Source of the DNA: Prevotella sp.
GTDB taxonomy: Bacteria > Bacteroidota > Bacteroidia > Bacteroidales > Bacteroidaceae
Assembly: GCA_017445845.1 (NCBI GenBank)
Contig: JAFSRY010000033.1
Coordinates: 53,021-117,020 of the forward strand
Direction of reading: 5' to 3'
Length of the DNA: 64,000 nucleotides
The translations under genes were made by a program, and so were the position numbers. Each line of letters begins with the position of its first letter. Positions within the stretch are counted from its first letter, which is position 1. This document shows positions 1-64,000 of the stretch, in pieces. The notes beneath the pieces were generated by a model. It searched no databases and was not told where the DNA came from. It was given only the letters and a program-made list of their open reading frames with translations.

Positions 1-1237
1 TTGAGGTGTTCAGTGGCAGAATGCCGTTGTTTTTCAACAATGTGATGGCTTCGCGGGCACTGGTCTCAGCCAAAGTCCGGTGTCCCTGGCTTCTGACAAT
101 GTTTTCTGCCTTTTTCGCATCGACATAAGGATTATCGAAAAGTCCAAGTTCAAACTTCAGGGTCAGTACACGTCTGACACACTCGTTGAGCGTCTCTTCG
201 CTGACCTTGCCGTCCTTGACCATTTGCAGCAGGTTTCTATTGGTGTTACACAGTTCCAGGTCGAGGCCGTTCTTCAGACAGAGGGCCAATGCGTCTTCGC
301 TGTTCTCAGCTATCAGGTGGTTGTCGGCAACGATGTCTACACCGCCGTAGTCGGAGACCACGATGCCCTTGAATCCCCACTCCTTTCGCAGAATGTTGTT
401 TAGAAGTCGGCTGCTGCAGCTTGCCGGTATGCCGTCAACGGTGTTGTAGGCTGACATGATGCCGCGCGCGCCGCCTTCTTCCACACAGGCCCGGAAGGGT
501 TCGAGGAAGACTTCGCGCAGCGTGCGCCATGAGGTTGTGGAGGCATACGAGTCATGCCCGCCCTCACCGTAGTTGTCGACATAGTGCTTCGGCGTTGCCA
601 CCACGCCATTCGTCTCCAATGCCTTCGTGTAGGTAGCGCCCATCACGGAATTCAGCAGCACATCCTCGCCATAGCTCTCCTGACAACGTCCCCAGCGTTG
701 GTCGCGGGTGACGTTGACGACGGGGGCATAGACTTGTCTGACACCGACAGCTCTGAGCTCTTTTGCTACGGCTTCGCCCACGCGAAAATATAAGTCGTCA
801 TCGAAGGTTGCAGCCATACTGATGCTTTGCGGGAAGCAGGTCGCGTTGCCCCATTGTGCCCCATGAAGGGCCTCTCCATGCTGTAGCACAGGGATGCCCC
901 ATCGGCTGGCATCTATCGAACGGCGCGTGTCGTCGTTGATATGTTCGGCCACCGATTGAGGGTTGTTCGGGACGTTACCTTCCCAAAGGAAGTGTCCGAT
1001 GTTTCGGATGTGGCCAATCGTATAGTCACGCTTCTCGAAGAACTGGTCGAAGAAGAGCAGTTGTGCGCTGATTTGTGCCACCTTCTCTTCAATATTCATT
1101 CGGTTGAGAAGGTCGTCGGCACGTTCCTGCGCACTGAGTTTTTGGTTTTGATACGGATACTTTGTTTTTTCCGTTGTGGCATGCATTGCCGTTGCTAACG
1201 ACAGCATGGCCACTATACAAAGCCCCCTTATATTCAT
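1..1237 (-). CDS. Glycoside hydrolase family 3 (beta-glucosidase/beta-xylosidase), 5' part
   Basis: This frame stays open from an ATG at 1237 to the left edge, giving the first 412 residues; the C-terminal half lies outside the window. Residues 1 to about 20 form a signal peptide, so the enzyme is exported. The GH3 barrel is recognisable from RNMxxEEKVAQ-like N-terminal sequence, PVVNVTRDQRWGR, the conserved KHY segment, SAYNTVDGIP, and GIVVSDYGG, in which Asp296 is the expected nucleophile. GH3 enzymes release terminal beta-linked glucose or xylose. It starts 15 bases after the xylulokinase stop and is the last visible gene of a xylose operon, so beta-xylosidase activity on xylo-oligosaccharides is likely, but specificity cannot be read from sequence alone. 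Confidence 0.9.
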   Translation of the reverse strand, partial: MNIRGLCIVAMLSLATAMHATTEKTKYPYQNQKLSAQERADDLLNRMNIEEKVAQISAQLLFFDQFFEKRDYTIGHIRNIGHFLWEGNVPNNPQSVAEHINDDTRRSIDASRWGIPVLQHGEALHGAQWGNATCFPQSISMAATFDDDLYFRVGEAVAKELRAVGVRQVYAPVVNVTRDQRWGRCQESYGEDVLLNSVMGATYTKALETNGVVATPKHYVDNYGEGGHDSYASTTSWRTLREVFLEPFRACVEEGGARGIMSAYNTVDGIPASCSSRLLNNILRKEWGFKGIVVSDYGGVDIVADNHLIAENSEDALALCLKNGLDLELCNTNRNLLQMVKDGKVSEETLNECVRRVLTLKFELGLFDNPYVDAKKAENIVRSQGHRTLAETSAREAITLLKNNGILPLNTS

Positions 1238-1252
1238 GTTGGGTATTGATGG

Positions 1253-2737
1253 TTAGTTGTTAATCTTCAGTATCATTTTCCAACGTTCGTAGGCTTCGAT
1301 GTATGCAGTGTTGTCTGCTACAGGCTCGATGTGCTCTATGCAACGCAGCGAGGCAAAGGCTTCGTTGTTGTCGCGATAGAGTCCGCAGCCCATGCCGGCA
1401 CCTCTTGCAGCTCCTACGGAACCGTCGGTGTCATAGAGTTCGATGGTGGCACCGCTCGTCGAGGCCAGTGTATCGCGGAAGATGGGGGAGAGGAACATAT
1501 TGGCATGTCCGGCATGAATCTTTCTGATGTCCATTCCCATCCCGTGCATGACTTCCATTCCGTAGCAGAAGGCAAAGACTATGCCCTCCTGTGAGGCACG
1601 CAGAAGGTGGGCGCGGTTGTGGACGTTGAAGTTTATACCCCGGATGCTGCAGCCTGGCTCACGGTTTTCAAGGATACGTTCAGCTCCGTTACCGAAAGGA
1701 AGTATGGTGACCCCTTCAGAACCTACAGGAATGGTGGCGGCAAGCAGATTCATGTCGTTATAGTTCAGGTCGGGAGCTACGTTGCGGTGCATCCAAGCGT
1801 TCAGAATGCCTGTGCCGTTGCAGATGCCGAGAACACCCAATCGTGTGTTGGGTGATTGGTGGTTGACATGGGCAAAGATGTTTACACGCGACTTCGGGTC
1901 GTAGTTCACGTCGCCCAGCACCCCATAGACGACACCAGACGTGCCTGCCGTTGAGGCTACTTCTCCCGGATTGAAGACGTTCAGCGATAGGGCGTTGTTA
2001 GGTTGGTCGCCGGCACGATAGCAGATGGGCGTTCCCTTTCGAAGCCCTGTTTCTCGGGCTGCCTCTTCCGATACTTCGCATTGTTGTCCGAAGGTAGGAA
2101 CAATATCTGCCAAAATCGTTCGTGGAAAACCGAAGTAATCGGTCAGGAACCAGGCGGGCTGGTTTTCTTTAAAGTCCCACAACATTCCTTCCGACAGACC
2201 GCTGACGGTGGTCGTAGCCTGACCAGTCAGGCGCAAGGCGATATAGTCGCCAGGCAACATGATTTTGTAGATTTTGTCGAAGCGTTCGGGTTCGTTTTCC
2301 TTCACCCAAGCCAGTTTTGAAGCTGTGAAATTGCCGGGTGAGTTGAGCAGATGGCCCAGGCATTGGTCGCTGCCTAAATCATTAAAAGCCTTTTCACCGT
2401 ATGGCACGGCACGCGAGTCGCACCAGATAATGCTGTCGCGCAGGGGCTTGAGGTTTTTATCAACGCATACCAGCCCATGCATCTGGTAGGAGATACCGAT
2501 GGCCATGATGTCATCGCCTGTGATATGGGCATCGGCCATTACTTTGGCAAGGGCTTGTTTTCCATAAGTCCACCATGAGTCGGGGTCTTGTTCGGCCCAG
2601 CCCATTTGGACTGCTTTGATAGCAGCCTCTTTTTCCGGGAAGAAAGCAGCGGCTAAACATTGCCCTGTCTGCCCGTCAACAAGCGATGCCTTTACGCTAC
2701 TACTGCCTACGTCGAAGCCAAGAAGAACCCTGCTCAT
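1253..2737 (-). CDS. xylB: Xylulokinase (FGGY family)
   Basis: A 494-residue FGGY-family sugar kinase that phosphorylates D-xylulose to xylulose 5-phosphate, feeding the pentose phosphate pathway. The N-terminal GFDVGSSSVKASLVD is the ATPase phosphate-binding motif, and the C-terminal AGHANMFLSPIFRDTLAS and GAARGAGMG segments are typical of Bacteroidota xylulokinases. I chose the ATG at 2737 rather than the one 15 bases upstream because it forms an ATGA overlap with the xylE stop and is preceded by GGAGGAAAG. Translation is therefore probably coupled to the transporter. No xylose isomerase gene is visible, so xylA must lie elsewhere. Confidence 0.93.
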   Translation of the reverse strand: MSRVLLGFDVGSSSVKASLVDGQTGQCLAAAFFPEKEAAIKAVQMGWAEQDPDSWWTYGKQALAKVMADAHITGDDIMAIGISYQMHGLVCVDKNLKPLRDSIIWCDSRAVPYGEKAFNDLGSDQCLGHLLNSPGNFTASKLAWVKENEPERFDKIYKIMLPGDYIALRLTGQATTTVSGLSEGMLWDFKENQPAWFLTDYFGFPRTILADIVPTFGQQCEVSEEAARETGLRKGTPICYRAGDQPNNALSLNVFNPGEVASTAGTSGVVYGVLGDVNYDPKSRVNIFAHVNHQSPNTRLGVLGICNGTGILNAWMHRNVAPDLNYNDMNLLAATIPVGSEGVTILPFGNGAERILENREPGCSIRGINFNVHNRAHLLRASQEGIVFAFCYGMEVMHGMGMDIRKIHAGHANMFLSPIFRDTLASTSGATIELYDTDGSVGAARGAGMGCGLYRDNNEAFASLRCIEHIEPVADNTAYIEAYERWKMILKINN

Positions 2738-4200
2738 TTTTCTTTCCTCCACAGTTTAGTCATTTCTTCCAGTGTCTTTCCTTTGGTCTCAGGAACTAAG
2801 CGCCAGACGAAGACGGCGGCAACGATACAGAGCACACCATAGAGACCGTAGGTGAACCAATGGCCGAAGTTCGGGTCGGCGGCCGTCTTCATGTTGAACA
2901 TCGGAACGAACGATGAGGACACTATCCAGTTGAAGATCCACTGGAAGGCAACGGCGATGGCAACGGCTTTGCCGCGAATGGTATTGGGGAATATCTCAGC
3001 GATGAGCACCCAGCAGATGGGACCCCATGAGAACATGAACGATGCCGAGTAGACCATGATGGACAGCATACAGATGAGGCTGAGTTGCGGGTTGCCAAAT
3101 GTCAGGGCTACACCCAGTGCTCCGATGGCCATGCCCAAAGAACCTGTGATGAGCAAAGGTTTACGGCCGAGTTTTTCTACGGTAAAGACAGCTACCAACG
3201 TAAAGAGTATGTTGACAACACCCATCATGACGGTTTGCATCATCGGGTTGGTCATACCCATGTCGTGGAAAATGCGTGGTGCGTAATAAAGCACGGCATT
3301 AATGCCGACGATCTGCTGGAATACGCTGAGCATGATACCAATAAAAATGACTAACATGCCGTAGGTGAAGAGCGGTTCCGTCTTGACGGTGATGGTGTCC
3401 TTGATGTCCTGTAGTATTTGACGGGCTTTGCTTTCGCCGTTAATCTTCGAAAGCACGCCGAGAGCCTGTGTGTCGCGACCAATCATCACGAGGTATCGCG
3501 GTGTTTCCGGTACGAAGCAGATGAGCAGGGCAAAGAGGCCTGCCGGTACGGCTTCGCTTCCGAACATATAACGCCATCCGGAGGCGATGGTCCATGGGTC
3601 ACTGCCTGCGACCACCGTGTTCATGCCCTGTCCGATTGACTCGATGACGGGGTTGGTATGTTCACCGAGGATGAGGAAGTTAACGAAGTAGACGACCAGC
3701 TGACCGAAGATGATGGCAAACTGGTTCCATGAAACCAACATTCCGCGAATGTTAGACGGGGCGACCTCACCGATATACATCGGGCAGATGGCTGATGCCA
3801 GTCCGACACCGATGCCGCCGATGACACGGTAGATATTAAAAGCGATGAGCAGGCTGAAAGTTGGCTGTCCTTTTTCGAAGAAAAGAAATTCGGGCGACAT
3901 ACTGCCCAATGCGGAGATGAAGAACATGATACCCGCAAAGACCAGCGAGCGCTTACGTCCCCACCGTGAGGCCAACAGGCCGCTGATGGCACTTCCGATG
4001 ATGCAGCCAATGAGTGCGCTGGCACAGGTGAAGCCGTGCATCCCGTCGGTGTAGTTAAAATCTTCGGCTCCAAGGAAGAAGGCTTGCAAGCCTTTCTCAG
4101 CTCCAGAAATAACGGCGGTGTCATAACCAAAGAGCAATCCGCCCAGAACGGCTACCATGACGATGCTGATCAGGTAGCCTTTGTTTCCTTTGTCGTTCAT
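2734..4200 (-). CDS. xylE: D-xylose:H+ symporter, MFS sugar porter
   Basis: A 488-residue inner-membrane sugar porter with about 12 hydrophobic segments, close to the length of E. coli XylE. Sugar-porter signatures are visible: GRKRS after helix 2, PMYIGEVAPSNIRG, the PETPRYL stretch before the central loop, the QQIVGINAVLYYAPRIF helix-7 motif, GRKPLL, and PETKGKTLEEM at the C terminus. It should import xylose with protons. It lies between a GH43 enzyme (36-base gap) and xylB (4-base overlap), which supports xylose rather than another sugar. The overlap with xylB and the short upstream gap indicate one transcript. Confidence 0.92.
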   Translation of the reverse strand: MNDKGNKGYLISIVMVAVLGGLLFGYDTAVISGAEKGLQAFFLGAEDFNYTDGMHGFTCASALIGCIIGSAISGLLASRWGRKRSLVFAGIMFFISALGSMSPEFLFFEKGQPTFSLLIAFNIYRVIGGIGVGLASAICPMYIGEVAPSNIRGMLVSWNQFAIIFGQLVVYFVNFLILGEHTNPVIESIGQGMNTVVAGSDPWTIASGWRYMFGSEAVPAGLFALLICFVPETPRYLVMIGRDTQALGVLSKINGESKARQILQDIKDTITVKTEPLFTYGMLVIFIGIMLSVFQQIVGINAVLYYAPRIFHDMGMTNPMMQTVMMGVVNILFTLVAVFTVEKLGRKPLLITGSLGMAIGALGVALTFGNPQLSLICMLSIMVYSASFMFSWGPICWVLIAEIFPNTIRGKAVAIAVAFQWIFNWIVSSSFVPMFNMKTAADPNFGHWFTYGLYGVLCIVAAVFVWRLVPETKGKTLEEMTKLWRKEK

Positions 4201-4236
4201 CAGGTTTTGTTATTTAGGTTGTTAATACTATTCTTT

Positions 4237-5205
4237 TTACTTTACGTTCGGCCAAGGCTGACATGGAATGGTGATATTGCCTGTCTTGAAGTGGGGCCAA
4301 CCGTCTTTGCCGATGACAAGTTCTTGCAGAATGGGTTGCCGCCCTTCGTGGTACTTGCCGATGAGGTAGCTGTGACAGAGGTAGTAGAGTCGGCCTTTCG
4401 GGGTGCTGACCAATGTGCCGTGACCGCACGACTGGATGGTTTCGCCGTCGCCTTTGAGGATGGGGTTCCCTTCATATTTCTCGTAAGGTCCGGCAAAGTT
4501 GGTGGAGCGGGCGACGCGCACTTCATAGTCGCTTCGAGGCGAACAGCAGTCGCGCGCGGCGTACATTATATAATAATAATCACCGTGATGGAAAATGCAT
4601 TGTCCTTCCATACCGATGTCTTCGATGTCGGTCAGCAGAGTGAAGGCATCACCTTCAAGGTGCAGACCATCGTCGGAGAGACGGCGTGCCAACAGCTCTA
4701 TGGGGCGTTCCGGGTCGAGTCCGTAGGCCTTCCAGGTGATATAGAGCTGTCCGTCGTCGTCATATATATAGGAGTCGATAGCCTCATTGGTCCACTGCAC
4801 CAACGGACCGTGGTCGGTATAGGGACCTTCCGGTCGGTCGGCTGTTGCCACGCCGACGCACGACTTGCGGTCGTTTTTGTTGCGAGCCGTATAGTAGCAG
4901 AAAACTTTTCCGTTGTGCTCGAAAAGCTCCGGTGCCCAGAAGGAGCCCAGTGTCCATTCCGGCCAGTCGTTGAACACATGTCCGATGGGTTCCCAGTCGA
5001 CGAGATTATCCGAGCGATACATCGGATAAACCCATTTGCTGTTGCCAGAAGTGCCGGCTGCATAATATGTTGTCCCGATGCGGATAACCGTTGGGTCGGG
5101 TACGTCACTCTTGATGACTGGGTTCTCGAAAAAACGTGTCTGGCGGCAGCCTGCCATTATCAAACAGGCGAGACAGAGCAGTAGTAATGATGGTTTCCTA
5201 TTCAT
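4237..5205 (-). CDS. GH43 family lipoprotein (xylosidase/arabinofuranosidase type)
   Basis: A 322-residue lipoprotein with a lipobox ending at Cys20 (LIMAGC), so it is anchored in the outer or inner membrane leaflet. It is a single-domain five-bladed propeller of GH43: Asp37 in VPDPTV is the likely catalytic base, Asp144 in the AIDSYIYDDDG strand the pKa modulator, and Glu200 in GMEGQ the general acid. Family members cleave beta-xylose or alpha-arabinose side groups from hemicellulose. It is the first gene of the xylose operon, directly behind a consensus promoter. No carbohydrate-binding module is visible. The exact substrate is inferred only from its neighbours. Confidence 0.9.
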   Translation of the reverse strand: MNRKPSLLLLCLACLIMAGCRQTRFFENPVIKSDVPDPTVIRIGTTYYAAGTSGNSKWVYPMYRSDNLVDWEPIGHVFNDWPEWTLGSFWAPELFEHNGKVFCYYTARNKNDRKSCVGVATADRPEGPYTDHGPLVQWTNEAIDSYIYDDDGQLYITWKAYGLDPERPIELLARRLSDDGLHLEGDAFTLLTDIEDIGMEGQCIFHHGDYYYIMYAARDCCSPRSDYEVRVARSTNFAGPYEKYEGNPILKGDGETIQSCGHGTLVSTPKGRLYYLCHSYLIGKYHEGRQPILQELVIGKDGWPHFKTGNITIPCQPWPNVK

Positions 5206-5213
5206 ATTGGCTA

Positions 5214-5244
5214 CAAAGTTACAACTTTTTATTCAAACAACAAA
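5214..5244 (-). promoter_or_regulatory. Promoter of the GH43-xylE-xylB-GH3 operon
   Basis: Reading leftward, TTTG (5244-5241), 19 bases, then TAACTTTG (5221-5214) matches the Bacteroidota consensus exactly. Its last base is only 8 bases before the GH43 start codon, so the transcript would have almost no leader. Confidence 0.75.
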
Positions 5245-5298
5245 GGGATTTCCCTATTAACTTTAGGAAAAAACCTCTGTGAAAATAGGAAAAATTAC

Positions 5299-5329
5299 TT
5301 GCAGGTTCGAGAAAAAGTATTTACCTTTG
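5299..5329 (+). promoter_or_regulatory. Promoter of the 5387 gene
   Basis: TACCTTTG at 5322-5329 with a partial upstream element (TTGC, 5299-5302) 19 bases before. It leaves a leader of about 50 bases. Confidence 0.6.
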
Positions 5330-5386
5330 CAACTGTGAACACAAATATGTAAATAGTAACGATTTAAAACAGGAAAGGGAAAGACG

Positions 5387-6322
5387 ATGAAAAAGATGAT
5401 ACTGATGGCAGTCATGATGGCGATAGCCTTCTCTGCCCGCGCAATGTCGTATATGGATGCCCGCAATGAGGCACTCTACCTGAGCGACAAGATGGCCTAT
5501 GAACTGAACCTTTCGATGGCGCAGTTTGATGCCGTTTACGAAATCAACTTCGACTATTTCTATATGGTCAACCATCGGTCGGAAGTGAACGGAAAGTACT
5601 GGCGTCGTCGTAATTCAGACTTGAAGTATGTGCTGAGTTCCTTACAGTATAATCACTACCGTTCCATCAAATACTTCTATCGTCCGCTCGGATGGTCAGG
5701 AAATTCGGTCGTTTACAACATCTATAGTTATTACCGCAACCGCAACCACCTCTACTATGAGGTTCCCAGTGTGTTTGACAACTATCGTGGAGGCCACTCC
5801 AACAGTTCCGGCAGCTACTATTCGGGACGTTCGTTTGATAACGGTCGTCATCCCAATGCCTTCAGCTATCGCGGTGGATATTATGACAACTGGCGTCAGA
5901 GCGGCAACTCCAACAGCTGGAATTACAATAATAACGGTGGAAACATGAATGACAACCGTCCGGACAGAGGCAATTCCTCGGGTGGAAGCCAAGGCGGCAG
6001 CTCATGGCACATCGGCAACCAGAACAACAACCAAGGCAACAGTGGAAGTAATGCCTCTGGCAATGGCTCGCAGAAAAAGAACGATAATTCCAACAATGCA
6101 TCGCGCAGCGGTCAGGGCAGTTCTGTGAAGTTCGGCTCGAATGCTTCGAAGAACAATTCTTCCAATGCCAACCAGAATAACTCTGGCAGCAGTTCTCGGA
6201 GGGGAGCAAAGAATGACAGCGAACAGAACAAAAATGACAACTCGAATGCTTCTTCGGGCAGCCAGAGCTCAAGTTCTTCAAAGTCGAACAATGCCGGAAC
6301 GTTCGGAGGACGAAGAAAGTAG
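5387..6322 (+). CDS. Exported protein with Asn/Ser/Gly-rich disordered tail, function unknown
   Basis: A 311-residue protein I cannot assign to a named function. Residues 1-19 are a signal peptide (MKKMILMAVMMAIAFSARA). Residues about 20-115 look folded and helical, with many Tyr and a repeated acidic-aromatic pattern (AYELNLSMAQFDAVYEINFDYF), somewhat like small periplasmic CpxP/Spy-type modules, but the resemblance is weak. From about residue 120 to the end the chain is almost entirely Asn, Ser, Gly, Gln and Arg/Lys, which suggests a long disordered, possibly surface-exposed tail. It is monocistronic and convergent with another small exported protein. Confidence 0.75.
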   Translation: MKKMILMAVMMAIAFSARAMSYMDARNEALYLSDKMAYELNLSMAQFDAVYEINFDYFYMVNHRSEVNGKYWRRRNSDLKYVLSSLQYNHYRSIKYFYRPLGWSGNSVVYNIYSYYRNRNHLYYEVPSVFDNYRGGHSNSSGSYYSGRSFDNGRHPNAFSYRGGYYDNWRQSGNSNSWNYNNNGGNMNDNRPDRGNSSGGSQGGSSWHIGNQNNNQGNSGSNASGNGSQKKNDNSNNASRSGQGSSVKFGSNASKNNSSNANQNNSGSSSRRGAKNDSEQNKNDNSNASSGSQSSSSSKSNNAGTFGGRRK

Positions 6323-6350
6323 AGGGGAGAAGCAAGGGGGCTCTTTATGA

Positions 6351-6384
6351 AAAAACATCCGCAGAGACTTGCGTTCTGCGGATG
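6351..6384 (-). terminator. Rho-independent terminator for leftward transcription
   Basis: Perfect 10-bp stem CATCCGCAGA / TCTGCGGATG (6356-6365 and 6375-6384) with a 9-base loop. Only the leftward direction has a U tract (six T after the stem). It therefore ends transcripts from the right, about 400 bases beyond the nearest leftward stop codon. It could still act weakly for the rightward 5387 gene. Confidence 0.7.
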
Positions 6385-6556
6385 CCAAACAATCTTTAAA
6401 CTTAATCGGACTAATGTGTTTTCCTATTGAGATATTTCATTCAATCTTTGTTGGTTCTGTTTTGCTTCCTTAGTATTAATCGCTTCCACCCCCCGGAGTT
6501 ATCCCTCGCTACCCTCGGTTCTTAGCATCGCTATTCCCGAAAAAATCTATCGGCAT

Positions 6557-6666
6557 ACGCTTCTCAAAGAGGTAATACGCTTATCAGTGTGAGATAATCC
6601 GATGATCAGTGTGAGATAATCCTATTACCAGTGTGTGATAATCCTATTACCAGTGTGTGATAATAG
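6557..6666. repeat. Tandem 22-base repeat array A
   Basis: Four 22-base units at 6579, 6601, 6623 and 6645 share the core CAGTGTGWGATAATCC, with a decayed copy before them from about 6557. Units 3 and 4 are imperfect dyads (TATTACCA / TGATAATA). No open frame is supported. It occupies the middle of the 460-base gap (6323-6783) between two convergent genes; the rest of that gap holds only the terminator and sequence I cannot interpret. Confidence 0.85.
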
Positions 6667-6783
6667 CCGTTCCAAAGCCTGCAACAAATCTTGAAACTAA
6701 TAAGTCGTCGGTTCGTTTCATAAGTTGTTGGCTTATAATAACTTCGTGGGGCTTGACTAATTGATTTTAGAACTTAACCACAT

Positions 6784-7260
6784 TTAGAATGCCTGTCGTT
6801 GCTGTCCCCTGCGTCCGTCACGAGGACCACGCTGCCGCATTTGCTTCTGGTCTTCCTCGTACTTCTGGAACTGTTCCTCAGTGAGGATGTCCTTCAGCGC
6901 GTTGTTATAGGCCTCCTGCTGTTTTCTCATTTCGTTCATGCGGGCTTCCATCTCCTCGCGGTTGGGCTGTGTTGCACCGGTCTGACCGTCGGCCTGCTGG
7001 TTATGTTGCGGCTGTCTGTCTCTCATGCGAGGTCCTCTGCCTGGTCCGTTCTGCGGACGCAACTTGCCGGCATATTCTGTGTTAAGAGCAAGCACTTTCT
7101 CCGTTTGTTCGTCGGTGAGGGCATAGCGTTCAGCCATACGGTCTGTTTGGCGCTGCACCATCTCTTTAGGGTCGAAGCGACGTTGTCTGTTGTTGTCCTG
7201 GGCCATAGTGGCGGTGGTTACGGTGAATAAGGCTATCAGGGCCAATGTCATTTTCTTCAT
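6784..7260 (-). CDS. Periplasmic DUF4890/Spy-like protein
   Basis: A 158-residue exported protein. Residues 1-20 form a signal peptide ending at MAQ. The mature part is highly charged, rich in Gln, Arg and Glu and predicted almost wholly helical, with two related helical segments: RMAERYALTDEQTEKVLAL and ALKDILTEEQFQKYEED. This LTxEQ pattern is characteristic of the Spy/CpxP (LTXXQ) and DUF4890 groups, which bind unfolded proteins or sense envelope stress. The C terminus is Arg/Gly/Gln-rich. It is monocistronic and divergent from the DUF4230 genes. Confidence 0.75.
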   Translation of the reverse strand: MKKMTLALIALFTVTTATMAQDNNRQRRFDPKEMVQRQTDRMAERYALTDEQTEKVLALNTEYAGKLRPQNGPGRGPRMRDRQPQHNQQADGQTGATQPNREEMEARMNEMRKQQEAYNNALKDILTEEQFQKYEEDQKQMRQRGPRDGRRGQQRQAF

Positions 7261-7404
7261 TTCTGTTGTCCTTTCTTTTGTTGGTAGTTATTATTTGTTT
7301 TATTTCTTTGTTGCAACATATCATCTGACGTAGGAAAACAGAGATGGTTTAAGCCCTTGAGACAAAAAAAATGTGAAAAAGATGGCAGGTACAGCAAAAA
7401 TTAG

Positions 7405-7412
7405 TAACTTTG
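7405..7412 (+). promoter_or_regulatory. Promoter -7 element of the DUF4230 pair
   Basis: TAACTTTG at 7405-7412, 18 bases before the first ATG. The -33 element is not obvious. Confidence 0.5.
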
Positions 7413-7430
7413 TGACGTATTATTGCAATC

Positions 7431-8105
7431 ATGATGAATGAGATGAAGAGAATTGCACTTCTGTTGCTGTTGGCATTGGCTGTGCTCTGTTCTTGCGGTG
7501 GCCGTGAGGATAGGGTAGAAGTGGAGCAGGTAGACACGCTGTCGGTCCTGATGACACAGATACGGCAGTGTTCCCGCCTCTACAGTGCTGAATACATGGT
7601 CAGGAAAATAGTCACCCACGATGACAACCTTCAGTTCAGTGGAGAAATCCTTCAGAAAGACTTTTCTGTAGATGTTCCGATGAGTCGTCGGAAGGTTGCC
7701 ATACCTATCAGTGCCTCCGTGAAGGCCTATATCGACTTCAGTGATTTCAGCCCCGACCGTGTCAGCCGCCATGATGGCAAGATTGAAATCTTCCTCCCCG
7801 ACCCGAAGCTTATGCTCACTGCCACACGCATCGACCACGACGCCATCAGACAGTATATACCCCTCATACGCAGTAACTTCTCTGACGAAGAACTCTCACA
7901 CTATGAGCAGCAGGGACGGCAAGCCATCATCAACGACATTGCCCACATGGGAATCATAGAGACAGCCCGGCAGAGTGCCGCCTCCACACTCATCCCCATG
8001 CTCTCAGAACTTGGCTACGATGAACAGGACATTACTATCACCTTCCGCCGAGACTTCGGCATCCGAGACATCCCCTCGCTCATCGTCGAGAGAATCAACG
8101 GCTGA
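7431..8105 (+). CDS. DUF4230 lipoprotein
   Basis: A 224-residue lipoprotein with a lipobox in LAVLCSCGG. The start may be the ATG at 7443 (MKRIALLLLL), which gives a more usual signal peptide; both lie behind the same promoter. The body matches the DUF4230 pattern: a hydrophobic strand reading VAIPISASVKAYIDFSDFS, then IEIFLPDPKLMLTATRID, then a long C-terminal helical part with ARQSAASTLIPMLSELGY. The function of DUF4230 proteins is not established. It is followed after 19 bases by a paralogue that is membrane-anchored by a helix instead of a lipid. Confidence 0.8.
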   Translation: MMNEMKRIALLLLLALAVLCSCGGREDRVEVEQVDTLSVLMTQIRQCSRLYSAEYMVRKIVTHDDNLQFSGEILQKDFSVDVPMSRRKVAIPISASVKAYIDFSDFSPDRVSRHDGKIEIFLPDPKLMLTATRIDHDAIRQYIPLIRSNFSDEELSHYEQQGRQAIINDIAHMGIIETARQSAASTLIPMLSELGYDEQDITITFRRDFGIRDIPSLIVERING

Positions 8106-8124
8106 CAAAGAATAGAACATTATA

Positions 8125-8751
8125 ATGGAGCAACCGCAGAATAATTTCCAATACTTTGTCCGAGGTCTCTCGGGCACCATCGGGAAGATACTCCTCACGT
8201 TGGTTTTCCTGGTGCTCATAGCCCTTGTCGTCGTCGGCTATCTTGCCGACGGAACCCATCTGTCGCTGGGAAAGAAAGAGCGTGTAAGCCTTTCGCCCAC
8301 ACAGATACAGTCCATTCGCAACATAGGACAGTGGGAGTTTCTCTCGGTCAGCGACGAGGAACTCGTCGACACTGTGCGTTATGGCTTCTTCGGTGACAAT
8401 CAGCTCGCGCGTATCTATTATGGAACGTTGCGCATAGGCATAGACCTCTCTGAGTTGCAAGCCGACTGGGTGACCGTCGACGGTGACTCCGTGTCGATGC
8501 AACTGCCCGACGTGCATCTGCTTGACGACAACTTCATCGACGAAGCCCGCACACGTTCGTTCTACGAGAGCGGTAAATGGACCCACGCCGATCGCGAACG
8601 GATGTATCAGACCGCTGTCGCCACGATGAATCAGCGTTGCCTGACGGAGACCAACATGCAGTCGGCACGAGAGAATGCTCAACGACAGCTTTCGCAGCTG
8701 CTCAGCGCCATGGGGTTCAAACGTATCAGCGTGAGAGTAGGACAGAAGTAA
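8125..8751 (+). CDS. DUF4230 protein with N-terminal membrane anchor
   Basis: A 208-residue paralogue of the preceding lipoprotein. Residues about 20-43 form one transmembrane helix (ILLTLVFLVLIALVVVGYL) and the remainder is expected in the periplasm. Shared features are the strand GTLRIGIDLSELQADWV, SVSMQLPDVHLLDD and the terminal helix ENAQRQLSQLLSAMGF followed by a short strand. The same order of elements in both proteins suggests a tandem duplication with different anchoring. They are co-transcribed and may form a hetero-oligomer; that is inference. Function unknown. Confidence 0.78.
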   Translation: MEQPQNNFQYFVRGLSGTIGKILLTLVFLVLIALVVVGYLADGTHLSLGKKERVSLSPTQIQSIRNIGQWEFLSVSDEELVDTVRYGFFGDNQLARIYYGTLRIGIDLSELQADWVTVDGDSVSMQLPDVHLLDDNFIDEARTRSFYESGKWTHADRERMYQTAVATMNQRCLTETNMQSARENAQRQLSQLLSAMGFKRISVRVGQK

Positions 8752-8821
8752 GACCGTTGCAGTCAGATAACCTGCCGATAATTAGTTGAAATATAGCTTC
8801 AAATGCCGTAAAGACCATATA

Positions 8822-8857
8822 AACATAGCCCAGGGGACGGACCTCCTGGGCTATGTT
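8822..8857. terminator. Bidirectional terminator between DUF4230 and rpoD
   Basis: A perfect 13-bp stem, AACATAGCCCAGG (8822-8834) and its complement (8845-8857), separated by 10 bases. It is followed by TTTTG rightward and by a U-rich stretch leftward, and sits between convergent genes. Confidence 0.85.
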
Positions 8858-8891
8858 TTGTATATTCAGACCTATAAGTCTCTTACAAATA

Positions 8892-9764
8892 TTAACCGAG
8901 ATATTTCATTAGAATCTTGGCGTATCCAGAGTCGCGGAGCTTGGCAATGCTCTTCTCACGAATCTGGCGGACTCGCTCACGGGTGAGTCCCAGCTGGTCA
9001 CCGATTTCTTCAAGGCCGCGTTCTGGTTGGTCGATGCCGAAGCAGGCTTTCAGGATAATAATCTCACGGTCTTTCAGTACTTTGTTAAGTACGGAGTCGA
9101 GTTCCATTGCCATTGACTCGTGGTCTACCTGTCGGTCGGTGCGGCTGTCGTCACTCGAGGGCATGACATCGAGCATTGTATTGTCTTCACCTTCTTGGAA
9201 AGGTGCGTCGATGGAAACGTGGTGGCCGTCGGCCATCATGCTCTGCACAATCTTCTCTTCGTCGATATTTGTCACCTCTGCCAATTCGGCGATGGACGGA
9301 CGACGCTGGTTTTCCTGCTCAAAGCAGTTGATTTCGTGATTGATTTTATTGAGCGAACCTACTTGGTTGAGAGGAAGGCGCACAATACGGCTCTGCTCGG
9401 CAATCGCCTGCAGTATACTCTGCCGGATCCACCATACAGCGTAGGAGATGAATTTGAAACCGCGCGTCTCGTCGAATTTCTGGGCAGCCTTGATGAGTCC
9501 GATGTTACCTTCGTCGATAAGGTCGGTAAGCGTCAGTCCCTGATGTTGGTACTGCTTGGCAACTGATACGACGAAGCGCAGGTTGGCAGTGACGAGCTTG
9601 TCTTTGGCACGTTCACCTTCGGGACCGCCCTTTTTGATTTTCTGCGCCAACTCGATTTCCTCATCGATGCTGATGAGGGGGGCACGACCTATTTCAACGA
9701 GATACTTGTCAAGGGCCTCGCTCGAACGGTTGGTGATACTCTTTTGGATTTTTAATTGTCTCAT
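8892..9764 (-). CDS. rpoD: Primary RNA polymerase sigma factor
   Basis: A 290-residue sigma-70 factor. It lacks region 1.1, as is usual for the short primary sigma factors of Bacteroidota. Region 1.2 covers about residues 15-45, region 2 is shown by LRFVVSVAKQYQHQGL, DLIDEGNIGLIKAAQKFD and YAVWWIRQSI (109-117), region 3 by RIVRLPLNQ and the following helices, and region 4.2 by LEEIGDQLGLTRERVRQIR near residue 255. It directs RNA polymerase to the TTTG/TAnnTTTG promoters seen across this window. It is monocistronic, with TAATTTTG at 9845-9838 as its probable -7 element. Confidence 0.95.
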   Translation of the reverse strand: MRQLKIQKSITNRSSEALDKYLVEIGRAPLISIDEEIELAQKIKKGGPEGERAKDKLVTANLRFVVSVAKQYQHQGLTLTDLIDEGNIGLIKAAQKFDETRGFKFISYAVWWIRQSILQAIAEQSRIVRLPLNQVGSLNKINHEINCFEQENQRRPSIAELAEVTNIDEEKIVQSMMADGHHVSIDAPFQEGEDNTMLDVMPSSDDSRTDRQVDHESMAMELDSVLNKVLKDREIIILKACFGIDQPERGLEEIGDQLGLTRERVRQIREKSIAKLRDSGYAKILMKYLG

Positions 9765-9942
9765 CCTTTTATCCTTTCATTATTCCGTAATCCTTTGAAT
9801 GTCAATAGAATAACTTTTTTCATGTCGAAAATCGGTGCAAAATTACAAAAAAATATATTAATAACTGCCGAATTATTCAAGATTTTGTGTTAAAAAATAT
9901 TATAATCTCGTACGCCTGCAAGTCGTTCCGACGAAAAAGGAT

Positions 9943-9950
9943 TAACTTTG
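9943..9950 (+). promoter_or_regulatory. Promoter -7 element of the nitroreductase operon
   Basis: TAACTTTG at 9943-9950 followed by C. It lies downstream of an earlier in-frame ATG (9887), which argues for the start at 9968. Confidence 0.6.
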
Positions 9951-9967
9951 CAATAAATTGTGAACTT

Positions 9968-10489
9968 ATGGTAGATTTCAAAACACTGGTTCAACAGCGA
10001 CGAAGCCATCGCCGTTTCACAGATGAAACTGTTTCGGGTGATGATGTAAAGCTGTTGCTTCGTGCCGCCTTGATGTCACCCACGTCGAAGGGACTCAGAG
10101 TCTGGCAGTTTGTTGTCATCGATGATAAGACAGATCTTGTGAGACTCTCCGAAGTAAAGAGCATGGGCTGTAGCTTTGTGGCAGGTGCTCCGCTTGTCGT
10201 TGCTGTCTTGGGTGACGACAAAGAGGATGACTGCTGGGTTGAGGACGGTTCGATAGCAGCCTTCGCCATGCAGCTACAGGCAGAAGACCTCGGCTTGGGC
10301 TCTTGCTGGGTGCAGATACGTGGTAGGGCTACTGCCGACGGTGAGTCATCGGAAGAGTTAGTTAGGGGCATCCTTGATATTCCCAGCCATCTGCGTGTAT
10401 TGTGTTTAGTGGCGTTCGGCCATGCTGCTGATGAGCGTAAGCCGCAGGACGAGGAACGCTTGAAGTGGGAACAAGTTCATGTGAAATGA
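9968..10489 (+). CDS. Nitroreductase family flavoprotein
   Basis: A 173-residue FMN-dependent oxidoreductase of the nitroreductase superfamily, which uses NAD(P)H to reduce nitro or quinone compounds. Visible signatures are the N-terminal RRSHRRF flavin-binding motif, the AALMSPTSKG helix contacting FMN, VVAVLGD, and the GSCWVQIRGRA segment. The start at 9968 (MVDFKTLVQQRRS) fits the family and lies 17 bases after the promoter; the longer frame from 9887 would start upstream of it. It leads an operon with kdsC and maf, spaced 18 and 7 bases. The physiological substrate is unknown. Confidence 0.87.
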   Translation: MVDFKTLVQQRRSHRRFTDETVSGDDVKLLLRAALMSPTSKGLRVWQFVVIDDKTDLVRLSEVKSMGCSFVAGAPLVVAVLGDDKEDDCWVEDGSIAAFAMQLQAEDLGLGSCWVQIRGRATADGESSEELVRGILDIPSHLRVLCLVAFGHAADERKPQDEERLKWEQVHVK

Positions 10490-10507
10490 AATATTAGGAA
10501 TGAGCCG

Positions 10508-11026
10508 ATGATAAACTATGATTTGCAAAAGATAAAGGCGGTCATCTTTGATGTCGACGGTGTCCTTTCTTCCGAGACCGTCTCGATGGATAGTCAGGGT
10601 GATCCTCTGCGTACTGTAAACATCAAGGACGGCTATGCCATTCAGCTTGCCGTGAAGATGGGGTTGCGCATAGCTATCCTGACAGGGGCGAATACGCCAG
10701 CTGTCGCTGAACGCTATCGGAAACTGGGAGTTGAGGATATTTTCCTCGGATGTGCCGTCAAGGTGAAGACTTACGATGCGTTACTCGCTCAGTATGGGTT
10801 GACAGACGAAGAGGTGATGTATGTGGGCGACGATATTCCAGACTACGAAATCATGCAGCGTGTGGGTTGTCCATGTTGCCCGAAGGATGCCTGTCCGGAA
10901 ATAAAAGAAGTCAGCCGATATGTCAGCGACCTGAAAGGTGGCTATGGTGTCGGACGTGATGTTATCGAGCAGGTGCTTCGCTCGCAAGGTCTCTGGATGA
11001 ACAGTGCGAAAGCTTTCGGATGGTAA
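10508..11026 (+). CDS. kdsC: 3-deoxy-D-manno-octulosonate 8-phosphate phosphatase
   Basis: A 172-residue C0-type HAD phosphatase with no cap domain. It removes phosphate from KDO 8-phosphate to give KDO for lipid A inner-core assembly in the cytoplasm. The HAD motifs are DVDGVL with Asp15 nucleophile and Asp17, Thr59 in ILTG, the lysine in AVKVK, and GDDIPD with Asp108 and Asp109 binding Mg. Length and the tight tetrameric C0 architecture match KdsC. It lies between a nitroreductase and maf on one transcript. Confidence 0.9.
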
Positions 11027-11033
11027 AGGAGAG

Positions 11034-11648
11034 ATGAGAAATCCCCTTGATGTAGAGGATGTGTTCCATTATTCTATGAAACTCTTATTAGCAAGTAATT
11101 CTCCCCGCCGCCGCGAATTGTTGGCTGGATTGGGGTGGCCTTTTGAGGTGAAAGTGTTGGAGGGTATCGACGAAAGCTATCCCGAAGGGCTTTCGCCAGA
11201 AGAAGTCGTCAGACATATCGCCCGTGAGAAGGCTGCTGCCTATACGGTCGGCGATGATGAACTGGTCATCACTGCAGACACCATTGTCGTTCTGGGTGAT
11301 GAGATTATGGGTAAGCCGACTGATGCCGCCGATGCTGTCAGAATGTTGCGAGAACTCAGTGGAAAAACCCATCAGGTGATGACGGCGGTGTGTATGAAGA
11401 CACAGTGCAAGCAACATGAACTCTGCGTTATTACCGATGTGACTTTCAAAGAGTTGTCAGATGAAGAGATTGACTATTATGTCAATCATTACAAACCCTT
11501 TGACAAGGCTGGTGCCTATGGTATACAAGAGTGGATAGGGTATGTCGGTGTTACCGCCATTCGGGGCAGCTATTTCAATGTCGTCGGACTGCCCGTTCAG
11601 CGCATCTATGATGAGTTGCGCCGCGAGTTTGGTGTCAATTTGCCTTAG
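11034..11648 (+). CDS. maf: Maf-family nucleoside triphosphate pyrophosphatase
   Basis: A 204-residue Maf protein. The family hydrolyses non-canonical or excess dTTP/UTP to the monophosphate and has been linked to septum formation. Motifs are LASNSPRRRELL near the N terminus, the VVRHIAREKA helix, ADTIVVLGDEIMGKP, and FDKAGAYGIQEWIG. I chose the ATG at 11034 because GGAGAG lies just upstream; an earlier in-frame start would overlap kdsC, and an inner ATG at 11076 begins right at the core. Its stop codon overlaps by four bases the stop of the opposing glycosyltransferase-like gene. Confidence 0.92.
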   Translation: MRNPLDVEDVFHYSMKLLLASNSPRRRELLAGLGWPFEVKVLEGIDESYPEGLSPEEVVRHIAREKAAAYTVGDDELVITADTIVVLGDEIMGKPTDAADAVRMLRELSGKTHQVMTAVCMKTQCKQHELCVITDVTFKELSDEEIDYYVNHYKPFDKAGAYGIQEWIGYVGVTAIRGSYFNVVGLPVQRIYDELRREFGVNLP

Positions 11649-12466
11649 TTGTCGGCAGGTTTTGGGAATACCATCAGTCTCATTGCTTTCGACTGTTTGT
11701 CATTTACTGCCGGAAGGGGCATGAAACCTTCCGTCAGTGGAGTGATGTCACTAAGCACCAGCAGTAGCTGTTGGAAGAACGTTCGCATACCGACAGCATC
11801 CAGTATTGACGGTATCGCGTCTTCATCATAGTCGTGGGTTATCAAGTAATCTGCCAGCTCGTTGAGTATCGTTGAAGGCAGTGTTCCTCGGCCGTACCAA
11901 TAATGCAAGTAAAGCGTTGCAGAGACGATGTGCCTGATATAGGCATTTTTTTCTTGTAAGGCTTCTGTCTGGCGTGCAATCTCTTCTGTAATCCTTTGGT
12001 CATGAGCGTCGGACAGTTGTTTGTATTCATTGCTGAAAGCCTTTGCCACTTGCTGAAATGTCGTTGTCGCCGTGATGACGGGGTTGGGAAGCATGATGAC
12101 TCTTTGTCGGTTTTCAGCCCAATGCAGCACAGCCTTTTGTTCTTCAGGTCCGGCAGCATGAACAATGTCCGCCCATCGGACAGCCTGTTTTTGAGCCTTT
12201 TGGGCAGCGTGGTCGTGATGACAGATGGTCCAAGGTGTAAGTCCGCCCAATGGAGAAAAGACAATGGGTATGCGGCGCCGATGGGCATCTTCGAGAGTCT
12301 TTGTCGACAGCGTCTGCCAGGCTCCAAAGACATGGATGAGATTGGGATGTTCGTTCACCGCCTCTATGTCGAATGAGGGGCAAAGAGCATCTTTGAGTCC
12401 TTTGGCAAAGCCTCCGATGATGTCGTCGTTGCTCAATGCTGATGGTATGATGAATTGTACTCGCAT
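11645..12466 (-). CDS. Glycosyltransferase-like protein with only a GT-B N-terminal domain
   Basis: A 273-residue protein. Residues 1 to about 135 read like the acceptor-side domain of a GT4 glycosyltransferase: a first strand MRVQFIIPSALS, LIHVFGAW, PIVFSPLGGLTPW, ADIVHAAGPEE and RVIMLPNPVIT in the usual order. The following half has no recognisable nucleotide-sugar-binding domain (no E-x7-E motif) and is mostly helical. It is the last gene of the lysC-lysA-GT2 run, 33 bases after the GT2 gene. It may be a non-catalytic partner in surface polysaccharide synthesis. Function is uncertain. Confidence 0.6.
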   Translation of the reverse strand: MRVQFIIPSALSNDDIIGGFAKGLKDALCPSFDIEAVNEHPNLIHVFGAWQTLSTKTLEDAHRRRIPIVFSPLGGLTPWTICHHDHAAQKAQKQAVRWADIVHAAGPEEQKAVLHWAENRQRVIMLPNPVITATTTFQQVAKAFSNEYKQLSDAHDQRITEEIARQTEALQEKNAYIRHIVSATLYLHYWYGRGTLPSTILNELADYLITHDYDEDAIPSILDAVGMRTFFQQLLLVLSDITPLTEGFMPLPAVNDKQSKAMRLMVFPKPADN

Positions 12467-12499
12467 TTTTTGTCATTTAATTGAGAGGACCTTCACCTT

Positions 12500-13627
12500 T
12501 TATAATCTGTGACTAGTGAAGTCGATTTTATCGGCGAAAAGCAGTCGCAGGCGAAACCAAAGGGAATGCCAGGTGATTGACAGTTCAAGTAAAGGGAGCA
12601 GTGCAACAGACAGATGAGCATTGAAGGTGTGGGCGACGCGATGAGCCAGCCATGTGCGCAATACCAATAGGAGTAGTAATGAGGCCGTAGCGGCTCCGAC
12701 AAGGAGCCATTGGGAATTGACTATTGCATAGACCAGGGCCGCCACCAAAAAACAATAGCTGATGTGGAGAATGGTTTGGTCAAGGATGGTGAGCATGTGC
12801 ATCGGAAACCACCTCTTCAGGGATTTATGGTGGTAGAGGTATGACAGATGGGTGTCTCGCCACTGCTTGCTGTATGGCCCGGCTTCGACCGTCATTGCCT
12901 CAGGGCTTATTTCGATGTCAGAAGCTCCCTTTCGCGCGTATTTGTTAATAAGGAAATCATATTCGCCTCGCGCAAACTGAAGGTTGCCCCGATAACCGTC
13001 TTGGCGAATGAACTCACTCTTTCGGAAAGCAAAGTTTGTGGAATTGGCACGATAGGGGAGACCCCGTTGGGCGCGTCGGAGTAGGTAGCTGGCGGTGAAG
13101 AGTCGTTCGAAGCGATGATATGCCTTACTGTCGCTGATACCGTAGTTTGAATAACCTAAGATGATGTTGTGATTGTCGGTCATGTGGCTCCCCATATTCT
13201 GCAGCCATTTCGACGATTGAGGGCGGGTGTTGGCATCGAGAAGTATTATCCATTCGAACTGTGCTGCTTTAACACCGAGAGTGACGGCCAGTTTCGTGCG
13301 ACTCATATAACGTGACGAAAGGGGTACGAAAGTCGAACGGATGCGAGCATCGGAAGCGCGTCGCTTTAAGACATCCTGCACCTCTGAGTCGCTTTTCTCA
13401 GTGATGACGATGACTTCAAAAGGCTGATTGTAGTCTTGTGAGAGCACGGCGTCGAGCCGTTGGTCCAGCTTGTGAGCATCACGGTCGGAGAGCATGATGA
13501 TGCTCACTGGAGGCATTTCAACTTTTTCTGCAGGCTTTTCATGCTGCTTCAGTCGCAGGCGGAGAAACGGGTTGATGAGTGCAGCCACAAGGGCTGTAAG
13601 GATACAAGCGATGCAAATATACAACAT
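12500..13627 (-). CDS. Membrane glycosyltransferase family 2
   Basis: A 375-residue GT2 enzyme. One N-terminal membrane segment (residues 1-22) precedes a GT-A domain with PPVSIIMLSDRDAHKLDQRL, VIVITEKSD, and the metal-binding region ILLDANTRPQSSKWL; the C terminus carries about three further membrane segments. Such proteins transfer sugars at the cytoplasmic face during cell-surface glycan assembly. The metal motif here is DAN rather than DxD. It lies 41 bases downstream of lysA with a weak hairpin between them, so it may be read through from the lysine genes, though the pathways are unrelated. Confidence 0.82.
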   Translation of the reverse strand: MLYICIACILTALVAALINPFLRLRLKQHEKPAEKVEMPPVSIIMLSDRDAHKLDQRLDAVLSQDYNQPFEVIVITEKSDSEVQDVLKRRASDARIRSTFVPLSSRYMSRTKLAVTLGVKAAQFEWIILLDANTRPQSSKWLQNMGSHMTDNHNIILGYSNYGISDSKAYHRFERLFTASYLLRRAQRGLPYRANSTNFAFRKSEFIRQDGYRGNLQFARGEYDFLINKYARKGASDIEISPEAMTVEAGPYSKQWRDTHLSYLYHHKSLKRWFPMHMLTILDQTILHISYCFLVAALVYAIVNSQWLLVGAATASLLLLLVLRTWLAHRVAHTFNAHLSVALLPLLELSITWHSLWFRLRLLFADKIDFTSHRL

Positions 13628-13668
13628 TTCTTTCTTCTCTTTAGCACTTATTGATTAGTGCTTGCGTT

Positions 13669-14826
13669 TTAAAAATCTTCGGTTATAAAACCTTCGGGCA
13701 GTCGCCGACAATTATACTGGCTTGCCATAATTTCACCGTAGGCTCCAGCCGACCGCAATGCCAACAGGTCGTGTCGATGGCAGCGGTTTAAATCGACCGC
13801 TTTCCCGAAGACATCGCTCGACTCACAGACGGGACCCACGACATCGTAGGTCTCGCAGGGTTCGTCGCTTGTCAGGTTTTCTATCTTGTGGTACGCCTGG
13901 TAGAGGGCTGGTCGGATAAGATCGGTCATGCCTGCATCCGTAATGGCGAATTGTTTGCAGGTGCCTTGCTTGACGTAGAGCACTCGGGTGATGAGCGAGC
14001 CGCAAGGTGCTACGACCGCTCGTCCGAGTTCAAAATGTAGTGTCTGATGCTGCCGCAGGTTCAGATGACGTGCAAACGTATCGAAGTAGGAGCGGAAGTC
14101 TGCCATCGGTTCACGGTTGGGGTGCTGATAATCGATGCCTAATCCGCCGCCGACATTGATGTGTCCGATGTTGATGTGATGCTTTTCAAGCTGTTGCTGC
14201 AGGTCGTTGATACGGTTGCAGAGGGCTTTGAAGTCGCCCATGTCAAGTATTTGTGAACCGATGTGAAAGTGCAGTCCGATGAACTCGACACCTTTCATGC
14301 AGAGCGCCTGTTCGATGACATTCTCCATATCAGCCATAGCAATGCCGAACTTGTTTTCAGCCAACCCTGTGGTGATATTGGCGTGGGTGTGGGCTCCTAC
14401 GTTGGGATTGATACGGAGGGCAACACGCGCCTTGCGGTTCATGCGCTGTGCTGTTTCGTTGATGACTTCGAGTTCGGCCAGACTCTCTACGTTAAAGCAG
14501 AAGATATCTTTCTCAAGACCCAGTTCTATCTCCCAGTCGCTTTTGCCGACACCAGCATAGACGACTTTGCTGTGTGGAAAGCCTGCTCTGAGGGCTGCTT
14601 CAATCTCACCACCGCTGACGCAGTCGGCTCCTAATCCAGCTTGAGCAATGATGTTGAGAACCTTCGGGTTGGCATTTGCCTTGATGGCGTAGTGCACCTC
14701 GAAGCGTTCGTGACGTCTTGCCTCTGCCCTGATGGTATGGAGTGTCAGCCGAAGCAGGTCTGTGTCATAATAGTAGAAAGGGGTGCGCCACTGGTCAAAC
14801 CTCTCTAAGGGGAACGTTCCTTTCAT
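13669..14826 (-). CDS. lysA: Diaminopimelate decarboxylase
   Basis: A 385-residue fold-type III PLP enzyme that decarboxylates meso-diaminopimelate to L-lysine. The PLP lysine lies in HYAIKANANPKVL; NVESLAEL, GLHFHIGSQI, the glycine-rich phosphate-binding GHINVGGGLGIDY, and ELGRAVVAPCG follow in order. The C-terminal catalytic CESSDVFG and the tyrosine in GAYGEIMAS are both present. It begins five bases after the aspartokinase stop, so first and last steps of lysine synthesis are transcribed together. Confidence 0.95.
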   Translation of the reverse strand: MKGTFPLERFDQWRTPFYYYDTDLLRLTLHTIRAEARRHERFEVHYAIKANANPKVLNIIAQAGLGADCVSGGEIEAALRAGFPHSKVVYAGVGKSDWEIELGLEKDIFCFNVESLAELEVINETAQRMNRKARVALRINPNVGAHTHANITTGLAENKFGIAMADMENVIEQALCMKGVEFIGLHFHIGSQILDMGDFKALCNRINDLQQQLEKHHINIGHINVGGGLGIDYQHPNREPMADFRSYFDTFARHLNLRQHQTLHFELGRAVVAPCGSLITRVLYVKQGTCKQFAITDAGMTDLIRPALYQAYHKIENLTSDEPCETYDVVGPVCESSDVFGKAVDLNRCHRHDLLALRSAGAYGEIMASQYNCRRLPEGFITEDF

Positions 14827-14831
14827 GTGAC

Positions 14832-16151
14832 TTAGTCGTTGAAGAGGACTGAACTAAGACTTTGCAAAGCACGCTTTTTGTCGGCTTCTCGGATGAGGAA
14901 GGAGATGTTGTAGTTGCTGCCTCCGTAGGAAATCATTCTGACGGGAATGTCTTTCATAGCTTCCATCGTGAGGGTCTCGAAGCCGAGGTTACTCCAGTCG
15001 AGGTCGCCTACGACGCACACGATACACATATCGGAGTCGACGGTGACGGTTCCGTATTTCTTCAATTCGTTGACGATGTCACTCAGGTGGGCTGCGTTGT
15101 CAATACTCATCGACACCCCCACTTCCGATGTGGCAATCATGTCGATAGGGGTCTGATAGCTTTCGAAGATTTCGAATACTTTACGAAGAAAACCTGTTGC
15201 CAGCAGCATTCGTGACGACTTAATCTTGATGGCAGTGATGTTGTCTTTTGCAGCGACCGCCTTTATTTTACCGCGCATGAGCACGTTGTCGATGATAGTT
15301 CCCTCGGCGTCAGGTTTCATAGTATTCTTCAGGCGCACGGGGATGCCGGCATATTTTGCAGGCTGGACACAGGTGGGGTGGAGTATCTTTGCTCCAAAGT
15401 AAGCCAACTCGGCAGCTTCCTCGAAGTTCAGTTGCGGAATGGCTTCTGTCTTCTCGATGACGCGCGGGTCGTTATTGTGCATTCCGTCGATATCTGTCCA
15501 TATCTGGATTTCTTCCGCAGGCAGCGCAGCTCCCACGAGAGAAGCTGTATAGTCGCTGCCGCCACGCAAGAGGTTGTCGACTTCACCGTAGGCATTGCGG
15601 CAGATGAAGCCCTGTGTGATATATATCTGATAGTCGGGATTGGCTTTCATCACGACATCCAGTTTCTCTTTGATATATTGCGGGTCAGGTTCGCCGTTCT
15701 TGTCCGTTCGCATGAAGTCGAGTGCCGAAAGCAGGACAGCCTTCACTCCTTGTTCCTCCAGATAGTTGACCATCATGTTGGTGGACAGAATCTCGCCTTG
15801 GGCCACGATGGCCTTCTCCTCAAAGCTGGTGAAGAGGTCTTTGGTGAACGAACGCAGGTAGTTGAACTCTTCGTGCAGGAAGTCAACGGTCTTCTTCCGG
15901 AACTCATCGGTGGAATAGAGTTCATCGGTATGAGCCAAATATTTCTTTTCGAGGTTGTTGATGACCTCGTTGGCTCCATCGGTATTCTTTTTGTAGAGGT
16001 AATCGGAGATTTCAACGAGTGAATTGGTTGTGCCCGACATTGCCGACAGCACGATAAAGACGGGTTCTCCTGTTCTGGTAATCAATGAGGCAACTCCTTT
16101 TATTCGCTCGGGCGAACCGACCGAGGTACCTCCGAATTTCATTACTTTCAT
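14832..16151 (-). CDS. lysC: Aspartokinase
   Basis: A 439-residue monofunctional aspartate kinase, the first enzyme of lysine, threonine and methionine synthesis. The N-terminal KFGGTSVGSPERI and the LRGGSDYTASLVG segment form the kinase active site. Two ACT-like regulatory domains follow from about residue 300 (AIKIKSSRMLLATGFL and CIVCVVGDLDW), so feedback inhibition by lysine is plausible. There is no homoserine dehydrogenase fusion. It is co-transcribed with lysA. Confidence 0.94.
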   Translation of the reverse strand: MKVMKFGGTSVGSPERIKGVASLITRTGEPVFIVLSAMSGTTNSLVEISDYLYKKNTDGANEVINNLEKKYLAHTDELYSTDEFRKKTVDFLHEEFNYLRSFTKDLFTSFEEKAIVAQGEILSTNMMVNYLEEQGVKAVLLSALDFMRTDKNGEPDPQYIKEKLDVVMKANPDYQIYITQGFICRNAYGEVDNLLRGGSDYTASLVGAALPAEEIQIWTDIDGMHNNDPRVIEKTEAIPQLNFEEAAELAYFGAKILHPTCVQPAKYAGIPVRLKNTMKPDAEGTIIDNVLMRGKIKAVAAKDNITAIKIKSSRMLLATGFLRKVFEIFESYQTPIDMIATSEVGVSMSIDNAAHLSDIVNELKKYGTVTVDSDMCIVCVVGDLDWSNLGFETLTMEAMKDIPVRMISYGGSNYNISFLIREADKKRALQSLSSVLFND

Positions 16152-16200
16152 AGCCTTTTTAGTTTATCTTGTTTAATCTTCTATTGTTTTGACCATTTCC

Positions 16201-16926
16201 TTAATTCTCCTCTGCGTCTTCGCTGAGGTCGAGGTGCGTATATTCTTGTGTGACATCGGTGATGTGACCGTCTTTACAGCGGTAGACGATGCCAGGGAAT
16301 CGGTTGAGCATCTCGATGTTATGGGTGGACATCACGACCGATGTCCCTCTGAGTGAAATCTCTCGTAAAAGTCCGATGATATGGGCAGCCGTCTCAGGGT
16401 CGAGGTTGCCGGTAGGCTCATCGGCAACGATGAGTCTCGGTTCGTTGAGCATCGAGCGGGCAATAGCAATGCGCTGCTGTTCGCCACCCGAGAGTTCATG
16501 AGGCATCTTGTCTTTCTTGTCTTCCATCCCAACGAGGGCAAGCACTTCATCAATGCGCTTGTTGACAGCTTCACGGTCTTTCCACCCCGTTGCACGAAGG
16601 ACAAAACTGAGGTTGTGCTTCACGGAACGGTCGTGAAGGAGTTGAAAGTCTTGGAAGATGATGCCCATCTCGCGTCGCAGGGCTGGTATCTCCTTACGCT
16701 TCAGGGTCAGGATGTCTCGTCCGAGTACGCTGGCCTCTTCCACCTCATCCTCGTTGAGGTCAAGTTCACAATACATCGTCTTCAACAGTGAACTTTTTCC
16801 TGAGCCCACCTTTCCGATGATGTATACAAATTCACCTTCGTCTACGTGGAAGTCAGCTTCGTTCAGTATCAGGTTTTCCCCCTGATAGACGTTTACTTTC
16901 TTGTAATCAATTAGTCTGTTGCCCAT
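16201..16926 (-). CDS. ftsE: FtsE-like cell-division ABC ATPase
   Basis: A 241-residue ABC ATPase. Walker A is IIGKVGSGKSSLLK, the Q-loop GIIFQDFQLL, the signature LSGGEQQRIAIARSM, Walker B LIVADEPTGNLDPE, and the H-loop STHN. This FtsE form pairs with the membrane protein FtsX to activate peptidoglycan hydrolases at the septum. No ftsX is adjacent here. The C-terminal extension after the H-loop is acidic. It has two near-identical promoters in tandem upstream. Lipoprotein-exporter ATPases (LolD) are an alternative but the QDF motif favours FtsE. Confidence 0.88.
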   Translation of the reverse strand: MGNRLIDYKKVNVYQGENLILNEADFHVDEGEFVYIIGKVGSGKSSLLKTMYCELDLNEDEVEEASVLGRDILTLKRKEIPALRREMGIIFQDFQLLHDRSVKHNLSFVLRATGWKDREAVNKRIDEVLALVGMEDKKDKMPHELSGGEQQRIAIARSMLNEPRLIVADEPTGNLDPETAAHIIGLLREISLRGTSVVMSTHNIEMLNRFPGIVYRCKDGHITDVTQEYTHLDLSEDAEEN

Positions 16927-16969
16927 ATATTGCTGTCGCTATTATTTGAAAGTTCTTTCAAAGTCCCTG

Positions 16970-17073
16970 CAAAGTTACGAAAAATCGAGGGCAGAACAAA
17001 ATAAATACATTTATTTTTTATGTCGAGATAGAGTAACTTATCAAAAGTTACGAAAAATCGTGCGCAAAACAAA
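16970..17073 (-). promoter_or_regulatory. Duplicated promoter of ftsE
   Basis: Two leftward promoters built from a near-identical block of about 31 bases. The proximal has TAACTTTG at 16977-16970 and TTTG at 17000-16997; the distal has TAACTTTT at 17050-17043 and TTTG at 17073-17070. Both have 19-base spacing and share CGATTTTTCGTAACTTT. Confidence 0.75.
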
Positions 17074-17140
17074 AAGAATTACTTCTTTTTTGCCTGTGTT
17101 GTTGAAGAACGAAGAAAATAAGGGTAAAAAAGATGTGCGC

Positions 17141-17671
17141 TTATTCATCCTCTGAGGCGCGAAGGATGACGCTGGTGGCACCGATGGTGAATAGTGTGCC
17201 GTCTTCGATGACGCGACGTTCGCGGTCACCCAGTATCTGGTTGTCAACAAAAGTTCCCGTATAGCTTGGTCCGTCGCGAAGAATATATTTCAGTCTTCCC
17301 TGTTTGTCGCGGCTGACATTGATGACACAATGATGCATGTCGACACTGGGGTCAACGGTTTCAATAGGACAGTTGACACCACTGCCTTTCTGGTAGCGAC
17401 CGATGGTGTTGTCACCCATGTGGAGGGGAATGACCTGCTTGAAAGCGAATACATTCTCGATGACGACGATGGAGCCGACGCCACTCTCATTGGCGTGTTC
17501 GTCGGGATGAAGTTCTTGCTTCTGGGTTCCACGCAGTTTTGAGACGCCCAACCGGATACTGAACTGCTTGTTGCAAGCAGGACATTGGAAAACCAGTTGT
17601 TGGCCTTCCTCGTAGCGGGTTTCATCAAATGGGATGAAATGGTCACACTTTGGACAACGCACTCTTTTCAT
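17141..17671 (-). CDS. FHA-domain protein with N-terminal zinc ribbon
   Basis: A 176-residue cytoplasmic protein. Residues 1-45 form a zinc-ribbon with CPKC and CPAC pairs, and residues about 75-170 a forkhead-associated domain: GDNTIGRY, the HHCVIN strand with the conserved Ser/His region, and GPSYTGTFVDNQIL matching the GTFVN phosphothreonine-binding edge. It should recognise phosphothreonine peptides. I chose ATG 17671, which overlaps the upstream stop as ATGA; a longer start at 17692 exists. Translational coupling to the HU/SPOR protein suggests they work together. No Ser/Thr kinase is visible nearby. Confidence 0.85.
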   Translation of the reverse strand: MKRVRCPKCDHFIPFDETRYEEGQQLVFQCPACNKQFSIRLGVSKLRGTQKQELHPDEHANESGVGSIVVIENVFAFKQVIPLHMGDNTIGRYQKGSGVNCPIETVDPSVDMHHCVINVSRDKQGRLKYILRDGPSYTGTFVDNQILGDRERRVIEDGTLFTIGATSVILRASEDE

Positions 17672-18732
17672 TGCTTCACGTGCATCACCCAACAGTCGCG
17701 TGCTTCGGTATTGCGACTCAGCTGGCGTTTCATGTTGATGGCATCTTCCTCGGAGACGAACTTGCCATAGACGACTTTGTTACCGGAAGGACGCTTCATC
17801 AGTTCGGCTTTGTCAAAACCGCTTTTGGCCAGACGCTGAATAAAGTCGTTGCCATTCTTTTCGGAAACCATGCTTGCCAGTACAACGCAATAATAATCAG
17901 TTGTTTCTTTCTCGAGAACGTCTTCCGCCGGTGAAACCGACGGACACCCATTCTGGGAAGAAGGCTGCTTGTCGATAGCCGGTACTTCTGATGTTTTTTC
18001 TTCTATTGTGGCAATGGTGGCAGGGGAAGTATAGGTGACGGTGCTGGGCATCATCTTGCGCAGCCAGCCTGTATTAAGCGTCGATGAGGCTTCCATCGGA
18101 TGATTGCCTACCTGCTCGGGCAGGATGAAGAGGGTCATTACGGCTATTAAAATAGCGGCAGCAGAACGCAGCCAAGCCATAGGAAGATTGACAATGTGGC
18201 CTCCTTCTTCCCCTTCTTCTTCCGTCTCTACATTAGCTTCAACCTCTTGGGGCGTTTCTTCTTCCTGCTGCTTCTGAACGGGCACAACCGAAGCGACTCT
18301 GTGGTGAGCGACCGCCAGCGGCTCCATCTGGAAACCTGAAAGTCCGTAGTATTCGGGGCTGAGGATGCCAGCCTCAAAGGGTTCGAACTCATAGTTTCCA
18401 TCGATGTTCTGCTTGATGGTTCCAATGCCGTTTAGCTCGTAATATCCATCCGTGTCGAGCTGTCGTCGAAGGGCTTCAACTTCTTCCTCGATGCGTCGCA
18501 GTGCCTCTGGATAGCTGAGATCGTAGGCTTCAACGTAGCTTTGTGCCAAGAGAGAGTCGTTGAGGGTGAGACTCGGATTGAACCCAATGGTGCGATACGG
18601 TGGCAAGAACATGTGGTCGGCCTCGTCGAAACGGGCGTCCACATGATGCGCCATGAAGCCTCCGAAGCCAGGGACTATCACGCAGTCATTGCTTAAGAGC
18701 AAGATTTCGATATGACTATGAAGTTCAATCAT
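17668..18732 (-). CDS. HU-CCDC81 and SPOR domain membrane protein
   Basis: A 354-residue protein with four parts: two CCDC81-like HU domains (about residues 1-58 and 60-130, with the VPGFGGFMAHH and LNGIGTIKQN turns), a Glu-rich linker, one transmembrane helix (about 188-208, AAAILIAVMTLFIL), and a C-terminal SPOR domain (about 280-354) that binds denuded peptidoglycan at the division site. The HU part should be cytoplasmic and the SPOR part periplasmic. This Bacteroidota-specific architecture suggests a link between nucleoid or cytoplasm and septal wall. A probable -7 element, TAATTTTG, lies at 18741-18734, only a few bases from the start codon. Confidence 0.87.
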   Translation of the reverse strand: MIELHSHIEILLLSNDCVIVPGFGGFMAHHVDARFDEADHMFLPPYRTIGFNPSLTLNDSLLAQSYVEAYDLSYPEALRRIEEEVEALRRQLDTDGYYELNGIGTIKQNIDGNYEFEPFEAGILSPEYYGLSGFQMEPLAVAHHRVASVVPVQKQQEEETPQEVEANVETEEEGEEGGHIVNLPMAWLRSAAAILIAVMTLFILPEQVGNHPMEASSTLNTGWLRKMMPSTVTYTSPATIATIEEKTSEVPAIDKQPSSQNGCPSVSPAEDVLEKETTDYYCVVLASMVSEKNGNDFIQRLAKSGFDKAELMKRPSGNKVVYGKFVSEEDAINMKRQLSRNTEARDCWVMHVKQ

Positions 18733-18816
18733 GGGTGCAAAATTACATTATTTTTATGATACCAACAACGTTTTGATGAAAAAAATATTGTTAAAAGATA
18801 TTTTTCTTTTTTTCTC

Positions 18817-18847
18817 TTTGTAATTCGGTTTTTTAGTAGTACCTTTG
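18817..18847 (+). promoter_or_regulatory. Promoter of the DUF4738-like gene
   Basis: TTTG (18817-18820), 19 bases, TACCTTTG (18840-18847); leader about 50 bases. Confidence 0.75.
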
Positions 18848-18901
18848 CAGCAAATAGGATTGGTTGTATCTTAATAAATAGACGAAAAATAGAGAGAAGA
18901 A

Positions 18902-19696
18902 ATGGAAAAGTTAATAACTGCCGTTGCCGTCATTATCCTGTTGGGAGCCTGTGGAAACGGTAGACATACATATAAGGAATACGTGCATGAGGACACAACC
19001 GCCAAGCAGCTCTTGCAGGGCATCTGGCTGAATATGGACGATGAAGACGTGGCTTTCCGTGTTGAGGGCGACACCATCTATTATCCAGACAGCATCAGTC
19101 AGCCAGTCTATTTCCAGATTGTCAATGACACGATAGTCCTCCATGGTGCCCAGCTCACCAAGTATCCCATCGAGCGGCAATCGGCGAATTTCCTGCAGTT
19201 CCGCAATCAGGGTGATGAGGTGGTGAAACTCACAAAAAGCGAAAACTCTGAAGACCGCCTTGCCTTTACGACTCGTCGCAGTGTCATTCTGAACCAGCGC
19301 CAGTTGATCAAACGCGACACAGTCGTAATTTTCTCCAATCAGCGCTACCACGGCTATGAGCAAGTCAATCCGACAACCTATAAGGTGATAAAGTCGACAG
19401 TCAACGAGGACGGTTTTGCAGTCGACAATATCTATTACGATAATATTGTCAACCTCACCATCTATCGAGGCGCAGACCGTCTTTATTCTTCAGATTTCCG
19501 TAAGACCGACTTTGCTGCATTCGTTCCTGAAGGCTATCTTTCGCAGAGTATCCTTAGCGACATCTCTTTCCAGAAGATTGATGCCGAGGGTCTTCACTAC
19601 GAGGCAGCTGTCTGCATTCCAGACTCCCCGCTGAGTTATATAGTATCTCTTACCATCGGCTTCGACGGACAGAAAAAAATGAGGACGGCATACTAA
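18902..19696 (+). CDS. Lipoprotein, DUF4738-like
   Basis: A 264-residue lipoprotein with lipobox LLGAC (Cys17). The mature chain is predominantly beta strands: ILLGAC, then GIWLNMDDEDVAFRVEGDTIYY, a PVYFQIVNDTIVLHG strand pair, and a C-terminal half with YEQVNPTTYKVIKSTVNEDG and VDNIYYDNIVNLTIYRG. The arrangement resembles proteins annotated DUF4738 in Prevotella; this is from memory and not searched. Function is unknown. It is monocistronic with its own promoter and terminator, the latter overlapping the stop codon. Confidence 0.65.
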   Translation: MEKLITAVAVIILLGACGNGRHTYKEYVHEDTTAKQLLQGIWLNMDDEDVAFRVEGDTIYYPDSISQPVYFQIVNDTIVLHGAQLTKYPIERQSANFLQFRNQGDEVVKLTKSENSEDRLAFTTRRSVILNQRQLIKRDTVVIFSNQRYHGYEQVNPTTYKVIKSTVNEDGFAVDNIYYDNIVNLTIYRGADRLYSSDFRKTDFAAFVPEGYLSQSILSDISFQKIDAEGLHYEAAVCIPDSPLSYIVSLTIGFDGQKKMRTAY

Positions 19697-19714
19697 CTAC
19701 CGTCCTCTTTTTTT
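19681..19714. terminator. Bidirectional terminator overlapping the 18902 gene stop
   Basis: GAGGACGG (19681-19688) pairs with CCGTCCTC (19700-19707) across an 11-base loop; seven T follow rightward and seven T on the other strand. It serves both convergent genes. Confidence 0.9.
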
Positions 19715-19749
19715 ATCTGGAGGCACGACGTGCCTCTTTTTGTTTACGA

Positions 19750-21162
19750 TTACTTGATATTAGGTTCTTCCAGTCCGTAGTGACCGCGTCTGTCAATAAT
19801 CTTCAGGTAGAGGCCAAGCAGAAGGGCTGCAACACCCAAGGATGCGAAGACACACATTGGAACCGTGTAGTTATACATCAATGGGTCGTTGACGCCGGGA
19901 TTCGACGAACGGATGACCGAACCGATAATCATCGGGAAGGCATAGAGTCCGATGTTCTGAATCCAGAATATAAGGGCATAAGCCGAGCCCAGCAGTTTTT
20001 CGTCAATCAGCTTCGGAACGCTTGGCCAAAGGGCTGCCGGCACGAGCGAGAACGAAATGCCAAGTACGATGATGGCGGCGAAGGTGATGATGACCGACTG
20101 TGTGGCAGGCACGATGAAGGCAAATGTCAAGTGGCAGACAATCATCAGCAGGGCTCCGAGGATGAGCATCGTTGCTCCCTTGCCCTTACGGTCGAGGAAG
20201 TTTCCGAGGAAGGGAGTGATGGCAGCGGCTCCCAACGGGAATACGAAGAACACGCGTCCGGCCTGTTCGGCGGTGAAATGCAGGTTGCACTGAAGCATGT
20301 TGATGGCGTACTTCTGGAAGGGGAAGATGGCAGAATAGTAGAGCACGCAAAGCAAAGCCACAACCCAGAACATACGGGAAGACAGGATTTTGCCGATATC
20401 GCTCACCTTGAAGGGGTCGTCTTTTTCTTCCTCAACACCCTGTGCATCGAGTTTCTTGTCCATGAAACCATAGACGATGAAGCAGATGAGACCTATGCAG
20501 AGCAGGCACAATGAGAAGGCCACAGGACGGCTTACACTGACAGGGTTGATTGCTGCCAAGACGGGAGACCCTAACATCACTACGGCAACGCCCACACGGG
20601 CAATCGCCATCTCAACTCCCATAGCGAGTGCCATCTCTTTACCTTTAAACCATTTGACGATACCGCGACTGACGGTGATACCAGCCATTTCGCAGCCGCA
20701 ACCGAAAATCATGAAACCGATAGCGGAGAGTTTGGCTGAGGCAGGCATTCCTTCGTAGAATGGAGTGATGTTCCACCAGGCTTCCGGCAGGTTGAAGTTG
20801 TCGTTGAAGAAGGCTTCTGTGACACTGCCGATAAAGCCTTCAGTCACTGCATAATAGTTCAGTCCGGCGCCAATGACCATTACTGCACCGGAGAGTACGG
20901 CAGTAAAGCGCACGCCCATCTTGTCGAGAATGATTCCGGCAAAAATCAGGAAGAAAACGAACACATTGAGGAAAGGTTCAGAACCGGCAAAGTGACCATA
21001 AGCCACTGGGTCCCAGCCGCGTTGTGTCTGCAACAGCTCCTGAAGCGGTGAGAGAACGTCAACGAAGATGTAACCGAAGAACATGGCCGAAGCCAGCAAT
21101 ACAAGAGCTGTCCAGCGCATGGCAGCACTGTCGCTCAGTTTCTTTTGAAGTGTTTCTGTCAT
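19750..21162 (-). CDS. MFS transporter, MFSD1-like
   Basis: A 470-residue carrier with about 12 membrane segments. The start at 21162 (MTETLQKKL) is preferred because TAACTTTG at 21224-21217 lies just upstream and a longer frame would begin inside that promoter. Visible features are GWDPVAYGHFAGSEPF, FFLIFAGIILDKMGVRF, the strongly conserved FGCGCEMAGITVSRGIVKWFKG, and DRKGKGATMLILG. The pattern resembles Bacteroidota relatives of MFSD1, which in animals exports dipeptides from lysosomes; the substrate here is unknown. It ends facing a bidirectional terminator. Confidence 0.78.
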   Translation of the reverse strand: MTETLQKKLSDSAAMRWTALVLLASAMFFGYIFVDVLSPLQELLQTQRGWDPVAYGHFAGSEPFLNVFVFFLIFAGIILDKMGVRFTAVLSGAVMVIGAGLNYYAVTEGFIGSVTEAFFNDNFNLPEAWWNITPFYEGMPASAKLSAIGFMIFGCGCEMAGITVSRGIVKWFKGKEMALAMGVEMAIARVGVAVVMLGSPVLAAINPVSVSRPVAFSLCLLCIGLICFIVYGFMDKKLDAQGVEEEKDDPFKVSDIGKILSSRMFWVVALLCVLYYSAIFPFQKYAINMLQCNLHFTAEQAGRVFFVFPLGAAAITPFLGNFLDRKGKGATMLILGALLMIVCHLTFAFIVPATQSVIITFAAIIVLGISFSLVPAALWPSVPKLIDEKLLGSAYALIFWIQNIGLYAFPMIIGSVIRSSNPGVNDPLMYNYTVPMCVFASLGVAALLLGLYLKIIDRRGHYGLEEPNIK

Positions 21163-21402
21163 TGTCTTATTATTATAATAATGTATGCGAGTTATCCGTT
21201 TTCTCCATTTTAGGTGCAAAGTTACTCTAAGTTTGCAACAAAAAAGAATATAGCGGCTTAAATTTGCTTAATTGAGGTCATTTTCCTACCTTTGTTGTAT
21301 GAAGGAGGAACCAGACAGCCGGAGAGGAATCTTGCAAATTTTCAACAAATTAAAGTTAAATCGGTCATTTTTTCAAGAATATTTATCTTTTTTAGCTTTT
21401 TA

Positions 21403-21434
21403 TTTGTATTTTACAATATTTTTTAGTACTTTTG
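21403..21434 (+). promoter_or_regulatory. Promoter of gldB
   Basis: TTTG (21403-21406), 20 bases, TACTTTTG (21427-21434), leaving a leader of about 27 bases before the GTG start. Confidence 0.7.
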
Positions 21435-21465
21435 CGGCCGTAAAAATGCATGGAAGGTTGTTTTT

Positions 21466-22263
21466 GTGAAGAAAGCGGTCTACATAACGTGTTTTTTGTT
21501 GGCATTTCTGCTGACCTCTTGCGAATACCGGCTCAAGCCTTTTGACGAGGATGGGTCGGTCGGCAGCGTTGTGATAGAACGTTTCGACCGTGTGGAAAGC
21601 CGCTATCTGACGACAGGCGACTTCTCCGCCCTTCAGCAGATGAGTACGGAGTATGCGCAGCCGATGCGCTTGCTGATTGAAGATATGTTGCTTCTCGGCA
21701 ACGTTCAGGATCAGGAAACCAACAGCCGTTTGCTCAGTCTCTACCAAGATTCTTTGTTGCAACAGATTATCGTCGATGTGGAAGAGCAGTATGCCTCGAC
21801 CGATGACCTTGACCGACAACTCAGCAAGGCTTTTGCAAGGTTGAAGGAATTTCAGCCCGATGTCACTCTACCTGTCGTTTACGCACAGGTTGGCGCATTG
21901 AAGCAAAGTATCATTGTTGACGAAGACTTGATAGGCATCTCACTCGACAAATATCTCGGTTCAGACTATCCGCCTTATGCCGTTTTTTTCGACGAACAGC
22001 AGCGAGTCTCAATGTCGCGAGAGTATATTGTTCCCGACTGTATGGTGTTCTATCTTATCTCACGCTATCCTCTGACCGATTTCGAAGCACGCACCGTTGA
22101 GGAGCGTGAGTGTCATTTAGGGCGCATCATGTACGTTGCCAACCAACTCCTCGGCGAGCGTTTCTTTACGACAGATGCTGTAGCGGCCGCTGAGAAATTG
22201 GCCAAGAAGAAACATCTTTCTCCCTTCGATATTTTAGGAAACGAACCATTGACAGCCGATTGA
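21466..22263 (+). CDS. gldB: Gliding-motility-type lipoprotein GldB
   Basis: A 265-residue lipoprotein starting at GTG, with signal MKKAVYITCFLLAFLLTSC (Cys19). Features of GldB are the VVIERFDR strand after the lipobox, the DLIGISLDKYLGSDYPPYAVFF segment, and the C-terminal KHLSPFDILG. In flavobacteria GldB is required for gliding and affects surface secretion; in non-gliding Bacteroidales it persists with unknown role. The GTG is the only in-frame start that gives a proper lipoprotein signal: two ATGs just upstream are out of frame. It is monocistronic. Confidence 0.8.
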   Translation: MKKAVYITCFLLAFLLTSCEYRLKPFDEDGSVGSVVIERFDRVESRYLTTGDFSALQQMSTEYAQPMRLLIEDMLLLGNVQDQETNSRLLSLYQDSLLQQIIVDVEEQYASTDDLDRQLSKAFARLKEFQPDVTLPVVYAQVGALKQSIIVDEDLIGISLDKYLGSDYPPYAVFFDEQQRVSMSREYIVPDCMVFYLISRYPLTDFEARTVEERECHLGRIMYVANQLLGERFFTTDAVAAAEKLAKKKHLSPFDILGNEPLTAD

Positions 22264-22336
22264 CAGTCAACCGATTATGCCGTTTCGTAAGTTTTCTCTC
22301 TCAGTATTCTATTCTTCGTCAGTATTACCTCAGCCT

Positions 22337-22467
22337 GATAACCCTCTTAACAAGCATTGATAACCCTCTTAACAAGCATTGATAACCCTCTTAACAAGCA
22401 TTGATCATCCTCTTAACAAGCATTGATCATCCTCTTGACAAGCATTGGTCATCGTGTTATCAAAAAG
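22337..22467. repeat. Tandem 22-base repeat array B
   Basis: Five 22-base units start at 22337, 22359, 22381, 22403 and 22425; the first three are identical with core AACCCTCTTAACAAGCATT, the last two differ in three or four positions, and a sixth is decayed. The array sits in the 316-base gap between convergent gldB and the addB-like gene. The remaining sequence of that gap shows nothing recognisable. Confidence 0.9.
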
Positions 22468-22579
22468 ACATACAACAGTTGAAAGTCTTTTTCGTCAATT
22501 CCAACTATTGTTGATTTCTATATCGGAAGTAAGTGTCGAGCTTATCGAAAGGGTGTTTTCCCATCATCCTTTGCCTCTT

Positions 22580-25540
22580 TTATCTTCCACAGAGTTTGCT
22601 GTAGGGACAGATGGCACAGCGTTTTGCATCTGTCGTCGGAGAGAATGTTCGCGTGGGGTCGTAAATCTCTTTCATCAGTGCTTCTAATCGTTGTTCAATC
22701 TCTTCTGAATAGACGTTTATGTCGCTGATGGGTTCTTTTGCGAAGTGCAGTATCGGATTGTAATCGCCCGACGCAGTGTGTTGGATGAAGAGAAGTGCAG
22801 GAGCTACGGGCAACCCTGCAGTCATATCGTTGTCTTTCAGCCTGTTGACGGCAAGAGCATAAAGCATCGTCTGCAAGTAGTAGTCGGAATGGTGGGTGGT
22901 GATGAAGGCAGGATTGAACACTTCTTCTATGTTACCTGGGTAGTGGTTGGGCTGTCGGCCCGTTTTGTAGTCGATGACACGCACCGCAGGTTTTCCTTCT
23001 TCATTGCTAACAAGGTCCAGACGGTCGATGTATCCGCTTATGGGCGGCATTCCGTCCTTTCCTTCAAGGGTAACCTTTAGTTCCAATCCGATGATGGTGA
23101 AGGGAGCTATCTTTTTGTCGAGTTGAAGCAGTTGCGTGAGGTAGCTGATGATGACTTCCCTCTTGATGATCTGAAGCCCGTTGAGTTTAGGCATCTTCGT
23201 TGGCTTGCCGTCATTACCTGTGCTGTTGAAGAGTTCTTCATTAAAAGCCTGGTCGACAATAGCCTCGATAGTTGCACGATTGTCGAGAAGTCGTTCGATG
23301 TCGCCTTTTCTCACTTCCAGCGGAGCCCCCAGTTTGCTGTGACCCTGCTTGTCGGTTGTCAGTTGCTCTGGTGAAGCCAGTCTGAGGTAGGCGAGTTCGC
23401 TGGCTCTGTGGAAGATTGTTCCGAAGAGGCGGTTGTCGATGGTCTCTCCGTCGTCATCCTGAGGTTCCTTGAGTCCAAGAATGACATTATAGTAGAAGAT
23501 GAGCTGACAGCGCAGATATCGGTTGATGGCTGTCGGCGATAGTTTCTCAAGGCTGTTCAGCTTCTGTATGATGTCGGGTGTCTTGTCAATGTCACCAACT
23601 TCGTGTGACTGGGCGTGTTGTCCTGCCTCTAAGGCATACATGTGGATAGGGTGGGGCGACTCAACCATCAGCTGAAGCATGAAGCGTGACATCTCACCGC
23701 GCTGTCCGTCGTCGGTGGCTGCATTGTAGAGGATGGTGATGTCCTTGGCCCTTTGCAGCATCCGATAGAAATAGTAGGCATAGATGTCAACCTTATGGTC
23801 GACGGTGGTCAGTTCGTAGGCTTTCCGTAGTGAGTAGGGAATAAACGAAGCATCGTTGATACCTTTCGGCAGGTTGCCTTCGTTGCATGATAGGATGAGG
23901 AGATGGTCGAAGTCGAGGTTTCTCGTCTCGAGCATTCCCATCACTTGCACACCTACGGCTGGTTCGCCGTGGAAAGGTATTGTGGTTGACTGAATGAGTT
24001 GGTTGAGGAGTCGTTGCAGCATGGGGGTGTCAACGCTGATGTCTCCGCTCTCAGTCAGGGCCGACATTCGGTTGACTAAGGTATACATTCTATATACGGA
24101 CTCTTGCAATAGCGGCGATATGCTCTTTTCTTCCTCTTCTTGTGACTTTACGATGTTTCTGCCGATGAGTCGGAGCAAGGTTGCCACCCATTTCAGCAGC
24201 GTCGTATGGAAGAAAATATCTTTCGTCAGTGGGGTGAAGAGCGTTCGGATGGTGTCCCTTTCCTCTTCGATAATACCCTCAGTAAGAATGCTGTCGTCGG
24301 GAGTGAGATAATAAGTTCGTTGTTGTTTGAAAGCCTCGAGCAATGTTTCGCACTCAGATGAGATCAGTTCTGCATAGGGATGGTTGAGCAGGCGTGCAAC
24401 ATATTTCATACGAAATGCGTTGCCCGAGCGCCCTGTCGTCTGCAGGGCGATGAGGTGAGTTACCAGTGTGGCAACAGGCGACTTGTCCAATGGGAAACCG
24501 GTCGTGATGTTGTAGCCGGCCCTTTCGTCATCCTTTTCCAAGTCGGGCAGGCAGTGGATGACGGTGGGCAGAAGGTTCTCGTCGCAGAGCACGATAGCAG
24601 TCCTGTTGCCGTCTTCGAGACGATGATTGGCCTTCAGCCATTGGGCTACATATCGTGCCTGCAGGTCGTTGGTCTGGGCACTCATGATGGCTATTTCCTT
24701 CTGCTGTTTCATGCAGTGATAGATTGACGGCTCACTGCTGTCAAGTTCATTTGGAAAGTGCTGCAGGTATTGAGCAATGAAGGTTCCGGCTTCATTGCCG
24801 TGCATGTAATAGTCGTCGAAATCCCAATAGAACCTGGCCTTTCCTTCTTCACGAAGCCGCTCGAAAAGCTGCCGCTCGACTTTGTGAAGCATGTTGAAAC
24901 CAACAAAGATATACTGTTCATAAGGGAAGTCGAAACTTTCCTTTTCGGCCACTTCCCGATAGACCATGCCTTCGTAGGCTAATCCTTCAGCCCGAAGTTG
25001 CTGGCGGAACAAAGTATAGATGTCGTATAGATGCGACCAGAATTTCAGGAAGCGTTCTTTCAGTAGCGAAGTGTGTCCGTCGGTGAAGTTGCTGAAGAAC
25101 TGTTTCAATATCTCGCGTTGCTGCTCAGTCAGGTAAGAGTCGTCATCGAACTCATGCAGGTCACTGACGTTGGCAAACACTTTCTTGCTATCGGCCATAT
25201 TCTTGTCGACATCATCGAAGTCGGACAACAGTAGCATACCCCAACCGAAGAAGGCATCGAGCGACTCGTTGCTCCCCACGCATTTCTGATACACCTGATG
25301 AAGTCGTCCGATGAGCATCAGCGGGTCGCCTACATGAAGGTCGCTTTGTTGGCGGAAGAGTTCGCTGATGGTGATGTATCGCGGACTCCAAAGTGGTTTC
25401 TCAACCCTCTCCATCAACTGTTCGTTGAGGAAGAGCGATGCGCGTTTGTTCGGAAAGACGACAACGGTCTTTGAGAGGTCGCAGCCATATTTGTTGATAA
25501 GGTCGGCGGCTACATGTCCGAGGAAAGTATTATTGTTCAT
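22580..25540 (-). CDS. addB: AddB-like PD-(D/E)XK nuclease/inactivated helicase
   Basis: A 986-residue partner of the AddA-like helicase. The N-terminal half is a helicase-like fold with VVVFPNKRASLFL in place of a Walker A motif and the degenerate GWGMLLLSDFDDVD segment. The C-terminal third is a RecB-type nuclease: VRVIDYKTGRQP supplies Asp and Lys. Cys678 (RYLRCQ) and the CAICPYSKLC cluster (975, 978, 984) are spaced like the four iron-sulfur ligands that frame AddB nucleases. It should process double-strand breaks for RecA. It starts 11 bases inside the addA-like gene. Confidence 0.85.
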   Translation of the reverse strand: MNNNTFLGHVAADLINKYGCDLSKTVVVFPNKRASLFLNEQLMERVEKPLWSPRYITISELFRQQSDLHVGDPLMLIGRLHQVYQKCVGSNESLDAFFGWGMLLLSDFDDVDKNMADSKKVFANVSDLHEFDDDSYLTEQQREILKQFFSNFTDGHTSLLKERFLKFWSHLYDIYTLFRQQLRAEGLAYEGMVYREVAEKESFDFPYEQYIFVGFNMLHKVERQLFERLREEGKARFYWDFDDYYMHGNEAGTFIAQYLQHFPNELDSSEPSIYHCMKQQKEIAIMSAQTNDLQARYVAQWLKANHRLEDGNRTAIVLCDENLLPTVIHCLPDLEKDDERAGYNITTGFPLDKSPVATLVTHLIALQTTGRSGNAFRMKYVARLLNHPYAELISSECETLLEAFKQQRTYYLTPDDSILTEGIIEEERDTIRTLFTPLTKDIFFHTTLLKWVATLLRLIGRNIVKSQEEEEKSISPLLQESVYRMYTLVNRMSALTESGDISVDTPMLQRLLNQLIQSTTIPFHGEPAVGVQVMGMLETRNLDFDHLLILSCNEGNLPKGINDASFIPYSLRKAYELTTVDHKVDIYAYYFYRMLQRAKDITILYNAATDDGQRGEMSRFMLQLMVESPHPIHMYALEAGQHAQSHEVGDIDKTPDIIQKLNSLEKLSPTAINRYLRCQLIFYYNVILGLKEPQDDDGETIDNRLFGTIFHRASELAYLRLASPEQLTTDKQGHSKLGAPLEVRKGDIERLLDNRATIEAIVDQAFNEELFNSTGNDGKPTKMPKLNGLQIIKREVIISYLTQLLQLDKKIAPFTIIGLELKVTLEGKDGMPPISGYIDRLDLVSNEEGKPAVRVIDYKTGRQPNHYPGNIEEVFNPAFITTHHSDYYLQTMLYALAVNRLKDNDMTAGLPVAPALLFIQHTASGDYNPILHFAKEPISDINVYSEEIEQRLEALMKEIYDPTRTFSPTTDAKRCAICPYSKLCGR

Positions 25541-28500
25541 CGTCGATGACTGGTTTTATTTCGTTTCTATAGACATACCAAAGGAAACCTTTGACGTTCT
25601 GGTGGCCCATCTGCCGAAGAAGATCCATATATTTGCGAACCTGACTGACATGCTCTTCGTCTTCCTTTGCGAACTTGAAGTCGACGACAACCATCTCTTT
25701 CCCGTCGGTCATCACACGGTCGGGGCGGCGTTCTTTCACGAGGCCCGTCAACTCATCTCTGGAAAGGATGGTGCATTCGTTGAAGAGCGTCCATCGGGGC
25801 GAGAACCAGTCGGCAACCAACGGGTTCTCCAATCGTTTGCGTAGCATCGTGATGAGCTTTTCTCGGCTGATGTTCTCATCGTATAGCACACCGTTCTGTT
25901 CGAGTTCGGCTAAGGCTGGTCTGATGTCGGTAGTGGTCCGGATATGTGAGAAGATGTCGTGAAGGACGCTACCCATCGTCACATAGTCGCGTTCGCCATC
26001 GGCACGTTCCTCGACATATCTCTTACTTTGGTTACTTTGCCTGAACCTTCGGAAGCCTTTGTGTGTTGTAAAGGGAACATTCACTTGCTTCGGCTTCTGC
26101 AAGAAGATGTTGCCGGTTTCCTCTTCTTCTACTCCTCCCTCGTTCTCCTCAGCGACGGGCGTTCCGATGGTGAGGGAAAGGGTGGAATCCTTCTCTCCGC
26201 CATTATCGTTGAAGATGCATGTTGCCGTCTTTTCCTGAGACACCTTGTCTGCTCTTTCTTCGTCGGCAAAGACATCGGGCAGCACCGGAAGACATTGTTC
26301 GATAAGTTGTGAGCGGGCAGCCGAGGAACCTCTCTTGCCAAAGACGAAAAGACTTTTCTTGGCTCGGGTGAAGGCTACATAGAGAAGGTTCATGTTGTCG
26401 ATGACGTTCTGCAGATGCTCTTGTTCGTAGTCGGCTTCATAAATGGTGCCCTGCATTTGTTTGGATGTAAAGTCGATGGGCACGAGGGGGAGTCGGTCGT
26501 AAGGCGTTTCGCGAGGAGCACACCAGATGGTGTATCGTTGTTCCAATTTCCAATCGCAGAACGGCAGGATGACGTGGTCGTATTCCAGTCCCTTACTCTT
26601 GTGGATGGTGATGAGCCGGATGCCGTTGACGTCGTTCCCGTGAATGGTCTTGCTGCCGATGGAGTCGTCCCAAGCGGTCAGGAAGTCCTTCAAATCGGCA
26701 GTATATTCCGTCAGGAATTTGCTCAGCTGATCATTGAAAGCCGACAGATAAGCCCCTTCTTCCTGTAACAGGTCAACATGGAAGAGCATACACAGTTCTT
26801 CCACCAAATCAGTGATGGGCAACCGACGCAGACGGTGAGCTTCGGTGGTGAGCATCGCCTTCACTTTCTCTTCTGCCAGTCGGTTGGAGGTATATTGTTC
26901 ATCGCCGGCGATATATCGCTGTTGATAGAATGTAATTCTTGAAAGGGCAAGGTCGTCAGTAGGTTCGTTGAGCCATCTTAGCGCGTCGACAATCATGTTT
27001 ACGGCAACGGAGGCATCCAGTCGGAACGCTTCATCAGAGACCAACTCCAGTTGCGGACGTTCTTTGCTCAGGTAGTCGGCTATTTGCTGGATGTAGCTGT
27101 TTTTTCTGACAAGGATGGCGATGTCTTTCGGTCTGACACCGGCAGCAAGCAGGTTATCGATGGTCTCGGCTGTTCGGGGCAGAATGTTTTCTTCTGGCTC
27201 GGTCTTTTCTGAAAAGAGTTCGATGTTGACGAAACCTCCTTTCGTTTTGTTCTTGGGACTTACCAGTTGCCGCATTTCGCCGTAGGAATAGGCGGCCTGA
27301 AGTTGTCGGCTTCCTTCCGGGTTGTTCTGACTGATGTTCAGCCGTTCCAGTTCGGCAGCAGTCTTGAAGAAGGCGTTGTTGAAGCGGATGATGTTCGGAT
27401 AGGAGCGCCAGTTGGTGCTCATTGGTTGCGTGAAGACTTGTTCTTTCTGAAAATCATCGACAATGTTGTTGAGCATTCGCCAGTCGCCCCCTCGCCATCG
27501 GTAGATACTCTGCTTGACATCACCCACGATAAGGTTGCTGACCATTTTCCGTTCGTCATTACCCACAGCACCATAGCTCATACACTCTTTCAGGAGTACC
27601 ATGAAGTTTTTCCACTGCGTTCCGCTGGTGTCCTGGAATTCATCGATCATGATGTGGCGAAACCTTGTGCCCATCTTCTCGAAGATGAACGGCGTGTCGT
27701 TGTCGGCGATGAGGCGGTTGAGTAGCAGTTGCGTATTGCTGAGCATGAAACGTCCAGCCTCCTTGTCACTTTCGCGCATCGTGCGTTCGATGCTTCTCAG
27801 CAGACGCAGTTGGTCGAGGTGGCGCAGGGTAAGGGCGGCCGACTTCATCTGACAGATCAGTTTCGCCCTGGATTCTTCGGCTTCATGTAACAGACCGAAC
27901 AGCTGGTTGCATACGAGGTCGTAGGCCGTATTGCCCGGCACGGCATTCTTCTTCGTCACCCAAGCTTCGGGGCTCTCCAGGCATTTTGCCAGCGTCGCCG
28001 TGAGGTATTTCTTCTCATCGGTCTCACAGTTGGCCAGTTTCCTGAAGTAGCTGCTGATGCTTCGTGAGCCGCCGGAAAGGTCAGTCTCGCTGAGACCGTT
28101 CTCGTTCAGCCGTTCAAAGAACTCCTTTCCGTAGCCCGCCAATTGTTCTTGGGCTTGTGTGCGGAGTGCTTGGAGCGTTTTTGTGTACTCTTCAAAGAAC
28201 TGAGGTTGCGACAGTATTTCGCCGAGTCGTTGGCTGTTTTCTTTATATTGGTCTTTGAAAAGATTCTCCCCGAAACCTTTGATTTGTCCGATGACATCCC
28301 AACTCTTATCGTCGGAAATGCTGTCCTGGATATAGCTGAGAATCCAAGTCAGTTCTTCGCTCCCTCGCCGGAGGTTCTCAATCATCTCGTCAACAGCCCT
28401 CTGCTCAATGTCTTTGTCGTTGAGGCTGATGCGCAGGTTGGCGTTAAGGTCGAGTTCGCGGGCAAGGTTTCTAAGGACGCTTTGGAAGAATGAGTCGATG

Positions 28501-28850
28501 GTCTCAACGCGTAGGTAACTATAGTTGTGGAGCAGCAGTTCGAGGGCTTTCTGGGCTCTTTCGCGCACCAGTTGTTCGTCCATCTGCAGTTCTTCGCAAA
28601 TCTTTCGGAGGTAGCTTTGGGAGTCTTCATAGCCTTTCCAAATGCCGTAGAGTTGCGACAGTACCCGCTGTTTCATTTCTTCCGTAGCCTTGTTGGTGAA
28701 GGTAACGGCAAGTATCTGTCGGTATCTCATCGGATTATCAATGAGCAGCTTTATATATTCGGCAGCCAGCGTAAACGTTTTTCCGCTACCTGCACTGGCC
28801 TTATAGACTTTTAGCGGTGCTGTCCACTCGTTGTTTATCAGGTTGTTCAT
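25530..28850 (-). CDS. addA: AddA-like UvrD/RecB helicase-nuclease
   Basis: A 1106-residue superfamily 1A helicase with a C-terminal nuclease. Motif I is ASAGSGKT (residues 19-25), motif II IDEFQDTSG, motif III GDVKQSIYRWRGGD, motif VI LLYVAFTRAKKSLF, and the nuclease motif MVVVDFKFAKEDEEHVSQV near the C terminus. It acts with the overlapping AddB-like protein to unwind and resect broken DNA ends. A consensus promoter directly upstream makes it the first gene of the pair. RecBCD-type subunits were not seen, supporting an AddAB system. Confidence 0.9.
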   Translation of the reverse strand: MNNLINNEWTAPLKVYKASAGSGKTFTLAAEYIKLLIDNPMRYRQILAVTFTNKATEEMKQRVLSQLYGIWKGYEDSQSYLRKICEELQMDEQLVRERAQKALELLLHNYSYLRVETIDSFFQSVLRNLARELDLNANLRISLNDKDIEQRAVDEMIENLRRGSEELTWILSYIQDSISDDKSWDVIGQIKGFGENLFKDQYKENSQRLGEILSQPQFFEEYTKTLQALRTQAQEQLAGYGKEFFERLNENGLSETDLSGGSRSISSYFRKLANCETDEKKYLTATLAKCLESPEAWVTKKNAVPGNTAYDLVCNQLFGLLHEAEESRAKLICQMKSAALTLRHLDQLRLLRSIERTMRESDKEAGRFMLSNTQLLLNRLIADNDTPFIFEKMGTRFRHIMIDEFQDTSGTQWKNFMVLLKECMSYGAVGNDERKMVSNLIVGDVKQSIYRWRGGDWRMLNNIVDDFQKEQVFTQPMSTNWRSYPNIIRFNNAFFKTAAELERLNISQNNPEGSRQLQAAYSYGEMRQLVSPKNKTKGGFVNIELFSEKTEPEENILPRTAETIDNLLAAGVRPKDIAILVRKNSYIQQIADYLSKERPQLELVSDEAFRLDASVAVNMIVDALRWLNEPTDDLALSRITFYQQRYIAGDEQYTSNRLAEEKVKAMLTTEAHRLRRLPITDLVEELCMLFHVDLLQEEGAYLSAFNDQLSKFLTEYTADLKDFLTAWDDSIGSKTIHGNDVNGIRLITIHKSKGLEYDHVILPFCDWKLEQRYTIWCAPRETPYDRLPLVPIDFTSKQMQGTIYEADYEQEHLQNVIDNMNLLYVAFTRAKKSLFVFGKRGSSAARSQLIEQCLPVLPDVFADEERADKVSQEKTATCIFNDNGGEKDSTLSLTIGTPVAEENEGGVEEEETGNIFLQKPKQVNVPFTTHKGFRRFRQSNQSKRYVEERADGERDYVTMGSVLHDIFSHIRTTTDIRPALAELEQNGVLYDENISREKLITMLRKRLENPLVADWFSPRWTLFNECTILSRDELTGLVKERRPDRVMTDGKEMVVVDFKFAKEDEEHVSQVRKYMDLLRQMGHQNVKGFLWYVYRNEIKPVIDDEQ

Positions 28851-28870
28851 GAGTTTTTCTTTCTTTGTTG

Positions 28871-28901
28871 CAAAGGTAGTTTAAAAAAACTGAAAGACAA
28901 A
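28871..28901 (-). promoter_or_regulatory. Promoter of the addA-addB operon
   Basis: TTTG (28901-28898), 19 bases, TACCTTTG (28878-28871); leader about 16 bases. Confidence 0.75.
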
Positions 28902-29019
28902 AAAAAAGAGTTTAATTCTCAATGTTAAACCGCTTTTTTCGTTTATGTAATAAAAAACTGTGGAGAAATCGTTTGAAAAAAGTCGCTTTTTCAGAAAAAA
29001 GCACTAACTTTGCACCCTT

Positions 29020-29414
29020 GAAAGCAGTGTTGCGGTCTGTCGCTGGCCCTTTTGGGCGAGAGGAAAGTCCGGGCAGCACAGGGTACTCCACTTCTGAAAA
29101 TGGAAGCTGTCGGTGACGGCAGGTGAGGGCAGAAGAAAAGAACCGCCTCCCGTAAGGAAGGCAAGGGTGAGAAGGTGTGTGTAAGAGACCACCAGCCGCC
29201 GGGTGATCGGCGGGCTGTGCCCACTGGAGGCTGCAAGTTCATGTATACCATCGTTCGTGCTTGTCGCGAGAAAGGTTGCCCGCCTGATGACTCTTCGGGG
29301 TGACGATGGAGGGTAGAACGCTTGAGCCGCGGGGTGACCCGTCGGATTAGATAAATGGCAGACGCTCAGCCATCGGGCTGAGAACAGAACCCGGCTTATA
29401 GCAGCACTGCTTTC
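29020..29414 (+). ncRNA. rnpB: RNase P RNA, class A
   Basis: The catalytic RNA that trims tRNA 5' ends. The conserved core GAGGAAAGTCCGGGC (P4 region) begins near 29059, and ACAGAACCCGGCTTATA lies near the 3' end, at 29385. The ends pair as helix P1 (GAAAGCAGTG with CACTGCTTTC), fixing 29020 and 29414 as approximate termini. TAACTTTG at 29005-29012 is the promoter -7 element, and a T run follows the 3' end. An unrelated open frame across it on the opposite strand is ignored. Confidence 0.95.
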
Positions 29415-29503
29415 ATTTTTCCTGTCTTTAACTTCTTCAACATTAACTGCCGAAAGATTTGTAAAACATACAATAAAACGCGAGCTTTTGCGTTATAATA
29501 ACA

Positions 29504-30943
29504 ATGAAAATACAGAAAATACTGACAGCACTGTTGACATCGCTCTTGATGTTGGCTGCTTGTAGTGACGACGACAGCTTTTCGACGGCACCAGGTTTGC
29601 TGTTAGATTTCTCCACCGATACCGTTCGCCTCGATACTTGTTTTTCAACGGTTCCTACTCCGATGAAATCCTTTTGGGTCTATAATCGATCGGGTGAAGG
29701 AATACGCTTGCAGAGCATACGGCTCGAAAGAGGTAACCAGTCGGGCTTTCGGGTGAATGTCGATGGTGTGTACTTAGGAGCGCAGACTGGATGGCAGACT
29801 AATCAGGTGGAGGTGCGAAACAAAGACTCCGTGCGAGTGTTTGTTGAACTTACCTCTGCTATGAACTATCAAGAAGAACCGCAGAAACTGGAAGACAACC
29901 TGGTCTTTACGCTCGAAAACGGAAACGTTCAGAAAGTAAACCTCCTGACTTACACTTGGGACGCTACCCTATTATATAATGTATGTGTGCGTAAGGACTC
30001 TGTCATAGACCAGCGGAAGCCCATCGTCGTCTATGGAGGTATCAAGGTTGACTCGCTTGCGACCTTGACGATTGCAGCTGGAACGACCCTCTATTTCCAT
30101 AACGATGCAGGCATAGAAGTCTACGGAACCCTGAGGACAGAGGGAACTCCCGATGCTAATGTCGTCATGCGAGGTGACCGCATCGACCATATGTTCGACT
30201 ATCTGCCTTACGACCGTGTGAGTGGCCAGTGGCAGGGCATCCATTTCAACGAGTCGTCGTATGGCAATCATCTGCTCTACACCGATATACACAGCCCCTA
30301 CAACGGCATCGTGTGCGACTCGTCGGACGTTACGAAGCAGAAACTCTACCTCGAGTCCTCCACAATACACAACTGTCAGGGCTACGGAGTGAAAGCCACC
30401 AACAGTAACCTCAGACTTGATAATACGCAGATAACTAATACCCTCGGTGACTGTCTGGCGGTTATCGGTGGACAAACCGAAGTGAACCATTGCACATTGG
30501 CACAGTTCTATCCCTTCGATGCAAATAGGGGAGTGGCCTTGCGCTTTACGGCCGACACCATGCCGCTCCTGGCTTTCAACTGTACCAATTCACTGATTAC
30601 CGGCTACGGCGACGACCAGATGATGGGCCAACCCGGAGATGAAGAAACGGCATTCAATTATGCCTTCGATCATTGCATTATCCGTACCCCCGTCATCGAG
30701 ACCGACGACAGCGTCTACTTTACCAACGTAATCTACGAAGACATTGAAGACACGCTCTCCACGGGACGGAAGCATTTCGTGACTTTCGATACAGACAATT
30801 TCATCTACGACTTCAGTCTCGACTCCGTCAGCATTGCCATCGACAAGGCTGGTGCCGAACATTCCCTGCCCCTCGACCGGAAAGGACTGCCGCGTGACGA
30901 ACGGCCTGACATCGGAGCCTACGAATTCATACAAGAAGAATAA
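29504..30943 (+). CDS. Lipoprotein with right-handed parallel beta-helix
   Basis: A 479-residue lipoprotein with lipobox LMLAAC (Cys20) followed by SDDD, an acidic start often seen in surface-exposed Bacteroidota lipoproteins. Residues about 30-150 form an immunoglobulin-like part (FWVYNRSGEGIRLQSIRL, VRVFVELT). From about 175 a parallel beta-helix is indicated by successive short strands: LTIAAGTTLYFHNDAGIEVYG, LYLESSTIHNCQGYGVKATNSNLRLDNTQITNT. The tail (LPRDERPDIGAYEF) is typical of such proteins. Polysaccharide binding or cleavage is possible but no catalytic residues are recognisable. It precedes cdd by 18 bases. Confidence 0.8.
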   Translation: MKIQKILTALLTSLLMLAACSDDDSFSTAPGLLLDFSTDTVRLDTCFSTVPTPMKSFWVYNRSGEGIRLQSIRLERGNQSGFRVNVDGVYLGAQTGWQTNQVEVRNKDSVRVFVELTSAMNYQEEPQKLEDNLVFTLENGNVQKVNLLTYTWDATLLYNVCVRKDSVIDQRKPIVVYGGIKVDSLATLTIAAGTTLYFHNDAGIEVYGTLRTEGTPDANVVMRGDRIDHMFDYLPYDRVSGQWQGIHFNESSYGNHLLYTDIHSPYNGIVCDSSDVTKQKLYLESSTIHNCQGYGVKATNSNLRLDNTQITNTLGDCLAVIGGQTEVNHCTLAQFYPFDANRGVALRFTADTMPLLAFNCTNSLITGYGDDQMMGQPGDEETAFNYAFDHCIIRTPVIETDDSVYFTNVIYEDIEDTLSTGRKHFVTFDTDNFIYDFSLDSVSIAIDKAGAEHSLPLDRKGLPRDERPDIGAYEFIQEE

Positions 30944-30961
30944 GAAAACAAAAAACATATT

Positions 30962-31441
30962 ATGAAAGAACTGAAAATTGAAGTTAACATTCACTACTGC
31001 CAGCTCGACGAGCTACCTGCAGAAGACCTTGAACTCATCGATCATGCCATCAAAGCTACCGATCATTCCTATGCCAAATATAGTCATTTCCATGTAGGCG
31101 CAGCCCTCCGGCTTGAAGACGACAGCATCGTCATCGGAGCCAATCAGGAGAATGCCGCCTATCCGTCTGGCCTCTGTGCCGAACGCTCAGCAATCTTCGC
31201 AGCCCAGAGCGTCCATCCCGAACTGCGACCCGTGAAACTGGCTATTGCTGCCAGAAACGAAAACGGCCTCATGCCGAGACCTATCACCCCTTGCGGTGCT
31301 TGCAGGCAGGTCATTCTCGAGATGGAAGACCGCTATCAGAAACCCGTCTGCATCCTGCTCTACGGTACCAACGGAGTCTATGTGGTGAACTCCGTAAAAG
31401 ACCTGCTCCCACTCTCGTTTGTCGACGCAGACATGCACTAA
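30962..31441 (+). CDS. cdd: Cytidine deaminase
   Basis: A 159-residue homotetrameric-type zinc enzyme that deaminates cytidine and deoxycytidine to uridine in pyrimidine salvage. Zinc ligands are Cys72 in CAERSAI and Cys111 and Cys114 in TPCGACRQ; Glu74 is the proton shuttle. Other conserved parts are YSHFHVGAAL and NQENAAYPSGL. It is in the same transcription direction as the beta-helix lipoprotein and probably cotranscribed, although no functional link is evident. Confidence 0.95.
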   Translation: MKELKIEVNIHYCQLDELPAEDLELIDHAIKATDHSYAKYSHFHVGAALRLEDDSIVIGANQENAAYPSGLCAERSAIFAAQSVHPELRPVKLAIAARNENGLMPRPITPCGACRQVILEMEDRYQKPVCILLYGTNGVYVVNSVKDLLPLSFVDADMH

Positions 31442-31496
31442 AAACGACCCAAAGAACACGGTTTTTGTACTTTTTCCAAAAAAAAGTGGAAAAATA

Positions 31497-31528
31497 TTTG
31501 GCAGTGTCAAAAAAACGCCGTACCTTTG
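31497..31528 (+). promoter_or_regulatory. Promoter of the tRNA-Ser/tRNA-Glu operon
   Basis: TTTG (31497-31500), 20 bases, TACCTTTG (31521-31528), followed by C; about 50 bases upstream of tRNA-Ser. Confidence 0.8.
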
Positions 31529-31581
31529 CATCCGCGTTTGAGAGAAAACGCTGTCTGGGTAACATTTTGAACAACCGGAAG

Positions 31582-31668
31582 GGAAGTTTGGGTGAGTGGC
31601 TGAAACCAGCAGTTTGCTAAACTGCCGTACGGGTTACCGTACCGGGGGTTCGAATCCCCCAGCTTCCG
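31582..31668 (+). tRNA. tRNA-Ser (anticodon GCT)
   Basis: An 87-base class II tRNA. Acceptor GGAAGTT pairs with AGCTTCC; the anticodon loop TTGCTAA carries GCT for AGC/AGU serine codons; a long variable arm (CCGTACGGGTTACCGTACC) separates it from the T arm GGGGGTTCGAATCCCCC. The 3' CCA is not encoded. Confidence 0.95.
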
Positions 31669-31699
31669 CTCAGACGCACAAGGGGAACTACCCTTGAAT

Positions 31700-31771
31700 G
31701 GTCGGTTCATCTAACGGTTAGGATACAAGATTCTCAATCTTGGCATAAGGGTTCGATTCCCTTACCGACTA
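31700..31771 (+). tRNA. tRNA-Glu (anticodon CTC)
   Basis: A 72-base tRNA. The anticodon stem CAAGA/TCTTG encloses TTCTCAA, giving anticodon CTC for GAG. The T arm is AAGGGTTCGATTCCCTT; the acceptor GGTCGGT pairs with ACCGACT with a terminal G-T pair. It lies 31 bases after tRNA-Ser on the same transcript. CCA is not encoded. Confidence 0.93.
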
Positions 31772-31772
31772 C

Positions 31773-31813
31773 AAAAAGCACCTGTGAGATATGCTTCTCG
31801 CAGGTGCTTTTTT
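31773..31813 (+). terminator. Terminator of the tRNA operon
   Basis: AAAAAGCACCTGTGAG pairs with CTCGCAGGTGCTTTTT (one mismatch) over an 8-base loop; the arm ends in seven T. Strong rho-independent terminator. Confidence 0.92.
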
Positions 31814-31849
31814 CTTTGTGCATTTGCCGTTATGACAGCCTCGCATGGG

Positions 31850-32003
31850 CCGAAGGTATGTTTCGAGGGTGCCGAAGGTATGTTTCGAGGGTGCCGAAAG
31901 TGCTTTTCGAGGGTGTCGAAAGTATGTTTCGAGGGTGCCGAAGGTGCTTTTCGAGGGTGCCGAAAGTGTGTTTCGAGGGTGCCGAAGGTAAGAGTTGGCA
32001 GAG
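31850..32003. repeat. Tandem 22-base repeat array C
   Basis: Six intact 22-base units start at 31850, 31872, 31894, 31916, 31938 and 31960, followed by decayed copies. Consensus core is CCGAARGTATGTTTCGAGGG; each unit contains the dyad CGAAA/TTTCG. Neighbouring units alternate between GTATGTTTCG and GTGCTTTTCG. Both strands are open through it in part, but as a by-product of the period. It lies in the 470-base region between the tRNA terminator and the DUF5686 gene; the rest of that region holds a small CTTCATC/GATGAAG hairpin (about 32022-32038) and a promoter. Confidence 0.92.
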
Positions 32004-32192
32004 CCGAAAGGTAGCTTCTCCGTTCCTTCATCTAAGATGAAGCATCGGTATGACTTTGATGTGCCACATATTTCCTCATCGCTGTATGTATGTGAATACT
32101 TGCCATTGGCAGATAGAAATGGAGCAGAAGATTAAAAAAAACTCAAAAAGTCGTTTTATTGTTATAAAAAAATGTGCATTCGGAGCAATATT

Positions 32193-32224
32193 TTTGCTTC
32201 TTTCGGTGATTATGTGTAACTTTG
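32193..32224 (+). promoter_or_regulatory. Promoter of the DUF5686 gene
   Basis: TTTG (32193-32196), 20 bases, TAACTTTG (32217-32224). It shows that the TTG-initiated frame beginning at 32222 cannot be the true start. Confidence 0.75.
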
Positions 32225-32281
32225 CACGTTCATAATATGTACGCGTACGCGGAAGAAGTTTCTAAAAAGGATAAAAACGAC

Positions 32282-34822
32282 GTGAAAAAAATATTCGCTC
32301 TATTTCTGATGCTGATGCCGTTGGTGGCTTTTGCACAAAGTATGCTGACGGGACAGATTGTAGACAAAGACGGCTACCCCATACCGTTGGCCAGTGCCAT
32401 GTATAAGGGCCACCACATTGCTGTTGCCAGCGATATTGAGGGACGCTTCAAAATAGAACGCCACGAAGGCTGGGAACTGACGTTCAGTTCGGTGGGCTTC
32501 AAGACACAGATGCTGAAAGTGGCTTCTGACACACCTTCAGAACTCAAGATAGTGCTGAAGGAGGATTCGAAGAAACTCTCTGAAGTCGTCATCCGTTCCA
32601 ACCGAGGTAAATACTCGCGTAAGAATAATCCTGCCGTGGAACTGATGCGTAAGGTCATTGAAGCTAAGAAGAAAACTCATCTTGACAACCATGACTACTA
32701 CCAGTATAACAACTACCAGAAAATCACCCTGGCACTGAACGACATCAATCCCGATGGTCTGGAGACGGGTATGTATAAAAAGTACCAATGGATGCTTGAC
32801 CAGGTGGAGCTGAGTCCCTACACCCACAAACTCATCCTGCCCGTGTCGGTAGAGGAGACGCTCACGCAGAAGCTCTATCGTAAGGATCCTCACACGGAGA
32901 AGTCTATCGTGAAAGGTCACACCTCAAGCGGTGTCAACGAAATCTTCCAGACCGGTGACATCCTGAATACCGTGCTGAAGGATGTCTTTACCGATATCGA
33001 CATTTACGATGACGAAGTGCGTCTTTTCCAATATCCTTTCACAAGTCCTATCGGAAAGGGTGCTATTTCGTTCTATCGCTATTACATCACCGACACCCTC
33101 TATGTCGGCAAGGACCGCTGTATTCACCTCGACTTTATCCCTAACAACCAGCAGGACTTCGGCTTTCGCGGCGAGCTCTATGTGCTCGACGACTCCAGTT
33201 ATCAGGTGAAACGTTGCGAGCTGACTATTCCCAAAAAGAGCGACGTGAACTTCGTCGACAACATGCAGTGCATTCAGGAATATGAAAAGCTGGATAATGG
33301 CGAGTGGGTACTCATCCAAGATGACATGATGTGTGAGCTTGAAGCCGCAAAGAACCTGGGTAAGGCTGTCGTTACACGTATCACCCGCCGTTCTGACTAT
33401 GCCTTCGACCCACTGCCGAAGTCACTGATGAAAGGTAAGAAAGAGGTGTTGAAGGATGCCTATGCCGAGATGCGTGGCGACGACTTCTGGCAACAGTATC
33501 GCCAGGTGGAACTGACTAAGAGTGAAAGTTCCATGGATCAGTTCGTTCATAAACTGGAGCAGTTGAAGGGTATGAAGTATGTCGTATTCGGACTGAAGGC
33601 ACTCGTGGAGAACTTCGTTGAGACTGGAACGCGGGAACATCCCAGTAAGGTAGACATCGGGCCTGTGAATACCATGATCTCGCAGAATTTCTATGACAAG
33701 GTGCGTATGCGTGCCTCGGCGCAGACGACTGCCAACTTCAATCCTCATCTGTTTTTAAAAGGCTATTACGCTCACGGCTTTGAGTCGAAGCAGGATTACT
33801 ACGATGCTGAAGTTATCTATACCTTCAATAAGCCTGGCTATCTGCCGAGAGAGTTTCCGAAACAGGCCATCACCTTCCAGACGATGCGCGATGTAGCCCT
33901 GCCTTCCGATAAGTTCATCCAGACTGACAAGGACAATATGTTCACCTCTTTCAAGGTGACCGAGATTGACAAGATGTTCCTTTATAACCGGCAGGAACTG
34001 AACTTTGAATTTGAGCAGGAGTGGGGCTTCAAGACTTTTGCCTCTGCGAAGACAGAGAAAGTGACGCCCATCGGAAACATTGCCTTCCAGCATCTTGATG
34101 GCAACTTCATGCATCACATTCGCTATACAGAGGCTACCGTTGGCGTGCGCTATGCTCCGGGTGAGACCTTTATCAACACCAAGCAGCACCGTTGGCCCAT
34201 CAACCTCGATGCTCCCGTGTTCCGTCTGCAACACACCATGGGCTTCAAAGGTCCATTGGGAGGTCGCTACAAATATAACTTCACTGAAATGGAAATCTAC
34301 AAGCGCGTGTGGATGCCCTGGAACTGGGGTAAGGTTGACACGCGCCTGAAGGCCGGTGCACAATGGAACGAAGTGCCTTATCCGCTACTCATCATGCCGG
34401 CTGCCAACCTCGGATACATTCTTGAAGACCAGACCTTCAACCTTATCAACAACATGGAATTCCTCAACGACCGTTACGCTTCGCTGATGGTCGACTGGGA
34501 CTTGAACGGAAAAATCTTCAACCGTATCCCTCTACTCCGTAAGCTGAAGTGGAGAGAGTGGCTCGGAGTGAAAGTTCTCTGGGGGACCTTGACTGACAAA
34601 AACAATCCTTACCTGTCGGAAAACGCGCAAAGCGACATTCTTATGCAGTTCCCCGAAGGCTGTTTCATCATGGACCGTAGCACGCCTTATGTAGAAGCCT
34701 CCGTCGGTATACATAACATTTTGAAACTCATACATGTCGACTATGTCCGTCGACTCAACTATCTCGACCGGCCCACTGCCAATAAGTGGGGAATCCGTTT
34801 CATGATACGAACGACGTTCTAA
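32282..34822 (+). CDS. DUF5686 outer-membrane protein with CarboxypepD_reg-like domain
   Basis: About 846 residues from a GTG at 32282, which gives a clean signal peptide (MKKIFALFLMLMPLVAFA); an ATG at 32237 would add 15 charged residues. After the signal comes a carboxypeptidase-regulatory-like plug domain (LTGQIVDKDGYPIPLASAMYKG, EGRFKI, LTFSSVGFKTQ, LKIVLKED, residues about 20-95), then the SEVVIRSNRGKYSRKNNPAVELMRKVIEAK segment typical of DUF5686, then a long beta-rich part ending in WGIRFMIRTTF, consistent with an outer-membrane barrel. Substrate unknown. It is followed by a thioesterase after 26 bases. Confidence 0.8.
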   Translation: MKKIFALFLMLMPLVAFAQSMLTGQIVDKDGYPIPLASAMYKGHHIAVASDIEGRFKIERHEGWELTFSSVGFKTQMLKVASDTPSELKIVLKEDSKKLSEVVIRSNRGKYSRKNNPAVELMRKVIEAKKKTHLDNHDYYQYNNYQKITLALNDINPDGLETGMYKKYQWMLDQVELSPYTHKLILPVSVEETLTQKLYRKDPHTEKSIVKGHTSSGVNEIFQTGDILNTVLKDVFTDIDIYDDEVRLFQYPFTSPIGKGAISFYRYYITDTLYVGKDRCIHLDFIPNNQQDFGFRGELYVLDDSSYQVKRCELTIPKKSDVNFVDNMQCIQEYEKLDNGEWVLIQDDMMCELEAAKNLGKAVVTRITRRSDYAFDPLPKSLMKGKKEVLKDAYAEMRGDDFWQQYRQVELTKSESSMDQFVHKLEQLKGMKYVVFGLKALVENFVETGTREHPSKVDIGPVNTMISQNFYDKVRMRASAQTTANFNPHLFLKGYYAHGFESKQDYYDAEVIYTFNKPGYLPREFPKQAITFQTMRDVALPSDKFIQTDKDNMFTSFKVTEIDKMFLYNRQELNFEFEQEWGFKTFASAKTEKVTPIGNIAFQHLDGNFMHHIRYTEATVGVRYAPGETFINTKQHRWPINLDAPVFRLQHTMGFKGPLGGRYKYNFTEMEIYKRVWMPWNWGKVDTRLKAGAQWNEVPYPLLIMPAANLGYILEDQTFNLINNMEFLNDRYASLMVDWDLNGKIFNRIPLLRKLKWREWLGVKVLWGTLTDKNNPYLSENAQSDILMQFPEGCFIMDRSTPYVEASVGIHNILKLIHVDYVRRLNYLDRPTANKWGIRFMIRTTF

Positions 34823-34848
34823 AGGTTGGGCTTCTGAAACTGTATATT

Positions 34849-35334
34849 ATGCAAAAGATAAAGAATCCCTGGGCCCATCGTGAGGGCTATCAATGTTTCG
34901 GCTGCTGCCAGGAAAATCCATTTGGTCTTCACATGGAATTTTATGAAGACGGTGACGACATTCTCTGCTTCTGGCGACCACAGGCACACCTGCAAGGTTG
35001 GATAGACACTTTGCACGGAGGTGTCCAGTCAACACTCATCGACGAAATTGCATCTTGGGTGGTCTTCCGTAAGCTGCAGACGACGGGTGTCACGACAAAG
35101 CTCAACGTGAGATTTTTACATCCCATCATGACGACAGAGACACAAATAACTCTCCGAGCTCGCCTGCGTGAGATGAGAAGTAACATCGCTTTCATCGACG
35201 TTACCATCGAAAATGCCAACGGAGAATGTTGTACTGAAGGTGAAGCCATTTACTTCACTTATGGTGAGGAGAAAGCCCGCGCCATGGGTTTTGTGCATTG
35301 TGATGTTGAAGACGAGCAACTACTGTCGATGTAA
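34849..35334 (+). CDS. PaaI-type hotdog thioesterase
   Basis: A 161-residue hotdog-fold acyl-CoA thioesterase. The start at 34849 (MQKIKNPWAHREGY) avoids overlap with the upstream gene. Two cysteines in CFGCCQENPFGLHMEF near the N terminus match the common CFGCG-N-GLH motif, and LHGGVQSTLIDEIASW is the active-site helix with the HGG turn and Asp. TTKLNVRFLHPI and the following strands complete the fold. It hydrolyses thioesters, with natural substrate unknown. It is likely cotranscribed with the DUF5686 gene and is convergent with the TPR gene 4 bases away. Confidence 0.85.
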   Translation: MQKIKNPWAHREGYQCFGCCQENPFGLHMEFYEDGDDILCFWRPQAHLQGWIDTLHGGVQSTLIDEIASWVVFRKLQTTGVTTKLNVRFLHPIMTTETQITLRARLREMRSNIAFIDVTIENANGECCTEGEAIYFTYGEEKARAMGFVHCDVEDEQLLSM

Positions 35335-35338
35335 GAGT

Positions 35339-37516
35339 CTACTCACATCCTCCCGGGCTTTCTCTTACCAAGTCGGGCATGATGCGCAGTTCGGAAGCAG
35401 TGATGCCTAAGCCTTCCAGTACACTTCTGTCACTATCGAGCCGTTCGGTCAACATCTCCTGTTGGCGCTGCTTCTGGCTATATTTTTTTAGTAACCTGAC
35501 TGCATCGTCCATCTGCCGCAAAGCCCAATGGCAATAGGCTTTGTTGAGCAAATCGTCATCGGTGGGTTCTGCTGCCGTCATCAGCTGGTTACAATAGGTG
35601 AGGGCCTTTTCCGGTTGAGCTTGTTTGAGAAAAGCCCATGCCAGCGTTCGCTTGACTCGCGGGTCGTCTTCGTGCTCGTAGTGAAGTCGGAAAAGTTCAT
35701 TCATCACTTCATTGGACTTACCGTCTTCGATGGCGGCAATACAGTAATTCAGTGTGTAGTTGAAGTTTTCTTGGTGATTGGTTCTCAGCTGTTGGTATGC
35801 TTGTCGGGCGGCAGCAAAGTTGGATAATAGGAATGCTGTTCTTGCAAAACCCCGTAGTGCCTGCTCGTTGTCCGGGCTTATCGCCAAAGCTTTTTTGAAG
35901 TGTCTAAGTGCCTCAATTGTTGCGTGCGACATCAGTAGTGCCCACCCGTAGAGTGTCTGATAGTCGGCGTTGTCGTCACATGTTCTGTAGTTCAACACTT
36001 CAAGCGTGTAGGCGTACTTTTTCTTTTTATATAAGAAATGTGCCAATTGCATCTGAAACTCCGTGGTGAAAGTCTCTTTCGGAAGGTGAGTCACGAAGAG
36101 TGCGTTTCTTCCTTCGGGTCCATTGTTGGTGTCGAAAGGATTATAGAGCGAGAGCCTTTGTGTGAAAAGTCTGTGGAGTCGATATAAGTCCTGCAGATAC
36201 ATTCTGCGGATGTATTCAGGTGTCTTTGTGGTCGCTTCCTGTGGAAAATCCGGTATCGATTCTGCATTCCCCATCATCTCGCGCACGTTTTGTGGAAGTT
36301 TTCCTACCACGCTTCTTGTTGCCAGTACCAATGAGTATTTGTCAGAATCGCAGAAAGGCCCTCTTTCAAAAATGTGGTGCATGATGCGCATGAGGTCGCT
36401 GGCTGCAGATATGGAGTCGGTCAATTGTGGATGTTCCAGATAGAACGGCATCAGCCAGTTGCTCAATGTGGCGAAAAAGGTGAAACGCTTCATCTGTGAA
36501 AAGCCTCCGAAGTAGATGTCGGCACCTTGTTGTTGCATTTCATTCATTCGTTTCATGCTTTGCTCGAGACGTTCGATTGCTTCGTCGTCGGCATTGGGAT
36601 TGAGAATGTCCTTAAGGGCGTCGTCCTCCGTTTCCTCGATACCGAAACGGGTCATGCGCAACTTGCTGTTTTCCATTAGGTCTGGCATGATGTCGCGTTG
36701 AATGGTTTGATGGTCGGCTTCGGCATTGAGGCAATGTATGACCTGCATCTGTAGAGAGATGAGTTGTGAAGCGTCGGTAATGGCGGGCAAAGCTCCATAC
36801 ATGGAAGGCTCGTAGCATTTCAAAGAGAAACTCCAGCCGACCAATGCCCGCTGTCGGAGCTGCTCGTCGTCACTTTCGTTGAATACATCAGTTAAGACGC
36901 GTAGCTTGTTAATGTCAGGAAAGTTTTCGGCTGACAATGAAATAGCAGAGAGTAATAGCTGCTGGTCGGCAACATCGATGGTGGGCGAAAGCAGGAGTCT
37001 GGTGAAGGCTTCTGTTTCTCCGTCGTTCCAGGCTGGAGCCACCAGAATTGCCATAAAGAGGGCATTGAGGTAATCCTGATGCTCCTTGAAGAGTTGTGCC
37101 CCGTTGTCTTCTCTTTTTTCTATTGACAGCATTGCACGTTCCTGCACAAATGCCTCTAACCGTTGTTGGATGTAGTCAGGGTTCATGTTCTGCTTTGCAG
37201 CCATGGCATTTGCTGATGCGTATAGGCTGTCGAGTCTTGCTGAAACGATGCGGTCGATATCGAATGTCAACTTGTAGAATCGCCGTTTGAGACTTTCATA
37301 GAGTTCGTCTTGCCGTTTGTCGATAAGGCCGCGTGACATGAAGTCTTTCATCAGGTTATAGTCGTTCTCAATGGCTTCAAGTCGGCTTTGGTCATTGACA
37401 AACGGATATTTCGACAGAAACTCATGCATCTGTCGGAGAGAAACATCCAGGCGTCCCTCGCGTATGAGTTCCATCCTGAGTGCAGACAAGTAGTTATGAG
37501 AGTCAGTGAGTTGCAT
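35339..37516 (-). CDS. Large TPR-repeat protein, function unknown
   Basis: About 725 residues from the ATG at 37516 (MQLTDSHNYLSAL); an upstream ATG at 37570 would overlap the preceding gene by 68 bases. No signal peptide or membrane segment. The whole chain is helical; C-terminal tetratricopeptide repeats are clear (LYGWALLMSHATIEALRHFKKALAISPDN, ALRGFARTAFLLSNFAAARQAYQQL, TLAWAFLKQAQPEKALTYCNQLM). N-terminal regions are helical but not recognisable. It overlaps the solute-binding lipoprotein gene by 14 bases, implying coupled translation. A scaffold role is likely; the target is unknown. Confidence 0.75.
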   Translation of the reverse strand: MQLTDSHNYLSALRMELIREGRLDVSLRQMHEFLSKYPFVNDQSRLEAIENDYNLMKDFMSRGLIDKRQDELYESLKRRFYKLTFDIDRIVSARLDSLYASANAMAAKQNMNPDYIQQRLEAFVQERAMLSIEKREDNGAQLFKEHQDYLNALFMAILVAPAWNDGETEAFTRLLLSPTIDVADQQLLLSAISLSAENFPDINKLRVLTDVFNESDDEQLRQRALVGWSFSLKCYEPSMYGALPAITDASQLISLQMQVIHCLNAEADHQTIQRDIMPDLMENSKLRMTRFGIEETEDDALKDILNPNADDEAIERLEQSMKRMNEMQQQGADIYFGGFSQMKRFTFFATLSNWLMPFYLEHPQLTDSISAASDLMRIMHHIFERGPFCDSDKYSLVLATRSVVGKLPQNVREMMGNAESIPDFPQEATTKTPEYIRRMYLQDLYRLHRLFTQRLSLYNPFDTNNGPEGRNALFVTHLPKETFTTEFQMQLAHFLYKKKKYAYTLEVLNYRTCDDNADYQTLYGWALLMSHATIEALRHFKKALAISPDNEQALRGFARTAFLLSNFAAARQAYQQLRTNHQENFNYTLNYCIAAIEDGKSNEVMNELFRLHYEHEDDPRVKRTLAWAFLKQAQPEKALTYCNQLMTAAEPTDDDLLNKAYCHWALRQMDDAVRLLKKYSQKQRQQEMLTERLDSDRSVLEGLGITASELRIMPDLVRESPGGCE

Positions 37517-38375
37517 GTTTGTAGTAATGAATGTTGACCAGCGAGTCGATGGCTGCTTTTTCGTGGACACCCGTGTGTTTCATGATAAGGTCAGAGAAGG
37601 CATGTATGCCACGTTTGTTGAGTGTGTCGCAAGCGGTATCGTAGGCTTTTGCGAAGGATTCTATTTGCGACTTCCGGAACTCATTATCGATGTTCTTCTG
37701 TGCAAAGACGAACACCCCGAGGGAGTCCTTTATCAGCTTACTGTCAGCCAGTTGATAATGTCCTATCAAGAGGGCTTTTGTCGCTTGTGGTTCGGGCAGC
37801 CAGAGTGCGTCTATCTCATTGTTGATCAGCATGGAAAGCCTGAGGTCGACATCATTGATTTGAACGCGGAAGACATCAGCGGTAGTCTTAACATTCCTCA
37901 GTACCTCATCGCAGAGATAATCGGTAGCCGAATGACGGGTCATGGCCATCATTTTGTCTCCCAACTGGCGTAAAGCCTTGATGCGTGCCTGTCGGTTGGC
38001 AATCAGTTTCCAGGAAAGCGGTGTTACGGCGAAGCGATTGAGCTTTAAGCCTTTCTTCTCAAGGAACTCAGCACGGAAACAGTCGGTCAGTGCACCTTCT
38101 ACACTGCCTCCGACAAGGGCTGTGTCGACGTCCATGTGAGCCTTGAAGGGAATGAGTCTTACGTCTACTTTTTCACGGGTAAATAACCCGCAGTCCTCAG
38201 CCACCCATAGGGGAAGTGCGTCGAGCGTGGGCAGACAAGCTATTTTCAGTGACAGCGAGTCGGACTGTTCCTGTTTGATGCCCTGTTTTGCGTTTTCTTC
38301 CGATTGTTTCGGGGCGTTTTGACTACATGAGAACAAGGCAAAAGCAAAGAGGACATAATATAAATGATGTTTCAT
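37503..38375 (-). CDS. Orphan solute-binding lipoprotein (SsuA/THI5-like)
   Basis: A 290-residue lipoprotein with lipobox ALFSC (Cys17). The mature domain resembles NMT1/SsuA/TauA periplasmic binding proteins: LKIACLPTLDALPLWVAEDCGLFTREKVDVRLIPF, ALVGGSVEGALTD, and IDALWLPEPQATKALL. These deliver nitrate, sulfonates or pyrimidine precursors to ABC importers. No permease or ATPase gene is adjacent; instead a cytoplasmic TPR gene overlaps it. The leftward promoter probably lies in the short gap to radA (TACTTTTG at 38387-38380). Confidence 0.82.
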   Translation of the reverse strand: MKHHLYYVLFAFALFSCSQNAPKQSEENAKQGIKQEQSDSLSLKIACLPTLDALPLWVAEDCGLFTREKVDVRLIPFKAHMDVDTALVGGSVEGALTDCFRAEFLEKKGLKLNRFAVTPLSWKLIANRQARIKALRQLGDKMMAMTRHSATDYLCDEVLRNVKTTADVFRVQINDVDLRLSMLINNEIDALWLPEPQATKALLIGHYQLADSKLIKDSLGVFVFAQKNIDNEFRKSQIESFAKAYDTACDTLNKRGIHAFSDLIMKHTGVHEKAAIDSLVNIHYYKHATH

Positions 38376-38396
38376 ACCGCAAAAGTAGCAATAATT

Positions 38397-38428
38397 TTTG
38401 TAACTACCGAAATTATTTTGTACTTTTG
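38397..38428 (+). promoter_or_regulatory. Promoter of radA
   Basis: TTTG (38397-38400), 20 bases, TACTTTTG (38421-38428), 18 bases before the chosen start. Confidence 0.75.
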
Positions 38429-38446
38429 CATAAGTTTAATGAATTT

Positions 38447-39889
38447 ATGGCAAAAGACAAGATTGCTTACGTTTGCGAGAACTGCGGACAGGAGTCAGCC
38501 AAGTGGGTTGGCAAGTGTCCTTCGTGTGGTCAATGGAACACGTTTAAGGAAATTCGTGTGAGCAGTGATACGGGCACTCGTGCCGCCCGTTCGGCAGCCC
38601 ATGTGTTGAACAGCCATCGTTCAGCCAATCCCGAAGCGATGCCTCAGCGTCTGCGCGATATTTCAGGCCAAGCCATGCCTCGCATGGATATGCATGATGA
38701 TGAGCTGAACAGGGTCTTGGGTGGTGGATTAGTTCATGGCAGTATTATCCTTCTTGGTGGTGAGCCGGGCATTGGTAAAAGCACTCTGACCCTTCAGACT
38801 ATACTCCGAATGCCTGACCGTCGCATTCTTTACATCAGCGGTGAAGAGAGTGCTTATCAGTTGAAGATGCGGGCCGAGCGACTGCTTTCGAACGGCTATA
38901 TGGGGCACCATACTGATGCTACCGTCAGCAGGGAAAGCGTAGATTTTGAAAACCTTCTCATTCTTTGCGAAACCTCTCTTGAGGCTATCTTTTCCCACAT
39001 CAAGGATGTGAAGCCGGAGTTGGTAGTCATTGACTCCATTCAGACCATCGCCACGGAGGAAGTGGAGAGTTCAGCAGGCAGCGTCAGTCAGGTGCGCGAA
39101 TGTGCTGCCTCGCTGTTGCGTTTTGCCAAGTCGAGCGGCACTCCCGTTATTCTGATTGGCCATATCAATAAGGAAGGAACGCTTGCAGGACCAAAGATCT
39201 TAGAACACATTGTTGATACCGTTATTCAGTTCGAAGGCGACCAACATTATATGTATCGTATACTTCGAAGCATCAAGAACCGATTTGGTTCAACGTCAGA
39301 ACTCGGCATCTATGAGATGCGGCCAACGGGTCTTCGTCCAGTCTCTAACCCCTCCGAGCTTTTGTTGACACAAGACCATGACGGTCTTTCGGGCATTGCC
39401 ATCACCGCAGCGATAGAAGGCATCCGTCCTTTCCTCGTTGAGACGCAGGCTCTTGTGTCGTCGGCCGCCTACGGCACTCCCCAGCGTCAGGCTACGGGCT
39501 TCGACCAACGCCGTCTGAACATGCTGTTGGCTGTGCTTGAGAAACGGGTTGGCTTCAAGCTCATGCAGAAAGATGTATTCCTTAATATAGCCGGCGGCCT
39601 CAGGGTCACCGACCTTGCGATGGATTTAAGTGTGATTGCTGCCGTGCTCTCCTCTAACGTTGACACGCCTATTGAGAGCGGGTGGTGTATGGCTGGCGAG
39701 GTAGGTCTTTCCGGCGAAGTGCGCCCGGTGAGTCGCATCGAGCAGCGCATTGCAGAGGCCGAGAAGTTAGGCTTTACCCACATGATAGTGCCTAAGAACA
39801 ACCTATCGGGACTTAACCTGAAGCAGTTCCACATCGAACTGCATCCGGTGAGGAAGGTCGAAGAAGCCTTGCGAGCTCTTTTCGGATAA
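38447..39889 (+). CDS. radA: DNA repair protein RadA
   Basis: A 480-residue RecA-like ATPase that promotes branch migration in recombination. The start at 38447 places the zinc finger at the N terminus: CENC (Cys10, 13) and CPSC (24, 27). Walker A is GGEPGIGKST, Walker B LVVIDSIQT, followed by the RadA-specific KNRFGSTSELG and a Lon-protease-like C-terminal domain (GGLRVTDLAMDLSV, GEVGLSGEVRPV). A longer frame from 38288 begins upstream of the promoter and is rejected. rfbC follows after 20 bases. Confidence 0.95.
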   Translation: MAKDKIAYVCENCGQESAKWVGKCPSCGQWNTFKEIRVSSDTGTRAARSAAHVLNSHRSANPEAMPQRLRDISGQAMPRMDMHDDELNRVLGGGLVHGSIILLGGEPGIGKSTLTLQTILRMPDRRILYISGEESAYQLKMRAERLLSNGYMGHHTDATVSRESVDFENLLILCETSLEAIFSHIKDVKPELVVIDSIQTIATEEVESSAGSVSQVRECAASLLRFAKSSGTPVILIGHINKEGTLAGPKILEHIVDTVIQFEGDQHYMYRILRSIKNRFGSTSELGIYEMRPTGLRPVSNPSELLLTQDHDGLSGIAITAAIEGIRPFLVETQALVSSAAYGTPQRQATGFDQRRLNMLLAVLEKRVGFKLMQKDVFLNIAGGLRVTDLAMDLSVIAAVLSSNVDTPIESGWCMAGEVGLSGEVRPVSRIEQRIAEAEKLGFTHMIVPKNNLSGLNLKQFHIELHPVRKVEEALRALFG

Positions 39890-39909
39890 GAATAAAAACA
39901 ATTATATAT

Positions 39910-40479
39910 ATGGAAATCATTAAGACAGACATTGAAGGCCTCCTTATCATCAAACCACGTATTTTTGAAGACCAGCGGGGTTATTTCTTTGAGTCCTTTT
40001 CGCAAAGGGAGTTTGACAAAAAGGTTTATCCTGTAACCTTTGTGCAGGACAACGAGAGTAAATCAACGTATGGTGTAATGCGCGGACTTCATTTTCAGCG
40101 TCCCCCCTTCACGCAAAGTAAACTGGTGAGGTGTGTCAAGGGTGCCGTGCTGGATGTGGCAGTAGACATCCGTAAGGGCTCTAAGACCTACGGGCAGCAT
40201 GTGGCCGTTGAACTCACCGAAGACAATCACCTTCAGTTCTTCATTCCCAAGGGTTTCGCCCACGGTTTTGCCGTTCTTTCCGAAACCGCCGTGTTCCAAT
40301 ATAAATGCGATGAGTTCTATCATCCAGAAGCCGACGACGGCATCAGCATTCTTGATGAGTCGTTAGGCATCGACTGGTATGTGGCCGACAAAGCTATCCT
40401 CAGCGAGAAGGACACGCGGCACGCTCTCTTGAAGGATTTTGAAAGCCCGTTCGACATTCAGGATTACAGTCATCATTAA
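39910..40479 (+). CDS. rfbC: dTDP-4-dehydrorhamnose 3,5-epimerase
   Basis: A 189-residue cupin epimerase, third enzyme of dTDP-L-rhamnose synthesis. It has the family pattern: IFEDQRGYFFESF near residue 20, GVMRGLHFQ with catalytic His61, DVAVDIRKGSKTYGQ, IPKGFAHGFAVLSE and the Tyr131 strand QYKCDEFYHPE. It sits 20 bases behind radA and 13 bases before rfbD, so the last two rhamnose enzymes are cotranscribed. The first two (rfbA, rfbB) are not in the window. Confidence 0.95.
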   Translation: MEIIKTDIEGLLIIKPRIFEDQRGYFFESFSQREFDKKVYPVTFVQDNESKSTYGVMRGLHFQRPPFTQSKLVRCVKGAVLDVAVDIRKGSKTYGQHVAVELTEDNHLQFFIPKGFAHGFAVLSETAVFQYKCDEFYHPEADDGISILDESLGIDWYVADKAILSEKDTRHALLKDFESPFDIQDYSHH

Positions 40480-40492
40480 AAAATACAGCCAT

Positions 40493-41377
40493 ATGAACAT
40501 ACTTGTAACAGGTTCCAACGGACAGTTGGGCAATGAAATGAGGTTAGTCAGCCGCCATTCAACCGACCATTACATCTTCACGGATGTCGTCGAAACGGAA
40601 GGCTTGGAGACGACCCTTCTTGACATCACCGACCTGGCGGCAGTCCGTGAAATCGTAAGGGCGAACGATGTGAACGTCATCGTAAACTGTGCCGCCTATA
40701 CTAATGTCGACAAGGCTGAGAGTGATGAGGCGCTGTGCGAGTTGCTCAATGCGAAGGCTCCCGAAAACCTTGCCGTCGCCATGAAGGAAGTCGGCGGGTT
40801 GCTGGTGCATATTTCCACCGACTATGTCTTTGGCGGCGATCCTTATAATACACCATGCAAAGAAGACCAGAAGGGCACTCCAACGGGTGTCTATGGTGCT
40901 ACGAAGCTGCGAGGCGAACAAAACATACAGGCGACGGGCGTTGACTATATCATCATCCGGACGGCGTGGCTCTATTCCGAATTCGGACGGAACTTTGTCA
41001 AGACGATGCTCAGTCTCACGGCAACAAAGCCGCAGCTGAAAGTTGTATTCGACCAGACGGGCACACCGACGTATGCCCTTGACCTTGCAGAGGCTATTTT
41101 CAACATTGTCGAGCAGCGGAAATACAAAGGAAACACAGGTACTTATCACTTCAGCAACGAAGGTGTCTGCTCATGGTATGACTTTACGAAGTTGATTGCC
41201 GAGATTGCCGGAAATACAACCTGCGACATCCAGCCCTGCCATAGCGACGAGTTTCCGAGTCCTGTGAAGCGTCCTGCTTATTCCGTCCTTGACAAGACAA
41301 AGATTAAGGAAACCTTCCAGCTGACCATTCCTTATTGGACCGACTCCCTTAGGAAGTGCATGTCTCAGATGGTGTGA
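40493..41377 (+). CDS. rfbD: dTDP-4-dehydrorhamnose reductase
   Basis: A 294-residue extended short-chain reductase completing dTDP-L-rhamnose. The start at 40493 gives MNILVTGSNGQLGNEM, the NADPH-binding motif; a longer in-frame start would run inside rfbC. Catalytic YGATKLRGE contains the Tyr-x3-Lys pair, and the substrate part PTYALDLAEAIF, YHFSNEG and RPAYSVLDKTKIKE are conserved. The 3' end overlaps the opposing folC by 29 bases, so the two transcripts are antisense at their ends. Confidence 0.95.
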   Translation: MNILVTGSNGQLGNEMRLVSRHSTDHYIFTDVVETEGLETTLLDITDLAAVREIVRANDVNVIVNCAAYTNVDKAESDEALCELLNAKAPENLAVAMKEVGGLLVHISTDYVFGGDPYNTPCKEDQKGTPTGVYGATKLRGEQNIQATGVDYIIIRTAWLYSEFGRNFVKTMLSLTATKPQLKVVFDQTGTPTYALDLAEAIFNIVEQRKYKGNTGTYHFSNEGVCSWYDFTKLIAEIAGNTTCDIQPCHSDEFPSPVKRPAYSVLDKTKIKETFQLTIPYWTDSLRKCMSQMV

Positions 41378-42641
41378 GTTCCGTCAACAGGTCGGCCACG
41401 ACATAGCTGGAGCCTCCCACGAAGATGAAGTCGTCGTCGTCGGCCTCATCGAGGGCAGCCCGATAGGCTTTGGCTACGCTGTCGTAGACGCAGCCCGGAA
41501 TACCCATTGCCAAGGCTTTCTCAGCCACCTTCGTGGCAGGGATGGCACGATGGGTCGAAGCCTGTGTAAAGTAGAAATGGACAGGCCGCGCAAGGCTGAT
41601 TTCCTTCAGGAGCGCCAGCACACCGTCGATGTCTTTGTCGTCAACCATACCGAAAACAAGGCGCAGCCCGTCAGCGGGTTGTGCCTTTATTTGTGGTGCG
41701 AGGTACTGCCATCCAGCCAGGTTATGGCCGGTGTCGCAGACGACGAGAGGAGATTTCTGCAGCGTTTCCCAGCGTCCACGGAGTCCTGTGAGGGTGCTGA
41801 CGTGGGAGAGGGCGAACGGGAGCGTCTCCGGCTTTTCCAGATAATGCTTTATTTCCGGCAATTCCTTCGAGATTACCTCGAGTGCGCAGAGGATGGTTTT
41901 CAGGTTCTTGTGCTGATAGCTGCCTTTCAGTTCGAAGGCTTCCTGTAGCCGATGGGGTGGGGCTGGCAGTTCTTCAGCGAAGATGATGGGAGCCTTTTGC
42001 TCTTGAGCTTTCTGAAGAAAGACCGGCCGCGTCTCAGGCGTGGTCTCACCGATGACGACGGGAACGCTCTGTTTGATGATGCCTGCTTTCTCGGCAGCGA
42101 TTTCGGCAAGGGTGTTTCCGAGGAACTGCGTGTGGTCGAACGAGATGTTGGTGATGACCGACAGCCGTGGTCGGATGATGTTCGTTGAGTCGAGTCGCCC
42201 GCCGAGTCCAACCTCAATGACGGCTATGTCGACCTTTTGTTCTTCAAAATATTTGAATGCCAGTGCCGTGGTGAGTTCAAAGAAAGATGGCTGCAGCGTG
42301 GTGTTCCATTCTCGGAAGTCCTCTACGAAGCTGATGACACGTTCTTTGCTGATACACTCGCCGTTGACGCGGATGCGTTCGCGGAAGTCTACGAGGTGTG
42401 GTGAGGTGTATAGCCCTACGCGCAGTCCTGCCGTCTGCAGGATGGCGGCGAGCGTGTGCGATGTGGAGCCTTTACCGTTCGTGCCGGCCACATGGAGTGT
42501 CATGTAGTGGCGGTGCGGTTGTCCGTAGTGTCGGTCGAGGGCCTCCGTAGTCTGTAGCCCCGGCTTATAAGCAGAAGCACCCACATGTTCGAAAACAGGG
42601 GTGCTGGTGTATAGATAGTCTAATGTTTCTTCGTAGGTCAT
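41349..42641 (-). CDS. folC: Bifunctional folylpolyglutamate/dihydrofolate synthase
   Basis: A 430-residue Mur-ligase-family enzyme that adds glutamate to dihydropteroate and folates. The P-loop is HVAGTNGKGSTSH, followed by the GLYTSPHLVDFRERIRVNG loop, AVIEVGLGGRLDSTN, and SFDHTQFLGNT with the metal-binding His. The C-terminal domain has VCDTGHNLAGW and VFGMVDDKD. It begins 12 bases after dnaJ and is the last gene of the ABC-F, grpE, dnaJ, folC leftward run. Confidence 0.93.
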   Translation of the reverse strand: MTYEETLDYLYTSTPVFEHVGASAYKPGLQTTEALDRHYGQPHRHYMTLHVAGTNGKGSTSHTLAAILQTAGLRVGLYTSPHLVDFRERIRVNGECISKERVISFVEDFREWNTTLQPSFFELTTALAFKYFEEQKVDIAVIEVGLGGRLDSTNIIRPRLSVITNISFDHTQFLGNTLAEIAAEKAGIIKQSVPVVIGETTPETRPVFLQKAQEQKAPIIFAEELPAPPHRLQEAFELKGSYQHKNLKTILCALEVISKELPEIKHYLEKPETLPFALSHVSTLTGLRGRWETLQKSPLVVCDTGHNLAGWQYLAPQIKAQPADGLRLVFGMVDDKDIDGVLALLKEISLARPVHFYFTQASTHRAIPATKVAEKALAMGIPGCVYDSVAKAYRAALDEADDDDFIFVGGSSYVVADLLTELTPSETCTS

Positions 42642-42653
42642 GCAGGCATTGCC

Positions 42654-43826
42654 TTAGTTGAAATAATTCCTGAACTTTTCGAAGATAGAGCGGCGCGTTG
42701 AGGCATCGCCTTTGAAGTTGTCGCTGTTCTGCAGCTTTTCAAGCATCTGCCGTTCGTCGCGCGACAGTTCCTTCGGCACGTAGACACTGATGTTGACGAC
42801 AAGGTCGCCCCATCCTTGTCCGTAGCCCTGCACGGCTGGCAACCCCTTCCCACGCAGGCGCAGCGTCTTACCGGGTTGTGTCCCGGGCTCAATCTTCACC
42901 CTGACGCGACCGCCGTCGATGGTGGGTATCTCCACCTGACCGCCGAGGGCTGCCGTCGGGAAGTCGAGCAGCAGGTTGTAGATGACGTCCTGATGGTCGC
43001 GGATGAAGGTGTCGTTAGGTTCTTCCTCGATGAAGACCTGAATGTTTCCGTTGACGCCGTTGTGAGGTCCGGCATTGCCCTTACCCGGAACGTTGACGAC
43101 CATGCCGTCGCTGACACCGGCAGGGATGTTGATTTCTACGACTTCCTCACCTTTGACGATGCCTGTTCCCGAGCAGTGGCGGCACTTGTTCTTGATGACC
43201 TTTCCTTCACCGTGACAGGTGGGACACTCCTGTTGCGTCTGCATCATGCCGAGCATCGTGCGCATGGTCTTGACGACGACACCGCGACCCTGACATGTCG
43301 GACAGGTCTCAGAAGAGCTGTTGCCTTCAGCACCCGTACCATGGCAGTGGGGACACTGTACGTCTTTCTTCACCTTGAACTTTTTCGTCACCCCCGTGGC
43401 AACCTCCTGCAGGGTGAGTCTTACCTTAAGACGCAGGTCGCTGCCTCTGTACTGCCGTTGCCCGCTGCCACCGCCGAAGCCCGACGAGAAGCCGCCGAAG
43501 CCACCGCCGGAACCTCCGAAGAAGTCGCCGAAGATGCTGCCGAACTGCGAGAAGATGTCGTCCATCGAGAAGCCGCCGCTGGAGAAGCCACCGAAGCCAC
43601 CGGGAGCGTCGAAACCGAACTGGTCGTACTGCTGACGTTTCTGTGGGTCGTGGAGCACGTCGTAGGCTTCGGCAGCCTCTTTGAATTTCTCCTCGGCTTC
43701 CTTGTCGCCCGGGTTGCGGTCGGGGTGATATTTAATGGCAATCTTCCGATAAGCCTTCTTTATTTCGTCCTCTGTTGCTTTCTTGTCAACGCCAAGGACT
43801 TCATAGTAATCACGTTTCTGAGCCAT
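42654..43826 (-). CDS. dnaJ: Chaperone protein DnaJ
   Basis: A 390-residue type I J-protein. The J domain (residues 1-70) has YHPDRNPGD with the HPD triad that stimulates DnaK. A long Gly/Phe/Ser region follows (about 75-130), then four zinc-binding CxxCxGxG repeats ([32 protein letters not shown]) and C-terminal substrate-binding domains. It lies 9 bases after grpE. dnaK is not present in the window. Confidence 0.96.
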
Positions 43827-43835
43827 AGTTGTTAT

Positions 43836-44429
43836 TTACTGTCCTACTGCCACTTTGGCATGTCTGATGACTTTGTCGTTGAGCATGTAGCCTGTCTGCA
43901 CGCAGTCGATAACTTTACCTTTCTTTTCGTCGCCCATGCCAGGTACCATGGCGATGGCCTCGTGGTAGTCGACGTCAAAATCCTGTCCGTCGGTGTCAAT
44001 CTTCTTCACGCCGAGGCCTTCGAGCGTCTTGATGAACTTCTTGAAGATGAGGTCCATGCCTTCCTTCACGGCCTGAGCGTCGTCGGTGTGGGTGTCGGCC
44101 AACGCACGTTCGAAGTCGTCGAGCACGGGCAGGATGGCAGTGATGGTCTTTTCGCCTCCGTTGAGGATGAGTTCCGTCTTTTCTTTGAGGGTGCGCTTCT
44201 TGAAGTTGTCAAACTCGGCGATGGTGCGCAGCAGCTGGTCGCGCAACTTGGCGTTCTCCTCCTGTGCAGCCTCCAACGGGTCTTTCTCTTCTTCCTTTTC
44301 CTGCGGAGCCTCTTCAGCGGCAGCCTCTTCGCCTTCTGTGGCATCGGCGCCGGTGTTTTCCTCCTTTACGTCGTTGAGAGCTTCCTCCTCCTTATTTATT
44401 TCTTCGTTAAATTCTTTTTTCTTGTTCAT
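43836..44429 (-). CDS. grpE: Nucleotide exchange factor GrpE
   Basis: A 197-residue DnaK cochaperone. Residues 1 to about 65 are an acidic, Glu-rich segment; a long coiled-coil (LRDQLLRTIAEFDNFKKRTLKEKTELI) leads into the beta-wing ending in GKVIDCVQTGYMLNDKVIRHAKVAVGQ, the family signature. It precedes dnaJ by 9 bases. No CIRCE or other heat-shock operator was recognised upstream. Confidence 0.95.
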   Translation of the reverse strand: MNKKKEFNEEINKEEEALNDVKEENTGADATEGEEAAAEEAPQEKEEEKDPLEAAQEENAKLRDQLLRTIAEFDNFKKRTLKEKTELILNGGEKTITAILPVLDDFERALADTHTDDAQAVKEGMDLIFKKFIKTLEGLGVKKIDTDGQDFDVDYHEAIAMVPGMGDEKKGKVIDCVQTGYMLNDKVIRHAKVAVGQ

Positions 44430-44494
44430 AGTGATATGTTTAAACAGTTCTACAGACTCTGTAGCAAAAAGTGTGCCAAAAGGCGTTTGGTAGA

Positions 44495-46120
<1,626 letters not shown>

Positions 46121-46151
46121 TTATTTTTACCTTATTTTTTGTTTGCGCGTG

Positions 46152-46182
46152 CAAAGGTACGAATAAGTGAGCGCAAAACAAA
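46152..46182 (-). promoter_or_regulatory. Promoter of the ABC-F gene
   Basis: TTTG (46182-46179), 19 bases, TACCTTTG (46159-46152). The sequence TTTTGTTTTGCGC just upstream and TTCGTACCTTTGC match the ftsE promoters beyond the core elements. Confidence 0.75.
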
Positions 46183-46243
46183 AAAACAGAAACTTGTTTA
46201 TGATTTTTTTAGTTTTGCCGTGCGAAAGTACCTTATCCAAATA

Positions 46244-46334
46244 AAATGAGAAATGAGGAATGACGAATGAGAAATGAGTAATGGGTAATGAGTAATGAGG
46301 AATGAGTAATGAGAAATAAGGTATGAGGAATGAG
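46244..46334. repeat. Heptad array, 13 copies of NAATGAG
   Basis: Thirteen consecutive 7-base units in perfect register from 46244 to 46334, mainly AAATGAG, TAATGAG and GAATGAG with a few substitutions. It lies upstream of the ABC-F promoter. No coding potential is supported. Confidence 0.9.
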
Positions 46335-46522
46335 ATTATTTTTTTGGGGTGGTAGATTGGTAAGCCCACTCCAACTGGCAAATTTCCTAATCAGTTAGAT
46401 TGAGCCATGGAATTATTTTTGTTTAGATTTTTGCTCAAATTTAACACTTCCGAACTGTGGCAATGAGAAAAAATATGTAAGAAAACGAACAATTTGTCGG
46501 AGGTTCGGAATAATCGGGATAG

Positions 46523-46707
46523 CCGAATAGCAGGAAGCTGACCCTCGAAACAGCCTTTTTTAGGTCCCGAAAGTAAGTTTCGTGGGTGACGATTGGTAGC
46601 TTCGAGAGAGTAAAACAACTTGTTTTGCTTGATAAAATAGACTATTTTACTCGACAAAACAACTTGTTTTACTATGAGTATCTTAGTTATCGATAGTCAG
46701 CTTCCTG
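46523..46707. repeat. Composite 22-base array D flanked by an inverted repeat
   Basis: Units in one 22-base register begin at 46523, 46545, 46567, 46589, 46611, 46633 and 46655. The 46567 unit matches array C at 20 of 22 bases; the last three are different palindromic sequences (AAAACAACTTGTTTT, AAAATAGACTATTTT). CAGGAAGCTGAC at 46531-46542 recurs inverted at 46696-46707, bounding the block. The surrounding 46115-46870 gap also contains the heptad array, a GGTGGTAGATTGG copy near 46350, and the ABC-F promoter, but no gene. Confidence 0.8.
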
Positions 46708-46870
46708 TGTTTTGACATTGTGAATGGTTGTAAATGTCTGATAGTTAGCCTGTTGATGAAAAAGCGAATTTTATAGCCTTGTTTTCGGCCCAAAATCCTA
46801 TCGGATGAGACTTCTGACGCAAAATTTCATACCATTTGTCAGAAAAAATCTGAAAATTTAACACTTTCGC

Positions 46871-48733
46871 TTATAGGATGACTTTCTTTTGATTTACAAT
46901 GTAGACACCCTTTTGTTTGTGGTTTAAAACTTGAGGTCTGGGTCTTGACGTTTTGTATCCGTTGAGGGTGTAGATGTCATCGCTGCCATTCTTTCTTTCG
47001 TTGCTGGTGATGGGCTCGATGTCGGTTGTGATGTCAAAAGTGAGTTCTGCACTGTAGAGTGAGCCGCCAGTGCAGGGCTTGGCCTCTACGCGATAGGTGT
47101 AGTTGCCTCTTTTTGCGACCGTATCGGTGTAATTGTAAGTGGCCCGTTGTTCCTTGATGTCGAGTGTCGCAATGGTTTCCCATCGTGGTGTTTCGTCGTC
47201 GTTGTTTCTTCTTTGCAGGTTGATGGCATTGTTGTATTCACCGTTTTTGTCGTTCCAAATGAGGCGGACAATTCCTTTTTTTAAGTCACCTCCCCGGTTG
47301 CGGAAGTTTGAGGGTGCATACATTTTGGGTGTGTTGGGTATTTTTTCGTTCGCCTGATTGTAGGCCAAGCCTGGGTTCATCGTAGCGTAGTACTGTCCGA
47401 TGGGCGTCAGATATTGCTTTGATGCCAGCGAGGCATCGTCGCCATTGTGAAACTTATAGCAGCCCTCCCACAGGTTGAAAGGAGCATAGCGTTCGATGTA
47501 GTTGCATTCGGCAAGGAACTCAAGGATGGGGCGAAAACCGTCGAGTTCGGTCTGATAGTTCTGTGCATTCGCATCGCGGTTGCCGTTGGGCCATCCTGTC
47601 CATCCGGCCCCCCAGTTCATTTCTGTGATCCAGATAGGGCGACCGTTGCCGTAGTTGTTATGATATTCTCCGAGCAGCCATTCCCAATCCCATCGCGACG
47701 AATACCAGTAGGCATGAACGGCAACGAAGTCGCAGCGCCAGCCTCGTGCGTCGATGCTGTCCATAAACTCACTGAGCCATGCGGTGTTGCCGGCTACTGC
47801 TGGTGACCCGAGGCGTTTGCCCGTGGCCATCATCTCTGACCATGTGTCGAGTACCTCGGCTACAGTGGTGGGTATCTCGTTGGGGTCGTTGGTGTTGTCG
47901 GGTTCGTTGTTGCCAAGGGCATGGGGCGACGAGCCGTTGCGACCAACCTCATCAAACCCCGGCCACCACTTGTTGTGATGGTGGGTGACATATTCGGTAT
48001 CGGCCATTTTGGGGTTTCCGGCACCCCAGTCGTAGCACCATGTGGCGTTGAGGGCAGCATTGATGTCTGCCTGGCTACCGCCCCATCCCTGCTTGTTGAC
48101 ATCGTTCCACTTGAAGATGCGATAGGACGATATGCGGCCGGCAAGGATGTTGGGCAGCGTGATGCTGAGGTTCTGCCTATCGGCAACGTAGCATCTGCTG
48201 TAGCCTTGTCCGCGTTTCTGCGTAGCAAAGGTCACCATGTAGCCTCGGCGCAGGGTGAAACTCAGGGCACGGTTGTTGAGCTTTGCATCGGTGAGGTCGT
48301 TCATGAAGCCGTTGGCATTCTCCAATCCGAAGTCGCTGCATGACTCGCCCTGTTGCCGCCGTTCGGTGTATAGGGTGAGAGGCTTGACATCGTCGCCGTA
48401 GGGCAGGATGATACAGCCACGGTCGTAGATGCGCACCTGACAGTTCTTCCCGTTAACAGCTGCCTCGCCATTGATGAGGATACATGTTGACAAGGTACTG
48501 GCCGTGAGTTTAGAGGGTCTTACCTGATCGAGGATGACAACAGCATTGTCGGTGTTGACGATGTTCACCTGTCCGTTGGCACGGAAGGGTGTAGCCGACG
48601 TGATGTGATAGTCGACGGCAGTGGTCAGCGTGATGCCTTCTGTCAGCTGGTCCACCGTTTCCTTTTTGTTGGCAGCCCAAAGTGTGGCGGCTGTCCAGGC
48701 CATCAGCATGGCTAAGAGCAGTTTTCTTTTCAT
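46871..48733 (-). CDS. Secreted GH128-like beta-glucanase with sorting tail
   Basis: A 620-residue exported enzyme. A signal peptide (1-20) precedes an N-terminal beta-rich region (about 25-190). Residues about 205-450 match the GH128/Asl1 catalytic core: CYDWGAGNP, ALGNNEPDNTND with the probable acid/base Glu, FVAVHAYWYS and PIWITEMNWGAGW with the nucleophile Glu. Family members attack beta-1,3-glucans. A fibronectin-like domain (about 490-570) follows, and the last 40 residues (YTLNGYKTSRP...GVYIVNQKKVIL) form a type IX-style sorting tail. It is divergent from an AraC regulator, and its leader contains a terminator hairpin. Confidence 0.85.
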   Translation of the reverse strand: MKRKLLLAMLMAWTAATLWAANKKETVDQLTEGITLTTAVDYHITSATPFRANGQVNIVNTDNAVVILDQVRPSKLTASTLSTCILINGEAAVNGKNCQVRIYDRGCIILPYGDDVKPLTLYTERRQQGESCSDFGLENANGFMNDLTDAKLNNRALSFTLRRGYMVTFATQKRGQGYSRCYVADRQNLSITLPNILAGRISSYRIFKWNDVNKQGWGGSQADINAALNATWCYDWGAGNPKMADTEYVTHHHNKWWPGFDEVGRNGSSPHALGNNEPDNTNDPNEIPTTVAEVLDTWSEMMATGKRLGSPAVAGNTAWLSEFMDSIDARGWRCDFVAVHAYWYSSRWDWEWLLGEYHNNYGNGRPIWITEMNWGAGWTGWPNGNRDANAQNYQTELDGFRPILEFLAECNYIERYAPFNLWEGCYKFHNGDDASLASKQYLTPIGQYYATMNPGLAYNQANEKIPNTPKMYAPSNFRNRGGDLKKGIVRLIWNDKNGEYNNAINLQRRNNDDETPRWETIATLDIKEQRATYNYTDTVAKRGNYTYRVEAKPCTGGSLYSAELTFDITTDIEPITSNERKNGSDDIYTLNGYKTSRPRPQVLNHKQKGVYIVNQKKVIL

Positions 48734-48768
48734 ATCTTCATTCTTTTGTTATTACATCTTTTCATTTT

Positions 48769-48807
48769 AAAAAAGTCTGGATGCCAGCTGTCACAGCTCG
48801 CACCCAG
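48769..48807 (-). terminator. Terminator hairpin inside the GH128 leader
   Basis: Reading leftward, CTGGGTGCGAGCTGT (48807-48793) can pair with ACAGCTGGCATCCAG (48791-48777) at 14 of 15 positions, followed by six T (48774-48769). It sits 36 bases before the GH128 start and about 140 bases after a TAACTTTG element (48957-48950), so transcripts would have to pass it. Confidence 0.7.
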
Positions 48808-49151
48808 AACATCTTGTCTAACATCTTTTTTAAATATATCATATTTTGTTGATAGCGGTACTGTTTTTTTCTTTGATGTTCTACAAGACGTAAACGGTGT
48901 AGGGCTGCAATAACCCCATTATAAAAAGCCTAAACTAACTAAATCGTTGCAAAGTTATGAACTTTTCATCTCCTTTCAATTACAAAAAACAGCCAATTAT
49001 TTGTAAAAATCGAAACATGTCCTATTTTTTATCTATTCTTCCTTTCTTTTTGACATGACTACCTTTTTCCCTCTGGTTATGACGATTTCCCAAATTTTTT
49101 GCAAAAATAATTTCTTTATCATGTTAAAGGATTATAAATTAAGAGCGAATA

Positions 49152-49183
49152 TTTGTAAAAACCGAACCAATTCTCTATTTTTG
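49152..49183 (+). promoter_or_regulatory. Promoter of the AraC-type regulator
   Basis: TTTG (49152-49155), 20 bases, TATTTTTG (49176-49183), 14 bases before the start codon. An imperfect copy of the same block lies at 48999-49030. The remaining 48734-49197 gap holds the GH128 leader and no further gene. Confidence 0.7.
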
Positions 49184-49197
49184 CAAAAAAAGAGATC

Positions 49198-50061
49198 ATG
49201 CTTCACATTGATGAACTTTTTGAGTCTACTCCGGTGACATGTCATCTTCGGGGTGTTCTTGGCATCGACTACGACTCTCATATGGATTACCTTTCAGAGG
49301 GCATCACAACCGTTCCATTATCAGCCTATGTGCTGCTGTTTGTGACTCAAGGAAGGTTGTGTTATCAACTTGATGGGCGTGAATGTCAACTTGAAGCGAG
49401 GAATATGGTCCTCTATGCACCTTGGACCCAGTTATCTATCCTTTCAAAGAGTGATGACTTCCATGGTCATCAGTTGTTTTGTGACCAGGCTATCTTTGAC
49501 CGCCTCGTCATGGAAAACGGTGGCGATGTGGGATTTTTGCAGTCTCGGAAAGAGTTTCCCGTCGTTGTACTTACTTCCAGGCAACAGACCGATATCACGG
49601 CTTTTCTTCAATTGATGATGTCGGCAATCGCGGAAACTCAGCATTATCGCGTTCAGATTGTGATGGGATTAATGCGAAGTATTCAGCTCTATATAGTTGA
49701 ACTCCATTCGGCTTTTATTGACGTACTTTCGCTTACCAGCGAGCGTGAGCGGCTCTATCGTGACTTCATGAAGTTGGCTGTGGAACACTATCAGCATGAG
49801 CGCAAGTTATCGTTCTACGCCAGACATCTGTGTGTTTCTACCACTTATTTGTCGCGTATCGTTCGTGAGGTTTCCGGTCAGACGGTGAAGAATGTTCTCA
49901 AGAACATGCTCGTTACCGAGGCTGGATATCGTCTGCGTAATACGGCTCAGTCGGTAAGCGAGATTTCTTATCACTTGGGATTTGAAGACCAGAGTGCTTT
50001 CACCCACTTCTTCCGTAAACATGTCGGTCAGTCTCCCCTGCAGTATCGGGCTTTTAAGTAG
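49198..50061 (+). CDS. AraC-family transcriptional regulator
   Basis: A 287-residue regulator. The N-terminal ~150 residues have the cupin-like pattern of effector-binding AraC domains (SAYVLLFVTQGRLCYQLDGRECQLEARNMVLYAP). The C-terminal ~100 residues carry two helix-turn-helix motifs: LSFYARHLCVSTTYLSRIVREVSG and VSEISYHLGFEDQSAFTHFFRKHVGQSPLQYR, the classical family signature. It is transcribed away from the GH128 gene, whose control is its most probable task, and may repress its own promoter. The ligand is unknown. Confidence 0.92.
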   Translation: MLHIDELFESTPVTCHLRGVLGIDYDSHMDYLSEGITTVPLSAYVLLFVTQGRLCYQLDGRECQLEARNMVLYAPWTQLSILSKSDDFHGHQLFCDQAIFDRLVMENGGDVGFLQSRKEFPVVVLTSRQQTDITAFLQLMMSAIAETQHYRVQIVMGLMRSIQLYIVELHSAFIDVLSLTSERERLYRDFMKLAVEHYQHERKLSFYARHLCVSTTYLSRIVREVSGQTVKNVLKNMLVTEAGYRLRNTAQSVSEISYHLGFEDQSAFTHFFRKHVGQSPLQYRAFK

Positions 50062-50091
50062 TCATGGTTGCAGTTATGGCTGTCCTTTTCT

Positions 50092-50544
50092 TCACACTAC
50101 GACTCCTGTGACGTAAGCCAACAGGAGGTAGCGTAGGAATTTTCCGAGTGCGATGCTGATGTAGGTGATGGCGGGGTTGGCGCGCATGAGGCCGAGGGCG
50201 ATGGTGAGTGCGGTGCCGATGACGGGCAGGAAGGCGAAGAACCCCATCCATGCGCCGCGTCCGGCAAGGAACCGCTGCGCCCTTTCTATCTTTTCAGGTC
50301 TGACGTGCAGGTAGCGTTCTATCCAGTCGGTGCGCCCGAGTCGTCCGATGTGGTAGTTGACGATGGAGCCGAGCACGTTGCCTGCCGACGCATAGAGCAC
50401 CAGAGACAGGGGGGGCAATCCGGCTGCCTGCAGGGCCACCATGACGGCTTCGCTGCTGTAGGGAATGAAGGAACCTGCGAGGAAGGCGGCGACGAACATG
50501 CCCCAGTAGCCGTAGTGGATGAGGATTTCTATGATATTTTCCAT
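50092..50544 (-). CDS. YqaA-like DedA/SNARE-associated membrane protein
   Basis: A 150-residue inner-membrane protein with about four hydrophobic segments. The pattern GYWGMFVAAFLAGSFIPYSSEAVMVAL, then NVLGSIVNYHIGRLG, RGAWMGFFAFLPVIGTALTIALGLMR and the C-terminal helix match the short YqaA branch of the DedA/VTT family, related to lipid scramblases and undecaprenyl-phosphate carriers. Specific function is not known. It starts 16 bases inside the upstream membrane-protein gene, so the two are coupled. Confidence 0.85.
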   Translation of the reverse strand: MENIIEILIHYGYWGMFVAAFLAGSFIPYSSEAVMVALQAAGLPPLSLVLYASAGNVLGSIVNYHIGRLGRTDWIERYLHVRPEKIERAQRFLAGRGAWMGFFAFLPVIGTALTIALGLMRANPAITYISIALGKFLRYLLLAYVTGVVV

Positions 50545-51488
50545 AGTGACAGTGCTGTGAGCAGGGCTGCCGTCGTGAGCATGGCGATGAACATGAGGTT
50601 GGTGAGCCGTGAGTTGGTGAACGTTATGAAGTGGGCGATGAGGGGTGCCGTTTGGGCGATGAGCAGCGGCAGGAGCAGCGACAGCCTTTGGGGTTGCACG
50701 AGGATAAGAAGCAGCGTGAGGATGCCGGTGGTGATGAAGACTCGGAACAGCATTCGTGTCTTGATGCTTTCATGGTGGCTCGTATAGAGGAAGTTGAGGG
50801 TTCCCAGAAGAAACAGCAGGGCGACGAAGCTGATGGTCGTGGCTTCTTCGGGCTGCCATTGGCTGATGTCGGCCAGTGGTATGAGTTGTTCTGAAACTGG
50901 CGGGATGAGTCTTTCGGGTAGGGAGGGTTGCCGGAGCAGGTACAGTGGCAGCATCAGCCAGCAGGGTAATGCGAGTCCCAGCAGGGAGGCCACGAGGCTT
51001 CGTGGGCTGAATGCCATGAGGCTTGTGGCGAGCAGTATCCATAGGAGGGGTACGAACAGGAGCACATAGGGTGTGAAGAGGGCTGCCACGCTCAGTAGTG
51101 CGAAGGCTGTGAAGGTGTGTCCGATGGCTTGCTTGTCCTGGAAGGTTGCAAAGAGGTGGTGGTAGCAGCCGAGCATGAGGCATGTGGTGAGAAGTCCTTC
51201 AACGGTCTCGCGCCCAAAGACGGAGAGGCTGCACACGGTGAGCACGAGGAGGGTGCAGGCGGGCATACGGCTGAAGGTGCGCATGAGGGCATAGTGGGTG
51301 TTGAGTAGTGCGGTCTGCCAGCAGGCTACGGCTGTGAGCAGTGCCATGATGATGTAGCGGCCGGTGCTGATGGCTGATGTCGTGTCGTCGGCCAACGCAC
51401 AGACTGCCGTCCAGACTGCCGCTGTCAGCAGGACGGTCCAGGGGAGGGCTGTCCTGCTTTCGGCTATTCGGTTTTGTAATCGTTTCAT
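50529..51488 (-). CDS. Polytopic membrane protein, function unknown
   Basis: A 319-residue protein with roughly nine hydrophobic segments and short loops, among them WTVLLTAAVWTAVCALA, YIIMALLTAVACW, ACTLLVLTVCSLSVFG, LLSVAALFTPYVLLFVPLLWILLATSLM and ISFVALLFLLGTLNFLY. No family motif is recognised. Similar unnamed polytopic proteins occur beside dedA-like genes in Bacteroidales, from memory only. It overlaps the YqaA-like gene by 16 bases, suggesting a shared envelope function. Confidence 0.7.
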   Translation of the reverse strand: MKRLQNRIAESRTALPWTVLLTAAVWTAVCALADDTTSAISTGRYIIMALLTAVACWQTALLNTHYALMRTFSRMPACTLLVLTVCSLSVFGRETVEGLLTTCLMLGCYHHLFATFQDKQAIGHTFTAFALLSVAALFTPYVLLFVPLLWILLATSLMAFSPRSLVASLLGLALPCWLMLPLYLLRQPSLPERLIPPVSEQLIPLADISQWQPEEATTISFVALLFLLGTLNFLYTSHHESIKTRMLFRVFITTGILTLLLILVQPQRLSLLLPLLIAQTAPLIAHFITFTNSRLTNLMFIAMLTTAALLTALSLWKIS

Positions 51489-51504
51489 TTTTTATAATAT
51501 AGTT

Positions 51505-51594
51505 GGTGGTTTGGTAGATTGGGAGAATAGCTTGTATGGTAGGTAACTTTCCTAAACGACCAAACGACTAAACGACCAATCACCTAATAAAGGT
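51505..51594. repeat. GGTAGATTGG-type dispersed inverted-repeat element 1
   Basis: GGTGGTTTGGTAGATTGG (51505-51522), GGTAGGTAACTTTCC (51539-51553), then repeated ACGACCAAACGACTAAACGACCAATC. The right side partly complements the left. It fills the gap between the membrane-protein gene and purD and reaches the purD stop codon. Confidence 0.75.
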
Positions 51595-52858
51595 CTTTTC
51601 CAATGTCACGTCGGAAATAGCAACCGTCAAAACTTATTTGTCTTGCCACCTCGAAGCTGGCGCGCAGGGCTTCCTCTTTGTTGTCGCCATAGGAGGAGAC
51701 GGCCAGCACGCGTCCACCATTGGTGACGAGGGTTCCGTCGATGAGCTTTGTGCCGGCATGAAAGAGGTGGGTGTCGGCATTGAGCCGTTCCGGAAGGGTG
51801 ATGGCATAGCCTTTTCCGTAGGCTTCGGGATAGCCGCCGGAGACGAGCATGACGGTGACGGCGGCCCGTGGGTCGATGGCTATGCGGCATTGGTCAAGGG
51901 TGCCGTCGGCAACGCCTTTTAGGAGGTCTACGAGGTCGCTTTCCACTCTCAGCATGACGCTCTCGGTCTCAGGGTCGCCCATGCGGCAGTTGTATTCGAT
52001 GACGTATGGGTTGCCGGCTACATTCATCAGTCCGAAGAAGATGAATCCTTTGTAGTCGATGCCTTCGGCGGCGAGTCCATCTACGGTGGGTCGGATGATG
52101 CGGTCCTCGACCTTCTGCATCCACTCGGCCGTGGCGAAGGGTACGGGCGAGACGCTGCCCATGCCTCCCGTGTTGAGTCCGGTGTCGCCCTCGCCGATGC
52201 GCTTGTAGTCTTTGGCTTCGGGCAGAATCTGGTAATGCCTGCCGTCGGTGAGCACGAAGACGGAGCACTCGATGCCCTGCAGATACTCTTCGATGACGAC
52301 ACGGCTGGAGGCATTGCCGAACATGCCGCCCAGCATCTCGCGGAGTTCCTGTCGGGCTTCGTCCAGGGTCGGCAGGATGAGGACTCCTTTTCCGGCACAG
52401 AGGCCATCGGCCTTCAGCACATAGGGTGGCTGGAGGGTTTCGAGGAAGGCAAGGCCTTCATCGAGGTGTTCGCCATCGAAGGTTTTATAGCGCGCCGTGG
52501 GTATGGCATGGCGTTGCATGAAGGTCTTGGCGAAATCTTTCGACCCTTCCAGCCGGGCCCCTGCCTTGGAGGGTCCGATGACTGCTATATGACGGGTACG
52601 GCTGTCGGACTTCAACTGATCGTAGATGCCTTTTACCAACGGGTCTTCAGGTCCGACGACGACCATGTCGATGTGTTGTTCGATGCAAAACGACTTGATG
52701 GCATCGAAGTCATCGGCCTTCATGCTGACGTTCTCGCCACAGGAGGCTGTGCCAGGATTGCCTGGTGCGATGAAGAGTTTTTCAACTTGGTTGCTTTGCG
52801 CAATTTTCCATGCTATGGCGTGCTCACGGCCGCCGCTGCCTAATAATAGTATTCTCAT
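51584..52858 (-). CDS. purD: Phosphoribosylamine-glycine ligase
   Basis: A 424-residue ATP-grasp ligase, second step of purine synthesis. The N-terminal [16 protein letters not shown] and [12 protein letters not shown] begin the fold; the ATP-grasp core shows [47 protein letters not shown], and the Mg-binding [12 protein letters not shown]. The C-terminal domain ends with the short [12 protein letters not shown] and VLAVSSYG strands. It is monocistronic between repeat elements. Confidence 0.95.
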
Positions 52859-52865
52859 AAAGGTG

Positions 52866-52952
52866 ATATCTTTCAGTTGACGAGATAAAGAGTTATATCT
52901 TTCTGTTGCCGAGTTAACGAGTTAAATCTTTTAGTTGACAAGTTGACGAGTT
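52866..52952. repeat. Three-copy 29-base tandem repeat
   Basis: Three 29-base units start at 52866, 52895 and 52924, each of the form WWATCTTTYnGTTGnCnAGn..GAGTT. They occupy the purD-topB gap almost exactly, ending one base before the topB stop codon. Confidence 0.85.
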
Positions 52953-52953
52953 A

Positions 52954-54816
52954 TTACTTTTTCACCTTTTCACCTTTTTGGTGGGAAGTCTCCTCGATTG
53001 TGATGCGGCGGTTGCTATTGTCGCGCAGCACGTCGTTGACAATTGTCGTAATCTGCTCTTTCAGTTCGGCGATGAACTGCTGCGGGTCGTATTTCTGATG
53101 TTCGATGTCGCGCAGCTTCTTCTCCCATATACCTGTGAGTTCACAGCTTTTCAGCAGTTCTTCGCGGATGAGTCCGATGAGTTCGATGCCTGTGGGTGTC
53201 GCCACCAGTCGCTTGCGTTCGCGACGGATATAGTGACGCTTGAAGAGGGTCTCAATGATGCCGGCTCGCGACGAGGGGCGGCCGATGCCGTTTTCTTTCA
53301 GAGCGGCACGCAGCTCTTCGTCTTCCACAAACTTACCCGCTGTCTCCATGGCCCGGAGCAGCGACGCTTCGGTATAGTAGGGGGGGGGCGTCGTCTGCTT
53401 CTCGGTGAGGGTAGGGGTGTGAGGGCCGCTCTCGCCTTTGGTGAATGTGGGCAGCGTCTTCTCCTCATCGTCTTTCTTCTCGTCGGACTCTTCTGCCACT
53501 TTTACGTCTTTGGCATAGATGGTGCGCCAACCGAGTTCGAGGATTTCCTTTCCCGATACTTTGAACTCGATGCCGTCGACATCGCCCAGGACAGTGGTCG
53601 TGGAGAACTTACATTCGGGATGGAACGCCGCAATGAAACGGCGGGCTACCAGGTCGTAGACATGAAACTCTGCATCGGAGAGTCCTTGCGGGGGAATGCC
53701 CGTCGGAATGATGGCATGGTGGTCGGTAACTTTCGATGTGTCAAAGACTTTCTTTGTCTTCTTCAAGGGCTTCCCTCCTAACGGCCTGACGAGGTCGGCG
53801 TAGGGTGAGGCTCCGTTGCGGATGGTCTTGTAGAGCCCGTTCATGATGTTCGGACACTGGGGATAGACGTCATCGGGCAGGTACTGCGTGTCGACACGAG
53901 GATAGGTGGTCAGCTTACGTTCGTAGAGCGTCTGGATGAGGTTAAGGGTCGTCTCTGCTGAGTAGCCGAACTTCTTGTTGCACTCCACCTGTAGCGATGT
54001 GAGGTCGAAGAGGTTGGGCGGCTGTTCGGTGCCTTTCTTTTTCTCCACACTGGTTACCATGAAGGGCTTGCCTTCGATGGTTTGGAATGCCGTCTCGCCT
54101 TCTTCCTTCGAAGTGAATTTTCCCTTTGTGGCGGTGAAGGTGGTGTCGCGATAGACGGTTGCCAAAACCCAATAAGGCTCGGGCTTGAAGGTGTCAATCT
54201 CTTTCTGCCGGTTGACGATGAGGGCCAGCGTCGGTGTCTGTACGCGTCCGATGGACAGCACTTGCCTGTTCTGTCCGTACTTCAGGGTATAGAGGCGTGT
54301 GGCGTTCATGCCGAGCAGCCAGTCGCCGATGGCACGGGAGAGTCCAGCCAGGTAGAGTGGCTGGTATTCGCTCTGATCTTTCAGTTTACTGAACCCTTCG
54401 CGGATGGCATCGTCGGTCATCGACGATATCCACAGCCGTTTGACGGGACATCGAGCGCCAGCCTTCTGCATGACCCACCTTTGGATAAGTTCACCCTCCT
54501 GGCCGGCATCGCCGCAGTTGATGATGGAGTCGGCCTCCTGCATGAGGTGCTCGATGACTTCGAACTGTCGTTTGATGCTGTCTTCGTTGATGAGCTTGAT
54601 GCCAAAACGCTGCGGTATCATCGGCAGGGAAGACAGGCTCCACGTCTTCCACATCGGGGTGTAGTCGTTGGGTTCTTTCAGTGTGCAGAGGTGGCCGAAG
54701 GTCCACGTCACCTGGTAGCCGTTGCCTTCCATGTAGCTGCGGTGGTCGGCTGTGGCTCCGAGAATGCGCGCGATGTCGCGTCCCACACTGGGCTTCTCTG
54801 CAATGCAAACAATCAT
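52954..54816 (-). CDS. topB: DNA topoisomerase III
   Basis: A 620-residue type IA topoisomerase that decatenates single-stranded regions during replication and recombination. The TOPRIM domain opens with MIVCIAEKPSVGRDIARILGA and contains INCGDAGQEGELIQRW; the catalytic Tyr305 lies in TTYPRVDTQYL; GRVQTPTLALIVNRQ and the DHHAIIPT segment complete the active site. The end has no zinc-finger Cys pairs, as in TopB rather than TopA. It lies between two intergenic repeat elements and seems monocistronic. Confidence 0.94.
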   Translation of the reverse strand: MIVCIAEKPSVGRDIARILGATADHRSYMEGNGYQVTWTFGHLCTLKEPNDYTPMWKTWSLSSLPMIPQRFGIKLINEDSIKRQFEVIEHLMQEADSIINCGDAGQEGELIQRWVMQKAGARCPVKRLWISSMTDDAIREGFSKLKDQSEYQPLYLAGLSRAIGDWLLGMNATRLYTLKYGQNRQVLSIGRVQTPTLALIVNRQKEIDTFKPEPYWVLATVYRDTTFTATKGKFTSKEEGETAFQTIEGKPFMVTSVEKKKGTEQPPNLFDLTSLQVECNKKFGYSAETTLNLIQTLYERKLTTYPRVDTQYLPDDVYPQCPNIMNGLYKTIRNGASPYADLVRPLGGKPLKKTKKVFDTSKVTDHHAIIPTGIPPQGLSDAEFHVYDLVARRFIAAFHPECKFSTTTVLGDVDGIEFKVSGKEILELGWRTIYAKDVKVAEESDEKKDDEEKTLPTFTKGESGPHTPTLTEKQTTPPPYYTEASLLRAMETAGKFVEDEELRAALKENGIGRPSSRAGIIETLFKRHYIRRERKRLVATPTGIELIGLIREELLKSCELTGIWEKKLRDIEHQKYDPQQFIAELKEQITTIVNDVLRDNSNRRITIEETSHQKGEKVKK

Positions 54817-54833
54817 AATTTCAGTCTTTAGAC

Positions 54834-54970
54834 TTTTGGGTAGATTGGTAGATTGGTGGTTTGGTAGATTGGTGGTTTGGTCGTATAATCATTTTGGAAA
54901 GTTACCTACCAGAAAAGGTAATACCCCCAATCTACCAATCTACCAATCCACCAATCTATCAAACGACCAA
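54834..54970. repeat. GGTAGATTGG-type dispersed inverted-repeat element 2
   Basis: Left side carries repeated GGTAGATTGG and GGTGGTTTGG (54838-54880); the right side carries CCAATCTACC repeats (54926-54957). GGTGGTTTGGTAGATTGG at 54855-54872 is identical to element 1, and GGAAAGTTACCTACC (54895-54909) is the exact reverse complement of a part of element 1. It fills the topB-GH97 gap. Confidence 0.8.
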
Positions 54971-54981
54971 TCAGCATTCAA

Positions 54982-56916
54982 TTATTTAATCACTCCGGCG
55001 AACCCACCGTTGCGAGCAAGATGGACTTTTAGCGTTTTGGGAGCCTTTTCTACCTTTTTGACATAGTCGGTAGCCTTGCGGTCGGCATTGATGCCATCGA
55101 TGAAGAGAGTCAGCTGATGGATACCCTCGCCAAGGAAGCCGAGGTCGATGTTGAGGTCACGCGGGTCGTTGTCGTTGATACCTCCGATGAACCAGCGGTC
55201 GCCAGAACGTCGTGCCATGACACAGTATTTGCCGGGTTCAGCCAGCAAGACACGCGTTTCATCCCATAGTACGGGCACGCTGGTGATGAACTCGGTGCAT
55301 TCCGCATTCTCATAGTAGCGCGAAGGGGTGTCGGCGAGCATCTGTATGCCCGACGTGAAGAGCACATAGAGTGCCATCTGATAGGCACGGGTGCCGCTTG
55401 CCATTGCCACTTCTCCAGAGGTGTGGTTGTTCTCTGGCTGTACGTTGAGCATACCACCGGGTGTGAAGTCCATCGGGCCAATGGCATTGCGGACGAAAGG
55501 CAGCCAGTTGGTGTTCTCGGGTTTGCAGCGGCCGCCTTGTTCCAGTCCCAGGACACCCTCGTAGGAGATGAGGTTCGGATACTTACGCTCAAGTCCTGCA
55601 GGCTTGAATGAACCGTGGAAGTCGACCATCAGATGGTGCTTGGCTGCCTCCTGACAGACACGCTCGTAGTAGTTGACCATCCACTGGTCGGAACGGTCCA
55701 TGAAGTCGATTTTCACACCGGCGACGCCCATCTTCTCGTACTCAGCGAAAAGGTCGAAATTGCGTTCCACCTCCAGCCACGTCAGCCAGAGGATGAGGTC
55801 GACGCCTTTCTGTTTGCCGTATTGGATGAGTCTGGGCAGGTTGATGTCTTTGTTTGTGTGGAAGGGGTCAGCGGTGTTGATAGCCCAGCCCTCGTCGAGT
55901 ATGATGTAATTTACGCCGTACTTCGAGGCGAAGTCGATGAAATATTTATAGGTATCTTCGTTGCAGCCGGCACGGAAATCGACACCCCATGCCTGACGGC
56001 CGTTCCACCAGTCCCATGCCACCTGTCCGGGGCGAATCCATGAGGTGTCGCCGATGACATTGGGTGTGGCAAGGACGAATTCCATCTCATTGGCCACGAT
56101 GTCACGCGCATCCTTCGATATAACGAAGAAACGCCAAGGGAAGGCACGGGTGCCGTCTGTCTCTGCAATATAGTCGGCTTCCTTGGTGGGTATGAGGAAA
56201 CGGTCCCACTGCTGCTCCACTTCAAGGGCATAGTGGGGGAACGTAGCCTTCATGCCTCCCTTTCCATCACTGAGGAGGAACATGTGGGGATAGTCTTCGA
56301 CGGCAGTTTCAGAGAACAGAACCTGATAGCCGGAAGGTGTCTGTATGTAGAGCGGAAGGTAATTCATGGGTGAGTCGCTCTTATAGTCTTTCGCTGAGAG
56401 GTGGACGTAGCGTTCCTCGTAGTTCTGTCGGAAGGAGGCACACTGCGACATTGTCAGTAGGCTCTCGCCATCAAGGGGCAGCGTGACCAGTTCGCCGTCG
56501 ACGGTGACGCGACCTTTCTTCTTTGTGACGAAACGATAGGCGATGCCGTTGTCGTACGCACGGAAGACAACGCTGTAGTCGCCTTTCATGATGAGCTGGA
56601 CTTCGTTGGCATGGTTTTTCACGACGGCATTCTTTATTGGCACCTCGCGGTTGATGTTTTCGTTGACGAGTGTGCGCTTCACGCTTTTCAGTTGTGGCTT
56701 GTCGCCCAGGTGTTCTCCGGAGAGCACGAGAGCCAACTGGCAGTTGTTCAGCACCACGTCTGAACCTGACGTGACAGTGTAATAGATACCATCGTCGATA
56801 CGTATATCGATGTTTAACAATTTGTTAGGTGAACTGACGGAAATGTTTTTCGCAGCCGTTATTGAGCTGCAGAACATGAGGGCAGCAAGTGCCAGAAGAA
56901 GTTTAATTCTGTTCAT
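54982..56916 (-). CDS. GH97 glycoside hydrolase
   Basis: A 644-residue exported enzyme from the ATG at 56916, with signal MNRIKLLLALAALMFCSSITAA; a longer frame would start upstream of the promoter. GH97 layout is seen: an N-terminal beta-sandwich (SVSSPNKLLNIDIRIDDGIYYTV), then a barrel with GQVAWDWWNG, NYIILDEGWA, the catalytic strand VAGVKIDFMDRSDQWMVNYY, HLMVDFHGSFKPAGLERKYPN and EGVLGLEQG. The Asp in KIDFMDR suggests the retaining subgroup (alpha-galactosidase-like) rather than SusB-type inverting alpha-glucosidases, but calcium-site residues were not fully traced. Monocistronic. Confidence 0.87.
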   Translation of the reverse strand: MNRIKLLLALAALMFCSSITAAKNISVSSPNKLLNIDIRIDDGIYYTVTSGSDVVLNNCQLALVLSGEHLGDKPQLKSVKRTLVNENINREVPIKNAVVKNHANEVQLIMKGDYSVVFRAYDNGIAYRFVTKKKGRVTVDGELVTLPLDGESLLTMSQCASFRQNYEERYVHLSAKDYKSDSPMNYLPLYIQTPSGYQVLFSETAVEDYPHMFLLSDGKGGMKATFPHYALEVEQQWDRFLIPTKEADYIAETDGTRAFPWRFFVISKDARDIVANEMEFVLATPNVIGDTSWIRPGQVAWDWWNGRQAWGVDFRAGCNEDTYKYFIDFASKYGVNYIILDEGWAINTADPFHTNKDINLPRLIQYGKQKGVDLILWLTWLEVERNFDLFAEYEKMGVAGVKIDFMDRSDQWMVNYYERVCQEAAKHHLMVDFHGSFKPAGLERKYPNLISYEGVLGLEQGGRCKPENTNWLPFVRNAIGPMDFTPGGMLNVQPENNHTSGEVAMASGTRAYQMALYVLFTSGIQMLADTPSRYYENAECTEFITSVPVLWDETRVLLAEPGKYCVMARRSGDRWFIGGINDNDPRDLNIDLGFLGEGIHQLTLFIDGINADRKATDYVKKVEKAPKTLKVHLARNGGFAGVIK

Positions 56917-56943
56917 AATTGTGCAGTAAATATAAAGTACCTG

Positions 56944-56951
56944 CAAAATTA
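56944..56951 (-). promoter_or_regulatory. Promoter -7 element of the GH97 gene
   Basis: TAATTTTG (56951-56944), 27 bases before the start codon. Confidence 0.55.
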
Positions 56952-57003
56952 CGAAATAAATTTGAAAAACGAAGAAATAAATCGAAATAAATTGACAATT
57001 GAG

Positions 57004-57077
57004 AAATGAGAAAGGATAATGAATATTAATCAAGTTGCTCAAACGCGAAACTTAAAGTCATTATCCTTTCTTCATTT
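57004..57077. terminator. Long hairpin between the sulfatase and GH97 genes
   Basis: AAATGAGAAAGGATAATGA (57004-57022) is complementary, with one mismatch and a one-base gap, to TCATTATCCTTTCTTCATTT (57058-57077), loop 35 bases. No T run is seen; it may end the sulfatase transcript or be a repeat-derived element. Confidence 0.5.
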
Positions 57078-57099
57078 ATTATAGTCCTTGCGGTCTCTT

Positions 57100-59655
57100 T
57101 TATCTATTTATTTTTCTCGACACCAAGTTTCCCTTGAGGTCGGTGGCCGTGACGAGGTAGATGCCATGTGGCAGGGTGTCGAGTGCGATGGTGTTTTGAT
57201 GGTCTGCGCTGACGACGGATTGGCCTGTGGCTGTATAGATGCTGATGCGCTGCGTCGGTGAGTTGGCTGTCAACAGGCTGTTCTTAGCATCGTAGCTGAT
57301 GGCGAAGCGGCTGGCTTCCACGTTGCGAAGGTTGGTGATGTAGTTGCCGTCGCGGACTTGGCGTATTTCGTCGGGTGTCAGTAAGCCGCGGAAGAAGTAT
57401 AGTTCGTCGATGCGTCCGTGCCAGTAGTCCTTATTTGCCTTATGTCCGCCGATGCGAAACCCGCCCGTGCAGGCTTCGAAAGCACTCGTCGATACAGTTC
57501 GGTCGCGTTCCCCGTCGACATAGAAGGTGACGTTTCGGTCGGCAGGATTACAGACGACAGCCACATGCTGCCACACACCACGTCGGAAGGCTCCGTCGCT
57601 GGAACGGTTTTGGTTGCCGCCAAGGAAGTTATTGAAGATGTAGCGGGTGTCGCCGGCGACCGTCGGTGTCTCGATGCGTGTGTAGAGAATGATGCGTCCC
57701 GTTCCTGCATTGTCTTTCTGTGCCATGATGACTTCGTCGCGGAAATAGAAACCGTCTTGCGATGTGCCCGAAGTGGGGATGGCGGTTTCTTCGTCGTAGA
57801 TCCAGCAGCACAGGGTGTATTGCGTGTTCTGGGTGTTGACCAGTCCCGTGGTGTTCAAGTCTACATACTGTCCGTTGCCGTTGAGTGAGAGGGACTGCCC
57901 CTGTTTTCCCTCGGCGAAACTGTAGCCGCCTGGGGCTGGCGTCAGCTTGTAGGCATTGTCGCCTCCGTCGTCGAGTGTGCCGTCAAAAGGGTAGTAGAAA
58001 ACGAGCTGCTTTTCGGTGTCGGGGATGTCGTTGGTGACGTTGAGCCCCACGCTCTTTGCCCATTCGTTCCAAAGGTTTTTCAGTTCGCGCACCTTCTCGG
58101 GATGTTCGGCAGCTATGTTGTTGGTCTCAGAGTAGTCGTTTTTCATATTGAAGAGCTGCCATCCACCGTTGCGCAACGACGTCATCTTCCAGTCGCCCAC
58201 GCGCACGGCACGTCCGTTCTCGTGTTCCCAAAACATCGTGCGTTCGTCTTGCCAAGAAGCTCCTTCGAGCAACGGCATGAGGCTGCGTCCTTCGGCAACG
58301 AGCGGCTGTATCTTGTTGCCGTTATAGATTTCTGGATAGGTGGCATGTGCTACCTCCAGGCAGGTTGGCATGACGTCGATATAATGGCAAGGGTCTTTGA
58401 CGATGCTTCCATGTCGGGCTTTCATACCTGCCGGCCACTGTATGATGGTGGGCGAGGCGGTGCCTCCGTGGAACGACTCAGCCTTCCAGTAGCGGAACGG
58501 GGTATTGACGGCACCGGCCCAGCCGTTGCCAAGGTAGTTGTAGGTGAGTTCCGAACCTGGCACCTGTGCGTTGCGTGTCACCATCTGTCCGCTGCGTGTG
58601 CGGTCGTGACGGTCGAAGTCGCCAATCTCGTAGTTCTCAGGAGAAGCACCGTTGTCGGAGGTGAAAATGATGATGGTGTTTTCGTATTCGCCAGTTGACT
58701 TGAGCTTGTCGAGGATGCGGCCAATGCCTTGGTCAACGCAGTCGATCATGGCGGCGTGCACTTCCATGTTGGCTGCCATCATGGCTTTGTTCGACTCGTT
58801 CTCCCAAGCGCGTCCCGACTCATTGTCCGACATTGGAGTCTCTTCGGGGTCGATGATACCCATGCTGACCATGCGCTGGTAGCGTTGCTGACGTAGCACG
58901 TCCCATCCTTCGTCATATTTGCCTTTATATTTTGCGATGTCCTCGGGCTTGGCGTGCAGGGGCCAGTGGGGGGCGTTGTAGGAAACATACATGAAGAAGG
59001 GCTCCTGCTCTTTCGAGAGGTCGTCGAGCATGTCGATGGCTTTTGTCGTGATGTAGTCAGTCGAATAGAAGTCATCGGGGATAGCATCGGTAAAGATGGG
59101 TTCCTCGTTGTGAACGAGTGAGAAGGGGTCGAAGTGGTTCACCACACCCCAAATGGTTCCCCAGTGTTCGTCGAAACCACGGTTGCAAGGGTAGGTGTCG
59201 AGTGGTGCGAAGGGTCGGTTGTCGAAGGTGTTCTGATGCGACAACCATGCCATCTGATCTTGTTTATTACCGATACCCTGTGTGAGGGAGAGGTGCCACT
59301 TGCCGCTCATGGCAGTGTGGTACCCGGCTGTCTTCAGGGCTTCGGGAATGGTGACGCAGTCTTTCGTCAGACTTAGTCCCATGCCGGTGATGCCGACTTG
59401 TTGTGCATACATTCCCGTGAGTAGTGATGCCCGTGACGGACAGCTACGTCCGCAGTTGAAGAACTGTGTGAAGCGGATGCCGTTGTCGGCCAGTCCGTTG
59501 ATATTGGGCGTTTCCACCTCTCCGCCGAAACACTGCAGGTCGGAGTAGCCCATGTCGTCGACGACGATGAGCATGATGTTGGGTCGCTCGTCGGCTTCCT
59601 GTGCGGCAGCTACGGCCGGTAGCAGGAGCAATGGAGAAGAGAGTTTGTAATTCAT
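57100..59655 (-). CDS. Ser-type sulfatase with LamG domain and sorting tail
   Basis: An 851-residue exported sulfatase. After the signal peptide (1-18), IMLIVVDDMGYSDL supplies the metal-binding Asp pair. The active-site motif is SCPSRASLLTG: position 1 is Ser71 (codon AGC at 59443-59445), not Cys, so maturation needs the anaerobic enzyme. GKWHL, FTSDNG and the catalytic His region follow. Residues about 560-770 are a LamG/concanavalin domain (DGTLDDGGDNAYKL, GVWQHVAVVCN, GRIDELYFFRG), and about 780-851 a type IX-style tail. The glycan substrate is unknown. It starts 22 bases after the maturase gene. Confidence 0.92.
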   Translation of the reverse strand: MNYKLSSPLLLLPAVAAAQEADERPNIMLIVVDDMGYSDLQCFGGEVETPNINGLADNGIRFTQFFNCGRSCPSRASLLTGMYAQQVGITGMGLSLTKDCVTIPEALKTAGYHTAMSGKWHLSLTQGIGNKQDQMAWLSHQNTFDNRPFAPLDTYPCNRGFDEHWGTIWGVVNHFDPFSLVHNEEPIFTDAIPDDFYSTDYITTKAIDMLDDLSKEQEPFFMYVSYNAPHWPLHAKPEDIAKYKGKYDEGWDVLRQQRYQRMVSMGIIDPEETPMSDNESGRAWENESNKAMMAANMEVHAAMIDCVDQGIGRILDKLKSTGEYENTIIIFTSDNGASPENYEIGDFDRHDRTRSGQMVTRNAQVPGSELTYNYLGNGWAGAVNTPFRYWKAESFHGGTASPTIIQWPAGMKARHGSIVKDPCHYIDVMPTCLEVAHATYPEIYNGNKIQPLVAEGRSLMPLLEGASWQDERTMFWEHENGRAVRVGDWKMTSLRNGGWQLFNMKNDYSETNNIAAEHPEKVRELKNLWNEWAKSVGLNVTNDIPDTEKQLVFYYPFDGTLDDGGDNAYKLTPAPGGYSFAEGKQGQSLSLNGNGQYVDLNTTGLVNTQNTQYTLCCWIYDEETAIPTSGTSQDGFYFRDEVIMAQKDNAGTGRIILYTRIETPTVAGDTRYIFNNFLGGNQNRSSDGAFRRGVWQHVAVVCNPADRNVTFYVDGERDRTVSTSAFEACTGGFRIGGHKANKDYWHGRIDELYFFRGLLTPDEIRQVRDGNYITNLRNVEASRFAISYDAKNSLLTANSPTQRISIYTATGQSVVSADHQNTIALDTLPHGIYLVTATDLKGNLVSRKINR

Positions 59656-59677
59656 AAGGTTTAGGTGGTTCTCTTTG

Positions 59678-60889
59678 TTATTCTTTTAACTTTTCCATAA
59701 TGTTAGCGGGTGGCCGTTGGTTCATGAGCTCATTTTTCATGAAGTCCATGTATGGGGCAACATGCGAGAAGAACTGACGGAAACCGGCACAGAGGTAGTT
59801 TAAGGAGTGGGACTGAAACCTGTCCTTAGGGCAGCCGCCGTTGCAGGCGAAGAGCCATTCGCACTCGCGACACTGCTGAGGCAGGCTGTCGCGTTTGGCG
59901 AGTCCAAAGTTTCTCTGGCGCTGACTGTACATCATGCCGGTGATGCTATCGGTGTTGATGTTGCCGAGTCGGTATTCAGGGAACACGAAGTGGTCACACG
60001 AGTAGACATCGCCGTTGTGTTCTATCACAGCAGCATGTCCGCACGTCTCTGCCATCGAGCATACGCCAGGCTCAAGACCCATCCATCGGGCCAGTGTGGA
60101 GTCGAAAAGCTGCACATAAACTTTGCCCACGTCCTGTCGTACCCATTCGTCGAAGATGGTGCAGCAGAAACGGCCATACTGTTCGGGTGTTACCGAAAAG
60201 TCAGCCAACTTACCCTGGGTGCCGTCGGCAACGGAGGCCAAGTGGCGGCCGTCACTGTGGGACAGGATGCGTTCGATGATGGGGGCAAACTGAATATACT
60301 GGCAACCGATGTCCTTGTAGAAGTGGTATACCTCGAGGGGATAGTCGGCATTGTAGTCGTTGACTACGCCCATGGCGTTCCATTCCACGCCATGCTTCTT
60401 CAGCAGTTCGATGCCGCGCATCACCTTGTAGAACGACGGTTGTCCGCCGCGAGCGCGTCGGTATTCGTCGTGTAGCTCTTGCGGTCCGTCGATGCTGATG
60501 CCGATGAGCCAGTTGTTGCGTCGGAAGAAGTCGCACCATTCATCGGTGAGCATCGTGCCATTGGTCTGCAGGCAGTTCTCGATGACGTGTCCGCGAGCGT
60601 ACTGCCGTTGCAGCTTCAGCACCCGCTCGTAGAAACTCAGTGGGCGCATCAGCGGTTCACCGCCATGCCATGTGAAGAGCACGCTGGGTTGGGTCTGTGC
60701 CTCGATATACTGTCGGATGAAGTTCTCCAACGTCTGGTCGCTCATCGAGAAACGTTCGCGGGCTGGCTCGTCGGCATAGATATGGCTTTTCTCAAGGTAA
60801 TAGCAGTACTTGCAGGCAAGGTTACACAGACTGCCTGCAGGCTTTGTCATTACATAGAGCGGTCGGGCAAAAGGTGCGTAGGTGGACAT
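59678..60889 (-). CDS. Anaerobic sulfatase-maturating enzyme (radical SAM/SPASM)
   Basis: A 403-residue radical SAM enzyme that oxidises the active-site Ser or Cys of sulfatases to formylglycine without oxygen. The SAM cluster motif is CNLACKYC (Cys22, 26, 29) within KPAGSLCNLACKYCYYLEK. FTWHGGEPL and LQTNGTML follow, and a SPASM domain near the C terminus has CDHF, CRECEW and CNGGCPKDRF for two auxiliary clusters. It lies directly upstream of the Ser-type sulfatase and downstream of a small peptide gene, with a long hairpin right before its start codon. Confidence 0.93.
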   Translation of the reverse strand: MSTYAPFARPLYVMTKPAGSLCNLACKYCYYLEKSHIYADEPARERFSMSDQTLENFIRQYIEAQTQPSVLFTWHGGEPLMRPLSFYERVLKLQRQYARGHVIENCLQTNGTMLTDEWCDFFRRNNWLIGISIDGPQELHDEYRRARGGQPSFYKVMRGIELLKKHGVEWNAMGVVNDYNADYPLEVYHFYKDIGCQYIQFAPIIERILSHSDGRHLASVADGTQGKLADFSVTPEQYGRFCCTIFDEWVRQDVGKVYVQLFDSTLARWMGLEPGVCSMAETCGHAAVIEHNGDVYSCDHFVFPEYRLGNINTDSITGMMYSQRQRNFGLAKRDSLPQQCRECEWLFACNGGCPKDRFQSHSLNYLCAGFRQFFSHVAPYMDFMKNELMNQRPPANIMEKLKE

Positions 60890-60890
60890 A

Positions 60891-60951
60891 GGAATGAGAA
60901 ATGAAATGAGAAATGAACTGGCAGCGGACCGCCAGTCTCATTTCTCATTCC
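60891..60951. repeat. Inverted repeat at the maturase start codon
   Basis: GGAATGAGAAATGA and a second AATGAGAAATGAACTGGC (60891-60922) can pair with GCCAGTCTCATTTCTCATTC (60931-60950). Base 60890 separates it from the maturase ATG. The arms are built from the same AAATGAG heptad as the array at 46244. Confidence 0.75.
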
Positions 60952-60959
60952 TTATTATA

Positions 60960-61124
60960 TTATTCGTCCCAGATGTTGGTGGATTTGCCTAAGGCTTCAC
61001 CGGCATCACCGTCATCATCACTCGTATTCAGAATGATTTCGCCTCCAGCCGACATGCTGATGAGCAGGTCTTGGTCGTTAATCTGAAGGGCTCGTATGTT
61101 CGGTTCAATATATCTTTTTTTCAT
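60960..61124 (-). CDS. 54-residue acidic peptide, function unknown
   Basis: A 54-codon frame starts at ATG 61124, 14 bases after the upstream stop. It begins MKKRYIEPNIRALQI, contains a SAGGE turn, a cluster of acidic residues (TSDDDGDAGE) and ends in NIWDE. The N terminus is basic with no signal peptide. I recall similar MKK-x-Y-x-x-P peptides with WD/WE ends in Prevotella, but I have not searched. It lies between a sorted repeat protein and the radical SAM maturase on one transcript. A leader/core peptide, secretion-linked protein or cofactor of its neighbours are all possible. Confidence 0.7.
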   Translation of the reverse strand: MKKRYIEPNIRALQINDQDLLISMSAGGEIILNTSDDDGDAGEALGKSTNIWDE

Positions 61125-61138
61125 ACCTTATATTAATC

Positions 61139-62746
61139 TTATTTTTGAACAAACTTCTTACCGTTCACGATGTAGATGCCTTTCTGTTGGCAACCGTTCA
61201 TCTGCTGGCCGTTGAGGTTGTAAATCTTTCCGGTTTCAATATTGCCATCAACAGAGATGATGCCTGTGGCTTGTCCGTCGACATCGAAACCTGTCAGTGC
61301 CTTGGCATCACCGCTCTTGGGCTGCAGGTAGGCACGGAAGGCCTTCAGGCTGCTGCCAGCCGTGTTCTTTTTCAGTGTGTTGCCTGGGGCTACATAATAG
61401 GCATCGGTGCTGATAGTAGTGGGCGCATAGATGCCGACAAAGTTGTAGGTTGTTCCTTCGGCTGTGGTTTGGGCACTCTTGACGTTGGCATTCATTGCCA
61501 CAATGCAGACCACGTCATACTGTGGCTTCACGAGATAGGGCACGCCGGCTTCGATGGTGGCGGTTGTCGTAAAGTGCAGTACGCCGTCGTCGGTCTCATT
61601 GTCGAACTTGGCGATGCTGGCAGTTCCGAAGTTACGACTGGCCTCGTCGGCATCCATATCGAAGGGAACGACGAGCGTGTTCCAGGCGTCGGCAACCATG
61701 GCGCGGCTGACAGCAGTGGTAACAGCATCGGTAGTGGCAGCGATGGCTGCGGTGTTGTTGGCATTGTCGGCAAAGGTGACGGTTTCAATCTCACTGACTT
61801 TCCAGAAGGAACGGGGACGTCCGCCCAGCGTTACGGCAAAGCCCTGTCCGGTGCCGTTGCCTTTCCAGTTGATGCCGAAGGTCTGGTCGGCGGTGAAGGA
61901 GAGGTTTGCCTGGTCTGTCGAAGCGAAGCCGAAGAACTGTTCGCCCTTGGCGGGGTCGTTCATCACCATGATTTCTACGGGAGTAGTGCCCATGACTATT
62001 TCCACTTCGTTGCCGCTGGTGCTCTGGATGTAGTTGCCAGTGAGGACGTTCTTCATGTAGAAGCAGTTGTCGTTCCCCGTGGGTTCGAAGGTCCACAGTC
62101 CGTAGCAATTGGTTTCGCCGTCTTCAACAAGCAAGGTGCCCATGCGGCGGTCCTTCAGGAACTGGTTGTTGTCGCTGTAGTTTCGGATGTCGTAAACCTT
62201 TCCAGCCTTGATGCTGAAGGGCTCGGCAGGAATGTTCTGTTGTACAATCTTCCAGAACGAGCGGTGGTTGGTGCCTGCGACGGCAGCGTAACCCTGCACG
62301 GCACCAAAGCCATAGCTGGTGTCTTGGGTAGCTTTCCAGTTGGCACCGATGGTACCGGCTGTGAAGTTGTAGGTTGGCTGGTCGGTAGAGGCCATGCCAT
62401 ACATGCCATCGCCTTCTTCGCTCTTCAACTCGATGTAGTATTCAACGGGTGTAGAGCCCAGAGCCACTTCCACTTGGTTGGCACTGCAGCTTTGCATATA
62501 CAGTCCCGTTACAGCATTCTTCACATAGTAGCAATTCGTATTGGCCGTAGCCTCAAACAGCCAGTAGGCGGTACTGCTCATTGCATCTACTGCCACCACA
62601 TTGACATCCTTGTCTTGCATGAAGGCATTAACGTCATTGCGGTTAGCAATGGTGTAGGTCTTGCCGGCTTCAAACTGTGCCGACACATTCATTCCTGCTG
62701 CCAGACAGAGGAACATTGTAATAAACAAACGTAAATACTTTTTCAT
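61139..62746 (-). CDS. Secreted two-repeat lectin-like protein with sorting tail
   Basis: A 535-residue exported protein. Signal peptide 1-23 (ending in VSA). Two related modules of about 150 residues follow (about 24-170 and 176-320): each has a YxIxN start, a tryptophan/phenylalanine LWxFE or WLFEA strand, CYYVKNAVTGLYMQS or CFYMKNVLTGNYIQS, EVEIVMGTTPVE and ends in RSFWK. This looks like a ricin-type carbohydrate-binding fold, not verified. A third domain precedes a type IX-style tail (YNLNGQQMNG...GIYIVNGKKF). It heads an operon with the 54-residue peptide, maturase and sulfatase, suggesting glycan binding. Confidence 0.8.
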   Translation of the reverse strand: MKKYLRLFITMFLCLAAGMNVSAQFEAGKTYTIANRNDVNAFMQDKDVNVVAVDAMSSTAYWLFEATANTNCYYVKNAVTGLYMQSCSANQVEVALGSTPVEYYIELKSEEGDGMYGMASTDQPTYNFTAGTIGANWKATQDTSYGFGAVQGYAAVAGTNHRSFWKIVQQNIPAEPFSIKAGKVYDIRNYSDNNQFLKDRRMGTLLVEDGETNCYGLWTFEPTGNDNCFYMKNVLTGNYIQSTSGNEVEIVMGTTPVEIMVMNDPAKGEQFFGFASTDQANLSFTADQTFGINWKGNGTGQGFAVTLGGRPRSFWKVSEIETVTFADNANNTAAIAATTDAVTTAVSRAMVADAWNTLVVPFDMDADEASRNFGTASIAKFDNETDDGVLHFTTTATIEAGVPYLVKPQYDVVCIVAMNANVKSAQTTAEGTTYNFVGIYAPTTISTDAYYVAPGNTLKKNTAGSSLKAFRAYLQPKSGDAKALTGFDVDGQATGIISVDGNIETGKIYNLNGQQMNGCQQKGIYIVNGKKFVQK

Positions 62747-62920
62747 ACGCTCTAATTTAGTGTTTATGAATAAATAGATTTAAACTCACTGCAAAATTAA
62801 TATATAAAATGCATTATTTCCAAAAAAATATCAAAAAAAATCTTAAACGGCTACGAGGGTAAGGGCGAACAGTCTCCCAAGTTTCGAGAGCTAATGAAAT
62901 TACATAATTAGGATTTATCC

Positions 62921-62952
62921 TTTGCAAATGAATAGAAAAATGCCGTACTTTG
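62921..62952 (+). promoter_or_regulatory. Promoter of the histidine-rich protein gene
   Basis: TTTG (62921-62924), 21 bases, TACTTTG (62946-62952), followed by C. The leftward promoter of the 61139 operon is probably the TAATTTTG at 62799-62792. The 62747-62998 gap holds only these. Confidence 0.55.
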
Positions 62953-63004
62953 CACTGTGATTAAGAAACAAATGTCTAACATTTAAAGGATAGGAGATTT
63001 GATT

Positions 63005-63394
63005 ATGAAGATGATCAATAAAGTGATTGCAGCCGCCATGATGATGGCTATCACAACCGCAATGCCAGCAATGGCAGGTAATAGGAACCATAAGCACCAC
63101 GACAAGAAAACAACAGTTGTGGTAGTGACTAACAACCACAGGAGTTCACACTTTGACAGGATTGACAAAAGGACTTCCCATTTCGATAACTACAGGCACC
63201 ATGCCAATCGTCCAGTTGTCAAGACCTGCACGTTCAGAGTCAGCCGTCATGCAGCCCACCACCATGCAGTGGCAAAGGCAGAGCGCATCCACGGCGTGAT
63301 TGGAGCCTACTGGAACCCTCGCACTTACGAGATGACCGTCCGTTACGACGCTCGCGTGACAACAGCCCGTCATATCATGCACTTAGTGGCTTAG
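63005..63394 (+). CDS. Exported histidine-rich protein with HMA-like domain
   Basis: A 129-residue protein starting at ATG 63005, behind an AGGATAGGAG ribosome-binding site. The signal peptide ends near AMA (residue 24). A basic His-rich linker (NRNHKHHDKK, then repeated SHFDR/SHFDN) leads into residues 74-129, which follow the heavy-metal-associated pattern: TFRV strand, helix with VAKAERIHGV, a YEMTVRYD strand and a final helix. The usual CxxC loop is replaced by RHAAHHHAV (81-89); one Cys remains at 75. It may bind zinc, copper or nickel in the periplasm. Convergent with a permease. Confidence 0.7.
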   Translation: MKMINKVIAAAMMMAITTAMPAMAGNRNHKHHDKKTTVVVVTNNHRSSHFDRIDKRTSHFDNYRHHANRPVVKTCTFRVSRHAAHHHAVAKAERIHGVIGAYWNPRTYEMTVRYDARVTTARHIMHLVA

Positions 63395-63408
63395 ATGCCA
63401 TACTACAT

Positions 63409-63456
63409 AAAGTCAAGAAGTCCCGGCTTGCATAATAGCAGGTCGGGACTTTGACT
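63409..63456. terminator. Imperfect hairpin between convergent genes
   Basis: AAGTCAAGAAGTCCCG (63409-63424) pairs with CGGGACTTTGACTT (63443-63456) apart from small bulges. No long T run, so a bidirectional terminator is likely but not certain. Confidence 0.6.
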
Positions 63457-63480
63457 TACACTTGCCAATCAATGATAGTC

Positions 63481-64000
63481 TTATAGGAGCATATTGAACA
63501 AATACCCCAGCGTTATAATAAATAATGTAATCGTGCCAAAGAAAATACCAATGAGCCGCCACGTCATGACTTTCTTTAGCAGAGTGGCTTCGGGCAGCGA
63601 CAGACCAACTACGGCCATCATAAAGGCAATGGCGGTGCCGAGAGGAATGCCTTTGGCTACAAATACTTCGATGATGGGGACTATGCCTGCTGCATTGGCG
63701 TACATCGGAACAGCCAGAACGACGGCAAGAGGCACGGCAAACCAGTTGTCGCGAGCCATATAATGCTCAAAGAATCCCTCTGGCACGAAGCCGTGCATCA
63801 TGGCACCGATACCGATACCGATGATAACGTAAATCAGCACACCACGAACGATGCCCCATGCCTCACGGAGAATGGAGGGCAGACGATGGGCGAAGCTGAC
63901 ATGCTCTGCCTCCCATGTCTCTGTCTGCTTTGTAGATTGCATCTGAATCTGCTTCACCCAGTCACTGAGCAAAGGTTCAAGGCGCATTCGCCCGAGCATC
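63481..64000 (-). CDS. Permease of the DUF318/ArsP-like family, C-terminal part
   Basis: At least 173 residues; the N-terminal part lies beyond the right edge, so the apparent start at 63999 is not meaningful. About five membrane segments are visible, with the family pattern VLIYVIIGIGIGAMMHGFVPEGFF, VPLAVVLAVPMYANAAGIVPIIEVFVAKGIPLGTAIAFMMAVVGLSLPEATLLKKVM. The PMYxNAAGxxPI and SLPE segments are typical of this family, whose members export organoarsenicals or act on unknown substrates. It is convergent with the HMA-like protein, hinting at a metal or metalloid locus. Confidence 0.8.
   Translation of the reverse strand, partial: MLGRMRLEPLLSDWVKQIQMQSTKQTETWEAEHVSFAHRLPSILREAWGIVRGVLIYVIIGIGIGAMMHGFVPEGFFEHYMARDNWFAVPLAVVLAVPMYANAAGIVPIIEVFVAKGIPLGTAIAFMMAVVGLSLPEATLLKKVMTWRLIGIFFGTITLFIITLGYLFNMLL

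Follow-up and report, generated by a model that had tools for sequence, protein, structure and literature searches.

Palindromic arrays in 22-bp register are dispersed through a Prevotella genome and over-represented upstream of HU-HIG genes

The window analysed here is a 64,000-nucleotide stretch of DNA from a Prevotella assembly (G000; 2,457,347 bases, 103 contigs, 75.5% complete), corresponding to G000:C91:53021-117020. Array D occupies positions 46524-46692 of the window, in the gap between an ABC-F-like gene (44495-46114, minus strand; label from sequence) and a 620-codon gene (46871-48733, minus strand), and keeps an exact 22-bp register throughout: CGA...TCG units are followed by three perfect palindromes of 15 bp and then by a further outer unit. 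The features of this array and of three others in the window are:

46524-46545, plus strand: outermost left unit, decayed (CGAATAGCAGGAAGC with a 7-bp linker), in 22-bp register
46546-46611, plus strand: three CGA-type units in 22-bp steps (starts 46546, 46568, 46590)
46612-46626, no strand: core palindrome of the CAA type (AAAACAACTTGTTTT), perfect over 15 bp, 7 of 7 dyad pairs
46634-46648, no strand: core palindrome of the TAG type (AAAATAGACTATTTT), perfect over 15 bp, the core that precedes HU-HIG genes in five organisms
46656-46670, no strand: core palindrome of the CAA type (AAAACAACTTGTTTT), perfect over 15 bp, forming dyad pairs
46678-46692, minus strand: right outer unit GTATCTTAGTTATCG, in register; its reverse complement CGATAACTAAGATAC resembles the core-adjacent family consensus CGAt..TAAG..T.G
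46531-46548, plus strand: left arm of a bracketing inverted repeat, 18 nt long and pairing with 46690-46707 at 89%, including 12 consecutive bases without a mismatch
46690-46707, minus strand: right arm of the bracketing inverted repeat, partner of 46531-46548
46437-46448, minus strand: left flank motif AGTGTTAAATTT; AGTGTTAAWTTT occurs at 5 places in the assembly, 5 of 5 beside core arrays
46854-46865, minus strand: right flank motif AGTGTTAAATTT, in the same orientation as the left
31851-32041, plus strand: array C, CGA-type units and an in-register, unrelated perfect palindrome TTCATCTAAGATGAA at 32027
22337-22461, plus strand: array B, 22-bp units (GATAACCCTCTTAAC)
6571-6673, plus strand: array A, 22-bp units (GATAATCCTATTACC)

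The left units of array D vary in symmetry, with 0 of 7 dyad pairs at 46524, 3/7 at 46546, 6/7 at 46568, and 3/7 at 46590. A preliminary description of this DNA had claimed that the 22-base register is kept while the sequence switches, and both the unit positions and the dyad pairs confirm this. Its unit numbers are one base lower than those given here because its unit starts one base earlier, and the units that it listed are all present, but the in-register right unit had been overlooked. The inverted repeat that it placed around the block is also real, and its assessment of array D as the most unusual pattern in the window holds only in part, given that array C likewise closes with a different perfect palindrome that holds the register. 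The array D bracket also follows the 22-bp register in mirror image, as do 4 of the 6 inverted-repeat diagonals with a 10-base seed found across all 26 arrays of the genome. The motif pair of the bracket, AGGAAGCTGA/TCAGCTTCCT, is absent from the other 25 arrays, with only a lone half elsewhere, in locus L077; this locus also carries, at 1818-1911 near its core array, another 22-bp array (AGGAAGAAAGCAAAGATAACAC) whose units show no clear dyad.

The direct copies of AGTGTTAAATTT that flank array D may mark the border of a longer mobile element. Among the ABC-F orthologues found, the closest share approximately 82% identity over 287 bases, and in the eight ABC-F loci read, none from a close relative, the sequence differs throughout the gap and array D is present in none. 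As a separate observation, among 29 orthologous loci, 5 (L117, L119, L120, L127, and L130) carry 22-bp arrays of other sequence in the intergenic DNA preceding the ABC-F gene, with a common array in L120 and L127, whose two species are close. Repeats of 7, 14, and 21 bases of the AATGAG type are also found between the ABC-F gene and array D, at 46244-46335, and part of this stretch is 87% identical to sequence at C94:41344.

Beyond the window, the core sequence AAAAYARNYTRTTTT was found at 103 places in the 2.46 Mb assembly and its reversed control at none. These 103 cores lie in 28 loci, two of which (C37 and C62) were dropped as repeating the contig end of C8, leaving 26 arrays with 97 exact cores. 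All 71 neighbouring core pairs separated by no more than 200 bp are spaced at multiples of 22. Among CGW-N9-WCG units lying 15-180 bp from a core, 43 of 46 are in core phase and 3 are not, compared to 5 of 70 at 181-1500 bp, for a motif picked after viewing the arrays and with copies that are not independent. The in-phase outer units exclude unrelated insertions with coincidental phasing, which the preliminary description had named as the outcome that would refute its reading. The longer pattern CGA-N9-TCG-N7-CGA-N9-TCG occurs at 65 forward places in the assembly, and its reversed control at none. An outer CGW-N9-WCG unit is found within five steps on the left of 16 of the 26 arrays, on the right of 11, and on both sides of 6, while the core units number 1 to 5 per array, with five in 13 of 26 and never more. 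None of the arrays at 39 loci from three genomes (G000, G028, and G135) lies inside a kept ORF, a single G028 array overlapping an ORF end by two bases, and those in this genome sit in divergent, convergent, and codirectional gaps, as judged from simple ORF calls. In three loci at contig ends (L088, L091, and L080, at the ends of C81, C87, and C52), core arrays run into a common repeat of approximately 140 bases at nearly the same unit phase, and this repeat looks like an insertion sequence landing on core arrays.

The core pair itself is present in 3 of 200 same-genus genomes and in 1 of 119 genomes of the order, which is the genome studied here (the 118 others include one from the same family). 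It is also carried by 43 contig stretches from six Prevotella or Prevotellaceae MAGs. The 22-bp period reaches much further. Among tandem arrays of period 10-60 called by TRF in 80 stretches sampled from the genus (1,287,071 bp), 22 bp is the commonest period (47 of 183, in 27 of the 80 stretches), compared to 2 of 27 in 20 stretches (348,718 bp) from different genera in the order, 19 of them outside the family and one (G456) within it, a difference in density with p = 0.0008. A dyad at p<0.05 was detected in 13 of 41 consensus units of 22 letters versus 6 of 90 of other periods (Fisher 3.6e-4); the 41 are those of the 47 arrays that could be scored, six having other consensus lengths. Dyads of at least 6/7 at other-sequence places outside the arrays are also more frequent in register (5/503) than out of register (30/10,779; p = 0.019), a modest effect drawn from the 46 of 60 arrays across the genus with a clear dyad.

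The preliminary description had suggested a scan for further mixed arrays, and an in-register switch of sequence is indeed found not only at array C but also in L280, from another species, where the palindromes AATAGTGGCGCTATT, TAAAGTGGCACTTTT, TTCTAGAGTCTAGAA, and AAAAGCTCAGCTTTT share one register in the clearest mosaic case. A spacing constraint, as it had proposed, is therefore supported by the register kept between different palindromes at arrays D and C and in another species, and by 22 bp being the commonest period.

We compared the 389 ORFs that neighbour 69 core-array loci across organisms and obtained 29 cross-organism hits. HU-HIG (histone-like, PF18291) is the family that adjoins arrays in four organisms. 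In all five of its loci (L085 and L082, both in this genome, and L142, L175, and L160) the array lies 5' of the gene; L175 and L160 are not independent because they are 98% identical. No other neighbour gene among these 389 ORFs and 69 loci recurs in four organisms, so that the hint of the preliminary description toward HU-like proteins proved a good one. All three neighbour genes scanned against PF18291 pass its Pfam cut-off, and three of four scanned exceed the NCBIfam cut-off of TIGR01201 (HU_rel), with L082 falling below at 62.8 versus 68.6 bits. The proteins match HU and IHF of solved structure weakly. A small profile run over the collected stretches and loci adds two HU-HIG genes with upstream 22-bp arrays, L201 (120 and 230 bp) and L114 (183 bp). 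In a fifth organism, G028, four HU-HIG genes were retrieved; L349 has the TAG core upstream and the other three have none. The search for HU-HIG genes covered the core-bearing organisms other than RGIG4775 and SRR873596.

In the genome studied here, there are nine PF18291 matches, five of them strong. Upstream of the strong matches we found:

L308: four units AAATTCGCCGATTTT/AAAATCGCCGATTTT at -143 to -77 (TRF)
L310: a TAG core (TRF)
L311: AATAGATAATTTATT-like units (TRF)
L312: a four-unit array CAA/CGA/CGA/CAA (read by register, not TRF)
L309: no array

A TAG core thus lies upstream of one HU-HIG gene of this genome and a CAA core upstream of another, both genes (L310 and L312) having been found through their arrays. 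Near the four weak matches, TRF reports no 22-bp array. A HU-HIG neighbour is present at 2 of the 26 core arrays of this genome, and no HU-HIG gene adjoins array D.

Strong HU-HIG matches number 1 to 21 per genome in 70 of 80 sampled genomes. An array was counted when TRF gave a score of at least 40 and a period of 22 or 44 within 350 bp of the gene, and by this measure 20 of 50 sampled HU-HIG genes have an upstream array, the other 30 being without a TRF array. For the best HU-HIG match of each of 30 genomes, one gene per genome chosen without regard to arrays, an array was found upstream in 12 and downstream in 1 (p = 5e-4). The other 20 genes, of which 8 have an upstream array, were hand-picked, four because G028 has such arrays and the rest blind to arrays. 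Among background genes, upstream arrays were found for 19 of 810 and, when the count is restricted to the 284 genes preceded by 200 bp or more of open DNA, for 15 (p = 5e-10 versus 20/50). The 50 HU-HIG genes include six near-identical pairs, and merging these gives 18/44; the near-identical protein pairs L355/L356 and L358/L361 differ in whether an array is present. Arrays cluster in part of the HU-HIG family: they accompany 20 of the 29 genes that lack a YARA-like motif and 4 of the 26 that have one. This split was made post hoc, leaving out five array-selected loci, and its 55 genes include five of previously known array status (L308, L311, L201, and L114, and L309, which is without one); the tree of the family was read by tip order, without support values. 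Taken together, the units upstream of HU-HIG genes show no clear dyad symmetry, with 2 of 18 reaching p<0.05.

Units upstream of HU-HIG genes also recur in some dispersed arrays of the same genome. Two dispersed arrays of G132 match the unit upstream of the HU-HIG gene L366 at 21/22 positions, and one of G084 matches the unit upstream of L325 at 19/22. Cross-genome unit pairs reach at least 19 in 4 of 760 cases and at least 21 in none. The other 11 of 14 dispersed arrays have no same-genome match of at least 16 to the sample of HU-HIG genes taken per genome.

The over-representation of 22-bp arrays upstream of HU-HIG genes suggests that the HU-HIG proteins bind them. We consider it reasonably probable that these dispersed intergenic dyad arrays consist of putative binding sites for HU-HIG paralogs that have a common geometry but differ in sequence preference. 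Array D is one copy of a dispersed element made of dyad units of approximately 15 bp with linkers of approximately 7 bp, placed exactly 22 bp, or two turns, apart. Each unit would be bound by a dimer of a HU-HIG protein, of which these genomes hold several paralogs. If the paralogs keep the geometry of the dimer, and thus the 22-bp step, while their sequence preference differs, the register would therefore outlive the sequence, and a mixed array such as D, with its CAA, TAG, and CAA cores and CGA units, could hold sites for two paralogs. Where an array lies upstream of a HU-HIG gene, the protein may control its own gene, and the dispersed copies may serve as further sites. A more speculative extension, which we hold with less conviction, is that HU-HIG paralogs in Prevotella have evolved to recognise specific cognate dyad arrays, and that each has its own palindrome, sits behind its own array, and marks the dispersed arrays, and that mixed arrays seat paralogs side by side on one helix face, amounting to a length-coded, sequence-swappable chromatin code. 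Against binding by HU-HIG proteins, the promoters in question might be run by another protein, or the arrays might travel with the gene. The lack of a HU-HIG neighbour at array D and at most core arrays, the 30 sampled HU-HIG genes without a TRF array, the weak symmetry of the upstream units, and the few same-genome unit matches also weigh against it.

HU-type proteins are usually deemed to have little sequence selectivity, and Bacteroidota hold many divergent HU paralogs. Passages of PMC5683647 describe little sequence preference for canonical HU and cooperative HU binding in several species. For the HU-HIG family (PF18291, TIGR01201), we found no dedicated tandem arrays reported in the open literature searched, and nothing on 22-bp arrays in Prevotella. 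If HU-HIG proteins do own dedicated arrays, the multiplicity of paralogs would gain a function, and the unexplained minisatellites found across the genus would gain a cause. The targets would be readable from the DNA upstream of each HU-HIG gene, and the question is therefore directly testable.

It is also conceivable, if rather unlikely, that the arrays are non-autonomous mobile elements of the MITE or BIME type with no cellular role, whose blocks are copied whole and resized by whole units. The 26 dispersed, intergenic, non-coding copies are what such elements would leave. Moreover, the unit adjacent to the core follows one consensus, read toward the core, on both sides (left CGAT.gTAAG.aTCGgaAAAGT, right CGAtacTAAGaaTcGgaAAAGT), and the outer units share one position-specific consensus on the two sides of the core, in inverted order. 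All four linkers are common to 4 pairs of five-unit arrays versus 0.55 expected (p = 0.0028), and L070, L087, and the window array have flanks and AGTGTTAA motifs in common. The consensus in inverted order and the common linker series therefore indicate that blocks were copied with their sequence, and the confinement of AGTGTTAAWTTT to core arrays, together with the common linkers, that they were copied along with their flanks. There is thus no need to invoke a replication mechanism that reproduces length alone, as offered in the preliminary description. However, neither a terminal inverted repeat common to the arrays nor a target duplication came to light, the other 25 arrays lack the bracket seen at array D, and the Y1 transposase profile (PF01797) has no match in this assembly, at its 75.5% completeness. 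Mobility with no cellular role also leaves unexplained both the identical 22-bp period with unrelated palindromes in other species and the enrichment upstream of HU-HIG genes. As a route by which copies spread, it is compatible with binding by HU-HIG proteins, and the best explanation of the data is that the arrays, beside probably being bound by HU-HIG proteins, also spread as blocks in a MITE- or BIME-like manner.

Two known systems come closest in this respect. The BrickBuilt MITE of Porphyromonas gingivalis (PMC4596501) likewise belongs to a member of the Bacteroidota, is intergenic and dispersed (19 copies), carries flanking sequence, and encloses a spacerless tandem repeat of similar length. 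In contrast with the arrays here, that minisatellite has a step of 23 nt and not 22, one repeat sequence per family, and IS5-like terminal repeats, whereas our units change sequence in register and show no common terminal repeat that we could find. One BrickBuilt copy in Table 1 of that paper adjoins a PF00216 DNA-binding gene, which we note merely as a coincidence. BIMEs of REP units (PMC3733652) resemble the arrays in having palindromic units, fixed linkers, and intergenic mosaics, and the arrays here do consist of palindromic units in mosaic order with fixed spacing. REP units, by contrast, form longer hairpins tied to Y1 transposases, and the arrays here are strict 22-bp tandems. A RAYT/BIME origin was rejected, PF01797 having no matches in this 75.5% complete assembly or in 3 same-genus genomes.

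Several sites in a row at a 22-bp step are also a feature of the ends of phage Mu and Tn7, where they bind the transposase, are directional, and mark the ends of the element. Unlike those end sites, the cores described here are palindromic and central. A phage origin was likewise rejected, with 0 viral contigs carrying the core pair, and a CRISPR array was rejected on the grounds that the units are contiguous 22-mers whose 7-bp linkers recur and that there are no unique spacers.

We regard it as improbable that the arrays are neutral minisatellites, generated without selection by slippage and template switching in quasi-palindromes. Palindromic repeats are prone to such errors, and the variation in core unit number is in keeping with them, but neutral processes would not fix a 22-bp period across species nor put arrays in front of HU-HIG genes, and the ceiling of five core units, attained by half of the arrays, also speaks against them. 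Intrinsic curvature as a property common to the units was rejected too, with no excess over units shuffled internally (z = -1.1 in a wedge calculation); A/T harmonics of 11 and 5.5 bp (z = 1.9 and 3.5) are no more than suggestive.

Slightly less credible still is that the arrays act as RNA, in the form of hairpins, terminators, or attenuators. The four stretches folded do each form one long hairpin (z -3.5 to -6.7), and several G028 arrays lie close behind stop codons. However, the positions adjoining the dyad centre also pair, which is unnecessary for a loop, and the left and right arms of an array resemble each other no more closely than arms drawn from separate arrays (permutation p = 0.42, 0.38, and 0.49). 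Given this lack of covariation, coupling of the arms through a long hairpin was rejected, and the linkers hold one orientation and are not mirrored. The occurrence of arrays in every type of gap led us to reject a terminator role in this genome, and a known structured RNA was rejected given that the 3 Rfam matches in the window all lie away from the arrays, where no family reaches threshold.

Least probable of the readings weighed is that the units are sites of another dimeric regulator, of the helix-turn-helix kind, with HU-HIG genes among its targets. A 15-bp palindrome would fit many dimers of this kind, and HU-HIG genes may simply belong to the regulon of such a protein, but different palindromes precede different HU-HIG paralogs in one genome, so that several regulators of one spacing would be needed, and the lack of any other neighbour gene recurring in four organisms also argues against it.

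In a MAG from roe deer (JAFUSC; loci L154, L161, and L172), the linkers, GGATTCC on the left and GGAATCC on the right, are constant through the outer steps and the 15-mers vary, the reverse of the usual pattern.
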